From positions 1 to 43,440 of the IMG/VR virus record IMGVR_UViG_3300044695_004426: 43,440 bases of DNA; one strand, given 5' to 3'. The stretch comes from a virus. Both the position numbers and the translations under genes were made by a program. The notes under the pieces were generated by a model. The model was not told the DNA's origin. It saw nothing but the letters and a program-made list of their open reading frames with translations, and did not search any database. Each line of letters starts with the position of its first letter. Position 1 is the stretch's first letter. Positions 1 through 43,440 of this stretch are shown piece by piece.

Positions 1-1
1 C

Positions 2-199
2 GACGTGTTGCGTCGGGACGCCGGCGACGCTGTTGAGTTCTACCGGTGGGGTGACTTTGACGACTTGGAGGATGTGGTGGCCGGGTTGTTGGCGGATAAG
101 GGGCGGCGTGACGGGTTGCGGGAGGCGGGTCGGGTGTGGTGTCGGGAACGGCATCTGTACCGGCATCGGGTCCGCACGTTGTTGGAGGCGGTGCTGTGA
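2..199 (+). CDS. glycosyltransferase, C-terminal end (partial)
   Basis: Only the last 66 or so codons are in the window; the frame is open to the left edge, so the start is missing. The visible part contains a pattern like VVAGLLADKGRRDGLREAG followed by HLYRHRVRTLLEAVL. This resembles the end of GT-B glycosyltransferases of the Glyco_trans_1_2 type, where a helix that polls the chain length and an H-x-Y-x-H-R stretch close the protein. The next genes are also sugar-transfer enzymes, which supports the call. The family is inferred from a short C-terminal tail, so the donor and acceptor cannot be told. Confidence 0.55.
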   Translation, partial: DVLRRDAGDAVEFYRWGDFDDLEDVVAGLLADKGRRDGLREAGRVWCRERHLYRHRVRTLLEAVL

Positions 200-230
200 C
201 GGTCGGGGTCACGTCGCTGGGTGGTGAACT

Positions 231-1238
231 GTGACGTTCGGGATGCTGGTTCGTGACGATCGCGGCGGACTCGGTAACCTCACCCTCGAGGCATGGTCCA
301 ACCTGAAACCCGACCTAACCGTCGTCGTTCAGTCCCGACCGTGCCGAGGCGAACCACGCCCCGACGTGTTCACCGCCGACTGGACAACAACCGTTCACGT
401 TCCGAACCCGATCCCGGACCAATGGTGGATCACGAACGCCGGAGCGGTGGACGTGTGGTGGACCGCCGAAACCTGGTACTCCAACATCGCTGAACAGGCG
501 ATCCGTGACGCCGGATCCCGGTCGGTGCTGTATGTCATGCCCGAGTTGTTTCGGTCGTCCAACGCCGACGACTTGTGGAACCCGACTGGTTACCTGACGC
601 AGTCGTTACCGGCGAGGACACAAACGGTGGAATGGCCTACAACGCTGCCGGACACATGGCACCTACGGTCTGAGATTCGACGTGTCGTTCATGTGTCGTC
701 GGGTGCCCGCGGTGATCGGAACGGGACCGGCGAGTTCGTGGAGGCGTTGCGGCTGGTGGAATCGGACCTCGAGGTCGTCGTTCACCACCCGGACCGGTTG
801 CCTCGGTTGCCTCGCCGTTGGACTGAACGTGTCGGATCCGGTGTGTCCGTAACGGTGCAGGACGCCTATGTGGACGATCTGACCGGGTTGTACCGGTGGG
901 CGGATCTGCTGGTCATGCCTCGCCGTTACGCTGGTTTGAGCTTGCCGGTGTTGGAAGCGGCGGCGACCGGGTGTGTGGTTCTCATGTCGGACACCGAACC
1001 GCAAACCGGGTGGCCTGTGGTGTTGTGCCCGTCTGTTCCCGGTGACCCCGAGTTCCCGGTCGGTCATCCGACACCGACCGTTCGGTGTGTCCCGCCGGTG
1101 TTGGCGGCGATGATCGACTCACTTGCCGGGTTGGACTCGTTGAGTGTTGCCCGGTTGTCGGAACGTTCCCGTGTGTGGTCGGAGGGTCGATCGTGGCAGG
1201 TGTTGGGTTCGGTGTGGCGGGATCTGTTGTGCGCCTGA
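231..1238 (+). CDS. GT-B glycosyltransferase (GT4-like)
   Basis: A 335-residue protein starting at GTG 231. The C-terminal half has the signature of retaining GT4-type enzymes: LYRWADLLVMP followed by YAGLSLPVLEAAATGC, where a glutamate contacts the nucleotide-sugar donor. The N-terminal half begins with a G-rich loop (DDRGGLGNLTLEAW), as expected for the acceptor domain. Its stop overlaps the GTG start of the following methyltransferase, so the two are translationally coupled. It lies in a four-gene sugar-modification cassette directly upstream of the tail-fibre genes. The likely target is a virion or host-surface glycan; the sugar is unknown. Confidence 0.75.
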   Translation: MTFGMLVRDDRGGLGNLTLEAWSNLKPDLTVVVQSRPCRGEPRPDVFTADWTTTVHVPNPIPDQWWITNAGAVDVWWTAETWYSNIAEQAIRDAGSRSVLYVMPELFRSSNADDLWNPTGYLTQSLPARTQTVEWPTTLPDTWHLRSEIRRVVHVSSGARGDRNGTGEFVEALRLVESDLEVVVHHPDRLPRLPRRWTERVGSGVSVTVQDAYVDDLTGLYRWADLLVMPRRYAGLSLPVLEAAATGCVVLMSDTEPQTGWPVVLCPSVPGDPEFPVGHPTPTVRCVPPVLAAMIDSLAGLDSLSVARLSERSRVWSEGRSWQVLGSVWRDLLCA

Positions 1239-1678
1239 ACTTGGGTTGTGGCGGTCGGATCATGGACGGGTTCGTGAACTGTGATCTTCACCCGTTGCCC
1301 GGTGTGGACCAGGTTATGAACCTCGATGTGTTTCCGTGGCCGTTTGACGACGAGTCGGTGTCACAGATCGTGGCGTCCCATGTGTTCGAGCATGTCGCCT
1401 ATCCGGTGGAGTTCGTGTTGGAGTGTTGGCGTGTGTTGCGACCTGGTGGGCGACTAACGATCCAATGTCCGCATTACACCTCGGAGAACGCGTTCACCGA
1501 TCCAACTCATGTCCGGTTCGTGACGGACCGCACGTTCGACTATTGGTGTCAGGGTGAGGACCTGAACGGTCCGCTTGGGGCACAGTTCCTCGGTGACGTG
1601 TTCCAGTTTCGGAAGCGTAAGGTTCGGCGGATCGGTGGTGACGTTGTGTTCCTGTTGGAGCGGTTACCGCTGTCGTGA
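1229..1678 (+). CDS. class I SAM-dependent methyltransferase
   Basis: About 149 residues from GTG 1229, which overlaps the previous stop. An upstream in-frame start at 1085 would lie deep inside the glycosyltransferase and is not needed. Motif I is RLNLGCGG at the very N-terminus, then an acidic residue (NCDLHP), motif IV-like FEHVAYP and post-motif FVLECWRVLRPGGRLTIQCP. This is the compact Methyltransf_11 layout common in polysaccharide clusters. In this cassette it probably methylates a sugar put on by the adjacent glycosyltransferases; that role is inferred from context. Confidence 0.75.
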   Translation: MRLNLGCGGRIMDGFVNCDLHPLPGVDQVMNLDVFPWPFDDESVSQIVASHVFEHVAYPVEFVLECWRVLRPGGRLTIQCPHYTSENAFTDPTHVRFVTDRTFDYWCQGEDLNGPLGAQFLGDVFQFRKRKVRRIGGDVVFLLERLPLS

Positions 1679-2655
1679 CTCGTGTTCATGTGGTGGCGTC
1701 GTTCAGGCATTACGCCGAACACCTTGCACCGATCTGGCGGGAACTTCCCGACGACGTTCGGGGTGTGTTCATGGTGGACTCGGTGCGGTTAGAAACCGAG
1801 ATGCGGGCGCAAGGCGTGGACGCTGTGGCACCACGACGAGGCGGTGGACGACTGATCCCGGAACGGGACCCGGTCATGGTGGCAGGGTTCAGGGATCTCG
1901 GTTGGTGCCGTGACCGTCCGGTGTGTCTTGTCGAGCATGGTGCGGGGCAAACGTATTCGGACACGGTGGGAGGTTCTTACGCTGGGGGTCGTGGCCGGGA
2001 CCGGATCGGGTTGTTTCTTGTCCCGAACGGTGAGGTCCGTGACGCCAACCTGGTTCGGTATCCGTCGGCTCGTGTCGCCGTGGTGGGGTGTCCTCGGTTG
2101 GATGATCTGTTAGCGGTGCGTGTTGGTGGCGGTCCGGTCGGCGTGACGTTTCATTGGGCGTGTCAGGTGTCTACCGAGGCGGGAACTGCCCGTGGCGAAT
2201 GGTGGGATCAGGTCGAACGGTTGGTGAGCTTCGGGGTGGACGTGTTGGGGCATGGTCATCCTCGAGACTGGCGGAACGCTGAACTGCGGTGGCGTAAGTT
2301 GGGGGTCCCGTCGGAGATACGTTGGGATCGAGTGGTGTCCACGGTGTCGGTACTGGTTGCCGATAACTCGTCGGTCATGTTTGAGGCTGCGGCGTTAGGT
2401 GTTCCGGTGGTGGTGTTGAACTCGGACGGGTGGCGCAAGGACGTGGAACACGGTCGCCGGTTCTGGCGGGATCATCGGCTCGGTCCGGTGTTGTGGCCCG
2501 GCGACGATCTTGTGGACGGGATCGGTAGGGCGGTAGCAGGTGAGAACAGTACGGAACGGGAACAGGCGGTGAGGCGTGTGTACGAGGTTCCGCCGAGTCT
2601 GAATCGTCGGTCGTCCAAGTTGGCGGCACGGGAGGTTATGTCGTGGGCGTTGTGA
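1675..2655 (+). CDS. TagB/TagF-like glycero(phospho)transferase or glycosyltransferase
   Basis: 326 residues from GTG 1675, overlapping the methyltransferase stop. The segment VSVLVADNSSVMFEAAALG, followed by PVVVLN, is the donor-binding region of the CDP-glycerol glycerophosphotransferase superfamily (GT-B fold; TagB, TagF and relatives). Upstream VEHGAGQTYSD matches the family's HG-x-G loop, and GHGHPRD lies between the two domains. In bacteria this superfamily makes wall teichoic acid and other phosphopolyols; here it is probably the last sugar or polyol transfer step of the cassette. It could equally be a plain glycosyltransferase with this fold. Confidence 0.6.
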   Translation: MTRVHVVASFRHYAEHLAPIWRELPDDVRGVFMVDSVRLETEMRAQGVDAVAPRRGGGRLIPERDPVMVAGFRDLGWCRDRPVCLVEHGAGQTYSDTVGGSYAGGRGRDRIGLFLVPNGEVRDANLVRYPSARVAVVGCPRLDDLLAVRVGGGPVGVTFHWACQVSTEAGTARGEWWDQVERLVSFGVDVLGHGHPRDWRNAELRWRKLGVPSEIRWDRVVSTVSVLVADNSSVMFEAAALGVPVVVLNSDGWRKDVEHGRRFWRDHRLGPVLWPGDDLVDGIGRAVAGENSTEREQAVRRVYEVPPSLNRRSSKLAAREVMSWAL

Positions 2656-2927
2656 GCGGTGTCGTCGTGGACGGGTTGGCGATCTATCGGGTTGCCCGGT
2701 TGGTGGCCCGTGACCGGATCTCCGAACCGGTTCGGGAGTGGGTGGAGGACCGGTCCGAGTTGTGGGGTGACGGTGTGTCGTGTGTGTGGTGCGTCGGCGT
2801 GTGGGTCGCTGCCGGGTCTGTTCTGTTTCCTCGAGGGTGGCGTCGGGTTCGTCCGGTGTTGGCGGCGGCGACGGTGGCTGGTGTGGTTGGTGCGGTGGTG
2901 GACCTGGTGGATTCCCGCACCGGTTAG
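2643..2927 (+). CDS. DUF1360-like small membrane protein
   Basis: 94 residues from GTG 2643, overlapping the previous gene. Near the N-terminus it reads AIYRVARLVARDRISEPVREW, followed by a CxxC pair (CVWC, residues 47-50) and VGVWVAAGSVLF, then a second hydrophobic stretch near residues 71-89. The order R-L-x-x-D-x-I-x-E-P-x-R followed by C-x-x-C-x-G-x-W is the hallmark of the DUF1360 family, found in actinophages and Bacillus, whose function is unknown. The Cys pair could bind metal or form a disulfide. Confidence 0.6.
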   Translation: MGVVSGVVVDGLAIYRVARLVARDRISEPVREWVEDRSELWGDGVSCVWCVGVWVAAGSVLFPRGWRRVRPVLAAATVAGVVGAVVDLVDSRTG

Positions 2928-2954
2928 GTGTTCACGTTTCCGATGGTCTAACAT
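2926..2954 (+). promoter_or_regulatory. weak member of the phage promoter family
   Basis: A candidate -35 AGGTGT at 2926-2931, a 17-base spacer containing GTTTCCGATGGTC, and -10 TAACAT at 2949-2954. The spacer core TTTCC-x-x-TGGTCTA is shared with the stronger promoters at 13125, 29544 and 35178. The next gene starts about 35 bases downstream. The -35 is poor, so activity is uncertain. Confidence 0.4.
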
Positions 2955-2988
2955 GCCGGTTGGTATTCGTAGACACGGGAGGTTACCG

Positions 2989-3195
2989 GTGCCAGTTTCG
3001 TTGGATGTTGTGGAGCGTTTGTCGTCGGCGTGGTATGACGCCCCGGACGGGTCGTGCGACGACGGTTGTGTTCGTCGTGCCGAGGACGCCGGGTTGGATT
3101 CTGACGCCGAGGTGGTGTGCGACTGCGACGAGGTTGCTGCCGAGGTTGAACGTGACCGGTTGGAGTCGTTGGCTGAGAGTGGGGGTGACTGGTGA
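2989..3195 (+). CDS. small acidic Cys-containing protein, unknown
   Basis: 68 residues from GTG 2989, chosen because GGGAGG lies at 2978-2983 just upstream. The longer in-frame ORF from 2659 overlaps the preceding gene almost completely. The protein is rich in Asp and Glu and has two Cys pairs (CDDGC, then CDC). No family is recognised. It ends in a TGA overlapping the next GTG. The promoter-like element at 2926 and its leader fit transcription starting just upstream. Confidence 0.55.
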   Translation: MPVSLDVVERLSSAWYDAPDGSCDDGCVRRAEDAGLDSDAEVVCDCDEVAAEVERDRLESLAESGGDW

Positions 3196-3398
3196 ACGCT
3201 GAGGAACGTGCTGCTTATCATCGGGCGTGGCGTGCGAAGCGTGGTGCCCGGACTGGTCGTCGTGGTCCTGAACCGTCGGCTGCGTGTGGGACTCGGTCGG
3301 GTCGTAACCGGCATTATCGGGAGGGGACCCCGGTGTGTGAGGCGTGTCGGCAGGCTGAACGTGATTACAAACAACGGTTGAGATCTCTTCGGTCGTGA
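3192..3398 (+). CDS. small basic protein with partial zinc-finger pattern
   Basis: 68 residues, GTG 3192 overlapping the previous stop. It is strongly basic. The second half, CGTRSGRNRHYREGTPVC followed by EACRQAERDYKQ, is a pattern seen in many small actinophage and actinobacterial proteins: C-G-T-x-x-G-x-x-R-H-x-R-x-G-x-x-x-C-x-x-C. The three cysteines plus a histidine could form a zinc site, suggesting nucleic-acid binding. The function is unknown. Confidence 0.6.
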   Translation: MNAEERAAYHRAWRAKRGARTGRRGPEPSAACGTRSGRNRHYREGTPVCEACRQAERDYKQRLRSLRS

Positions 3399-3422
3399 CG
3401 GTGGTGCTGCTACTCTGAGCGG

Positions 3423-3751
3423 GTGCCTGCCCGCCGTGACCTGAACGCCTATCAGGGCGACGACTTTGTCCACGAGGTTCGTTTCGTGGACTCTGACGGT
3501 GACCCTGTGTCCGCTGTTGGACGCACGTTTGCGTCGCAGGTTCGCCGGCGTTGGTCCGACACCACAGTTGAGGCGTCGTTCTCGGTGGACACGTCGAACG
3601 CTGCGAACGGTGTGGTGGTGTTCACGTTGTCGGCTGCGACGACCACGGGCCTCGAGCCGGGTGAGTACCGGTACGATCTGCAACAAACCGAGGCGGGTCG
3701 GCGTCTGACGTTGCTTCGAGGCAAGTTTGTGGTTCCGGGTGAGATCACACG

Positions 3752-3755
<4 letters not shown>
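3423..3755 (+). CDS. BppU-N-like phage baseplate/fibre-associated protein
   Basis: 110 residues from GTG 3423. It begins with a [17 protein letters not shown] stretch and continues [11 protein letters not shown] and [12 protein letters not shown]. This beta-rich arrangement (a dimension-like 'polarised' N-domain, then a strand ending in KFVV) resembles the N-terminal domain of phage baseplate upper proteins that anchor receptor-binding proteins. It sits immediately before the collagen-like fibre and overlaps its start by 4 bases, so the two are probably made and assembled together. The assignment rests on pattern and position. Confidence 0.5.
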
Positions 3756-6930
<3,175 letters not shown>

Positions 6931-6934
<4 letters not shown>

Positions 6935-7182
6935 CCGGCGTAGTTGTGTACGGGCTGGGAGGCCATAACGACTCGTTGCCGAACAACAACATCGTTGAGG
7001 CATACGAGACTGCGGAAACAGGACCGCCGCCGCTGGAGCCTGTTGGTGCGCTCGCCACGCTCCTCGCCGTTACCGAAGTTGTGACCGTGCAAGACGCTGC
7101 CAACGCTGTCGGGTTGGACCCGCAAGCACTCATCGACGAGGCCGAAGCATGGGCCGAGTTCACTACCGACCAGGTGCCCTAG
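6931..7182 (+). CDS. small fibre-associated protein, unknown
   Basis: 83 residues, GTG 6931 with GGAGAG just upstream, overlapping the fibre stop. The second half, [19 protein letters not shown] followed by ALIDEAEAW, looks like a short helical module of HTH type, and the first half is flexible. The family is not recognised. Coupling to the fibre suggests a chaperone, a fibre-linked structural role or a short tail component. Confidence 0.55.
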
Positions 7183-7200
7183 TGTTTCCCGTGACCCTCC

Positions 7201-7226
7201 GGCGTGAAACAATGACCGTTCACGCC
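7201..7226 (+). terminator. hairpin between fibre and portal genes
   Basis: GGCGTGAA at 7201-7208 pairs perfectly with TTCACGCC at 7219-7226 across a 10-base loop, in the 61-base gap between the fibre module and the portal gene. It is followed by TCCCGATAGG rather than a run of T, so it may be a weak or factor-dependent terminator, or an RNA-stability hairpin just before the portal ribosome site. Confidence 0.45.
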
Positions 7227-7243
7227 TCCCGATAGGAGATCCG

Positions 7244-9793
7244 TTGCCGTCACGTTTCACCGCTCCCACGTCACGCCCCAACCGTCCCGCCCGTCGTGCG
7301 GTGACGGCATCCGCCCGTGTCCTCGAACTCACACCACGCCCCGATGCGCGACAAACAACGATCCCGGCGTGGCAGGAACAGGCGTGGACGTTCTTCGATC
7401 AGATCGGAGAGGTCCGGTACGGTGCCCGGTACTACGGCAACAGTTTGTCCCGGTTGCGGTTGTTTGTCGGGTGGCGTGAATCGGCGTCCGAACCGGTTGT
7501 CCCGATCGACCCCGAAGATCCACCAACCGGACTGCCTCGAGATCAGTACCTGCTGGCTCAGTCCGTAATCGCCCGACTTCACTCCACCGACGGGTCCGTG
7601 TCTGAGCTGCTGCGTGCGTTCGGTGTGAACCTGTTCGTGTCCGGTGAGGGATACCTGGTCGGGCGGATCGATCCTGAAACTGGTCGGGAACGGTGGGATT
7701 ACCTGTCTGTTTCGCAGGTGGTGTGGCAGGAGTCCCGTTGGAAACTTCGTGAGTCTGCGGGGGACACACCGGACCGGTTCGTGTCGTTAGACCCTGAACA
7801 GGACGTGGTGATCCGGGTGTGGCAGCCTCACCCACGGTTCGCTAATGAGGCGGACGCACCGATGCGGGCTGTGCTTACGGTCTGCGAAGAGTTGTTGTTG
7901 TTGTCTCAGAACGTGCGGGCGTCTGCTCTGTCACGGATCCCTGCCGGTATTCTTGTGATCCCGGACACGGCACTCGAGGGCGGTCCTGACGACTTGGATT
8001 CGTCGGGTGTGGATGGTGCGTCACGAGCCGACCGAACCATGTCCGACCTTGTGGATCACTTCATTACACCTATCTCGGATCCGGGTTCGGCGTCGGCGGT
8101 GGTTCCGTACCTGTTGGCGTTGGATCCTGCCGATGTGGACAAGGTGAAACTTATTGAAACGTCACGGTCGGTGGACGAGGTCGCCGCCGCCCAGCGTGCC
8201 GAACTGTTGGTGCGGTTAGCGAACGGTGTGGACCTGCCACCCGAGGTCCTGACCGGTATCTCGAACACGAACCATTGGAACGCGTGGCTCATTGACGAGC
8301 AGAGTTTCCGGTGTCACATGGCACCAGCGGCGCAACTGTTCTGTTCGGCGCTAACTGAGGGTCTGGTGTGGCCGACGATCTCGGCGTCTGGTCTGACACC
8401 GGATCCTCGTCTGGTTGTCGGGTTCGACGCCGCCGACCTGGTTGGTCACCCTGACCGGAAAGAGAACGCTAAGGACGGTCATACAGCGTTCGTGATCTCT
8501 GACGAGTCTTACCGTCGGGCGCTTGGGTTCGGTGATGAGGACGCACCGGATGAGGACGAGTATCGCCGTCGGGTGGCTCGGGCGCAGGGTACGCAGGCGT
8601 TGGCTCCGGTCGCGGTGGGTGAGATCGACTCGGTTGTTGAGTCGTTGCGGGTCGCTACTGGTCAGATCGCCGCGGGTGAGACTGAGGGTGCCGAGGGTGC
8701 CGAGGTGGTGGTCGATCAGTCCGGGTCGGGTGACGAACCGTCCGAGGTTGTGACGGGTCCACCACCGGAACCTGTGGTGGCGGCTGGAACGCCTGACGCC
8801 GACCGGTTCGGTGACCTGGTCGGGAAGATCGACCGTGCGTTGGTGGACCGGTTGGAGGCGTTGGCGTCGGCGTCGTTGCGTCGTGCGTTGGAACGGGCCG
8901 GTGCCCGGTTGCGGTCCCGTGTGTCCCGTAATCAGGATCTCAAACCGATGCTGGCCGAGACTGGTAACAGCGATCTGCCGTCCCTGTTGGGACGTGACGC
9001 CATCGTCGCTGCCGGTCTAACCGACGAGGATCTGTTGGACGGGACGGGCGATGACCTCGAGGACGAGTACCTGGCACTCGTCGGGTTGGCGCAGAAACGG
9101 ATCCGTACCTATCTGCGTGACGGTTTCGGGTTGGGTGAGTCGGAACTGGCAGCGTTGGAACTGAAACAGGAACAGGACCGGATCGCTGGTTGGGGTGTGT
9201 TGTCTGCTGGTTTGACGGCGTTGGCGACCTCGTTGTTGTACGACCCGCGACCGGGTCGGGGTGTGGATGCTGTCGGTGAGTTCGATCCGACGAGTCGTGT
9301 TCCGGGTGTGTTGGTTCGGGATACGTTGGTGACTGCTGGTGGCGGTGAGGTTGGTCCGTCGTCGTCGCCGGGTGAATCACCGTTGTCGCCTGTTGGTGTT
9401 CGCCCTGCCGGTACTGAACCGGGTGTGGTGGACGGTGCCGGTCCTGCCGCTGCCCCGTCGGTCCAGCCGACCTCGTCGGGTTTAGTGGGTGGTGGTGCGA
9501 CTGTTCGTGAGGCGGCGGCACGGGTCGGGTTGGCTCAGGTCGGGTTCGTGTGGGATTACGGCAACGCGTTACGGGCCACGTTCGAGCCTCACTTCGAGTT
9601 GGACGGCGAACGGTTCTCAGGGTTTGACGATCCGGCGTTGGAGAACCTGAACGACTGGCCGGCGACCCCGTTCCTGTATCCCGGTGACCATGACGGGTGT
9701 TTGTGTGTAGAACGCCCCATCTTCCGTGCGGTGGTTGTGTCCGGTGAGGTGGACGAGGACGACACGGAGGACGACGATGCCGAGGGTGCCTGA
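7244..9793 (+). CDS. portal protein fused to a MuF-like C-terminal domain
   Basis: 849 residues from TTG 7244, with AGGAGA at 7235-7240. The first 500 or so residues form an actinophage-type portal: WTFFDQIGEVRYGARYYGNSLSR, an RIxPETGRERWDYL turn, and a long helical stem. After a variable acidic linker, a helical stretch (about 520-640) leads to a low-complexity Gly/Pro-rich region. The C-terminus (about 765-830) reads FVWDYGNALRATFEPHFELDG and ends FLYPGDHDGCLC, the terminal module of Mu gpF/SPP1 gp7-type head morphogenesis proteins. The twelve portals form the DNA entry vertex; the MuF part is normally a separate protein packaged in the head. Confidence 0.85.
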   Translation: MPSRFTAPTSRPNRPARRAVTASARVLELTPRPDARQTTIPAWQEQAWTFFDQIGEVRYGARYYGNSLSRLRLFVGWRESASEPVVPIDPEDPPTGLPRDQYLLAQSVIARLHSTDGSVSELLRAFGVNLFVSGEGYLVGRIDPETGRERWDYLSVSQVVWQESRWKLRESAGDTPDRFVSLDPEQDVVIRVWQPHPRFANEADAPMRAVLTVCEELLLLSQNVRASALSRIPAGILVIPDTALEGGPDDLDSSGVDGASRADRTMSDLVDHFITPISDPGSASAVVPYLLALDPADVDKVKLIETSRSVDEVAAAQRAELLVRLANGVDLPPEVLTGISNTNHWNAWLIDEQSFRCHMAPAAQLFCSALTEGLVWPTISASGLTPDPRLVVGFDAADLVGHPDRKENAKDGHTAFVISDESYRRALGFGDEDAPDEDEYRRRVARAQGTQALAPVAVGEIDSVVESLRVATGQIAAGETEGAEGAEVVVDQSGSGDEPSEVVTGPPPEPVVAAGTPDADRFGDLVGKIDRALVDRLEALASASLRRALERAGARLRSRVSRNQDLKPMLAETGNSDLPSLLGRDAIVAAGLTDEDLLDGTGDDLEDEYLALVGLAQKRIRTYLRDGFGLGESELAALELKQEQDRIAGWGVLSAGLTALATSLLYDPRPGRGVDAVGEFDPTSRVPGVLVRDTLVTAGGGEVGPSSSPGESPLSPVGVRPAGTEPGVVDGAGPAAAPSVQPTSSGLVGGGATVREAAARVGLAQVGFVWDYGNALRATFEPHFELDGERFSGFDDPALENLNDWPATPFLYPGDHDGCLCVERPIFRAVVVSGEVDEDDTEDDDAEGA

Positions 9794-11465
9794 GTTCATG
9801 CGCGAGAACGCTGCTCGAGGTTTGCGTTTCCATGCGGACGGCAAGTCCGGTGACGTGACTCCGCAGACGGTTCGTGAGGCCCGTCAGATGGCGGAACAGG
9901 GCGACGTGCCGGACAACAAACCGGTTCGGATGGCGGCGTGGTTTGCTCGCCACATGGCAGACTTGGACGGTGCGCCGGATTCGGACTCGCCGGACTTTCC
10001 GTCGCGAGGCCAGGTCGCTCACCTATTGTGGGGCGGTGGTGTGACACGGGAGGTGTCGGAACGGGCGCAGGCGTGGGCGGAACGTACCGTCCGCCAACAG
10101 GAACGGGAGGCGTCCGTCATGGGCGACAAACCTAACGATGAAGAGGTAACCGACATGGACGACATGCCGGGTGTTGTGGACGTGTCGGACGACGAGTCGG
10201 ACGAGATCGTGGAGGAAGAGGTTCCGGTCGGTGAGCTTCCTACCCGTGCCGTTATGGTTGTGGCCACGGAGGGTGAGGTAACTGCCGACGGTCGTGTTGC
10301 TGACGTGGGCGGGTTGTCGTGGCGTGAACCGCCGTTGTCTTTGACGGTGAACCATGACCCGGATCAGAGGGTCGGACGGTTGGATGTGTTCGCCCGTGTG
10401 TCGTCCGCTGAGGGTTTGACGGTGGACAACTTCGAGGATCGGGTGGCCGACTCGACTGGTGGTCCGATCATTGTTGCGCTCGCCACCCTGAACCTAGACA
10501 CGGATCTCGGTCGTGAGGTCGCCGGCGAGATTCGGGACGGGTTCCTAACTGGTGTGTCAATGGAGGTTGGGGACGAGGTCATCGAGTACGACGAGGACGG
10601 GATTCTCCATCTGATCGAGGGTCGGATCGGTGCCGTGTCGGTGGTGGTGTTCCAAGCGATCGAAACTGCTCGGGTTGTTGAGGTGGCGTCTGCCCATGTG
10701 TGGAAGCCTGCGCCACGCCTCGTGTCTGTTCCGGCGTTGGTTGCGGCGTCTGTTCCTGACGTTCCTCCGACTGAGTGGTTCACCGATCCGGGTTTCGAGT
10801 CGGGAACTCCGCTAACGGTGGACGACGACGGACGGATCTTCGGTCATCTTGCGTTGTGGGATACCTGCCACACGGGTCGCCCTGAGGGTGTGTGTGTGGT
10901 CGCTCCGAGGTCACCGTCCGGTTATGCGTACTACCGGACTGGTTACGTTCGGACGTTGTCTGCGGACGGTTCTTCGGTGGACGTTCCGTGCGGGTCGGTG
11001 ACGATGGCGACGGGTCACGCTTCGACCCGACCTGGTGTGTCGGCGGCTGCGGCGATCGCCCATTACGAACACACCGGTCATGCGGTGGCCGACGTTGCAG
11101 CGGGTGAGGACGAGTTCGGTGTGTGGGTGGCCGGGTCCTTGCGTCCGTCCGTGTCGGAGGCCGACGTTCGTGAGTTGCGTGGTGCGTCGTTGTCGGGTGA
11201 CTGGCGTTCGATCGGTGGGAACCTTGAACTGGTTGCTGCGTTGGCGGTGAACGTGCCCGGTTTCCCGGTGCCTCGAGTTCAGGCTGGCTTGGCGGCGTCC
11301 GGTGTTCAGACCGCCCTCGTTGCCGCAGGGACCGTTACGGACGGGTGCGGGTGTGGTGACACCGACCCGGCGTTAGAACGCCGTCTGCGGCGCTTGGAGG
11401 CGGTCGTGGAGGCCCTCGGTTTGTCCGATGAAGCGGTGAACAGGTTGGCGGCACGGATCGGCTGA
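9777..11465 (+). CDS. capsid maturation protease
   Basis: 562 residues from ATG 9777 (GGAGG at 9765-9769), overlapping the portal by 17 bases. The N-terminal 110 residues carry the actinophage module GLRFHADGKSGDVTPQTVRE ending GQVAHLLWGGG. An acidic linker follows, then an S78-like protease region with candidate His193 (VNHDPDQRVGR) and Ser261 (FLTGVSMEVGDE). The C-terminal half (about 340-510: FGHLALWDTCHTG, SLSGDWRSIGG) is a second domain common in actinophage proteases, and a coiled coil ends the protein. It would cleave scaffold and capsid N-termini in the procapsid. An alternative internal start may exist at 10119. Confidence 0.8.
   Translation: MPRVPEFMRENAARGLRFHADGKSGDVTPQTVREARQMAEQGDVPDNKPVRMAAWFARHMADLDGAPDSDSPDFPSRGQVAHLLWGGGVTREVSERAQAWAERTVRQQEREASVMGDKPNDEEVTDMDDMPGVVDVSDDESDEIVEEEVPVGELPTRAVMVVATEGEVTADGRVADVGGLSWREPPLSLTVNHDPDQRVGRLDVFARVSSAEGLTVDNFEDRVADSTGGPIIVALATLNLDTDLGREVAGEIRDGFLTGVSMEVGDEVIEYDEDGILHLIEGRIGAVSVVVFQAIETARVVEVASAHVWKPAPRLVSVPALVAASVPDVPPTEWFTDPGFESGTPLTVDDDGRIFGHLALWDTCHTGRPEGVCVVAPRSPSGYAYYRTGYVRTLSADGSSVDVPCGSVTMATGHASTRPGVSAAAAIAHYEHTGHAVADVAAGEDEFGVWVAGSLRPSVSEADVRELRGASLSGDWRSIGGNLELVAALAVNVPGFPVPRVQAGLAASGVQTALVAAGTVTDGCGCGDTDPALERRLRRLEAVVEALGLSDEAVNRLAARIG
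10105..10121 (+). promoter_or_regulatory. candidate internal ribosome site in the protease gene
   Basis: GGGAGG at 10105-10110 lies 8 bases before an in-frame ATG at 10119. The site falls exactly between the N-terminal LLWGG module and the protease domain, so it could yield a shorter 448-residue protease lacking the N-terminal module. This is seen in sequence only; use is unproven. Confidence 0.4.
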
Positions 11466-11468
11466 TTC

Positions 11469-11711
11469 ATGCGCCTATCGGATCGTCCAACGTCCCGGCG
11501 TCGTGGTCGGGTGTCCTCAGTCGATCGGTTACCTGCCGACATACTCGATCAGTTGGTGGAAGCTCGCCGGTCCGGCTCTCATTCGGTGAACGACATGGTG
11601 GACTGGTTACACAGCGACCCTGACCACACGGACCCTGTGTTCCAACAGGTGACGGCGTCGGCGTTGGCGCAATGGTTCGCCGCTCGGGGGCATCGTGTCG
11701 GGTCTGTCTGA
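11469..11711 (+). CDS. Mu gp27-like (DUF3486-like) small protein
   Basis: 80 residues from ATG 11469, three bases after the protease stop. The core SSVDRLPADILDQLVEAR, the SVNDMVDWL stretch, and a final helix ending ALAQWFAARG fit the DUF3486 family of Mu gp27-type proteins: an S-S-x-D-x-L-P opener, a helix, then an aromatic-rich helix. In Mu this protein is proposed as the small terminase subunit. A separate HTH small-terminase candidate at 41917 adjoins the large subunit, so this copy may have another DNA- or head-related job. Confidence 0.5.
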   Translation: MRLSDRPTSRRRGRVSSVDRLPADILDQLVEARRSGSHSVNDMVDWLHSDPDHTDPVFQQVTASALAQWFAARGHRVGSV

Positions 11712-12867
11712 GTTCATTCCACCGAACCAACACGACAACCACCCTGAGGCGTCCCGTCGTGGACGGGCACAGTTCCCGACCGGGTGGGAACCGAGGGTGA
11801 CCGAGGGATCCGACCAGGCGGAAGCGGTGTCTGCCGTGTTCGATACTGAACCGGACGAGGTCACGTTGCTCGAAGGTTGGCGGATGGATCCCGAGTTGTG
11901 GCGGATCGTGGACGGGTCGTTGTTGGTGAACCGGTGGCAGAGTCCGTCCGGCGACTGGTGTTTCCAATACAAAGCACGGTTGGTTCGTCGTGTCGGTCGG
12001 CTGGTGGACGTGGACGAGTTGTTGCGGGGGATCGGACGGTGGAAACCGGTTGCGGAACCGAAACGGGTGTCGTCGGATCATCTCGTGGTGTGTTTCTCCG
12101 ACTGGCAGATCGGTAAGGCGGACGGCGACGGGACGGTCGGGACGGTGCAACGGATCTCGGAGTCGGTGTCACGGTTGGTTGCGTATGCGAAACAGGTCAG
12201 GCCGGCGTCGATCGTTGTTGTCGGCTTGGGTGATCTGCTCGAGGGTTGCGACGGGCATTATCCGGGTCAGACGTTCACCGTTGAACTGGATCGGCGTCAG
12301 CAGTTGCGGGTGGTGCGTCGTTTGTTTCGTGACGCGGTGATCTCGTTGTCTCGGTTAGGTGTCCCGATGGTGGTGTCTGCCGTGGCCGGTAATCACGGTG
12401 AGAACCGTCGGGACGGCAAGGCGTTCACCGGACCTGGTGATAACGACGACGTGGCGGTGGTGGAACAGGTGGCGGAGGTGTTGCAAGCGAACCCGGAGGC
12501 GTTCGGGCATGTGTCGTTCCACATACCGGACGACCGGTTGTCTGTGTTGTTGGACGTTGCCGGTTGGCGGGTCGGGTTTCATCATGGGCACATTGCCGGT
12601 CGTGGTTCGACCCCGCAGCAGAAACAACAGAACTGGTGGAAGGATCACGCGTTCATGTTGTCGCCGGTTGGTGACGCCGATTACCTGTTCACCGGTCATT
12701 ACCACCACCTAAGCGTCGTGGATCACGGTCCTCGAGTTCACTTCCAAGCTCCGGCGATGGACGGTGGCAGCCGATGGTGGGAGGACCGCGGCGGTGGCAT
12801 GTCGGCGTCGGGGACGCTTACGGTCATGGTTGGTGAGTCCGGTTGGGATCGACTTCGTGTGTTGTGA
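11695..12867 (+). CDS. calcineurin-like metallophosphoesterase
   Basis: 390 residues from GTG 11695, overlapping the gene before by 17 bases. Metal-binding motifs occur in order: SDWQIGK (where most enzymes have D-x-H, here D-W-Q), GLGDLLEG, VAGNHGENR, GFHHGH and TGHYHH. This is the full five-motif set of the metallophosphoesterase superfamily, with the first His replaced by Gln. The N-terminal 120 residues are specific to phage proteins of this type. The substrate is unknown; such genes occur in many actinophages near head genes, with nuclease or nucleotide phosphatase activity as options. Confidence 0.8.
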   Translation: MSGLSEFIPPNQHDNHPEASRRGRAQFPTGWEPRVTEGSDQAEAVSAVFDTEPDEVTLLEGWRMDPELWRIVDGSLLVNRWQSPSGDWCFQYKARLVRRVGRLVDVDELLRGIGRWKPVAEPKRVSSDHLVVCFSDWQIGKADGDGTVGTVQRISESVSRLVAYAKQVRPASIVVVGLGDLLEGCDGHYPGQTFTVELDRRQQLRVVRRLFRDAVISLSRLGVPMVVSAVAGNHGENRRDGKAFTGPGDNDDVAVVEQVAEVLQANPEAFGHVSFHIPDDRLSVLLDVAGWRVGFHHGHIAGRGSTPQQKQQNWWKDHAFMLSPVGDADYLFTGHYHHLSVVDHGPRVHFQAPAMDGGSRWWEDRGGGMSASGTLTVMVGESGWDRLRVL

Positions 12868-12899
12868 TGCCACGTTCGGCGGTCTAGGTTTCCGCCTCC

Positions 12900-13067
12900 A
12901 TGTTTCTTCCTGATTCGGTTTCGGTGTTGTCCGGTTGTCGTGACTCAGAACGTCGTGTTGAGGCGACGGTGACGGTTGGTCGGTGTGAGCGGTGTGACCA
13001 GTCGTTGTCGTTTCGTGACGTGGTGTTGGGTGTGTGTCCGAGGTGTGGGCGTTACGTTCCGGTTTAG
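12900..13067 (+). CDS. zinc-ribbon microprotein
   Basis: A 55-codon gene, too short for usual length cut-offs, from ATG 12900 to TAG 13067. It contains two CxxC knuckles 13 residues apart: RCERC near residues 28-32 and VCPRC near 45-49. This is a compact four-cysteine zinc ribbon with an Arg-rich N-terminal half. No strong ribosome site precedes the ATG, and a small GGCGG/CCGCC hairpin lies just upstream. The Cys spacing and the uninterrupted frame argue that it is real; the role, perhaps DNA or RNA binding, is unknown. Confidence 0.5.
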   Translation: MFLPDSVSVLSGCRDSERRVEATVTVGRCERCDQSLSFRDVVLGVCPRCGRYVPV

Positions 13068-13124
13068 TGACCTGGTGGACTCGGTTCCGGGTTTCCGTTG
13101 TGGTTGTTGGGTTTCTGCCGGTAG

Positions 13125-13153
13125 TTGTGTTTGTGTTTCCTATGGTCTACGAT
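13125..13153 (+). promoter_or_regulatory. strong sigma70-type promoter, family member 1
   Basis: -35 TTGTGT (13125-13130), an exact 17-base spacer and -10 TACGAT (13148-13153). A 35-base stretch around it is identical to the promoter at 35175-35209, and the spacer ends TTTCCTATGGTC. The transcript would begin about 13160, at the foot of the leader hairpin, and drive the gene at 13204. Confidence 0.75.
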
Positions 13154-13154
13154 G

Positions 13155-13184
13155 GTGGTTGTTGAGGAACGGGTCCTCAACCAC
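13155..13184 (+). promoter_or_regulatory. leader hairpin with GGAACG-type loop
   Basis: GTTGAGGA (13161-13168) pairs with TCCTCAAC (13174-13181) around loop ACGGG. A 3-base bulge register also lets GTGG (13155-13158) pair with CCAC. The hairpin begins where transcription should start and is followed 9 bases later by the ribosome site AGGGAGCAGAC. The same hairpin occurs at 29580 and a variant at 35215. It may stabilise the mRNA 5' end or bind a regulator. Confidence 0.6.
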
Positions 13185-13203
13185 AACACAGGGAGCAGAC
13201 ACC

Positions 13204-13446
13204 ATGAACCGGATCGAAGCAGAACGGATCACACGGCAACACAACAAGATCGTCGGAACACTCACCGACACCATGACCTACCGCCAACGGTACGCAGTCG
13301 AACGGACCGCCGAACGACTTCACTTCCAACTCGCCCAAGCACAAGCGACCGAACCGTGGAAGGTGAGATGGTCCGAGGCCGATCGCACGTTGTCGATCGT
13401 GGACAAGACACCACCGACCGGTCCGACGTTTCGGATCGTGTTGTGA
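13204..13446 (+). CDS. small unknown protein from a strong promoter
   Basis: 80 residues from ATG 13204, the first gene behind the 13125 promoter and hairpin leader, with GGGAGC 6-11 bases upstream. A longer ORF from 12976 would cross the promoter and is rejected. The protein has a basic, helical N-terminal region (IEAERITRQHNKIV, RQRYAVERTAERL) and an acidic/hydrophobic tail. It matches no family I know. Placement behind a strong promoter suggests abundant early expression. Confidence 0.65.
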   Translation: MNRIEAERITRQHNKIVGTLTDTMTYRQRYAVERTAERLHFQLAQAQATEPWKVRWSEADRTLSIVDKTPPTGPTFRIVL

Positions 13447-13457
13447 CGGGAGGAACC

Positions 13458-13979
13458 GTGGACACCATGACGAGATCAGACATACGGGCCGAAGCGATCA
13501 GGTTGCGAACCGAAGGGTTGTCGTTCGCAGCGATCGCCGCACGGTTCACGGAGGCCGGTATCCCGACCGCTCGAGGTGGTCGGTGGCATCCGCCGAGTGT
13601 CCGGGCGCTGATCCTGACCCAACCGTCCGAGGTGACGACGACCAGTCCTGAACCCGAACCGGACGACGAACCGGATCAGGGTCCCGCCGACGATGTGGTG
13701 GCGGTGGTGGTGCCGACCGGTGGAACCGTTCCATTACCGGACCATCTGACCTATCTCTCCGAGGTCCGGTTGGATCACGGGACGTTCACCGTTGGTGAGT
13801 CGGTGTGGGTGGCCGGGTGGCCGAAGTCGAAGGGTGCCACCTACCGGGTGCATCGGATCCTGTCACGACCGGACCGACCGCTGGACGTTCAGGTCACGTT
13901 CGATCATCGAGGAACCCGTCAGATCCACTCGGTCGATCCAGCCAGGATCCGGCGACGGAGGGACAAGCGGGACCGGTGA
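13458..13979 (+). CDS. recombinase-tail-like HTH protein with SH3-like C-terminus
   Basis: 173 residues from GTG 13458, just after GGGAGGA (13448-13454); ATG 13467 is an alternative. Residues about 12-50 (AEAIRLRTEGLSFAAIAAR, then GIPTARGGRWHPPSVRALI) match the HTH tail of large serine recombinases, where I-P-T-x-R-G-G-x-W-x-x-x-x-V is typical. No N-terminal resolvase catalytic domain is present. After an acidic linker, the C-terminal 80 residues look like a small beta-barrel. It is probably a DNA-binding protein rather than an integrase; it ends just before the repeat region. Confidence 0.6.
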   Translation: MDTMTRSDIRAEAIRLRTEGLSFAAIAARFTEAGIPTARGGRWHPPSVRALILTQPSEVTTTSPEPEPDDEPDQGPADDVVAVVVPTGGTVPLPDHLTYLSEVRLDHGTFTVGESVWVAGWPKSKGATYRVHRILSRPDRPLDVQVTFDHRGTRQIHSVDPARIRRRRDKRDR

Positions 13980-14019
13980 CGCTGTCCGAAACACGGACAA
14001 CATTCGGGAGGTCAGGGTG

Positions 14020-14052
14020 CGCCACGGGTTTCTGTCCGTGGCGTTTCCTGTT
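14020..14052 (+). terminator. intrinsic terminator
   Basis: CGCCACGG (14020-14027) pairs perfectly with CCGTGGCG (14036-14043) across an 8-base loop and is followed by TTTCCTGTT. It closes the short transcript from the 13125 promoter, 41 bases after the HTH gene. A second small hairpin, TGTCCG/CGGACA, sits at 13983-13999. Confidence 0.75.
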
Positions 14053-14067
14053 GTCTGACCTACTCCG

Positions 14068-14161
14068 CAGGTTGCGGGGGAGGGTGGTACGCAACTTGCG
14101 GGGGAGGGTGGTGTGCAGTTTGCGGGGGAGGCTCCCCAGCAGTTTGCGGGGGTCAATAAAG
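14068..14161 (+). repeat. four tandem 24-bp repeats
   Basis: The core TTGCGGGGGAGG recurs at 14072, 14096 and 14120, and TTGCGGGGGTC at 14144: an exact 24-base period. Units 1 and 2 extend to GAGGGTGGT followed by a variable end, unit 3 diverges into GCTCCCCAG, and unit 4 is truncated. The region has no convincing gene on either strand and lies just before the capsid promoter. Iteron-like or operator function is possible; no spacers, so it is not CRISPR. Confidence 0.8.
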
Positions 14162-14187
14162 AACCGTCCTAGAACCGTCCTAGAACC
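14162..14187 (+). repeat. 11-bp tandem repeat
   Basis: AACCGTCCTAG occurs twice back to back (14162-14172 and 14173-14183), followed by a third partial copy AACC. An 11-base period places copies on the same face of the helix, as in protein-binding sites. It lies 16 bases upstream of the candidate capsid -35. Confidence 0.75.
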
Positions 14188-14202
14188 AGTTCGCAAGTTC
14201 TA

Positions 14203-14231
14203 TTGCGGACCATGTTGCGGGCACCTATCCT
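14203..14231 (+). promoter_or_regulatory. candidate promoter for the capsid/tail operon
   Basis: -35 TTGCGG (14203-14208), a 17-base spacer and -10 TATCCT (14226-14231). It is downstream of a terminator and two repeat families, and upstream of a 115-base leader for the major capsid gene. The leader contains CCGTCC (14313-14318) that can pair with GGACGG (14325-14330), with a competing CCGTCC at 14332-14337 near the ribosome site TGAGGA. Confidence 0.55.
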
Positions 14232-14351
14232 CAGCGCAGAGCAACCGTCACCCCATAGGCGTGAAGGTTCAGGACTCGCCCAGCCGGTCCCGCTTGCTAC
14301 GTTCGTTCGTTTCCGTCCGCAACAGGACGGACCGTCCCATGAGGATTCACA

Positions 14352-16091
14352 ATGGACCGGATCTCCGAGATCACCACCGCCCTCGAAGGCGACACAATGT
14401 CAGACACCGAACTCGCAGAGGTTCGGGAAGAACTAACCACCATGTTCGACCAGGTCCGCACCGGCGAGATCGACGGTGTCGAAGCGACCGACGTTGAGAC
14501 GCTCGGTCAGATCGTCGCCCTTGTGGAGCAGGTGGACGGTGTCGCTGCGGACCGGATCCGTGCCGCTGAAGAGACAGCGGCTGCGATCGCTGACCTCGAG
14601 GCACGCCTCGCCCCGGTCGCTGACGCCGAGGTTGTCGAAGAGGTTCAGACCGACGACGACGTGGCCGGCGAAGAGTCCGACGAGGACGTGGTGACCGAAC
14701 CGACCGACGCCGAACTGGTGGACGTGGTCGCTGAGGCCGAAGAGATCCTCGAGGACGCTGCGGAACCTGTTGCCGCTGCTGCCCCGCCGTTGGAGTCGAT
14801 CGCTAAGGCGGCTCCCGCCCGTACTCGTCCCCGGAAGGTGGAGACAATGAAGTCATTCCGAATCGCTGGTCAGAGTGGCCCTCTCGCAGACATGGCAGAG
14901 GTCGCTAAGGAAACCGCCGAGGTGTGGAACTCGGGTGCCGCTGGTGTGTACGGCAACCGTGTCCGTGTCGCCCGGATCACCGCCGACTACCCGTCGGATC
15001 GTGTCCTGTCAGAGATGGACGGCGACACGGTGGAGGCCCGCATCGACTCGGTCGTTGCCGCAGGTCAGGACCCCGCCTCGTGGTCGGGTTCGATCGTTGC
15101 TTCGGGCGGTTGGTGCGCCCCGACTGATGTGGATTACGGACTGGCTCAGATCTCCGGCACGGCACGCCCGGTGCGTGACTCCCTGCCGTCGTTCCAGGCA
15201 ACCCGCGGCGGTCTGCGTGTGGCCACGCCTCCGACGCTTGCCGATGTGACCACGTCGCTCGACGCTTCGGATCCTGACGCCGCGGTGTCGGTGTGGACCA
15301 ACGCAACCGACGAGGACCCCGACGGTGACACGAAGGGTGTGCAGGTCATCCCGTGCCCGGAGTTCACCGAGTACCTCACCGCTGCGATCGTGAAGCGCCT
15401 CCGGGTCGGGAACTTCGGTGCCCGTGCGTTCCCTGAGAGCGTCACCCAATACAACGACTTGGCGCTCGCCGCACATGCCCGGATCGCGGAAACCCGGATG
15501 CTGGATCAGATCAAGACCGCTTCCACCGCTGTCACCGTTGGGCAGAGCTTCGGCGCTTCCCGTGACATTATCGAGGCGATCAAGCGTGCCGCCGCTGCGT
15601 ACCGCAGCCGTCACCGTGCCCCGAACGTTGTGCTTCGTGCGATGGTTCCTCGGTGGATCACGACCCTCGGTGACGTGGACCTGGTCCGTGGCCTCCAGTC
15701 GGACGCAATGTTCGTGTCTGAAGGTGAGCGGGTGTTCCGTGACGGTCTGGCCGTCGCCGGTGTGAACGTCACGCTGTACGACGACACTCCGTCCACCGGC
15801 ACCTCACAGGTGTTCGGCGCTCAGGGCGCCGGTGCCCTGTCGGCGTGGCCCGGTCAGGTCCAATGGGGTTTGTTCGACGAGGGGCACTTCCTGTTCCTCG
15901 ATGGCGGCACGCTGGACCTCGGCATCGTCCGTGACTCCACCCTGAACGCAACGAACGACTTCGAGAACTTCGTGGAAACGTTCGAGGGTGTCGCCGCTCG
16001 CGGTGTTGAGGCCCTGTGGATCACGTCCACGGTTTGCCCTGACGGAACGTCGGCGAACGGCATCGACGACGCCGTCGCTTGCGGATCCTGA
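14352..16091 (+). CDS. major capsid protein with N-terminal scaffold domain
   Basis: 579 residues from ATG 14352. Residues 1-165 are highly acidic and helical (an internal scaffold or delta domain). They are followed by capsid-fold sequence: TARPVRDSLPSF, IVKRLRVGNFGARAFPE, DIIEAIKRAAAAYR and FLDGGTLDLGIVRDS, the last being a typical actinophage capsid hairpin near the C-terminus. The adjacent upstream protease probably removes the acidic arm at the junction near residue 165, as in HK97. This junction also holds a Shine-Dalgarno-like AAGGTGGAG before ATG 14847, so a scaffold-free capsid could be made directly. Confidence 0.85.
   Translation: MDRISEITTALEGDTMSDTELAEVREELTTMFDQVRTGEIDGVEATDVETLGQIVALVEQVDGVAADRIRAAEETAAAIADLEARLAPVADAEVVEEVQTDDDVAGEESDEDVVTEPTDAELVDVVAEAEEILEDAAEPVAAAAPPLESIAKAAPARTRPRKVETMKSFRIAGQSGPLADMAEVAKETAEVWNSGAAGVYGNRVRVARITADYPSDRVLSEMDGDTVEARIDSVVAAGQDPASWSGSIVASGGWCAPTDVDYGLAQISGTARPVRDSLPSFQATRGGLRVATPPTLADVTTSLDASDPDAAVSVWTNATDEDPDGDTKGVQVIPCPEFTEYLTAAIVKRLRVGNFGARAFPESVTQYNDLALAAHARIAETRMLDQIKTASTAVTVGQSFGASRDIIEAIKRAAAAYRSRHRAPNVVLRAMVPRWITTLGDVDLVRGLQSDAMFVSEGERVFRDGLAVAGVNVTLYDDTPSTGTSQVFGAQGAGALSAWPGQVQWGLFDEGHFLFLDGGTLDLGIVRDSTLNATNDFENFVETFEGVAARGVEALWITSTVCPDGTSANGIDDAVACGS
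14835..14849 (+). promoter_or_regulatory. candidate internal start in the capsid gene
   Basis: AAGGTGGAG (14835-14843) precedes an in-frame ATG at 14847, exactly where the acidic scaffold arm ends and capsid sequence begins (MKSFRIAGQSG). It could be a nested start giving mature-length capsid protein, or simply mark the protease cleavage junction. Confidence 0.4.
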
Positions 16092-16114
16092 GCTGACCTG
16101 GTCACGGGATAATC

Positions 16115-16987
16115 GTGCCTGACCTATCGTTCGCAGTCGTAGACCCTCCGGCGCTAACACCGCCGAGGGTCGGACTGCTTGCCTCTGCCGAAGAGATCTC
16201 CGACGACGCCCGGTGGACTGCCGGACTTGCGTTCGATCCGTTCGCCTGTGGTACTCAGGGCGGTTACTTCACCGCTTGTGACGCCGACGGTGCCGAGGAC
16301 TACGGGTCGAAGGCGTTCGACGGTGAATCACGACTGGTGGAATACCATCCGTTCGTTGCGTGGTACGGCGACTCGTGTTCGTCAGCGACGTTCGGGTCAC
16401 GGGACTTCGCCGGTCGTGCCGCAGCCGCCTACGTCGCAGCAGAGTCGGCGTTGCTCGCACAGGAACTGTGGGAGGGAAACGTCGCTCAGGCTGCCGGTTT
16501 CCCGAACGCTTACCTCGCCTCATCGGACGCCGACGTGTTGCCCGGTGTGTGGCCTGCCGTGAACGGGTTGGGTGTCCTCCAAGCGGCGTTGGCCGAAGCG
16601 ATTCCGGGTCGTGGCATGATCCACGCACCTCGAGATGTTGCCGGGTTGTGGTATCTCGCCGGCGCTGTCCGTCGTGAAGGTGCGTTGTTACTCGACGCGT
16701 TCGACAACATCGTCGTCGCTGATTCCGGTTACACCGGTGTCGGTCCTGACGGTGAGGCCCGCACCGATACCACGGCGTTTGTGTACGCCACCGACCAGGT
16801 GAAGGTTCGTCGTGACGGTCAGGTTCGGGTGCTGCCCGATCCGGGTGCGTTCTCGGCGGCGTTGGATCGTGACACCAACCTTATTGAGTGGCGTGCCGAA
16901 CGGATCGTGGCCGCTTACTGGTCAGGGTGTGCCCATCTCGCCATTGAAGTAGATACCTGTTCCACCGAATGTCCATCGGGTTCGTAA
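16115..16987 (+). CDS. structural protein of unknown role next to the capsid
   Basis: 290 residues from GTG 16115 after a 23-base gap. The protein has an actinophage-type C-terminal pattern: FVYATDQVKVRRDGQV, then LDRDTNLIEWRAERIVAAYW. It ends in a Cys-rich tail (CSTECPSGS). Proteins with this ending commonly follow the capsid gene in actinophages, and some are duplicated. A minor capsid, decoration or head-completion role fits the location. It has no known catalytic motif. Confidence 0.55.
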   Translation: MPDLSFAVVDPPALTPPRVGLLASAEEISDDARWTAGLAFDPFACGTQGGYFTACDADGAEDYGSKAFDGESRLVEYHPFVAWYGDSCSSATFGSRDFAGRAAAAYVAAESALLAQELWEGNVAQAAGFPNAYLASSDADVLPGVWPAVNGLGVLQAALAEAIPGRGMIHAPRDVAGLWYLAGAVRREGALLLDAFDNIVVADSGYTGVGPDGEARTDTTAFVYATDQVKVRRDGQVRVLPDPGAFSAALDRDTNLIEWRAERIVAAYWSGCAHLAIEVDTCSTECPSGS

Positions 16988-16996
16988 GGAGTCCTA

Positions 16997-17686
16997 ATGT
17001 CTATCTGCCTCGGTTCTCTCCAGGTTTGCCGAATCCGTGTCGCCAAGCTCACCGCTGGTGGCACGCCTGATCCCGGCCCGACCTCCGGTTACGTTTCGGA
17101 TGCCATCATCCAAGCGAACCTGACCGTCGAACTGTCACAGGGCGACGACTTCGAGTTGAAGAACGGTTGTGGGAACATTGCTCAGCAGTTCAAGGACTGC
17201 GACAAGGTGAAGCGTGTCGCGATCGACGCCGAGTTCTCACAGTTGGATTCCGAACTGGTTGGGTTGCTGACCGGGTCGTCCACGTTTTACGACGACGTGG
17301 AAGAGGTCACGATCGGTGGTGCGTTGCCGTCCTCGACGGATGTGTGCCAGACCGGGTTCGCAATGGAACTGTGGACGAAGGCGTGGAACGGAAACCAGCA
17401 GGCGAACGCTTCGCTGATCGGTGGGTCCGCCTCGGACGTGGTGTATTGGCGCTGGTTCTTCCCGTTCGTGCGGGTCCAGTTGGGTCAAATGACGTTGCAG
17501 AACGACATTCTGCGTATCCCTGTGACCGGTTACGGTCAGGAAAACGACGACATGCCCGCTGCGGGTCCGTTCGGTGACTTCCCGACTGCGGTTGTGGCCG
17601 ACGGTGGGATCACAACTTCGATGGGTTGGTTCGTGGACGACGAACTGCCCGAGGCCCAATGCGGCTACATCGAAGTTGAGTCCTGA
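16997..17686 (+). CDS. probable major tail (tube) protein
   Basis: 229 residues from ATG 16997 with a strong AAGGAGT site (16986-16992). The N-terminal half, VELSQGDDFELKNGCGNIAQ ending KRVAIDAEF, and the C-terminal half, VYWRWFFPFVRVQLGQMTL followed by IPVTGYGQEND, form the two-part beta-sandwich pattern of actinophage major tail subunits. Its position, before the head-tail connectors instead of after the terminator, is unusual. No other tube candidate lies between the terminator and the tape measure, which supports the call. Confidence 0.6.
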   Translation: MSICLGSLQVCRIRVAKLTAGGTPDPGPTSGYVSDAIIQANLTVELSQGDDFELKNGCGNIAQQFKDCDKVKRVAIDAEFSQLDSELVGLLTGSSTFYDDVEEVTIGGALPSSTDVCQTGFAMELWTKAWNGNQQANASLIGGSASDVVYWRWFFPFVRVQLGQMTLQNDILRIPVTGYGQENDDMPAAGPFGDFPTAVVADGGITTSMGWFVDDELPEAQCGYIEVES

Positions 17687-17701
17687 TCCGATGGTCTGAT
17701 C

Positions 17702-18508
17702 GTGGCTCTCTGCGCCCCGTGGATCACCGCTGAGGACATTATCGGTGACGATGCCCTGTGCCCGTCGTGTGTCCTGAACGAGTCGATCACGCCTGACCAG
17801 GCGACCGCCGCCGCACAGTTGGCGTCGTCGGTCCTGTTTGAGATGACGGGTCGGAAGTGGCAGGGTGTGTGTGAGGCGACTGTTCGTCCCGCTGCCCGTC
17901 CACGAACTGATCCTCCGCCGCCCGATCCTCGAGTTACGTCCGACCGGTTGTTCCAGTCGGTGCCTCCCGGTTGGAATGAGTCGTGGGGATGGTACGAGTT
18001 CTCCGACCGTGAGGACTTGGCGAACCGGCGTCGGGTGGCGTTGGGTTTGTATCCGGTGATCTCGGTGTCGTCTGTTGAGTTCGACGGTGTGGCGTTGGAT
18101 GCGTCGGCGTACCGGGTGGACGAACGACGGTGGTTGGTGCGTCAGGACGGCGGGTCGTGGCCTTGCCGTCAGGACTGGTGGAAACCGGACGGCGATCCGG
18201 GAACCTGGTCGGTGACGTTTGACTATGGGGTGGATCCACCGGACGAGGCGAAACTGATCTGTGCGATCTACGCCTGTGAACTGGCGAAGTCGTGTGCCGG
18301 GTTGGAGTGCGCGTTGCCTGCCCGTACTCAGTCGATTAGTCGGCAGGGTGTGTCTCAGGTGTTGTTCGACCCGTTGGATCTCATTATGGATGGAATGATC
18401 GGTTTGCCGATCGTGGACACCTACATAAAGGCGGTGAACCCGAACCGGCGTCGGTCCCGTGCCCGGATCGCTTCGCCGGATGTTCCTCGCCCGGTGCGTT
18501 ATGGCTGA
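17702..18508 (+). CDS. head-tail adaptor (gp6-like connector)
   Basis: 268 residues, GTG 17702. Early residues ITPDQATAAAQLASSVLFEM followed by TGRKWQG give the connector's helix bundle, and GTWSVTFDYGVDPPDEAKL starts the C-terminal helices. A tail of RTQSISRQGVSQVLFDP and DTYIKAVNPNRRRSRARI matches actinophage head-to-tail adaptors. These proteins form the ring directly below the portal. It is followed by the tail-completion genes in the usual order. Confidence 0.75.
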   Translation: MALCAPWITAEDIIGDDALCPSCVLNESITPDQATAAAQLASSVLFEMTGRKWQGVCEATVRPAARPRTDPPPPDPRVTSDRLFQSVPPGWNESWGWYEFSDREDLANRRRVALGLYPVISVSSVEFDGVALDASAYRVDERRWLVRQDGGSWPCRQDWWKPDGDPGTWSVTFDYGVDPPDEAKLICAIYACELAKSCAGLECALPARTQSISRQGVSQVLFDPLDLIMDGMIGLPIVDTYIKAVNPNRRRSRARIASPDVPRPVRYG

Positions 18509-18962
18509 CGTGTCCGGGTTGGTGGCTGCTGTTGAGGCGCGTGCCGTGGCGATCTTCGACGATGCCGTGGACGGTATGCGGCAACGGGTGGACGAGGTGG
18601 TTCCGGTTGGTGAACCGGATTACTTGGGTCGCCCGTCGTTCGGTCCACGTTTGCGGGATACGTTCTTCCGTACACCGACTGAGGTTCGTGGTGCGGTGAT
18701 CTCGGCGGACATTGGGTATTCGGCGCCGCAAGCGTTCTACTCAAACAACCTCCAGCCGCCGCACATCATCCGGTCCCGTGGCCGGTATCCGTTGCGGTTC
18801 TGGTGGGAGAACGGACCGGACGGACCCGGTGAGTACCGGTTTATGGCTGTGAATCATCCCGGCAATGTGAACAGTCGGTCGCTCGGCTGGTGGGATAAGA
18901 CGATCGACGGCGGATCGTGGACATTAGAACTGGACGCCTCAACTGCGTTGGTGTCGTCGTGA
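18501..18962 (+). CDS. HK97 gp10-like tail completion protein
   Basis: 153 residues from ATG 18501, overlapping the adaptor by 8 bases. The pattern YLGRPSFGPRLRDTFF and ADIGYSAPQAFYSNN, then W-rich FWWENGPDGPGEYRF and NHPGNVN, matches the HK97 gp10/minor-tail family whose members join the connector to the tail tube. Its stop overlaps the next GTG start. Confidence 0.6.
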   Translation: MADVSGLVAAVEARAVAIFDDAVDGMRQRVDEVVPVGEPDYLGRPSFGPRLRDTFFRTPTEVRGAVISADIGYSAPQAFYSNNLQPPHIIRSRGRYPLRFWWENGPDGPGEYRFMAVNHPGNVNSRSLGWWDKTIDGGSWTLELDASTALVSS

Positions 18963-19408
18963 ACCTGTACGAACTCGGGTTGGATCTACTCACCGAATGC
19001 GAGTCCCTGCTGGACCCGCATGTCACCGGTCGGGATCTACCGGCCCGACGGTATGTCGGTCACGGTGAACCACCGGTCGAGTCGTGCGCCGGTTTGTTGG
19101 CGGTGTGGTTCGGTCCGTTGGAGATCCGGCAGATCTCGAGGGGTGACACGAGGCAAGTTCGTCGGGTGGCGTCGGTGAACGTGGATGTGTGGCGGTGCTG
19201 GCCGACCGGTGATCGGGAAGCTCCGACGGTGGACGAACTCACCGGGGCGTCGGTCATGGTGGCGGACGACTGCGACAGACTGACCGGAGGGCTACCTGTG
19301 TGGGCGTCTGACGGGTGTACGAACGTGGAATGGCGTCCCGCCTTGCCGTTGGGTCCGAACGGCGGAATGGCCGGGTGGCGGATCCCGTTGCTTATCGACC
19401 TGGGGTGA
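18959..19408 (+). CDS. tail terminator protein
   Basis: 149 residues from GTG 18959, coupled to the gene before; the in-frame codon at 18917 would overlap that gene heavily. Size, position after gp10-like, and the mid-protein segment RVASVNVDVWRCWPTGDRE, seen in actinophage terminators, support the role. Terminators cap the tail tube after it reaches the tape-measure length. No Shine-Dalgarno is evident, so it relies on coupling. Confidence 0.6.
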   Translation: MNLYELGLDLLTECESLLDPHVTGRDLPARRYVGHGEPPVESCAGLLAVWFGPLEIRQISRGDTRQVRRVASVNVDVWRCWPTGDREAPTVDELTGASVMVADDCDRLTGGLPVWASDGCTNVEWRPALPLGPNGGMAGWRIPLLIDLG

Positions 19409-19416
19409 CCGGTCAC
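19405..19416 (+). promoter_or_regulatory. 12-bp perfect palindrome before ssb
   Basis: GTGACCGGTCAC reads identically on both strands, covers the terminator gene stop codon, and lies 60-71 bases before the SSB start. A -10-like TACCAT at 19439-19444 has no good -35. Possible operator or chance occurrence in a GC-rich context. Confidence 0.35.
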
Positions 19417-19475
19417 AAGGCTTGTCGCAGCCCGGTGCTACCATGTGATCTCCGACTAAGGGAAGGGATCAGACC

Positions 19476-19871
19476 ATGAACACAAGCGTCCATCTGACCG
19501 GCAACGCAACTCGTGAACCTGAGTTGAGGTACACCGGGAGCGGCAAGGCGGTTACCTCGTTCGGTGTGGCGGTGTCGTCACGAGTGAAGAACGAAGCGAC
19601 CGGACAATGGGAGGACGGCGATCCGTCGTTCTACGACGTGACCTGTTTCGGGTTGTTGGCCGAGTCAGCCGCCGAAACGATCGGTAAGGGTCAGCGGGTC
19701 ATGGTTCAAGGCAAGTTACGTCAGTCCCGGTGGGAACAGGACGGGGCGGCACGGTCGAAGGTGGAAGTTATTGCCGACGAGGTCGGCACGTCAGTTCTGT
19801 TCGCTTCGTTGTCTGACCGTAAGGACCGCAACGTGCCCGCTACCGGCATGTCCGAAGAGGATCCGTTCTGA
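19476..19871 (+). CDS. ssb: single-stranded DNA-binding protein
   Basis: 131 residues from ATG 19476 (AAGGGAAGGG upstream). The OB-fold start, NTSVHLTGNATREPELRY then SGKAVTSFGVAVSSR, the central FYDVTCFGLLAESAAETI, and KGQRVMVQGKL match bacterial SSB. The acidic tip EEDPF is the conserved protein-interaction tail ending in Pro-Phe. It would coat single-stranded DNA during replication and recruit repair enzymes. The gene is oddly placed between tail terminator and tail chaperone genes, 12 kb away from the recombination genes. Confidence 0.9.
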   Translation: MNTSVHLTGNATREPELRYTGSGKAVTSFGVAVSSRVKNEATGQWEDGDPSFYDVTCFGLLAESAAETIGKGQRVMVQGKLRQSRWEQDGAARSKVEVIADEVGTSVLFASLSDRKDRNVPATGMSEEDPF

Positions 19872-19882
19872 GAGGGGAAGCA

Positions 19883-20227
19883 ATGCCTAAGACAAACCGT
19901 GACGGTGTCGAACTGTTGGACGACGGACGGGTGCGACTCGTGATCGACGGGACGGTGCGGACGTTGCGCCGACCTAAGATCGGTGAACTGCGAACCCTGT
20001 TCACGTCCATTGAGGCGGTCGGGTCTAAGGACCGGAAACCTGCCGACGGTGCGTTCGACGGTGCCGACGATGTGGCGTCGTGGTGGCGTGACGTGGTGGA
20101 CACCCTCGGTGACGGCGATCCGTTGCCGTCAGACACCGACGATCTTCCCGTGTGGATCTTGTCCGGGAACCTGATCTCGAAGGTCGCTACCCATTGGCGT
20201 GAGGTCCCTTACCTGTCTGGCGGGTAA
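19883..20227 (+). CDS. tail assembly chaperone, upstream (G-like) frame
   Basis: 114 residues, ATG 19883 with GAGGGGAAGC. It is a small protein immediately before a second overlapping ORF and then the tape measure gene: the classic position of the tail chaperone pair. The protein opens with a short beta hairpin (DDGRVRLVIDGTVRTLRRP) and a helix (KIGELRTLFTSI), as in actinophage chaperones. The second ORF lies in the -1 frame, open from 20203, so a programmed -1 shift before the TAA at 20225 could extend the product. Confidence 0.7.
   Translation: MPKTNRDGVELLDDGRVRLVIDGTVRTLRRPKIGELRTLFTSIEAVGSKDRKPADGAFDGADDVASWWRDVVDTLGDGDPLPSDTDDLPVWILSGNLISKVATHWREVPYLSGG
20203..20227 (+). other. probable -1 frameshift window
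   Basis: The 0 frame ends at TAA 20225, while the -1 frame is open from 20203 after a TGA at 20200. Only this 25-base interval can host the shift. No canonical X-XXY-YYZ heptamer is clear; GGCGGG just before the stop (20219-20224), followed by a short ACCG/CGGT hairpin, is the best candidate. Confidence 0.45.
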
Positions 20228-20283
20228 CCGGGAGCGGTCCGTCAGACTTTGAGGCTCCAACAACACCGCTAGCGGGTTCACAC

Positions 20284-20577
20284 TTGGAGTGGTTCGCGTT
20301 CCTGTTCCGACGGTGCGCCGTCGAGTTCCATTGGTCGGCCCGCACCATCGACGACCTCGAGGTGTGGGAGGTTGGGGCGGCGCTAGGTGTCGCTACAACC
20401 GACGTGGAAACGTGGGCGAAGTCCCGTCCGACCCCTGAACCCGGTGGCGTACACTCAGGGCGGGACCTGGTGGCAGAACGTATCGCCGCCGCTAAGGGAA
20501 CCGGACCCGCACCGGAGGCAGACGTAATGACTCCGAACCAGGTCAGGTTCATTCAGGAGACTTTGCGTGTCGGTTAG
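20284..20577 (+). CDS. tail assembly chaperone, downstream (GT-like) frame
   Basis: 97 residues if started at TTG 20284, although the open frame extends back to 20203 and no earlier start codon exists. It is therefore more likely read only as a -1 frameshift extension of the gene at 19883. The segment FLFRRCAVEFHWSARTIDD, followed by LEVWEVGAALG, resembles the C-terminal part of actinophage tail chaperones. It overlaps the tape measure start by 11 bases. Confidence 0.65.
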   Translation: MEWFAFLFRRCAVEFHWSARTIDDLEVWEVGAALGVATTDVETWAKSRPTPEPGGVHSGRDLVAERIAAAKGTGPAPEADVMTPNQVRFIQETLRVG

Positions 20578-23533
20578 GGAAACACTCGAACTGGACATTA
20601 CCGAGGCCCTCGAACGGGTCGCCTCGGTTGGTGACGCCCTGACCGAGATCGCCCGTGCTTGGGGCGACAACTTGCGTGACGCCGTGTCCGCAGCGTTTGA
20701 GGACCTCCCGATCGTTGAGGCACCACCGATCGACACGACAGCGATCACCGACGAGGTGTCCGCAGCGATCGAAGAGGCGACCGCACCGGAACAAACGGTG
20801 CAGGTCGAAGCGGCAGGTTCGATCGGTGAATGGGTTCAGGCAGAGATCGACTCGATCGACACGTCGGTTGAGGTGGACGTTACGGCGAACACATCCGAAG
20901 CTCAGCAACAGATCGACGAGTTGAGCGGTGCCGGTGCGGGTGCTACGTCCACGTTGGAAGGGTTGGGGAGTGCCGCTGAGGGTTTGGATTCGGTGGCCGG
21001 GTTCGCCGCCGGTGGTGGTGTGGGTGCTTTGAGCGGTGAGCTGAAGGAGTTCGGTCCTGCAGGTGTCGCCGCGGCGGTCGGTGTCGGTGTCACGGTTGGG
21101 GCGTTCGCTGATCTGTATTCGTCGGCGTTGGACGCCATTGCGGTGCAGCAGGCTTACGACGCCACGTTGGGCGAGTTGGGTGGACAACTCCAAGACTTGT
21201 CGGGTGGCACTACCGGTCTAACCGGAACGATCGACAAGATGACTCAGAGCCTCGGGTCGTCGGATGAGGCGGTAAAGACTTCGCTTATCCGACTTGGTTC
21301 GTTACAACGAACGTCGGAAGCGACCGACACCGAGATCGCCAACCTCGGGCAACAGTTCTTCGGTGTGGCCGCTTATCTGAGATCCACGAATCCGGCGCTG
21401 GGTGATGTGGATCAGATCATGGACCGGCTGTTCCGAACGATCGCAATGGGTGGTCCACGGTTGGCGACTCTGGGGATCGACCTCGAGAAAGCAGATATCG
21501 AAGCCCGGGCGTTGGAGATGTCAGGCAAGGGTGCTGGAGAGTCGTTGTCGTTCGCTGAACTCCAGGCTGCCGGTATCTCGTTAGCGTTCGAGCAGTTGAG
21601 TCCGAACATGACGGCGATCACCGACGGCATGGACAATGTCCTTATAACGTCGGAACGACTTCAGGAGCGGTGGGGAGATCTGAAAGAGGAACTGGGTGCC
21701 ACGTTCCTCCAAGCGTTCCAGTCGAGCCTCGTGGACGGTTCCGAAGCGATCAACGAACTTGTCGCTGCGATGGAACCACTAATCCGGATCACTGGTGTTC
21801 TGCTCGCCGAAGGTTTGGGTGCCGTAGCCGACGGCATGGAAGGGGTCGCAGATGTGGTCCGACCGTTGGCGTCTCTACTCGAATCGTTGCCGTTGGACGG
21901 TTTGGGTGAAAGTTCCGAGGACGCCGGGATCGGAATCACGTTGCTTCAGGACGCCCTCGAGGGCCTGGTGACCACGCTTATAAACGGCATTCCCGGTCTC
22001 GGACAACTGTTCCAGATCACACGGATTCTCGGTGACATCATCCCGACCGAGGAGGTCACGGAGGACGCCGACGGTGCCGCCGAAGCGATGGCCGGATTCG
22101 CTGACGAAGTCATCGACTCTCTCATGGCGATGGTCCAAGCAACGGAGCAAACCTATCAACTGGCCGAAGCTCTTCAGACCGCCGGACAGAACGCGTTGGA
22201 GTTCTACAACGAAGCACTAACGAATGTTCCGTCGGTCACCGATGCGTTCTCGGAACTGTCCGACGAGGTGGGCACCGGTCAGATCCTCGAGTCGTTGGAC
22301 CGGTCTCTCGCCGGGACGCGTGACTGGGTGGCTGGGATTCAGGCACAACTCTCGGCCGGTAATGAGAACGTGGCGGCGCTCATGTCGCAACTCGGTGCCG
22401 ATAAGTCACGAATCCTGTTGGAGTCCTACGACGGTGAACTGACCGACCTCGAGGACCATCTGCGGCGTCTGTACGAAGCGGAACTGTTCGCCCGTCAGGA
22501 GATCCGAGCGATCGCTGTTGAGCAGTACCTAATCCAAACCGGTGAGACCGCCGAAGCAGCACGGGCGATCACGGAAAGTTACAAAGGTGCCCTGTTGCTT
22601 GGGGACGCCACCGTCGAATCGATCGACACGGCGCGCTCAGCGTTCTACCAGAATCTCGGCTCGTTGGGCGGGACGGAACTCGGAACCACCGAGTCCACAA
22701 ACTTCGCTGCCGCCCTGAACATTACGACCCCGACGACGGATCAGTTAGCGGCGATCTCGGCGGTGTGGCAGGCGGCGACGACACCAGGCGAAGCGGGTCA
22801 GGTCGGTTTGGACACCGCCCTATTCTTCGCTCAGTCGTTGGGGGCTGCGTCACCTCTCACAACCGATCAGATCAACGCCCTAGTCGGCATCATCCGTGGC
22901 GGCGGCTGGTACGGGGCAGGAACCGACGGTGGTGGCGCTGCCGGGCAGGGTGTCGCTGATGGTCTCACCGGTCAGCAGGGCAATGTTGAGACGCAGTCGA
23001 ATGTCGTCTCTACCGGGATCTCGTCTGCGATTACGAACGTCGCATGGAACCAGATCGGTCGTGACGTTGTTCAGGGAATCATCGACGGGATAGGCGACGA
23101 GTTACAACCGCTCCGCGACACAGCGCGCGAAGTGGCGAACGCCATTCTCGGACCGCTCGGTTTCATCCTCCGTCTGCGTTCACCGTCACGCGAGATGTTC
23201 GACATGGGTGTCGATACCGTGACCGGTTTGCGACTCGGTATGGAATCGCAGATCGCTTCTATTGCGGAGGTGTCGGCGGCGGTGGCTGAGGCGGCGACTA
23301 TCGAACCGACGGTGGGTGGTTTCTCTACGACGAACCCGACTGGGTTGGTTGTTGGCGGATCTGTGGCGGGTGACGGTGGAAACCCGAACACAACCGAGAT
23401 AAACGTCACCGTTCCGGTAACGGTTGGTGCCGGTATGACCGCCGAGGACGGTGACCGTATCGGTCGCACCGCTGGGGTTGCGGCGTCGCAGGAACTTAGG
23501 CGGATTCTCCGACTCGAAGGGGTGGTGGCATGA
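20567..23533 (+). CDS. tape measure protein
   Basis: 988 residues from GTG 20567 (CAGGAGA just upstream). The protein is long, helical and Ala/Gly-rich. It has a central hydrophobic segment (GVAAAVGVGVTVGAFADLY, about residues 163-181), an early coiled-coil domain, and tape-measure-type sequence DKMTQSLGSSDEAVKTSLI and SPSREMFDMGVDTVTGLRLG. The length sets the tail length: at about 0.15 nm per residue, near 150 nm. Its size, and being the longest protein after the fibre, plus the chaperone genes upstream, make the call safe. Confidence 0.85.
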   Translation: MSVRETLELDITEALERVASVGDALTEIARAWGDNLRDAVSAAFEDLPIVEAPPIDTTAITDEVSAAIEEATAPEQTVQVEAAGSIGEWVQAEIDSIDTSVEVDVTANTSEAQQQIDELSGAGAGATSTLEGLGSAAEGLDSVAGFAAGGGVGALSGELKEFGPAGVAAAVGVGVTVGAFADLYSSALDAIAVQQAYDATLGELGGQLQDLSGGTTGLTGTIDKMTQSLGSSDEAVKTSLIRLGSLQRTSEATDTEIANLGQQFFGVAAYLRSTNPALGDVDQIMDRLFRTIAMGGPRLATLGIDLEKADIEARALEMSGKGAGESLSFAELQAAGISLAFEQLSPNMTAITDGMDNVLITSERLQERWGDLKEELGATFLQAFQSSLVDGSEAINELVAAMEPLIRITGVLLAEGLGAVADGMEGVADVVRPLASLLESLPLDGLGESSEDAGIGITLLQDALEGLVTTLINGIPGLGQLFQITRILGDIIPTEEVTEDADGAAEAMAGFADEVIDSLMAMVQATEQTYQLAEALQTAGQNALEFYNEALTNVPSVTDAFSELSDEVGTGQILESLDRSLAGTRDWVAGIQAQLSAGNENVAALMSQLGADKSRILLESYDGELTDLEDHLRRLYEAELFARQEIRAIAVEQYLIQTGETAEAARAITESYKGALLLGDATVESIDTARSAFYQNLGSLGGTELGTTESTNFAAALNITTPTTDQLAAISAVWQAATTPGEAGQVGLDTALFFAQSLGAASPLTTDQINALVGIIRGGGWYGAGTDGGGAAGQGVADGLTGQQGNVETQSNVVSTGISSAITNVAWNQIGRDVVQGIIDGIGDELQPLRDTAREVANAILGPLGFILRLRSPSREMFDMGVDTVTGLRLGMESQIASIAEVSAAVAEAATIEPTVGGFSTTNPTGLVVGGSVAGDGGNPNTTEINVTVPVTVGAGMTAEDGDRIGRTAGVAASQELRRILRLEGVVA

Positions 23534-26289
23534 CCGATCGTTGGAACCCGAACGCCGACGACGAGTGCGTGTACGGGTTGGAATGGAATCCGACACGTCA
23601 GGTGGACCGCCCGATCGGAGGGACCGGTCCGAACTCGTACTCGTGGAAACTGACCGGGTCAGTAACCGAGGACATAGACCGTTTGTATCTGTGGTCGCCT
23701 CAGGACGTGCCCGGTGCTTACGACACGGTGGATGTGTACGCCGAGGACGACCTGGTCGCCGTGAACGAGACAACCGATGTGTACCCGTACTCGGGTGACG
23801 CTAACGCCCTGATGTTGCGTCCGTTGGGTGGACGGTGGTTCTCCGGTGATAGTCGAACCGAGTCCGTGAATCAGGATCGGATGACCACCGAAACCGACGA
23901 CTGGTACAACCTGATCCAACCGGGCACACCAACACCGGGCACGTTCCGTGGTGCGTTCGACTACGGACTGCTCTTCGTTGGTTTCGTGTTTGACGATCCG
24001 GTCCCGTTGTACGACTACCAGTTCATAGGGCTAACACCGGTGTCGGTTCTGTATGACGCACCGTTGGCGGCGGCGTCACCGGCGTTGCCTGATTACCGTT
24101 CGACGTTCTCCCGGTGGGCGTTTCATGTGGACAACCTGTCCTCAAACGTGGGCACCGACCGGGTGTTGGGTTTGACCGTGTCGTGTGTGTGTCAGCGACT
24201 AGTGGATCCTCGAGCCAGGTCCTCGGAGTATGACCAGCCTTACCGGGTCCGTCCGTTCTTGTCTATGAACGGCACGATCGTTCTCGGTCAGGCGTCCACG
24301 ATGCCGTCGAATCCGCAGCGGGTGTCGTTCACTTGGACCCGAAACCCGGTGACGGGTGGACCGTGGACCACCGACGATCTCGACGACTTCGATGTGTCTA
24401 CCGGTGTGAACGCGGTCGGCTGGTTCATGTCCCGACCTAACGATCCTCAGGTCAGGGCAGAAACGGCAGGGGCGATCTACGAAGCGACCGCCGAGGTCAC
24501 CCACGTTCCCGAAACACGATCGGCGGTGGCATACCGAACGACTGAAACACAGGTGTTCGGATGGAACGAGTATCAGGTCGAAGCGATTCCGGGTGGTGGC
24601 GACTGGTCGAAACAGGACGCCACGACATACCTGATGAACGCCCGACTGGACGCTCAGGCACCGGTGGACTGGCGACCGACGTTGTCGCTTGCCGGTTTGT
24701 CGGTTCGTGCGTTGGGTGCCGGACCTGGTGACGCCAACAGTTTCGCCGAGGTGGTTCCGTCGTTTGCCGGGACGATCCCTCGAGACTTGGGTGAACCGAC
24801 CGGTTACGCCCCGGCGTGTCTGCTCCGGTTGCCGTCCGGGTCAGGTGACGTGTGTTCGGTGGACTCACAACCGTACGCAGTTATTCAGGACGAGGGACGA
24901 CTCGGCATTATCCGTCCCGTGTCAGGCCAACAGTTCTTGTGGCAGTTGTTACCGTTCGACGCCAGCGTGGATCCGCCGACCGTTCTACGGTTCTGGGCAC
25001 GGTCTGAGAACGACCAACCGCCGCAGGCTCAGATCGGCGCGTGGATCGTGGACGAGTCGAACAACCTCGAGGCGAACTCGGCGGTCCTCACACCGGATCA
25101 ACTGGTGTCGCCGGGTGTGTGGCAGCGGTTTGAGTTGCCGATCGAGGAAGTGTCGTGGTCGTCGGACGCAACACACACGGTCCTACTGTTCGCGTTCGGT
25201 GACGGTGTCGGATGGCAGGTCGCCGCGTATCAGGCGGGCGAGGCTGCCGGTGCGTTGTTCCCTACCGGTGCCGACATTCCGTCGGTAACGTATGGCGGCA
25301 CAACGTTGGCGGTTGCGGCTGGTGGCGACCCGTTCACGGTCCGGTCGTTTGCGGACTCGTCAATAAACTTGGGGAAGATCCCTGACACACCGGAGGACCT
25401 GACCGCACAATACGATCCGGTTACCTACGGTTGGGATCTGACGTGGTCCGGTGCCGGTGAGGACCCGTGTTCGCAACCTGGTTATTACGAGGTGCAGCGC
25501 CGGTCCACGAACACCCGTGCGTCCGATTATTCGTCGGACTGGCAGACGGTGTTTATCGCTGAGGTGGACGGCACCGCCGAAACGTACTCGGTCACAGACT
25601 TCGAGGGTTTCCGTGGACCTAACGACGGCACCGCAGATAACTGTTACCGAATCCGGTTGGTGGCAACTACCGGGTTTGCGTCGGAATGGTCGGAAGAGGT
25701 GTGCGCCGAAACCGACGACGCCGAACTCCCGTGCTGGTATCTGCTCAGGTCGAACCATTGGCCGGACAACTCGTTGCCGTTGTGGTTCATGGTGGATCAG
25801 ACACCACGCCGGTACCGACTACTCGAACAGGTGACGTTCGTTGAGTTTGAGGGTCGGGACGGTGCCGTCGCCGCCCGTGGCCTAACTGACCGGTTGGACA
25901 GTTTCGAGATCGACGCCATCGTCGCCGTGTCCGGTGCTAAGGACGCACCGGCATTGTCGGACTACGGCGGCGATGTTGGGCGACGACTGTTCGACACGCT
26001 CGCTGTCATCGGCGGAAACAAGCGGGACGACGACGGCAGGTTGTGGAGGTTGCCGTATGTGTCAGTCACCGACGAGGACGGAAACCGGTGGTTTGCCGTG
26101 TTGGAGACACCTACTGCTGAACGGTTGGAACCGTCGCACCGCCATACTCAGACGGTGATCGTGCGTGAGGTCACCCGCACCGCTACACCGGTCACGGTTG
26201 TAGATCTTGGCGACGGTGTCCTCGGTCCTGAACCTGCTCCGTCGAACGAACCGTTACCGCTGCCTCCGTATCCGGGACCCGGTTCGTGA
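23530..26289 (+). CDS. minor tail protein with fibronectin III domain
   Basis: 919 residues from ATG 23530, overlapping the tape measure stop by 4 bases. It is rich in beta structure. A lectin/jelly-roll-like region (about 430-600, LRFWARSENDQPPQAQIGAW) precedes a fibronectin type III domain (about 616-730, PDTPEDLTAQYDPVTYGWDL to EWSEEVCAETDD). The C-terminal part looks like a beta-rich baseplate or tail-tip domain. The position after the tape measure is that of distal tail or tip proteins. The exact role (Dit or tail spike) is not resolved. Confidence 0.6.
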   Translation: MTDRWNPNADDECVYGLEWNPTRQVDRPIGGTGPNSYSWKLTGSVTEDIDRLYLWSPQDVPGAYDTVDVYAEDDLVAVNETTDVYPYSGDANALMLRPLGGRWFSGDSRTESVNQDRMTTETDDWYNLIQPGTPTPGTFRGAFDYGLLFVGFVFDDPVPLYDYQFIGLTPVSVLYDAPLAAASPALPDYRSTFSRWAFHVDNLSSNVGTDRVLGLTVSCVCQRLVDPRARSSEYDQPYRVRPFLSMNGTIVLGQASTMPSNPQRVSFTWTRNPVTGGPWTTDDLDDFDVSTGVNAVGWFMSRPNDPQVRAETAGAIYEATAEVTHVPETRSAVAYRTTETQVFGWNEYQVEAIPGGGDWSKQDATTYLMNARLDAQAPVDWRPTLSLAGLSVRALGAGPGDANSFAEVVPSFAGTIPRDLGEPTGYAPACLLRLPSGSGDVCSVDSQPYAVIQDEGRLGIIRPVSGQQFLWQLLPFDASVDPPTVLRFWARSENDQPPQAQIGAWIVDESNNLEANSAVLTPDQLVSPGVWQRFELPIEEVSWSSDATHTVLLFAFGDGVGWQVAAYQAGEAAGALFPTGADIPSVTYGGTTLAVAAGGDPFTVRSFADSSINLGKIPDTPEDLTAQYDPVTYGWDLTWSGAGEDPCSQPGYYEVQRRSTNTRASDYSSDWQTVFIAEVDGTAETYSVTDFEGFRGPNDGTADNCYRIRLVATTGFASEWSEEVCAETDDAELPCWYLLRSNHWPDNSLPLWFMVDQTPRRYRLLEQVTFVEFEGRDGAVAARGLTDRLDSFEIDAIVAVSGAKDAPALSDYGGDVGRRLFDTLAVIGGNKRDDDGRLWRLPYVSVTDEDGNRWFAVLETPTAERLEPSHRHTQTVIVREVTRTATPVTVVDLGDGVLGPEPAPSNEPLPLPPYPGPGS

Positions 26290-27311
26290 CCACGTTCGCC
26301 TACGAGGTCCGTTGGTCGGTCGCTGACCGTGACGCAAACCTGATCGGTGACATTGCCGGTCGGGACGGAACGATCGTGTGGGACGGTCAGGCACGCATTC
26401 AACGGGCAGCGCGTGGTGTGTCGTTCGACTCGTCCGACTGGTCCAGCGTGAATCCTCTAACGGACTGGTTAGTTCCACGGTTCGTGCGTCAGGACGGCAC
26501 GTCGGTTCGGTTAGGTCACTTCACCGCGGCCGACGTTCCTCGCCGGTGGCGTACCTCGTCAGTCACCTACGATCCGCAACCGTACCTAACGGATGGTGGT
26601 GCCTTATTGCAGAACCCGTCGCCGTATGTGCTGGCCGGTTCGGAAGGCGAAGCGATCTCGGACGCCATCGCCCGTGTCGTGGAGGTCGCCGGAATCTACC
26701 GGTACAACATCGAGTCGGCGGGCAACGTGCTTGGCGAACCGGTGGCGTATCCGGCAGGAACCACCTACACCGAGGCCCTAACAGGGTTGGCGGACCTGGC
26801 CGGGTTCTTACCTCCGTACTTTGACCGTGACGGTGTGCTGGTGTTGCGGTCCGTACCGACCGGTTCACCGTTGCCTGAGGTTGTGTATGACGGGGCGTCC
26901 ATTGTTCGTGACACACGAGTCGAGGACGACGATCTGTTGTCGGCACCGAACACGTTCGTTGTGTTGGGTGCCGGTGCGTCTGACGGTCCGATCGTGGCGG
27001 TGTCTGAGCTTCCTCCCTCCGCCCCGAATAGTGTCGCTAACCGGGCTGGTCGGCGGATCACGAAGGTTGTTCGTGAACAGGGAATCGACACGGTGGATCA
27101 GGCGGAACGGTTGGCGGCGTTGGTGGCCGCAACTGCGGTCCGTCAGTTCCAACGGGTCACGTTCGGGTCGTTAGCGAACCCTGTTCACGACGGGTTCACG
27201 GTTGTTCAGGTGAACGGTGCCGTCCTGTTGGAACACCGGTGGGATCTCCCGTTGGACGTTGGGCAGGTTATGACTCACGAAGTTTCGACTATTGCGGAGG
27301 TTTCGTCGTGA
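26286..27311 (+). CDS. minor tail protein
   Basis: 341 residues from GTG 26286, overlapping the previous gene by 4 bases. The N-terminal region (VSFDSSDWSSVNPLTDWLVP, later HFTAADVPRRWRTSSV) matches actinophage minor tail proteins that follow the large one. The central LSAPNTFVVLGAGASDGPI, and the C-terminal RFQRVTFG-like segment, suggest a baseplate hub-type fold as in gp27/gpD relatives. Identity to a named baseplate protein is inferred from order only. Confidence 0.55.
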   Translation: MTTFAYEVRWSVADRDANLIGDIAGRDGTIVWDGQARIQRAARGVSFDSSDWSSVNPLTDWLVPRFVRQDGTSVRLGHFTAADVPRRWRTSSVTYDPQPYLTDGGALLQNPSPYVLAGSEGEAISDAIARVVEVAGIYRYNIESAGNVLGEPVAYPAGTTYTEALTGLADLAGFLPPYFDRDGVLVLRSVPTGSPLPEVVYDGASIVRDTRVEDDDLLSAPNTFVVLGAGASDGPIVAVSELPPSAPNSVANRAGRRITKVVREQGIDTVDQAERLAALVAATAVRQFQRVTFGSLANPVHDGFTVVQVNGAVLLEHRWDLPLDVGQVMTHEVSTIAEVSS

Positions 27312-28000
27312 TAGAACCGGACGAGGTTAGGACCCTGATCCAGTCGGTGCGGGCTGTGGAACCGCAAGGGTTCCGGTTGGCTCCGGGTGCGGTGTCCTCG
27401 GTGGACCGAGATCGTCGTGTCGCGTCGGTGGTCATGGACGGCGACCCGTTGGGAACTGAGGTGGAAACACGATGCCTGTTTGCCGACATAGGCGAAGAGG
27501 ATCGGGTCATGGTGGCGTTCGATCCGCCTCGAGGCGTGTTTATCGTCGGGACGATCGGTCGGGTTACTGAGGCGGGGCAAACCGTGTTGTGGTACGAGAA
27601 CGACGACGTGACGTTGGATCTCGGGGAAGAATCGTCGGCAACGTTGGATGTGTCGATACCTGAGGTGTCGTTCCGTGCCGGTCGCCTGTACCGGTTCGAC
27701 TTGGTGGCGCAGGTCACGGTTTGTGGTGTGGCCGCAACGTTTCAGGTGGCACCGTGGACGTGGGGAAGTTCAGCGGTGGATCTCGCCAACGCTTACGATC
27801 CGTTTGCAACGACGATGACCGGGTGGACGTTGCTTCGTCCCGTGGAGAACGTGGTGGAGGCCCTCACGTTGCGACTGGTTGCGTCGGAGATCTCAGGCGC
27901 TGAGTGTTCGCCACCGTCGGTGTCGGGGTCCGTCAGGGTTCATGTGTGGGATACCGGACCGGACACGGCGGCACAGATCGTCGGTGTCGCCGGCAGTTAG
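27308..28000 (+). CDS. minor tail protein, OB-fold-like
   Basis: 230 residues from GTG 27308, coupled to the gene before; a longer ORF from 27239 is not needed. The N-terminal half contains AVSSVDRDRRVASVVMDGD and VMVAFDPPRGVFIVGTIG, the alternating pattern of a small OB-fold, as in baseplate spike (gpV/gp5-like) proteins. The C-terminal half is a separate beta-sandwich. It precedes the endolysin gene. Confidence 0.5.
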   Translation: MIEPDEVRTLIQSVRAVEPQGFRLAPGAVSSVDRDRRVASVVMDGDPLGTEVETRCLFADIGEEDRVMVAFDPPRGVFIVGTIGRVTEAGQTVLWYENDDVTLDLGEESSATLDVSIPEVSFRAGRLYRFDLVAQVTVCGVAATFQVAPWTWGSSAVDLANAYDPFATTMTGWTLLRPVENVVEALTLRLVASEISGAECSPPSVSGSVRVHVWDTGPDTAAQIVGVAGS

Positions 28001-28009
28001 GATCAGGGT

Positions 28010-28786
28010 GTGTCCTATTACCTGATAGATCATCCGCCGGCGTCGCCACAGTTCTACCGGTCACGGGCGAACCCGGTAACTGGCGGTGTCCTCATCCACA
28101 CCACCGAGTCGCCGTCCACCTCGTCACCGTGGAACACCGCTGCGTTCATCTCACGTCGAACGGATCCCGGTTCGTACCACACGATCGTTTCGGACACCGA
28201 GATCGTTCCGCTTATGCCGTGGTCGTGGACTGCGTTTCATTGTGCCGCCAACGGATACAACTCGAGGACGTTCGGTGTGTCGATCAACGCCCGTGCCTCC
28301 GAGTTGTCGCCGGACGATCCGTTCACGTTGGGTGCGTTACGACAAACTGCGTTGGTGCTGGTCCGGTTCTGGTTGGATGCCGGTATGGACCCGTTACGGT
28401 CAGCGGTGGTCCGTCCAGCCGCCGAACTACTCACCGGACCTGGTATCGCCACTCACGGCGACGCCCAACCGTGGGACCGCAGCGACGCGTGGACACGGAA
28501 CCCGCGACGACTAGAGTTGGAACGGATTCTGTTAGACGAGATCCGATCCATCGTGAAACCTGTTCCACCGTCACCGGGAGGGGAACCCGTGAAACCTGAA
28601 CTGCATAGGGACGCTAAGGACGGAACGGTGTGGTTGGTGTATCCGAATACACCGTGGCGAACTCATGTGAAGTCACCGGACGACATCCGTGTATGGATGT
28701 TCTTCGGGGTCCCGTACAAAGGCGACATGGCCCCGGAGTTCGCAGCGTTCCTGTACCGGAATACACAATGGGTGAGGACCGGGTGA
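28010..28786 (+). CDS. endolysin, N-acetylmuramoyl-L-alanine amidase
   Basis: 258 residues from GTG 28010. It is an Amidase_2 (PGRP-like) domain with likely zinc ligands H30 (GVLIHTTES), H57 (GSYHTIVS) and H149 (IATHGDAQPWDRSD), preceded by FHCAANGYNSRTFGVSI. It cleaves the amide bond between MurNAc and the stem peptide. A C-terminal domain of about 60 residues (HRDAKDGTVWLVYP to FLYRNTQWV) probably binds the wall. No signal peptide is visible, so export depends on a holin, and two membrane proteins follow at once. Confidence 0.85.
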   Translation: MSYYLIDHPPASPQFYRSRANPVTGGVLIHTTESPSTSSPWNTAAFISRRTDPGSYHTIVSDTEIVPLMPWSWTAFHCAANGYNSRTFGVSINARASELSPDDPFTLGALRQTALVLVRFWLDAGMDPLRSAVVRPAAELLTGPGIATHGDAQPWDRSDAWTRNPRRLELERILLDEIRSIVKPVPPSPGGEPVKPELHRDAKDGTVWLVYPNTPWRTHVKSPDDIRVWMFFGVPYKGDMAPEFAAFLYRNTQWVRTG

Positions 28787-29079
28787 CTTCCGACGTGTTT
28801 GCCCATCCGTTGTTCGTCGGACTGGTGTTGTTCCTAGCCGGACAACTTGTGACCGGGTTGGCGTTGTTCGCCCGCACTTACGGTCGGTTGGGCACGGTGG
28901 AGGAAACGACCCGACGTGTCGATCAGACGTTGGAGAAAGTTCGGGACGAGGTCGGTGAGACACGGGAGGCGCAGGCGGCGTTAGCGGCTGAGCTTCGGGC
29001 GCACATGGTTGCCGAGGAACGTCAGGCCTCCCGGCTCGAGGTGTTGTTAGGCAGGTTGGTTCGGGAGGATGTTCGATGA
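28783..29079 (+). CDS. single-span membrane protein with coiled coil, lysis-associated
   Basis: 98 residues from GTG 28783, selected for the GAGGA at 28773-28777 and for its overlap with the endolysin stop; ATG 28768 is possible. One hydrophobic segment (FVGLVLFLAGQLVTGLALF) is followed by a charged coiled coil (TRRVDQTLEKVRDEVGETRE and on). This plan is common for actinophage holin partners encoded after the lysin, so a lysis role is inferred from place. Confidence 0.65.
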   Translation: MTSDVFAHPLFVGLVLFLAGQLVTGLALFARTYGRLGTVEETTRRVDQTLEKVRDEVGETREAQAALAAELRAHMVAEERQASRLEVLLGRLVREDVR

Positions 29080-29417
29080 GTCGTGAACCTGTGGCGGTGT
29101 TCATTCTTGGGTTCGATGCTGTGGTGGCAGCCGGGTTGGGTGCTGCGTCTGCGTTGGGTTGGATCTCGTTGTCGGGTGACCAGGTCGCCGCGGTGGTTGG
29201 GTTTGTGACGGTGTTGTCGGGTCTTGTGGTGGCGGCGTTGCGGTCCCGTGTTGTTCCTGTTGGTCGTGTGGAAGAGATCCGGGCGACGGCGTTTCAGGAT
29301 GGTTTGTTCACACCGGTTCCGGTGAATGACGGGTTGCCGCTCGAGGTTGGTGATCTCCCGGACGATGGTGGTGTGTCGGATGCTGGTCGTAACGGTGGTG
29401 ACGATCTGCTAGCGTGA
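29076..29417 (+). CDS. two-span membrane protein, probable holin
   Basis: 113 residues from ATG 29076, overlapping the previous stop. Two hydrophobic helices (about residues 8-30 and 38-58; AGLGAASALGWI and AAVVGFVTVLSGLVVAALR) are followed by an acidic tail. It is a typical small holin with two spans, adjacent to the endolysin. An intrinsic terminator lies 38 bases beyond. The order lysin, coiled-coil membrane protein, holin is common in actinophages. Confidence 0.7.
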   Translation: MSREPVAVFILGFDAVVAAGLGAASALGWISLSGDQVAAVVGFVTVLSGLVVAALRSRVVPVGRVEEIRATAFQDGLFTPVPVNDGLPLEVGDLPDDGGVSDAGRNGGDDLLA

Positions 29418-29454
29418 CGGGTGACGCTGTCATGGTGTCGCTCCCTTGTCGGGG

Positions 29455-29503
29455 AACGCCCGTCAGGTCCGGGTTCGCTCGGTACCTGGCGGGCGTTTCT
29501 TGT
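29455..29503 (+). terminator. strong intrinsic terminator of the late operon
   Basis: AACGCCCGTCAGGT (29455-29468) pairs with ACCTGGCGGGCGTT (29484-29497) across 15 bases, fourteen pairs with one G-U, followed by TCTTGTG. It ends the capsid-tail-lysis transcript. The next promoter starts 40 bases later. Confidence 0.8.
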
Positions 29504-29543
29504 GTTCGGTTTGCCGTGTGTTTGTTGGGTTTGTGCCCGAAAC

Positions 29544-29572
29544 TTGTGTTTGTGTTTCCCGTGGTCTAGGTT
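29544..29572 (+). promoter_or_regulatory. strong sigma70-type promoter, family member 2
   Basis: -35 TTGTGT (29544-29549), 17-base spacer with TTTCCCGTGGTC, and -10 TAGGTT (29567-29572). Differs from member 1 mainly in the -10. It starts transcription of the accessory/recombination block just after the late terminator. Confidence 0.7.
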
Positions 29573-29579
29573 TGTGGTC

Positions 29580-29599
29580 GTTGAGGAACGGTCCTCAAC
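29580..29599 (+). promoter_or_regulatory. leader hairpin, second copy
   Basis: GTTGAGGA (29580-29587) pairs with TCCTCAAC (29592-29599) across the tetraloop ACGG. It is one base shorter in the loop than the copy at 13161, and is followed by the ribosome site GGGGAGAGCAGACC before ATG 29621. Confidence 0.6.
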
Positions 29600-29620
29600 A
29601 CGACACGGGGAGAGCAGACC

Positions 29621-29815
29621 ATGACCGAAGCACAGTTCACCAAGATGATCCAAGACGGAATCAAGTGCCGCAGCACCATCACGTTCAGCAAGATCGGTTC
29701 CGCTAAGGCCGACGCCGCTGACCGCCGGTTGGCTGCCATGTGTGACCGGGCTGAGGCAGCCGGTCGCCTCATTGAGTTCTGCCGATCCGTCAATGCACCT
29801 CGGCTTGAAGCCTGA
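29621..29815 (+). CDS. small unknown protein, first in accessory operon
   Basis: 64 residues from ATG 29621, preceded by GGGGAGAG. Helical with basic and Ala-rich stretches and two cysteines (IKCRST, AMCDRA). No family recognised. It directly follows the promoter and leader hairpin, so it should be well expressed. Confidence 0.6.
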   Translation: MTEAQFTKMIQDGIKCRSTITFSKIGSAKADAADRRLAAMCDRAEAAGRLIEFCRSVNAPRLEA

Positions 29816-29864
29816 GTCCAACCGACAACTAACTAGACACGACACGACAAGAGGAGCAGAGACA

Positions 29865-30092
29865 ATGACCATTCACGACGATTACGCCGACGACACGATC
29901 GGATCGTGTTCATACGCTGAGGCGTGCGCTCACGCTGAGGACAACTACCGCCGCACTAACGGCATGATTACCGGTGGCGGTTACCTGGTCCGTATGGACG
30001 ACGGCGAGGTGATCCATGTCGAGTTGCGGATCACGGAGTCCGGTATCGCCCGACCGTTGGCGTTCGTTCGGGATAAGGCGGTGGCACGATGA
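29865..30092 (+). CDS. small unknown protein
   Basis: 75 residues from ATG 29865; GAGGAGCAG lies 7-15 bases upstream, and a longer frame from 29742 would overlap the prior gene. The first third is Asp/Cys-rich (DDYADDTIGSCSYAEAC), and the second half has a beta-hairpin pattern (YLVRMDDGEVIHVELRI). Unknown function; it overlaps the next gene by 4 bases. Confidence 0.6.
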   Translation: MTIHDDYADDTIGSCSYAEACAHAEDNYRRTNGMITGGGYLVRMDDGEVIHVELRITESGIARPLAFVRDKAVAR

Positions 30093-30508
30093 AGTTCCGA
30101 GCCGACGAGGTGGTCCCTACGATCGTGGAGGCGTTCAGGTGGTGGGGAACTGTTCCCGAACTGTGCGACGCCGGATCCGTGAACGAACTGGTGAGGATGT
30201 ACGAACAGGGTCCCGGCCCAACTCACTACTTCGACGGCGACACACGCCGATTCTTCGGGTCGTCGAACCCTGACGTTCCGGCACCGGGTCTTTACATTGA
30301 GACACAACGCAACGCACCGGACGGGATGGCGAAGGTCACGGTTACCGCGTTCGTGTGGGACACCGGATCCGACGGTCCGCCACGACTGACCCCACAGTTA
30401 CTCGGTCGATTCTTCGACCGCAGATGGGCACGGCACTTCGTCCGAGTGGCCTCGGAGAACTGGCCTGCCGGTCAGGTCACCGACCCGGCACTCGTGTCAC
30501 ACCACTAG
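30089..30508 (+). CDS. unknown protein
   Basis: 139 residues from ATG 30089, overlapping the previous stop. It has a central aromatic and acidic segment (GPTHYFDGDTRRFFGSS) and a basic, aromatic C-terminus (LLGRFFDRRWARHFVRV). I do not recognise a family. It is part of the accessory operon driven from 29544. Confidence 0.6.
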   Translation: MKFRADEVVPTIVEAFRWWGTVPELCDAGSVNELVRMYEQGPGPTHYFDGDTRRFFGSSNPDVPAPGLYIETQRNAPDGMAKVTVTAFVWDTGSDGPPRLTPQLLGRFFDRRWARHFVRVASENWPAGQVTDPALVSHH

Positions 30509-30541
30509 GTCATAATGGAACCGACAAGGAAGGAACAGACC

Positions 30542-31096
30542 ATGACAGAGATCGAACCGATCCAAGACGCAACACCGATCCCTCGAGGACCGTCACGGGA
30601 CGCGGTTTACCAGTTGCGGGTCGCTCTAACCGCTATGGAGGACGACGCTAAGGCGTTGGCCGAGGCGGGCGACTGGCAGTCCCTGATCCGAGGACTCGAA
30701 CCGTTGCAGCAGATCATCGGTGACCTACGCATTATCGAACGGTCCGTGAAGAACTGGATCGCTGACACGATCCCGGAACGCAAGGTCACGGTTCCGGGTG
30801 TCGGGACGGTGGAACGTAAGGCGCAGATTACTCGCCGCAACTGGCAGTCCGACGACCTACTACGCAAGATCGTTGTTCAGGCGTTGGTGGATCCTGACAC
30901 CGGTGAGATCCCGTCGTCACCTATGGAGGCGGTCGAACGTGTCTTATCGGAGATCAGGGCGTGTGTGCCGTTCACCGGGTCCACAGGTTGGCGGGTTGGT
31001 GCGTTGCGGGAGCGTGGTTTCGACCCTGACGAGTGGTGCGAAGAGAACCTCAACGGGTTCACGATCCAGTTCTCACGGGATCGGAGCAACGGGTGA
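30542..31096 (+). CDS. unknown helical protein near recombination genes
   Basis: 184 residues from ATG 30542 (AAGGAAGG upstream). The N-terminal third is helical (VYQLRVALTAMEDDAKALAE, a DLRIIERSVKNWI segment), followed by KVTVPGVGTVERKAQITRRN, whose beta strands are typical of a small nucleic-acid-related fold. The C-terminal region ends EWCEENLNGFTIQF. Proteins with this layout are common before recombination genes in actinophages and have no known role. Confidence 0.6.
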   Translation: MTEIEPIQDATPIPRGPSRDAVYQLRVALTAMEDDAKALAEAGDWQSLIRGLEPLQQIIGDLRIIERSVKNWIADTIPERKVTVPGVGTVERKAQITRRNWQSDDLLRKIVVQALVDPDTGEIPSSPMEAVERVLSEIRACVPFTGSTGWRVGALRERGFDPDEWCEENLNGFTIQFSRDRSNG

Positions 31097-31341
31097 CCGG
31101 CGACGGACGGGTGAATCCTCGTTACCGGGAGTTGGCGGACCGGTTGAGTCGGGTTCCTGCCGGCGAGTGGATCTCGGTTGTGTTGCCGGCGTCTGATCCG
31201 GTGTCGGTGCGGGACTCCAGGTCGGCGGCGACGGCGGTGGCGGCGGCTGGTCGCCGGTACGGTTGGGAAACTCGTCGGGAAACGTCGGATGGTGTTATGA
31301 CCGTTCGGGTTCGGGCAGTAACAAACAAGGGAGACAAGTAA
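31093..31341 (+). CDS. small basic unknown protein
   Basis: 82 residues from GTG 31093, overlapping the previous stop; basic, Arg-rich, with an Ala-rich helix (DSRSAATAVAAAGRRYG). Its last residues TNKGDK are encoded by the 25-base direct repeat that also supplies the next ribosome site and ATG. Confidence 0.6.
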   Translation: MTGDGRVNPRYRELADRLSRVPAGEWISVVLPASDPVSVRDSRSAATAVAAAGRRYGWETRRETSDGVMTVRVRAVTNKGDK

Positions 31342-31345
31342 TGAA
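31321..31345 (+). repeat. 25-bp direct repeat, copy 1
   Basis: A 25-base sequence containing AAGGGAGACAAGTAATG is repeated exactly at 31596-31620. It encodes the end of one gene, the ribosome site and the start of the next, so recombination between copies would cleanly remove the gene between them. Confidence 0.85.
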
Positions 31346-31616
31346 CGAGATCGCTTGGGGTGAAAGGCGGGACGGTGATCTAGGTGAGGGCGACTTCGTT
31401 CCGTCACTTCCCGGCTGGCGTGTGTGGGTGTTCGATCACGAAAACATCAGCAACGACGAAGTATTCCACCTTGTCGGTTGGTTGCGGATGGTTGTTCGTG
31501 CCGACCTGATCTGTTGGGTTCCCGCTGTCGTGATGGACGGTCGGGTGAGTCCGGTGTTGGAACGGCCACTCAAACGAGTTGTGGTGTTACCGATGACAAA
31601 CAAGGGAGACAAGTAA
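31341..31616 (+). CDS. small unknown protein, repeat-flanked cassette
   Basis: 91 residues from ATG 31341. It is bounded by exact 25-base repeats, and its C-terminus PMTNKGDK copies the end of the gene before it. The protein has an acidic start (ERRDGDLGEGDFVPS) and a hydrophobic middle (EVFHLVGWLRMVVRADLICW). No family recognised. The repeats indicate a gene slotted in or duplicated through shared ribosome-site DNA. Confidence 0.6.
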   Translation: MNEIAWGERRDGDLGEGDFVPSLPGWRVWVFDHENISNDEVFHLVGWLRMVVRADLICWVPAVVMDGRVSPVLERPLKRVVVLPMTNKGDK

Positions 31617-31620
31617 TGAA
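31596..31620 (+). repeat. 25-bp direct repeat, copy 2
   Basis: Identical to 31321-31345, 275 bases further on, immediately before the ERF gene start. Confidence 0.85.
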
Positions 31621-32272
31621 GATCCATGAGGCTATGGCAGCAGTTATGGGTGACGTTCGGGCGGTCGCTAAGACAGACCGGAACGGGGCACAGGGTTGGA
31701 ACTTCCGTGGTGTGGACGCAGTCGTGAACGCTGTCGGTCCCGCGATGCGGAAACATGGTGTGGTCCTCATCCCGACGGTTCTCGAGCATGACGTTTCGTC
31801 GATCGCCACGTCGGGGAATAAGACGATGAGGTCGGTTGTCGTGTCGGTCCGGTATGTGTTCATCGGACCGGAAGGCGACCAGTTGGAAGCGGTGTCGGTT
31901 GGTGAAGCGTTCGACTCGGGCGACAAGGCGACCGCTAAGGCGATGAGTGTCGCCCTCCGAACCTGCCTGTTGCAGTCGTTGTTACTCCCAACGGACGATC
32001 CCGACCCTGACCATGAGCTGTACGAGGTTCAGGGTGAGGCGGCGGGGAAGGTGACGAAACCGGCGTCCGGGTTCTCACCGGCGAGGGTGGACACTTGGCC
32101 TGACGTGTTGTCGGCGGCGCAGGCGAAACGGGTCGCTGTTGAGGTGTGTTACGGCAAGAAAGACATTGCGGCGAAGATGTGGGACGACGATCTCGGGACC
32201 TGGTCTGAGTGGCCTAAGGGTCGTTTGTTGGAGTGGTTGGAGGTTCGTGGGACTGGTCGGGTGAAGTCGTGA
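31616..32272 (+). CDS. ERF-family single-strand annealing protein
   Basis: 218 residues from ATG 31616, where TAATG joins it to the gene before. The N-terminal motif MKIHEAMAAVMGDVRAVAK, then NFRGVDAVVNAVGPAMRKHG and the SGDKATAKAMSVALRTCLL stretch, are hallmarks of the ERF family: a K-x-Q/R-x-W-x-F-R-G-x-D core followed by the SDKATxKA-type loop. ERF proteins anneal complementary single strands during phage recombination, and may work with the SSB at 19476 and the resolvase-like nuclease at 34808. A C-terminal helical part may bind partners. Confidence 0.85.
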   Translation: MKIHEAMAAVMGDVRAVAKTDRNGAQGWNFRGVDAVVNAVGPAMRKHGVVLIPTVLEHDVSSIATSGNKTMRSVVVSVRYVFIGPEGDQLEAVSVGEAFDSGDKATAKAMSVALRTCLLQSLLLPTDDPDPDHELYEVQGEAAGKVTKPASGFSPARVDTWPDVLSAAQAKRVAVEVCYGKKDIAAKMWDDDLGTWSEWPKGRLLEWLEVRGTGRVKS

Positions 32273-32445
32273 CGTGGGCGGAGGTGGTGTTGTTCATGTT
32301 TGCGGTGTTGGCCGGGTCGGTGTGTGGTGTGTGGGCGGCGGTGCTGGTTGAGTCGGTCTGGTGGCGGGTTCCGGTGGCTGCGGTGGTGGCGGTGGTTGTG
32401 GCGTTGTTCGTTATGGGTGCCGCCGCAGGTTGGGGTGTGTCGTGA
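32269..32445 (+). CDS. small two-span membrane protein
   Basis: 58 residues from GTG 32269, coupled to the ERF gene stop. Almost wholly hydrophobic, with two likely transmembrane helices (VVLFMFAVLAGSVCGVWAA and VAAVVAVVVALFVMGAAAG). Function unknown; superinfection exclusion or membrane anchoring are guesses only. Confidence 0.55.
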   Translation: MTWAEVVLFMFAVLAGSVCGVWAAVLVESVWWRVPVAAVVAVVVALFVMGAAAGWGVS

Positions 32446-32813
32446 ACGATGACCTCGCCGACCTTGCCCGAGAACTGCGCCGGTTGTCGAACCTGCTGGA
32501 CCGTGCGGTTCAGGCGTTACGGGTCGCCGGTGCCGATCACGCCAACGCCGAACACGGTTACCGGTTGGCCCGTGGTGTCGCTTGGGCAGAAACAGCAGGG
32601 CAGGGACTTGTCGTCGCTGAACGGGAGGCGTTGGTGGACTCGGTGACCGCCGACAAACGACGAGACCGTGACCTAGCGGCAGCGTTAGAGAAGTCGGCGC
32701 TCGAGGCGATCAGGGCACGACGACAACAGTTGTCGGCGTTGCAGTCCCTGATGGCAGGGTTGCGTGAAGAGACAGCGTTCCACCGGACCGGACCTGGTGG
32801 CGACTTTCCGTGA
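32442..32813 (+). CDS. coiled-coil protein, unknown
   Basis: 123 residues from GTG 32442. Nearly all helical with heptad-like patterns (DDLADLARELRRLSNLLD and EALVDSVTADKRRDRDLAAA). Typical of a small actinophage coiled-coil protein of unknown function located between recombination and replication genes. Confidence 0.55.
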   Translation: MNDDLADLARELRRLSNLLDRAVQALRVAGADHANAEHGYRLARGVAWAETAGQGLVVAEREALVDSVTADKRRDRDLAAALEKSALEAIRARRQQLSALQSLMAGLREETAFHRTGPGGDFP

Positions 32814-32851
32814 TCGTCGCCGGGTTCGGTTATGGTGGTTCGGTTGGTGTG

Positions 32852-32902
32852 GTGACAGGACCACACACGGTTATCTGCTCCCGTGTGTGGTTCTGCCGTC
32901 AC
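32852..32902 (+). promoter_or_regulatory. long leader hairpin
   Basis: CAGGACCACACACGG (32856-32870) pairs with CCGTGTGTGGTTCTG (32881-32895): fifteen pairs, one G-U, loop of ten bases. An outer GTGA/TCAC adds four pairs beyond a bulge. It has no T run, so it is more likely an mRNA 5' structure or regulator site than a terminator. It lies in a 123-base gap before 32937. Confidence 0.6.
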
Positions 32903-32936
32903 ATCTGACGGGTCCGACAAGACAAGGAGAACAGTT

Positions 32937-33311
32937 ATGACAGACAAGATTATTCCGTCGTCGCACGAACGGGGCGGTTACGACAGCACCGCTATGGTTT
33001 GCTCGCTAGTTGCTACGCCGGATCACTCGCCGCTGGTTTATCTGTCTATGAGCCAACGTGAGTTCTTCGGTCGTCCCGGTTCGTGGCAGGCGACGTTCTG
33101 GACGGTGGACGACGCCGAAACGTTGGCGCTGGCTCTGTTGGCGGCGGCTGCCGAGGCACGGGCGGAGGCCCGTAACCAACGCGCCGAGTTGGACCAGGCG
33201 CAGCGTGACACCGAAGCTCAGGCACAAGGCGACCTCGAGAACGATCTGCTGAACGGAACGTCCATAACGGCGTCGTGGTACGACGAGGCTCCCCGGACGG
33301 TCTCATCGTGA
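32937..33311 (+). CDS. unknown protein
   Basis: 124 residues from ATG 32937 with AAGGAGAAC just upstream. The N-terminal region has short beta-like stretches (VYLSMSQREFFGRPGSWQA), and the C-terminal half is an Ala/Glu-rich helix. No family recognised. It is separated from the previous gene by the long hairpin leader. Confidence 0.55.
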   Translation: MTDKIIPSSHERGGYDSTAMVCSLVATPDHSPLVYLSMSQREFFGRPGSWQATFWTVDDAETLALALLAAAAEARAEARNQRAELDQAQRDTEAQAQGDLENDLLNGTSITASWYDEAPRTVSS

Positions 33312-33499
33312 ACGGACGGGCTGAACAGTTCGTGATCGTTCACGACTACGTTTCCGGTCGGGTCATCCCGGACCGGTGGTTGGACATGGTGGCAGCAGAG
33401 CAGAACGAGGGTGAGGGTGTCGGTTCAGGCGATCGCATGGGTGTTGGAACATTCCAGGTCGAAGGGAACCGCCCGGTGCGTGCTGATCTCGATCGCTAA
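33308..33499 (+). CDS. small overlapping protein, unknown
   Basis: 63 residues from GTG 33308, coupled to the previous stop. Its last 83 bases overlap the start of the replication gene in another frame, which is unusually long for this genome, so its C-terminus may be incidental. The N-terminal 30 residues (FVIVHDYVSGRVIPDRWLDM) look protein-like. Unknown role. Confidence 0.4.
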   Translation: MNGRAEQFVIVHDYVSGRVIPDRWLDMVAAEQNEGEGVGSGDRMGVGTFQVEGNRPVRADLDR

Positions 33500-34133
33500 T
33501 CATGTTGGACCGGACGGGTCCGGTTGGGTTCATGTGCGTCGGGTGATCTCGGAAGCGAACTGTTCCCGTGATTCGTATTACCGGGCGGTGGCGGACGCTG
33601 AGGCTGCCGGTGAGGTCGTTCGGGTTCATCGTGGCGGTGGCGGTCCACGGTTGCATGATTCACATAGACCTAACCTGTTTGTGTTCCCGTCGTTGTCTGA
33701 GGTGGACGTTCCCGAACGTCCCGATCCGGTGCCACGGGTCGATGATCGGTCCGATGATGTGTCGGTGGTGTTCAATGCTTGGGTGGCGGCAACTGGTCGG
33801 AATCCGACGCGAACGAAACTGACGGCGCAACGGAGGTCCCGTGTTCGTGCCCGGTTGTCCGAGGGCTACTCGGTGGCCGACCTGGTGGCGGCGGTTCAGG
33901 GTGTGGCCCGGTCACCGTTCCACATGGGCGACAATGATCGGCGGCAACGGTTCGATGATCTGACGTTGGTTCTTCGGGATGGTGGTCAGGTGGAGAAGTT
34001 CGGTGGGTTGGTGGAGGCACCTAACGTGTCTCATCCGGCGGTTCGTCGGGTGGTTGGGTGCGAGTTGTGTGTGTCCGGTTGGGTGGAACAGGCCGACGGG
34101 TCCGTCATCCGGTGTCGGACGTGTTCACGGTGA
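33417..34133 (+). CDS. O-like replication protein with winged helix and zinc knuckle
   Basis: 238 residues from GTG 33417 (GAGGG upstream; 33411 is an alternative start). The N-terminal 95 residues form a phage replication-type HTH: AIAWVLEHSRSKGTARCVLI, NHVGPDGSGWVHVRR, CSRDSYYRAVADAEAAG. A middle domain (VVFNAWVAATGRNPTRTKL) is related to DnaD-like/replisome-organiser C-domains. Two CxxC pairs (CELC, CRTC) near the end could bind zinc. It would recognise the origin or load a helicase; no helicase gene is visible in the window. Confidence 0.65.
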   Translation: MSVQAIAWVLEHSRSKGTARCVLISIANHVGPDGSGWVHVRRVISEANCSRDSYYRAVADAEAAGEVVRVHRGGGGPRLHDSHRPNLFVFPSLSEVDVPERPDPVPRVDDRSDDVSVVFNAWVAATGRNPTRTKLTAQRRSRVRARLSEGYSVADLVAAVQGVARSPFHMGDNDRRQRFDDLTLVLRDGGQVEKFGGLVEAPNVSHPAVRRVVGCELCVSGWVEQADGSVIRCRTCSR

Positions 34134-34258
34134 CCGCAAGACCGGTTCGTGTCGGGGCGTTGTGCGCCGGGTACGGTGGCCTCGAACTCGGTTTGAGCTT
34201 GGCCGGTGTGGACGTGGCGTTGGCGATCCTCGAGGATCAGGTCCGGCAACCGGTCTGA
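34130..34258 (+). pseudogene. truncated C5-cytosine methyltransferase remnant
   Basis: 42 codons from GTG 34130, coupled to both neighbours (GTGA with the gene before, TGATG with the one after). The sequence VRVGALCAGYGGLELGLSLAG is motif I of C5-cytosine DNA methylases: the F/L-x-G-x-G-G-L-x-x-G-L AdoMet-binding loop. The catalytic Pro-Cys motif IV, ENV and target-recognition parts are absent. The peptide is likely inactive; the tight coupling shows the deletion did not break the operon. Confidence 0.65.
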
Positions 34259-34623
34259 TGAAACGATCTCGGATCACGACCGATCCCGACAAGGTTCGTG
34301 ACTGGATCAACAGGTCCCGGAAACCGTTGCCGTCAATGTCGAAGCGCCGCCGATCAAACCTGGTCGGGCGTGCCGAGGTCCGACGGATCGTGACCGACCG
34401 GGCCGGTGGTCGCTGCGAATACGCCGAGATCATTCCTGAGGTGCGGTGCGGATTCTTGCCGGGTCGTGGAATGGAGGTGGACGAACTGCGGGGCGGGTCG
34501 TTCCGGTCGTCGGAATGGTTGGACCCTGACCGGTGCCGGTTGGTGTGCCCGGTTCACCACGACTGGAAGTCTGCAAACAAACGTGAACTGTTGTCCCGGT
34601 TGGGTGTCCAGTTGGAAGGCTAA
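34258..34623 (+). CDS. HNH-like endonuclease domain protein
   Basis: 121 residues from ATG 34258. The layout C-x-n-C (CEYAEIIPEVRCGF), MEVDELRGGSF, then RLVCPVHHDWKSANK resembles the HNH/beta-beta-alpha-metal family seen beside actinophage replication genes. The histidine usually found in the first catalytic pair is replaced in VDEL, so metal use or activity may be altered or lost. The last His-His-x-x-W helix is intact. Possible nicking role in replication or packaging. Confidence 0.6.
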   Translation: MKRSRITTDPDKVRDWINRSRKPLPSMSKRRRSNLVGRAEVRRIVTDRAGGRCEYAEIIPEVRCGFLPGRGMEVDELRGGSFRSSEWLDPDRCRLVCPVHHDWKSANKRELLSRLGVQLEG

Positions 34624-34632
34624 TGTTTGTTC

Positions 34633-34824
34633 ATGTCGGATCGGCTGGTGGAGACAGGTGAACGGTTGGCGGACTCGTCGGTGACGCTCGCACGGTTGGT
34701 GTTGGGTGAACACGACCCGGACGGGTTGTCTCGGGTTGAGGCCGCGGACGCCGTGTTGGGTTGTGTGTCTGCGTGGTGGCTCGAGGTGGACTCAGGACGT
34801 GGTCCCGGTGACGCACCCGAATAA
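34633..34824 (+). CDS. small unknown protein
   Basis: 63 residues from ATG 34633 (TTG 34627 also in frame). Helical (LVETGERLADSSVTLARLVL) with an acidic C-terminus. No family recognised. The C-terminal codons overlap the next gene in another frame by 17 bases. Confidence 0.45.
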   Translation: MSDRLVETGERLADSSVTLARLVLGEHDPDGLSRVEAADAVLGCVSAWWLEVDSGRGPGDAPE

Positions 34825-35146
34825 GGCGAAGGGGTCCCGTTGGGAGGCGGCGGTCCGGGACTATTTGTCTGAGGTTCTCGGTGTCCGTGTGGAACGTGTT
34901 CCTGCCGGCGCTCAGATCGACCGGGGTGACCTGGTTGGTGTGGACCGGGTGGTGGTGGAGTGCAAGGACGTTGCCCGGATCGACTTGTCGGTGATCGTGG
35001 ACGAGGCGGTTCGTGAGGCGGCGAACGTTGGTCCTGATGAGCTTCCGGTGGCGGTGGTGAAGCGTCGTCGTCGTGGTGTGGCGGATGGTTATGCGGTGTT
35101 GCCGTTGTGGGCGTTTGCCGAGTTGGTGCGCCGGTCGGGTCGCTAA
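34808..35146 (+). CDS. PD-(D/E)XK Holliday-junction-resolvase-like nuclease
   Basis: 112 residues from GTG 34808; longer in-frame upstream sequence lies inside the neighbour. The features are KGSRWEAAVRDYL (an N-terminal Glu helix), ERVPAGAQIDRGDLVGVD and VVVECKDV. These are the E...D...E-x-K elements of archaeal Hjc/phage resolvase folds. It would resolve branched DNA for ERF-mediated recombination or before packaging. It is the last gene before the third promoter. Confidence 0.75.
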   Translation: MTHPNKAKGSRWEAAVRDYLSEVLGVRVERVPAGAQIDRGDLVGVDRVVVECKDVARIDLSVIVDEAVREAANVGPDELPVAVVKRRRRGVADGYAVLPLWAFAELVRRSGR

Positions 35147-35177
35147 TCCCTTGTGTTTATTGGTGTTTGGGGAATAG

Positions 35178-35206
35178 TTGTGTTTGTGTTTCCTATGGTC
35201 TACGAT
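35178..35206 (+). promoter_or_regulatory. strong sigma70-type promoter, family member 3
   Basis: -35 TTGTGT (35178-35183), 17-base spacer, -10 TACGAT (35201-35206). Thirty-five bases (35175-35209) match the promoter at 13122-13156 exactly. The leader has a variant hairpin TGGG (35215-35218)/CCCA (35224-35227) with loop AACGA, and the ribosome site AAGGAGCAGAC. Confidence 0.75.
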
Positions 35207-35249
35207 GGTCCACATGGGAACGACCCACACAACACAAGGAGCAGACAAC

Positions 35250-35489
35250 ATGAATGAGATCAGTTACACACCGCAGTCATTGTTCGTGGCATCCACCGAA
35301 TGCCGATCGGCTGACGGTCAGACGTTCACCGTGTTTGAGATGGAGGACGGACGGTTCGGCAACAGCATCGTCGGGTTCGGTTTCGTGTCACCGTGGATGG
35401 TGGTCGATGAGGTTCAGCGGGTGTTCTCGCAGCCTGCCCGGTCCGAGTGGTCAGGGATCGCAGCGGGCATGAAGGCAGGTGCGTTGTGA
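35250..35489 (+). CDS. small unknown protein behind promoter 3
   Basis: 79 residues from ATG 35250 with AAGGAGCAG upstream. It is beta-rich (TECRSADGQTFTVFEMEDGR, GNSIVGFGFVSPW) with no recognised family. It overlaps the next GTG start by 4 bases, and is likely made early and abundantly given the strong promoter. Confidence 0.6.
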   Translation: MNEISYTPQSLFVASTECRSADGQTFTVFEMEDGRFGNSIVGFGFVSPWMVVDEVQRVFSQPARSEWSGIAAGMKAGAL

Positions 35490-35746
35490 TCTACACAGAA
35501 AGCGACCTCGTGAAGATCTCACAAACCGAACATAACGCCATGTGGGTGATCCGGTGGCAGCGACCCGACGGGTCATGGTTCACGACGAAACCGATCATGT
35601 GTGACACGTTGTCCGAAGCGATTCACGGGGAACTCGAGAAACACGGCCAGGAAATGTGTGAGGGATCCCGGTTCGGTTTGTGGTCGGTGTACGACGCGGT
35701 TGAGTCCGAGTTGTGGCAGTCCGGTTACTACAACGGGGAGGAGTGA
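35486..35746 (+). CDS. small unknown protein
   Basis: 86 residues from GTG 35486, coupled to the previous stop. It is Trp-rich (NAMWVIRWQRPDGSWFTT, FGLWSVYDAVESELW) and resembles a compact alpha/beta fold. The family is not recognised. Confidence 0.6.
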   Translation: MIYTESDLVKISQTEHNAMWVIRWQRPDGSWFTTKPIMCDTLSEAIHGELEKHGQEMCEGSRFGLWSVYDAVESELWQSGYYNGEE

Positions 35747-36042
35747 TGGACGACCAGCCGACACACGTTGCGTATCTGACCGGTAGAGGGTTTGAGGGTC
35801 TGACGCCACGCTACGAAGTGAAGATCGTGGAACGGACCTCAGGTTCGTATCTGCCGGACTTGGATCTATACACCGGGGACGTGTGGGCGTACCACGACGA
35901 AACCGAGATCCACCCTGACCTGTGGGGATTCTTTCACGATCACGGGCTGTCCACGTTCGGAAGCGATTCCGAGGTGGCACAGATGATCTGTTCAGACGGG
36001 ATGATCTACCTACAACGCAACGACCCGTCAGAGGCGCTGTAA
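35746..36042 (+). CDS. small unknown protein
   Basis: 98 residues from ATG 35746, with GGGGAGGAG just upstream and TGATG overlap. Aromatic-rich (YTGDVWAYHDETEIHPDLW, GFFHDHGLSTFGSD). The family is not recognised. The following 73 bases contain a GACGG/CCGTC hairpin and the next leader. Confidence 0.55.
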   Translation: MDDQPTHVAYLTGRGFEGLTPRYEVKIVERTSGSYLPDLDLYTGDVWAYHDETEIHPDLWGFFHDHGLSTFGSDSEVAQMICSDGMIYLQRNDPSEAL

Positions 36043-36115
36043 GGCCCTCAGACGGCGTTCGGTCCGTCAGGTCAGGGAATCCACCACAACCGAAACACAA
36101 CACGGGAGAACACAA

Positions 36116-36445
36116 GTGACGACCCTATGGGATTATCAGGCGGAACAACAGGCCCGAAACACCGATCCGATTACCTCGAAGATCGCAGCGGGCAAACTCA
36201 GACCGGGAACGGCGAAGGCACGACTACTGGCCACCTACCGGTCCGGTCCTCTCACCGACGAACAGGCGGCGGAGATCGCCGGGTTCGACCTGTACCAAGC
36301 GACGAAACGATGCGCCGACCTGCGACGTGACGGACTGATCCACCAGGTCGGCGTCACGGAGGGTCGGTCAGGTACGGTGCGGATGGTGTGTGACCTCACC
36401 GAACACGGAAGGGACACGGTGAACGATGCGACACGTTTGGGATGA
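36116..36445 (+). CDS. winged-helix DNA-binding protein
   Basis: 109 residues from GTG 36116 (CGGGAGAAC upstream). The N-terminus NTDPITSKIAAGKLRPGT, then KARLLATYRSGPLTDEQAAE, IAGFDLYQATKRCADLRR and DGLIHQVG, is a MarR-like winged helix with the recognition helix near residues 55-75. Widespread in actinophages; it probably regulates transcription from phage promoters. It overlaps the next gene by 20 bases. Confidence 0.65.
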   Translation: MTTLWDYQAEQQARNTDPITSKIAAGKLRPGTAKARLLATYRSGPLTDEQAAEIAGFDLYQATKRCADLRRDGLIHQVGVTEGRSGTVRMVCDLTEHGRDTVNDATRLG

Positions 36446-36722
36446 GTGGTGGATTACGAAGATCGTCGGGCTGCATGTGTGGCACATGAAACGGACCACG
36501 GCGTTAGAAACCGAGTTGAGGACCGTTCACCGCAAACTCGCCACCCTCGAGGAAGTGTTGTCGCGGTCGAACGAGGCCATGTCCGAAGCGGAGATGGCGT
36601 TACGAATGGCGATCGACGGCATGATCCGTCACCAACAGGAACGGGACCGGGCGGTGGACTTCGCCGTGGCAGCCGGGTTGGACAACATCCGAGATCATCT
36701 GAACATGGGGGAGGAATCGTGA
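36426..36722 (+). CDS. coiled-coil protein, unknown
   Basis: 98 residues from ATG 36426. A Trp-rich N-terminus (MRHVWDEWWITKIVGLHVW) is followed by a long coiled coil (ALETELRTVHRKLATLEEVL onward). The Trp-rich end could insert in a membrane or bind a partner; unknown function. Confidence 0.55.
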   Translation: MRHVWDEWWITKIVGLHVWHMKRTTALETELRTVHRKLATLEEVLSRSNEAMSEAEMALRMAIDGMIRHQQERDRAVDFAVAAGLDNIRDHLNMGEES

Positions 36723-36871
36723 GAGGTTTACTGGTCGGGTCGGCGGTGATCGTGGCAGGGATCGGGTCGCCGTTTCTTGTGGAGTGGGCGGCGTCCACGG
36801 TGACAGGGTTTCTAGTATTCGCCACGGCGGTCGGTGTTTCGCTTAGCCTGCTGCTCCGTGGTTCTTCGTAA
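36719..36871 (+). CDS. tiny two-span membrane protein
   Basis: 50 residues from GTG 36719, coupled to the coiled-coil gene. Two hydrophobic segments (LLVGSAVIVAGIGSPFLVEW and VTGFLVFATAVGVSLSLLL) make up nearly the whole protein. Role unknown. Confidence 0.5.
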   Translation: MRGLLVGSAVIVAGIGSPFLVEWAASTVTGFLVFATAVGVSLSLLLRGSS

Positions 36872-37217
36872 CTGGTGGGAGCAGGCGGCGTGTCGAACGG
36901 ACGGGACCGAGCGTTGGTTCCGTCAGCACCGCACACAACAGGAAACAACGGAACTGGTTCGGGTGTGCCACGAGGTCTGCCCGGTTCAGGAAGAGTGTTT
37001 GTCGGAGGCGTTGGAACGGTGCGAACGGTTCGGGGTGTGGGGCGGTTACACCGAACCGGAACTGTTCGCCATCCGAACCAGGCGGTTCGGACGGTGCGTT
37101 GTTTGTGGTCGCCGCTGGCCGAAACCTAGTCTAAGGAAACCGACGCTTACCTGCCGGATCTGTCTTATCGAACAACTAGACAAGGAGAACGAACATGAAT
37201 CCACCATCGACCGCTGA
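36858..37217 (+). CDS. WhiB-like (Wbl) iron-sulfur regulator with extra zinc ribbon
   Basis: 119 residues from GTG 36858 (GTG 36834 is also in frame). The Wbl pattern is WWEQAACR (C12), VCHEVCPVQEEC (C37, C41, C47) and the RFGVWGGYTEPE turn. The central cysteines are C-x3-C, where Wbl proteins normally have C-x2-C. A second pair of knuckles, CVVC (80-83) and CRIC (99-102), adds a zinc ribbon to the C-terminus. Wbl proteins bind a [4Fe-4S] cluster and the main sigma factor; phage copies can steer host transcription. Wbl is confined to actinobacteria and their phages. Confidence 0.8.
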   Translation: MVLRNWWEQAACRTDGTERWFRQHRTQQETTELVRVCHEVCPVQEECLSEALERCERFGVWGGYTEPELFAIRTRRFGRCVVCGRRWPKPSLRKPTLTCRICLIEQLDKENEHESTIDR

Positions 37218-37425
37218 CTTGTTGTTGGACGCCGCAGCGTCGGACGACATGGACCCTGATCTCAGGTTGCTAATCATCGACGCCGCTAATGAGCTTTCTC
37301 AAGCGATTACCCGTGCCGTGGTCCTCGAGCGTGCGTTACGGGCACCGGTCCCACCGGCACCGCCGTCGTCCCGTGTGGACAACCGACCTGGTGTCCCACC
37401 GATTATGGATCGGAGGTCACGGTGA
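37195..37425 (+). CDS. small unknown protein
   Basis: 76 residues from ATG 37195 (AAGGAGAAC upstream), overlapping the Wbl gene end by 23 bases. Acidic, helical N-terminal half (ADLLLDAAASDDMDPDLR) and a Pro-rich tail. No family recognised. Confidence 0.55.
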   Translation: MNPPSTADLLLDAAASDDMDPDLRLLIIDAANELSQAITRAVVLERALRAPVPPAPPSSRVDNRPGVPPIMDRRSR

Positions 37426-37628
37426 CGGTTGTGTGGGTGTTGTTGGCTCTGATCGTGGGGTGCGGTTGTTGGGCGGTCGGGTTCCTGTTGTGGAAAGACA
37501 CGGAGGCGGCGTCCCTGTGGAATCGACGATCGGTTGGGACGCTCGCCGGGGCGTGTGTCGGGTTCGGTGCCGGACTGTTCCTGTTGTGGTGGTCGGCGTT
37601 CAGTATCGCCGCCATGATCGGAGGGTGA
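37422..37628 (+). CDS. small two-span membrane protein
   Basis: 68 residues from GTG 37422, coupled to the previous stop. Two hydrophobic helices (VVWVLLALIVGCGCWAVGF, and GTLAGACVGFGAGLFLLWW) around a charged loop. It directly precedes the modification operon. Role unknown. Confidence 0.55.
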   Translation: MTVVWVLLALIVGCGCWAVGFLLWKDTEAASLWNRRSVGTLAGACVGFGAGLFLLWWSAFSIAAMIGG

Positions 37629-37629
37629 C

Positions 37630-38217
37630 GTGAGGGTCGCTAAGGAACTGGACTCGTTGTTGTTCCCGGTGGGTGAACTGACCTCGTTGCCGGGGAACCC
37701 GCGACGTGGTGACGTGGACGCGGTCGCCCGGTCGTATGAACGATTCGGCCAACGGAAACCGATCGTGGCGAGACGCAGCGACGACGGAACGAACGTCGTT
37801 GTTGCCGGTAATCACCAACTCGAGGCGGCACGACAACTCGGGTGGGAACAGATCGCTGTCGTGTGGACTGATGATCTGACCGACGATCAGGCTAAGGCGT
37901 TTGCGTTGGCCGACAACCGGATCGCTGATCTCGGCACCTACGATAACGACGATCTGTTGGTGTTGTTGTCTGAGGTGGACGACTTGGACGGCACCGGTTA
38001 CACAACGGCAGACGTGGACGATCTGCGGTCCCTGCTCGAGTTCGATCCGATGGGATCCATTGACGATCTGATCGGTGAACTCGGAGACATGGACGGCACC
38101 GAGGGGAACGTCACCGTTCGGCTGGACGTCCCGTCGTATGTGGCGGACCAATGGAACGCCCACCGGAAGGGTTTCGATTCGGACGCCGAAGCGTTGTCGT
38201 ACCTGTTGGACAAGTGA
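37630..38217 (+). CDS. ParB/Srx-fold protein upstream of dpdA
   Basis: 195 residues from GTG 37630. Residues about 15-100 follow the ParB N-terminal domain: LTSLPGNPRRGDVDAVARSY, KPIVARRSDDGTNVVVAGNH, QLEAARQLGWEQIAVVW, then AKAFALADNRIADLG. The CTP-binding GxxR of partition ParB is VAGNHQ here, as in many phage ParB-like proteins. The C-terminal 80 residues are acidic and helical. It ends one base before the dpdA start, so the two are almost certainly cotranslated; it may recognise DNA sites or nick DNA for the base-exchange enzyme, which is my inference. Confidence 0.7.
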   Translation: MRVAKELDSLLFPVGELTSLPGNPRRGDVDAVARSYERFGQRKPIVARRSDDGTNVVVAGNHQLEAARQLGWEQIAVVWTDDLTDDQAKAFALADNRIADLGTYDNDDLLVLLSEVDDLDGTGYTTADVDDLRSLLEFDPMGSIDDLIGELGDMDGTEGNVTVRLDVPSYVADQWNAHRKGFDSDAEALSYLLDK

Positions 38218-38218
38218 C

Positions 38219-39169
38219 GTGGATAACGAACCGGTTTCTGTCCTGTTCTCGTATTGGTACTTTCAGAATCAGACACCGTTCGACAAGATCACGGCGGCGT
38301 TACGGGAAGCGACGAGGCGTGGCAGAACCGTTCGGGTGTTGGTGGACTCGGGCGCGTTCTCAGCAGATACGCAAGGTCACCGGATCTCAGTCGATGAGTA
38401 CGCCGACTGGGTTCGTGATCGGGTGGTTCCTGAGTGGGGTCCGTGGGTGGTTGGGTGCCTGAACTTGGATGTGTTGAGGAACCCGGAGGCGTCGTGGAAG
38501 AACTGGCGCAGGTTGGCGGATCGTGGTGTGGACACCATCCCGGTAACGCACATGGGCGACGGATCAGACGTGATCGACCGTTACGTCGCGACCGGTTCGG
38601 ATTATGTGGCGTTGGGCGCAATGGTCGGGAAGTCGATTACTCGGAAAGCTCGGTGGGCGGCTCACATCCATAAACACGTCCTAAGTAAGCATCCCGACGT
38701 GAGGTTGCACGGTTTGGGTTTGTCGAGTCAGGAACTGGTGGAACGGTTGCCGTGGTACTCGGTGGATTCGTCGTCGTTCGGGTCGGGTTACCGGTTCGCT
38801 CGGGCGTTGGTTTATGACCGTCAGTCCCGTAAGTGTGTGACGTTTCAGTTGTCGGGTGCGCCGCCTGAACGTTCGGTGTTGGAGATGATCCGTCGGGATT
38901 ACGGGTTGGCTTGGGACGACATTCGAGATCCTGGTGCCCATAATCGGCGGGTGTTGGTTCAGTTCGCGGCCCGTAGTTTGTTAGCGTGGCAGTATGATCT
39001 CCGCAGGTTTCGTCCGGTGACGGCACCACCGTCAAGGTCTGTTACCGGACCTCATGTGTCGTTCGTGGATGCTAATCCTGAACGGGCTGGTTGGTTGTTT
39101 GACGGTCCGCACATCACTCACGCCGACGGCAACCCGGTAGACACCGCAAACTACTTGGAGGCCCTATGA
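38219..39169 (+). CDS. dpdA: DpdA-type DNA guanine transglycosylase
   Basis: 316 residues from GTG 38219. It is a TGT-superfamily TIM barrel with VLVDSGAFSADTQG (D43), a NLDV element near 82-85, HMGDGSDVI, the loop YVALGAMVGKS, and HGLGLSSQE leading to WYSVDSSSF with D183, the counterpart of the TGT nucleophile. The divergence from tRNA-TGT and its linkage to preQ0-synthesis genes match the phage DpdA family, which swaps guanine in DNA for a 7-deazaguanine base. The gene overlaps queC by 4 bases. With no QueF or amidine-forming enzyme visible, preQ0 is the expected base. Confidence 0.8.
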   Translation: MDNEPVSVLFSYWYFQNQTPFDKITAALREATRRGRTVRVLVDSGAFSADTQGHRISVDEYADWVRDRVVPEWGPWVVGCLNLDVLRNPEASWKNWRRLADRGVDTIPVTHMGDGSDVIDRYVATGSDYVALGAMVGKSITRKARWAAHIHKHVLSKHPDVRLHGLGLSSQELVERLPWYSVDSSSFGSGYRFARALVYDRQSRKCVTFQLSGAPPERSVLEMIRRDYGLAWDDIRDPGAHNRRVLVQFAARSLLAWQYDLRRFRPVTAPPSRSVTGPHVSFVDANPERAGWLFDGPHITHADGNPVDTANYLEAL

Positions 39170-39819
39170 CCGCCCTCGTTGTCTTGTCCGGTGGGATGGA
39201 CTCGGTGACCGCTTTAGCGTTCGCTAACGCCACACACACCACCGTCCACGCACTCACCGTCGATTACGGGCAACGACACGACCGGGAGATCAACGCCGCT
39301 GAGGTTCAGGCGGCACGGTTCGCAGACCGGCACGACGTTCTCAGCCTCCGTCGGATCGGCGGCCTATTGGAAGGGTCAGCACTCACCGACACCGTGCCCG
39401 TCCCTGAGGGTCACTACTCGGACGACACGATGCGGGCAACGATCGTCCCGAACCGAAACGCCATCCTCGCCAACATTGCCGCAGGGGTAGCGGTCGCTCG
39501 AGGACTGGACGCTATCGTTCTCGGTGTTCACGCCGGCGACCACCCGATTTACCCGGACTGCCGACCCGAGTTCGTTACCGCCCTCCAACAACTGTTGTCC
39601 GTTGCAAACGACCACCAGGTCAGGGTGGAGGCACCGTTCCTGAACACCGACAAGGCCGGGATCTTACGGGTCGGGTTGGCTCTCGGTGTCGATTACGCCG
39701 ACACTTGGACCTGTTATCAGGGTCGGGACCGGGCGTGCGGTCGGTGCGGTTCGTGTGTGGAACGGTTGGAAGCGTTCGCCGAGATCGGTCGTGAGGACCC
39801 GTTGGAGTACGAACCGTGA
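39166..39819 (+). CDS. queC: 7-cyano-7-deazaguanine synthase QueC
   Basis: 217 residues from ATG 39166. The ATP pyrophosphatase loop is LSGGMDSVTAL near residues 7-17, followed by LTVDYGQRHDREI and IVPNRNAILANIA. A four-Cys zinc site is TCYQGRDRACGRCGSCVER. QueC uses ATP and ammonia to turn 7-carboxy-7-deazaguanine into preQ0. Length and motifs match bacterial QueC. It is coupled to dpdA before and queD after, so it provides the substrate for DNA modification. Confidence 0.92.
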   Translation: MTALVVLSGGMDSVTALAFANATHTTVHALTVDYGQRHDREINAAEVQAARFADRHDVLSLRRIGGLLEGSALTDTVPVPEGHYSDDTMRATIVPNRNAILANIAAGVAVARGLDAIVLGVHAGDHPIYPDCRPEFVTALQQLLSVANDHQVRVEAPFLNTDKAGILRVGLALGVDYADTWTCYQGRDRACGRCGSCVERLEAFAEIGREDPLEYEP

Positions 39820-40271
39820 CGTACCGGTCCGGCAAGACATTCACACACGAAGTCGGGTTGTCGGCGGCGTTCAGACAATGGCGAGCCGAGTCCCATTGCC
39901 GGTTCCTTCACGGATACGCACTCAGTTTCACGTTCACGTTCCAAGCAACCGACCTAGACGACAACGGTTGGGTCGTGGACTTCGGAGGACTGAAACTGTT
40001 GCGCCGCTGGTTGGAGGACACGTTCGACCACAAGACGGTCATAGCGTCCGACGACCCCGAACTGGACTGGTTCGAGCACGCCGACCGGGTTGGACTGTTG
40101 GACCTGGTGATCCTCGACGACGGTGTCGGATGTGAACGATTCGCTAAACACGGTGCCGACCTCGCAACACGATTCCTGTACGAAACAGACCTGAACGACC
40201 GGGTCCGGTTGGTGTCGTGCCGTGTCGCAGAACACGGAGGCAACTTCGCTGAGTGGGTGGAGGATCCGTGA
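39816..40271 (+). CDS. queD: 6-carboxytetrahydropterin synthase QueD, variant zinc site
   Basis: 151 residues from GTG 39816. It is a tunnelling-fold protein with the catalytic Cys28 in SHCRFLHGYALSF and the catalytic pair DTFDHKTV (about residues 68-75). The canonical HGH is HGY here (Y34), and the usual AAHR near residue 18 is AAFR, so two zinc-ligand positions differ from standard QueD; His27 and His32 remain. The sequence otherwise fits a QueD subclass, with NGWVVDFGGLK typical. It converts dihydroneopterin triphosphate to 6-carboxytetrahydropterin. Confidence 0.8.
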   Translation: MTYRSGKTFTHEVGLSAAFRQWRAESHCRFLHGYALSFTFTFQATDLDDNGWVVDFGGLKLLRRWLEDTFDHKTVIASDDPELDWFEHADRVGLLDLVILDDGVGCERFAKHGADLATRFLYETDLNDRVRLVSCRVAEHGGNFAEWVEDP

Positions 40272-40972
40272 ACACGCTCACCGTGTCCGAGATCTTCGGA
40301 CCAACCATTCAGGGTGAAGGCCCGTCAATGGGTAGGCGGGCAGCGTTCGTCCGGTTAGGGCGATGTAACCTGAACTGTTCGTGGTGCGACACGCCGTTCA
40401 CTTGGGACTGGACCGGTCAGAACGGCACCGTGTTCGACCCGTCCACAGAGCTTGCGTCGATACCGGTCGGAGAGGTTGCCGACACCGTCCGTGAGATGGG
40501 CGTTCGCCTACTCGTCGTCACCGGTGGCGAGCCGATGATCCAGCAACGCAAGATCTCTGAACTTGTGGACCTGTTGGACGGGATCACAACCGAGGTCGAA
40601 ACGAACGCCACGATCGTTCCGATCGCCGCAACGACGGACGCTGTCGCCCGATACAACCTGTCTCCGAAACTGGCGAACTCAGGCATCCCGCACCGGCAAC
40701 GCATCTCCGACGAGGCGATCGCCGCCTACCTCGAAACCGGGAAAGCGATCCTAAAGTTCGTGGTTCAGACCGCCGCCGACGTGGAAGAGATCGAACACCT
40801 AACCGACCGGCACAACATTGACCCCGACCTGGTGTGGATCATGCCGGAAGGCCGAACACAACCTGAGATCATGGCGGCGTCACAACACGTCATGGAACAG
40901 GCGATCAGTCACCGTTGGAACTACTCGTCCCGACTGCATGTGTTGGGGTGGGGTGATCGGAGGTCGGTGTGA
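40268..40972 (+). CDS. queE: 7-carboxy-7-deazaguanine synthase QueE
   Basis: 234 residues from GTG 40268, coupled to queD. It is a radical SAM enzyme with C33-x3-C37-x2-C40 (CNLNCSWC) after the GPTIQGEGPSMG loop, and a VVTGGEPMIQ motif that contacts SAM. QueE contracts the ring of carboxytetrahydropterin to 7-carboxy-7-deazaguanine. The C-terminal half, IMPEGRTQPEIMAASQHVME, fits QueE well. The longer ORF from 40253 adds no conserved sequence. Confidence 0.9.
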   Translation: MNTLTVSEIFGPTIQGEGPSMGRRAAFVRLGRCNLNCSWCDTPFTWDWTGQNGTVFDPSTELASIPVGEVADTVREMGVRLLVVTGGEPMIQQRKISELVDLLDGITTEVETNATIVPIAATTDAVARYNLSPKLANSGIPHRQRISDEAIAAYLETGKAILKFVVQTAADVEEIEHLTDRHNIDPDLVWIMPEGRTQPEIMAASQHVMEQAISHRWNYSSRLHVLGWGDRRSV

Positions 40973-41874
40973 CCAGCAGGGACGTTGTAACGATCAGTTG
41001 GGACACCGTTCAGGTCGAAGCGAAACGGTTGGCGGCACGATGGGCGTCCCGACGACACACGATCACCGGTGTCTACGGGGTCCCTACGGGTGGCGCACCG
41101 GTCGCAGCGTTAGTCGCCGGACACCTCGAGGTCCCCATCATGGACGACCCCGACCCGACCGCCCTCGTTGTGGATGACCTTGTGGATACCGGACACACTT
41201 TGACCCGATACCAACAGTTAGGACGCCTCACCGACGCCCTGTTCCGCAAACCTCACTCCCCGACCAACCTTGCACCCGAAGCAACCGAACTGGACGGGTG
41301 GTTAGCGTTCCCGTGGGAAAGATCAGACGGGGCACCAACCGACGCAGTAACACGGATCATTGAATGGGTAGGTGAGGACCCCACCCGCGAAGGTCTGATC
41401 GACACACCGAAACGGGTCGCTAAGGCGTACCGGGAACTCACCGAAGGTTACGACCACGACCCGGCACAGATCCTGTCCACCGTGTTCGACGAACCATGCG
41501 ACCAGATGGTCATTCTCGACCGGATCGACTTCACGTCCCTCTGCGAACACCACCTACTCCCGTTCATCGGCACGGTGTCCATCGGTTATGTACCGGACGG
41601 CAAAGTCGTCGGGTTGTCGAAACTGGCACGGATCGTGGACTGCTACGCACGCCGCTTCCAGATCCAAGAACGACTCACCAACCAGGTTGCCCAAGCACTC
41701 CAAGACCACCTAAACCCTGCCGGTGTCGCCGTGATCGTCCGTGCCCACCATTCATGCATGTCGCTTCGAGGTGTCCGCAAAGCAAACGGGCAGATGGTCA
41801 CGTCCGCCATGTTGGGGGTGTTCAGGACCAGTCCTGAGGCCCGAGCCGAGTTCACGTCGGCGCTTACACCCTGA
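40969..41874 (+). CDS. folE: phosphoribosyltransferase-GTP cyclohydrolase I fusion
   Basis: 301 residues from GTG 40969. Residues 1-118 are a type I phosphoribosyltransferase: the PRPP loop ALVVDDLVDTGHTL (65-78) follows an N-terminal GVYGVPTGGAPVA loop and ends at DGWLAFPWE. Residues 124-298 are GTP cyclohydrolase I with zinc ligands C192 and H195 (CEHHLLPF) and C263 (HHSCMSLRG), and QIQERLTNQVA. FolE makes dihydroneopterin triphosphate, the first precursor for QueD. The fused transferase could salvage guanine to GMP and thus feed FolE; that link is inferred. Confidence 0.88.
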   Translation: MTSRDVVTISWDTVQVEAKRLAARWASRRHTITGVYGVPTGGAPVAALVAGHLEVPIMDDPDPTALVVDDLVDTGHTLTRYQQLGRLTDALFRKPHSPTNLAPEATELDGWLAFPWERSDGAPTDAVTRIIEWVGEDPTREGLIDTPKRVAKAYRELTEGYDHDPAQILSTVFDEPCDQMVILDRIDFTSLCEHHLLPFIGTVSIGYVPDGKVVGLSKLARIVDCYARRFQIQERLTNQVAQALQDHLNPAGVAVIVRAHHSCMSLRGVRKANGQMVTSAMLGVFRTSPEARAEFTSALTP

Positions 41875-41916
41875 CCGGAACCGCGACATTCGCGACACGG
41901 CACTACGCTTCGGGTT

Positions 41917-42381
41917 ATGGCTCTCACCAACGATCAGAAACAGAACATTGTGGATCTCAGGTTGTCGGGTGTCACGGTCCGGCAGATTCAGGATCAGACC
42001 GGGCACTCAACAAACACGGTGCAACGGGTGTGGTCGGAGTATCTGCGGGCGTCGGCGGTGGACCGTCGGGAAGAGGTCGAAGCTCGCCGGGAGGAACTGA
42101 TCTTGCGGCACGAACGGATCGCTGATCGTGCCCGTGTGGAGGCCGCCAAGTTTCGTCGCAAGGTGGATCAGGAATCGGGGCGGGTTCTCGTGGACGGGAA
42201 TCCGTCTGCTTACGCCCGTTTGCTGCGGGAGGAACGGGACGCGTTGCGGGAGGTGGCCCGCCTGACCGGTGCCGACGCCCCGGTGCGGGTCGAACATTCC
42301 GGTTCGGTTGGTGTGGACCTGTCACCGGACCGGGAGGCCCTGTTCCATCGCCTCATGTCCCTCGCCGGGTCTGTGAACTAG
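41917..42381 (+). CDS. terminase small subunit
   Basis: 154 residues from ATG 41917. An N-terminal HTH (IVDLRLSGVTVRQIQDQTG, then HSTNTVQRVWSEYL) is followed by a long charged coiled coil (RREEVEARREELILRHERI) and a short C-terminal tail likely to touch the large subunit. The position directly before, and sharing a base with, the large terminase supports this call. It binds the packaging site on concatemeric DNA. Confidence 0.75.
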   Translation: MALTNDQKQNIVDLRLSGVTVRQIQDQTGHSTNTVQRVWSEYLRASAVDRREEVEARREELILRHERIADRARVEAAKFRRKVDQESGRVLVDGNPSAYARLLREERDALREVARLTGADAPVRVEHSGSVGVDLSPDREALFHRLMSLAGSVN

Positions 42382-43440
42382 TGACAGATCTTCGGTCGGT
42401 GGTGAACGCCGCTGGTGGTGATCCTGACCGGTTGCGGCGGTTGGTTGAGTCGTTGTCCGACGACGAGGTGTTAGCGGTCCTCGAGGACTGGTCGCCGGGA
42501 CCTGGTCAGGTTCCACCGGAAGGCGAGTGGGGAATCTGGTTGTTTCTTGCCGGTCGTGGTGCCGGTAAGACTCGTGCGGGTGCCGAGTGGGTCAAGAACC
42601 GGGTTCGGGAGTTGGCTCCGTCGGTGTCGGGCACGGTTCGTGGCGGGATGGTGGCACCGACGTTGGACGATGTTCGGTCGGTCATGGTGGAAGGCGACTC
42701 GGGTTTGTTGTCGATTCTGCCGCCGTCAATGCTGGTGAACGGGTCGGTGGAGGACTCGTGGAACCGTGGCCCGTGTGAGCTTCGGTTGGATACCGGGTCA
42801 GGGGTGGCGTTCGTGCGTGGGTACTCGGCGGAACGTGCCCGACGGTTACGAGGTCCGCAGCATCATGTGGTGTGGATCGACGAACCGGCAGAGTTTCGGG
42901 ACGCCCGGTTGGGTTTAGGTGAGGACACCACCGCGGCAATGGCTCTGATCGGGTTGCGGTTGCCGCCTGATCCACGGATGGTCGTTACCGGTACACCGAA
43001 GAACGTTCGTCTGATCCGTGACCTGTTGGCCCATCCGTCCACGGTTCGGACCACGGCAACCACCTACGACAACCTCCACAACCTCGGTGACGACTACCGG
43101 GCACGGGTGATCGACCGGTACGAGGGCACCAGGTTGGGGCGTCAGGAACTTTATGCCGAACTCTTGGAGGAGGCGGGCGGTGCGTTCTCCCGTGACTGGT
43201 TCCCGATCGTGGACGAACCGTTGGGAGGTCGCCTGATCCGTGGGTGGGACTTGGCGGCGACTGAACCCTCCGACTCGAACCCGGACCCGGACTGGACGGT
43301 CGGTGCGTTGGTGGCGTGGGATCCTGACGCTCAGGCACCAGGCGGGCGGCGTGGAATGTTGCAGGTCCGGCATGTTGCCCGGTGGCGGGCCGGTCCCGGT
43401 TCGACTCAGGACCGGTTCCTCGAGATGTGTCGTGAGGACC
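42381..43440 (+). CDS. terminase large subunit (truncated by window end)
   Basis: At least 353 residues from GTG 42381, open at the right edge. Walker A is AGRGAGKT (57-64) and Walker B is HHVVWIDEPAE (D167, E168), with coupling sequence VVTGTPKN after it. The nuclease domain begins with RLIRGWDLAATEP near residue 283, with the first catalytic aspartate. It cuts and pumps DNA into the portal. The remaining nuclease residues lie beyond the window. Confidence 0.9.
   Translation, partial: MTDLRSVVNAAGGDPDRLRRLVESLSDDEVLAVLEDWSPGPGQVPPEGEWGIWLFLAGRGAGKTRAGAEWVKNRVRELAPSVSGTVRGGMVAPTLDDVRSVMVEGDSGLLSILPPSMLVNGSVEDSWNRGPCELRLDTGSGVAFVRGYSAERARRLRGPQHHVVWIDEPAEFRDARLGLGEDTTAAMALIGLRLPPDPRMVVTGTPKNVRLIRDLLAHPSTVRTTATTYDNLHNLGDDYRARVIDRYEGTRLGRQELYAELLEEAGGAFSRDWFPIVDEPLGGRLIRGWDLAATEPSDSNPDPDWTVGALVAWDPDAQAPGGRRGMLQVRHVARWRAGPGSTQDRFLEMCRED

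Follow-up and report, generated by a model that had tools for sequence, protein, structure and literature searches.

A phage operon predicted to place preQ0 in DNA carries a Gpt-like phosphoribosyltransferase domain fused to GTP cyclohydrolase

The window analyzed here is a linear virus contig of 43,440 bp, taken at its full length (IMGVR_UViG_3300044695_004426), and contains a six-gene operon that is best explained as a system for placing preQ0 in DNA, in which the GTP cyclohydrolase FolE is fused to an XGPRT-type phosphoribosyltransferase (PRT) domain most likely converting guanine to GMP. We regard this explanation as a whole as probable. The use of 7-deazaguanines in phage DNA has been studied as a means of evading restriction, and the components named in the accessible literature do not extend beyond FolE, the Que proteins, DpdA, and tailoring enzymes. 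Operons of this kind are already known; what is new is the compact PRT domain fused to FolE, which recurs fused or adjacent to it in many similar phage clusters. We did not find a PRT domain of 7-deazaguanine clusters described in the open papers searched.

The genes lie on the plus strand at 37630 to 41874. Pfam and PHROGs matches place all six where the initial annotation had put them: a ParB-like (DpdB-like) gene, dpdA, queC, queD, queE, and a PRT-folE fusion. The matches of DpdA, QueC, QueD, QueE, and FolE are too strong to be accidental. The head-to-tail arrangement described earlier was also recovered, with a 1-bp gap between the ParB-like gene and dpdA and 4-bp overlaps (ATGA or GTGA) at every other junction. 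As had been proposed, the operon runs straight into the terminase genes, both on the same strand. An HTH protein occupies the small-terminase (TerS) position (41917 to 42381; matches to phrog_645 and HTH families), the same place as TerS in phage Saguaro, and is followed by the large terminase TerL (42381 to 43439; PF03237, 4.3e-18). TerL is truncated at the contig end, indicating that the genome is not complete. Scans for tRNAs and Rfam families gave no matches. The same gene order occurs in phages Saguaro, Finch, Sour, PenguinLover67, and Ares, and it is the match to cluster-B mycobacteriophages such as Saguaro, a relative of the dPreQ0-carrying Rosebush, that identifies the operon as a known kind.

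FolE, QueD, QueE, and QueC would convert GTP to preQ0, and DpdA would then exchange guanine in the phage's own DNA for this base, probably aided in its action on DNA by the ParB/DpdB-like protein. Such modification should shield virion DNA from restriction enzymes. Rosebush and CAjan, which carry DpdA together with FolE, QueD, QueE, and QueC and have no amidotransferase, contain dPreQ0 at ~28% and ~32% of G, respectively, and DpdA is required for the modification in CAjan (PMC6884629); the Rosebush value bears out what the initial annotation had stated of that phage. The window operon likewise holds a DpdA homologue with all four synthesis genes, in agreement with the preQ0-in-DNA reading first given to it, and by analogy the final base in this phage should be preQ0. 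The further claim that neither QueF nor an amidine-forming gene is visible holds only for the sequence present: no QueF, Gat-QueC, or ArcS was detected among the main ORFs scanned of this incomplete contig. The truncated TerL and the variation in end product among phages of this type (PMC6884629) leave some room for a preQ0 derivative, formed by a product of a gene that the contig does not include or by a host enzyme. We consider this unlikely, given that the scanned ORFs include no QueF, ArcS, or GAT domain, that QueC is of the plain form, and that Rosebush has dPreQ0 with the same gene set.

The protein encoded at 38219 to 39169 (316 amino acids, GTG start; phrog_7068, 7.8e-45) is a true phage DpdA, a DNA guanine transglycosylase. 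On a DpdA profile built without it, the window protein scores 219.9 bits and the DpdA of phage 9g scores 342, versus -0.7 for the E. coli tRNA-guanine transglycosylase (TGT), so that the HMM comparison suggested with the initial annotation upholds its family assignment. Alignments show that both catalytic aspartates are kept, with invariant D43 (DSGAF), D84, and D183 (SVDSSS). Foldseek assigns a TGT-like barrel fold, although the barrel model is only moderate (pLDDT 76.5). Neither a single-protein IMG/VR search nor a PDB sequence search with this protein gave matches; a narrow DpdA alignment therefore served as the query, a mixed one being too diverse. The TIM-barrel TGT fold and the neighboring preQ0 genes would also suit an enzyme that acts on tRNA in the queuosine pathway rather than on DNA. 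Such a role is highly improbable in view of the profile scores, the ParB-like partner, and the absence from the window protein of both a Pfam TGT match and the C-x-C-x2-C (...H) zinc motif of TGT; moreover, its nearest relatives belong to phages with dPreQ0 DNA.

Adjoining dpdA, the ParB/Srx-like protein (37630 to 38217; 195 amino acids; phrog_723, 6e-42) has an N-terminal ParB domain as expected of a DpdB-like partner, with a ParB_N match of 1.4e-5 that falls just below the family cut-off. It is 42% identical to the product of the ParB-like gene that neighbors dpdA in Rhodococcus phage Finch, and the name dpdB has been assigned to the CRB2 homologue (PMC6392294). QueC, the preQ0 synthase (39166 to 39819; PF06508, 1e-62; TIGR00364 above cut-off), contains the SGGMDS loop and a Cys4 zinc motif and has no GAT domain. 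The QueD-like 6-carboxytetrahydropterin synthase (39816 to 40271; PF01242, 1.4e-15; phrog_2389, 1.3e-41) is a CxxxHGY/FRQW variant lacking two of the three canonical zinc histidines, with CxxxHGY in place of CxxxHGH and no first His before the Cys motif. Because this variant is common among phage 7-deazaguanine loci, it likely keeps a QueD-like function. QueE, the radical-SAM 7-carboxy-7-deazaguanine synthase (40268 to 40972; phrog_2076, 2.6e-55; TIGR03365, 1.5e-26; Pfam rSAM, 2.5e-08), carries the motif CNLNCSWC. Its ORF may also open at 40253, but the GTG at 40268 is the most likely start, since it yields the same 4-bp overlap as at the other junctions.

The PRT-FolE fusion reported in the initial annotation is a single gene (40969 to 41874). 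Its C-terminal part (41338 to 41874; PF01227, 3.9e-74) is a FolE (GTP cyclohydrolase IA) domain with the CEHH and HSC (HxC) zinc ligands and a T-fold, 46 to 52% identical to solved GCH-I structures with an rmsd of ~1.2 Å. As judged from its sequence, the N-terminal domain of ~119 amino acids (40969 to 41325) is a compact XGPRT (Gpt)-like PRT in which the residues for binding PRPP and the purine are retained. A single-sequence PDB search found 1a98/1a95 at 1.5e-5, with all matches being XGPRT or purine PRTs; profile searches returned 6-oxopurine PRTases except for two marginal, spurious matches, and the domain matches PRK09177 XPRT at 4.3e-10. Its structure model has a pLDDT of ~95 across most of the domain.

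Residue conservation was computed over 88 relatives using E. coli Gpt numbering. D88, D89, G94, and G39 are present in 100% and T96 in 95%; the base-contacting K115 is found in 87%, the stacking W134 in 98%, and W139 in 100%. D69/D70 of the fusion correspond to D88/D89 of Gpt, and the window domain has both the PRPP motif and the purine-binding Lys and Trp; R37 of the pyrophosphate loop is replaced by Thr. In Gpt, a flexible loop (residues 58 to 79) normally closes the PRTase active site. This loop is missing from the window domain and from most of the relatives (91 to 99% over residues 58 to 77). Catalysis is therefore not assured, and for the same reason we call the domain Gpt-like rather than place it as a member of XGPRT/Gpt. 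A search for full-length viral Gpt with the E. coli protein returned one match, 99% identical to Gpt, and is uninformative as a control.

The domain is closely associated with GTP cyclohydrolase across phage loci. Among 80 IMG/VR loci found with the PRT domain as query, 77 have a cyclohydrolase (FolE in 73, FolE2 in 4). The two are fused in 20 and mostly adjacent in the others, with 43 of the 57 unfused copies lying within 400 bp of the cyclohydrolase, upstream or downstream; free-standing copies are found on either side of folE and also between queC and queD. When DpdA was the query, 38 of the 71 phage loci having FolE also had the PRT domain, fused in 35, compared with 1 of 80 bacterial FolE control loci (at most 2; Fisher p = 7e-15), and the single clear bacterial case is a phage-like QueD/QueE locus. 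About half of the DpdA operons are without it, including mycobacteriophage operons with demonstrated DNA modification. A quick FolE tree requires 10 or more changes among the fused, free, and absent states, with gain and loss not separable.

The idea that the PRT follows DpdA instead of the cyclohydrolase was rejected. DpdA loci without FolE have no PRT, except for one truncated contig, and FolE2, which is unrelated to FolE, stands beside the PRT in 4 of the 7 PRT loci without FolE, indicating that the PRT follows the cyclohydrolase. This closer tracking of the cyclohydrolase than of DpdA, which a regulator of FolE would fit too, counts against the main explanation, as do the missing loop, the Thr at R37, the DpdA operons that lack the domain, the altered zinc site of QueD, and the incomplete contig.

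What the domain does can be framed by the chemistry of base exchange. Each insertion by DpdA releases one guanine, which the PRT could convert to GMP; host kinases would then return GMP to GTP, supplied again to the fused cyclohydrolase. In this way the fusion could put the displaced base back to use and rid the DpdA active site of a competitor. That the PRT returns guanine, probably that released by DpdA, to GMP and GTP for the cyclohydrolase seems to us about evenly balanced. At the Rosebush and CAjan modification levels, we estimate that ~7,500 to 8,600 guanines would be freed per contig copy, bringing freed guanine near millimolar for a burst of 100 and a cell volume of femtolitre order. 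The more specific proposal, of an unrecognized loop-less guanine PRT coupled to FolE or FolE2 that captures the guanine expelled by DpdA and channels it via GTP into preQ0, is advanced more tentatively. If true, modification would be partly self-feeding, and the leaving base would be unable to compete with preQ0.

Two other roles merit consideration. Non-catalytic PRTase folds such as PurR act as regulators, and the domain could bind PRPP, GMP, guanine, or ppGpp and adjust GTP cyclohydrolase without being an enzyme; the loss of the catalytic loop from nearly all relatives and the position of the domain in 77 of 80 loci, fused or next to FolE or FolE2, are consistent with this possibility. The near invariance of the purine-base- and PRPP-contacting residues, and the varied placement of free-standing copies, unusual for an obligate regulatory subunit, make it the less likely role. 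Alternatively, the retained 6-oxopurine pocket might ribosylate a 7-deazaguanine intermediate (preQ0 or a precursor) to a nucleotide, with modification proceeding partly via nucleotides, and the domain indeed lies almost always within 7-deazaguanine clusters. This appears quite improbable, as the same operon has DpdA, a user of the free base, and the domain accompanies FolE, which opens the pathway, instead of QueC or DpdA. That the PRT goes with the cyclohydrolase, FolE and FolE2 alike, in roughly half the DpdA operons sampled points to a guanine/GTP economy in base exchange that has gone unstudied; it also means that a second domain is hidden behind many phage "FolE" annotations.

Several known systems resemble the operon in part. 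Bacterial dpd islands likewise pair the transglycosylase with a ParB-family protein (PMC6392294), but their DpdA differs, the window protein reaching just 16.6 bits on NCBIfam NF041059 (cut-off, 200). Rosebush and Saguaro (Bclasvirinae) share the order ParB-like, DpdA, QueC, QueD, QueE, FolE directly before the terminase genes; however, their FolE genes (564 to 576 bp) have no PRT domain, their QueD has the canonical CxxxHGH motif, and their DpdA is ~32 to 34% identical to that of the window. Homologous PRT-FolE fusions, annotated solely as GTP cyclohydrolase, are found directly beside dpdA in the Queuovirinae NP1, PaMx25, VpKK5, 1.207.B, and their relatives. Their PRT is 31 to 35% identical to the window domain; their gene order is QueE-QueC-QueD-PRT.FolE-DpdA with no ParB-like gene, and NP1 has a Gat-QueC. 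Flavobacterium phage immuto encodes a separate compact XGPRT-like protein (131 amino acids) just upstream of folE and the same QueD variant as the window, but has a distinct DpdA subfamily and also a QueF-like gene and a formyltransferase. Finally, E. coli Gpt shares with the window PRT the PRPP motif, the PPi-loop glycines, the base lysine, and the stacking tryptophan; unlike Gpt, the window domain has neither the flexible loop of ~22 residues nor the C-terminal tail, and it is fused to FolE.

The last gene of the 7-deazaguanine operon (37630-41874) is a fusion whose N-terminal part (residues 1 to ~119; 40969-41325) finds XGPRT (Gpt) structures as its top matches (1.5e-5). A seven-member profile of this domain retrieves XGPRT, GpT-1/2, and HGPRT, along with two marginal unrelated matches (E ~0.007-0.009), and the NCBIfam xanthine phosphoribosyltransferase model matches the domain at 4.3e-10, under its curated cut-off. 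Across 88 non-redundant relatives, in E. coli Gpt numbering, the PRPP motif (D88, D89, G94, and T96), G39 of the PPi loop, K115, and W134/W139 are 87-100% conserved, and the flexible loop at about residues 58-79 is absent (91-99% gaps over 58-77). In XGPRT, K115 contacts the base, W134 is a stacking residue, and the flexible loop normally closes the active site. The window protein has Thr at the position of Gpt R37. The model of the fusion is confident (pLDDT 92.8), and its FolE part superimposes on solved GTP cyclohydrolase I at ~1.2 A; the Foldseek matches listed are confined to this part, so the phosphoribosyltransferase (PRT) assignment is sequence-based. At that level, the domain is shown to be 6-oxopurine PRTase-like.

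Sequenced phages yielded 35 records with the domain. In phages of Pseudomonas, Stenotrophomonas, Xanthomonas, Variovorax, and Vibrio it is fused to FolE; in Flavobacterium phages it has its own gene, adjoining folE. An IMG/VR search with the domain alone, taking the best 80 matching loci, found FolE in 73, QueC, QueD, or QueE in 69, and DpdA (by two profiles) in 48, with PRT-FolE fusions in 20. Where an unfused PRT gene accompanies a cyclohydrolase, the two lie no more than 400 bp apart in 43 of 57 cases, with the PRT upstream in some and downstream in others. Four of the seven FolE-less loci encode the unrelated GTP cyclohydrolase IB, FolE2 (PF02649), 81-234 bp from the PRT; in these phage 7-deazaguanine clusters (L041:6-419, L048, L049, and L062) FolE2 takes the place of FolE, adjoining the compact XGPRT-like gene. 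The other three are a 4-kb fragment and two loci (PRT at L047:7001-7324 and L101:1462-1827) in which FolE and FolE2 were undetected across the entire record and no Que or DpdA gene lies near the PRT. A second search, started from DpdA and independent of the domain, yielded among its best matches 71 loci with FolE, 38 of them with the domain (35 fused); in 25 PRT-less records it was still undetected over the full length, in a test that detected it in six positive records. Among 80 bacterial FolE control loci there was one fusion, beside ParB-, QueD-, and QueE-like genes, and one more locus with a 17-bit match. The enrichment in DpdA+FolE phage over bacterial FolE loci (Fisher p = 7e-15) ignores relatedness among partly related loci, and the counts may carry selection bias, as both searches retain the best 80 matches. 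These data show that, in phage 7-deazaguanine clusters, the domain is linked with the GTP cyclohydrolase.

We give about an even chance to a role in guanine salvage, in which the domain would convert guanine and PRPP to GMP, host kinases would raise GMP to GTP, and this GTP would serve as the FolE substrate. DpdA, as established for transglycosylases, frees one guanine per insertion, making recycling the natural source of the base. At 28-32% modification, about 7,500-8,600 guanines would be freed per contig copy, as estimated for this contig alone; full recycling of DpdA-freed guanine is a possibility we hold more tentatively. Two findings count against salvage: the domain tracks the cyclohydrolase more closely than DpdA, and its flexible loop is absent, so it could instead be a regulator sensing PRPP or purine level, though we regard this as unlikely. 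That it ribosylates 7-deazaguanine is less likely still.

The remaining preQ0 enzymes are clearly identified: QueC (PF06508, 1e-62; SGGMDS and Cys4 motifs intact), PTPS/QueD (1.4e-15), radical-SAM QueE (clear match; CxxxCxxC intact), and FolE (3.9e-74; CEHH/HxC intact). Among PHROGs, the window DpdA matches solely the two phage families named "queuine tRNA-ribosyltransferase" (7.8e-45 and 3.5e-39), and it matches no Pfam TGT model. The initial annotation had proposed a DpdA HMM check for placement with tRNA-TGT, and its outcome favors DpdA: with the window protein left out of its training set, a DpdA profile scores that protein at 219.9 bits and E. coli TGT at -0.7 (phage 9g DpdA, a training-set member like that of Saguaro, scores 342). 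D43, D84, and D183 are invariant across 16 diverse phage DpdAs, and the predicted fold (pLDDT 76.5) best matches tRNA-guanine transglycosylases. The TGT zinc motif is missing from the window protein; together with the profile and Pfam results, this favors DpdA. Several other phages have two dpdA genes each, in tandem or close together (L016:670-2543; also L134, L138, L143, and L168), and some of these phages also have multiple ParB-like genes; this suggests DpdA pairs whose members differ in target.

All six annotated genes were recovered in place as plus-strand ORFs. The ParB-like and DpdA genes are 1 bp apart, and the overlaps proposed for later junctions are each 4 bp (ATGA/GTGA), given a QueE GTG start at 40268 rather than 40253. 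A 42-bp gap separates the FolE gene from that in the small-terminase position, and the large terminase gene is interrupted by the window end. The missing TerL C-terminus was sought at the start of this linear 43,440-bp virus record and is absent there, indicating an incomplete genome. The capsid and WhiB proteins match those of actinobacteriophages and GC is ~62%, making an actinobacterial host likely; the WhiB-like gene (36834-37217; PF02467, 1.8e-15) lies a short way upstream of the operon. Elsewhere, a group-1 glycosyltransferase (231-1238; PF13692, 1.2e-8), possibly for virion glycosylation and not DNA modification, lies close to a 1060-aa collagen-like (Gly-X-Y) tail fibre gene (3752-6934), in which a 9-nt periodic repeat recurs >120 times. 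Three copies of a 63-nt repeat lie within or close to intergenic gaps (13094-13156, 29513-29575, and 35147-35209; copies 1 and 3 83% identical) and may be a promoter or regulatory element common to these sites.

In the open literature searched, we found no report combining this phosphoribosyltransferase with phage 7-deazaguanine clusters; the matches examined concern nicotinamide/nicotinate PRTs. The fused domain is apparently an undescribed recurring component of an operon that is itself of a known type. Saguaro, Sour, PenguinLover67, Ares, and Finch share the order ParB-like, DpdA, QueC, QueD, QueE, FolE, mostly immediately 5' of terminase. In Rosebush, a relative of Saguaro, and in CAjan, dPreQ0 was measured in the DNA at about 28% and 32% of G (PMC6884629). 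A ParB-family protein adjoining dpdA in CRB2 was interpreted as a DpdB homologue (PMC6392294), and DNA-modifying enzymes are often paired with ParB-type domains (PMC12783734). This gene set and order, with the ParB company of dpdA, make preQ0 in the phage DNA the expected outcome, upholding the initial reading. QueD (39816-40271) is a CxxxHGY/FRQW variant in which two His of the canonical zinc triad are missing; the HGY form occurs in 49 of ~149 loci with a QueD match, mostly phage. Unlike the window protein, the QueDs of Saguaro, Finch, 9g, and NP1 lack this form, and the best matches of the window QueD are QueDs of cyanophage and proteobacterial phages, so the operon looks mosaic.
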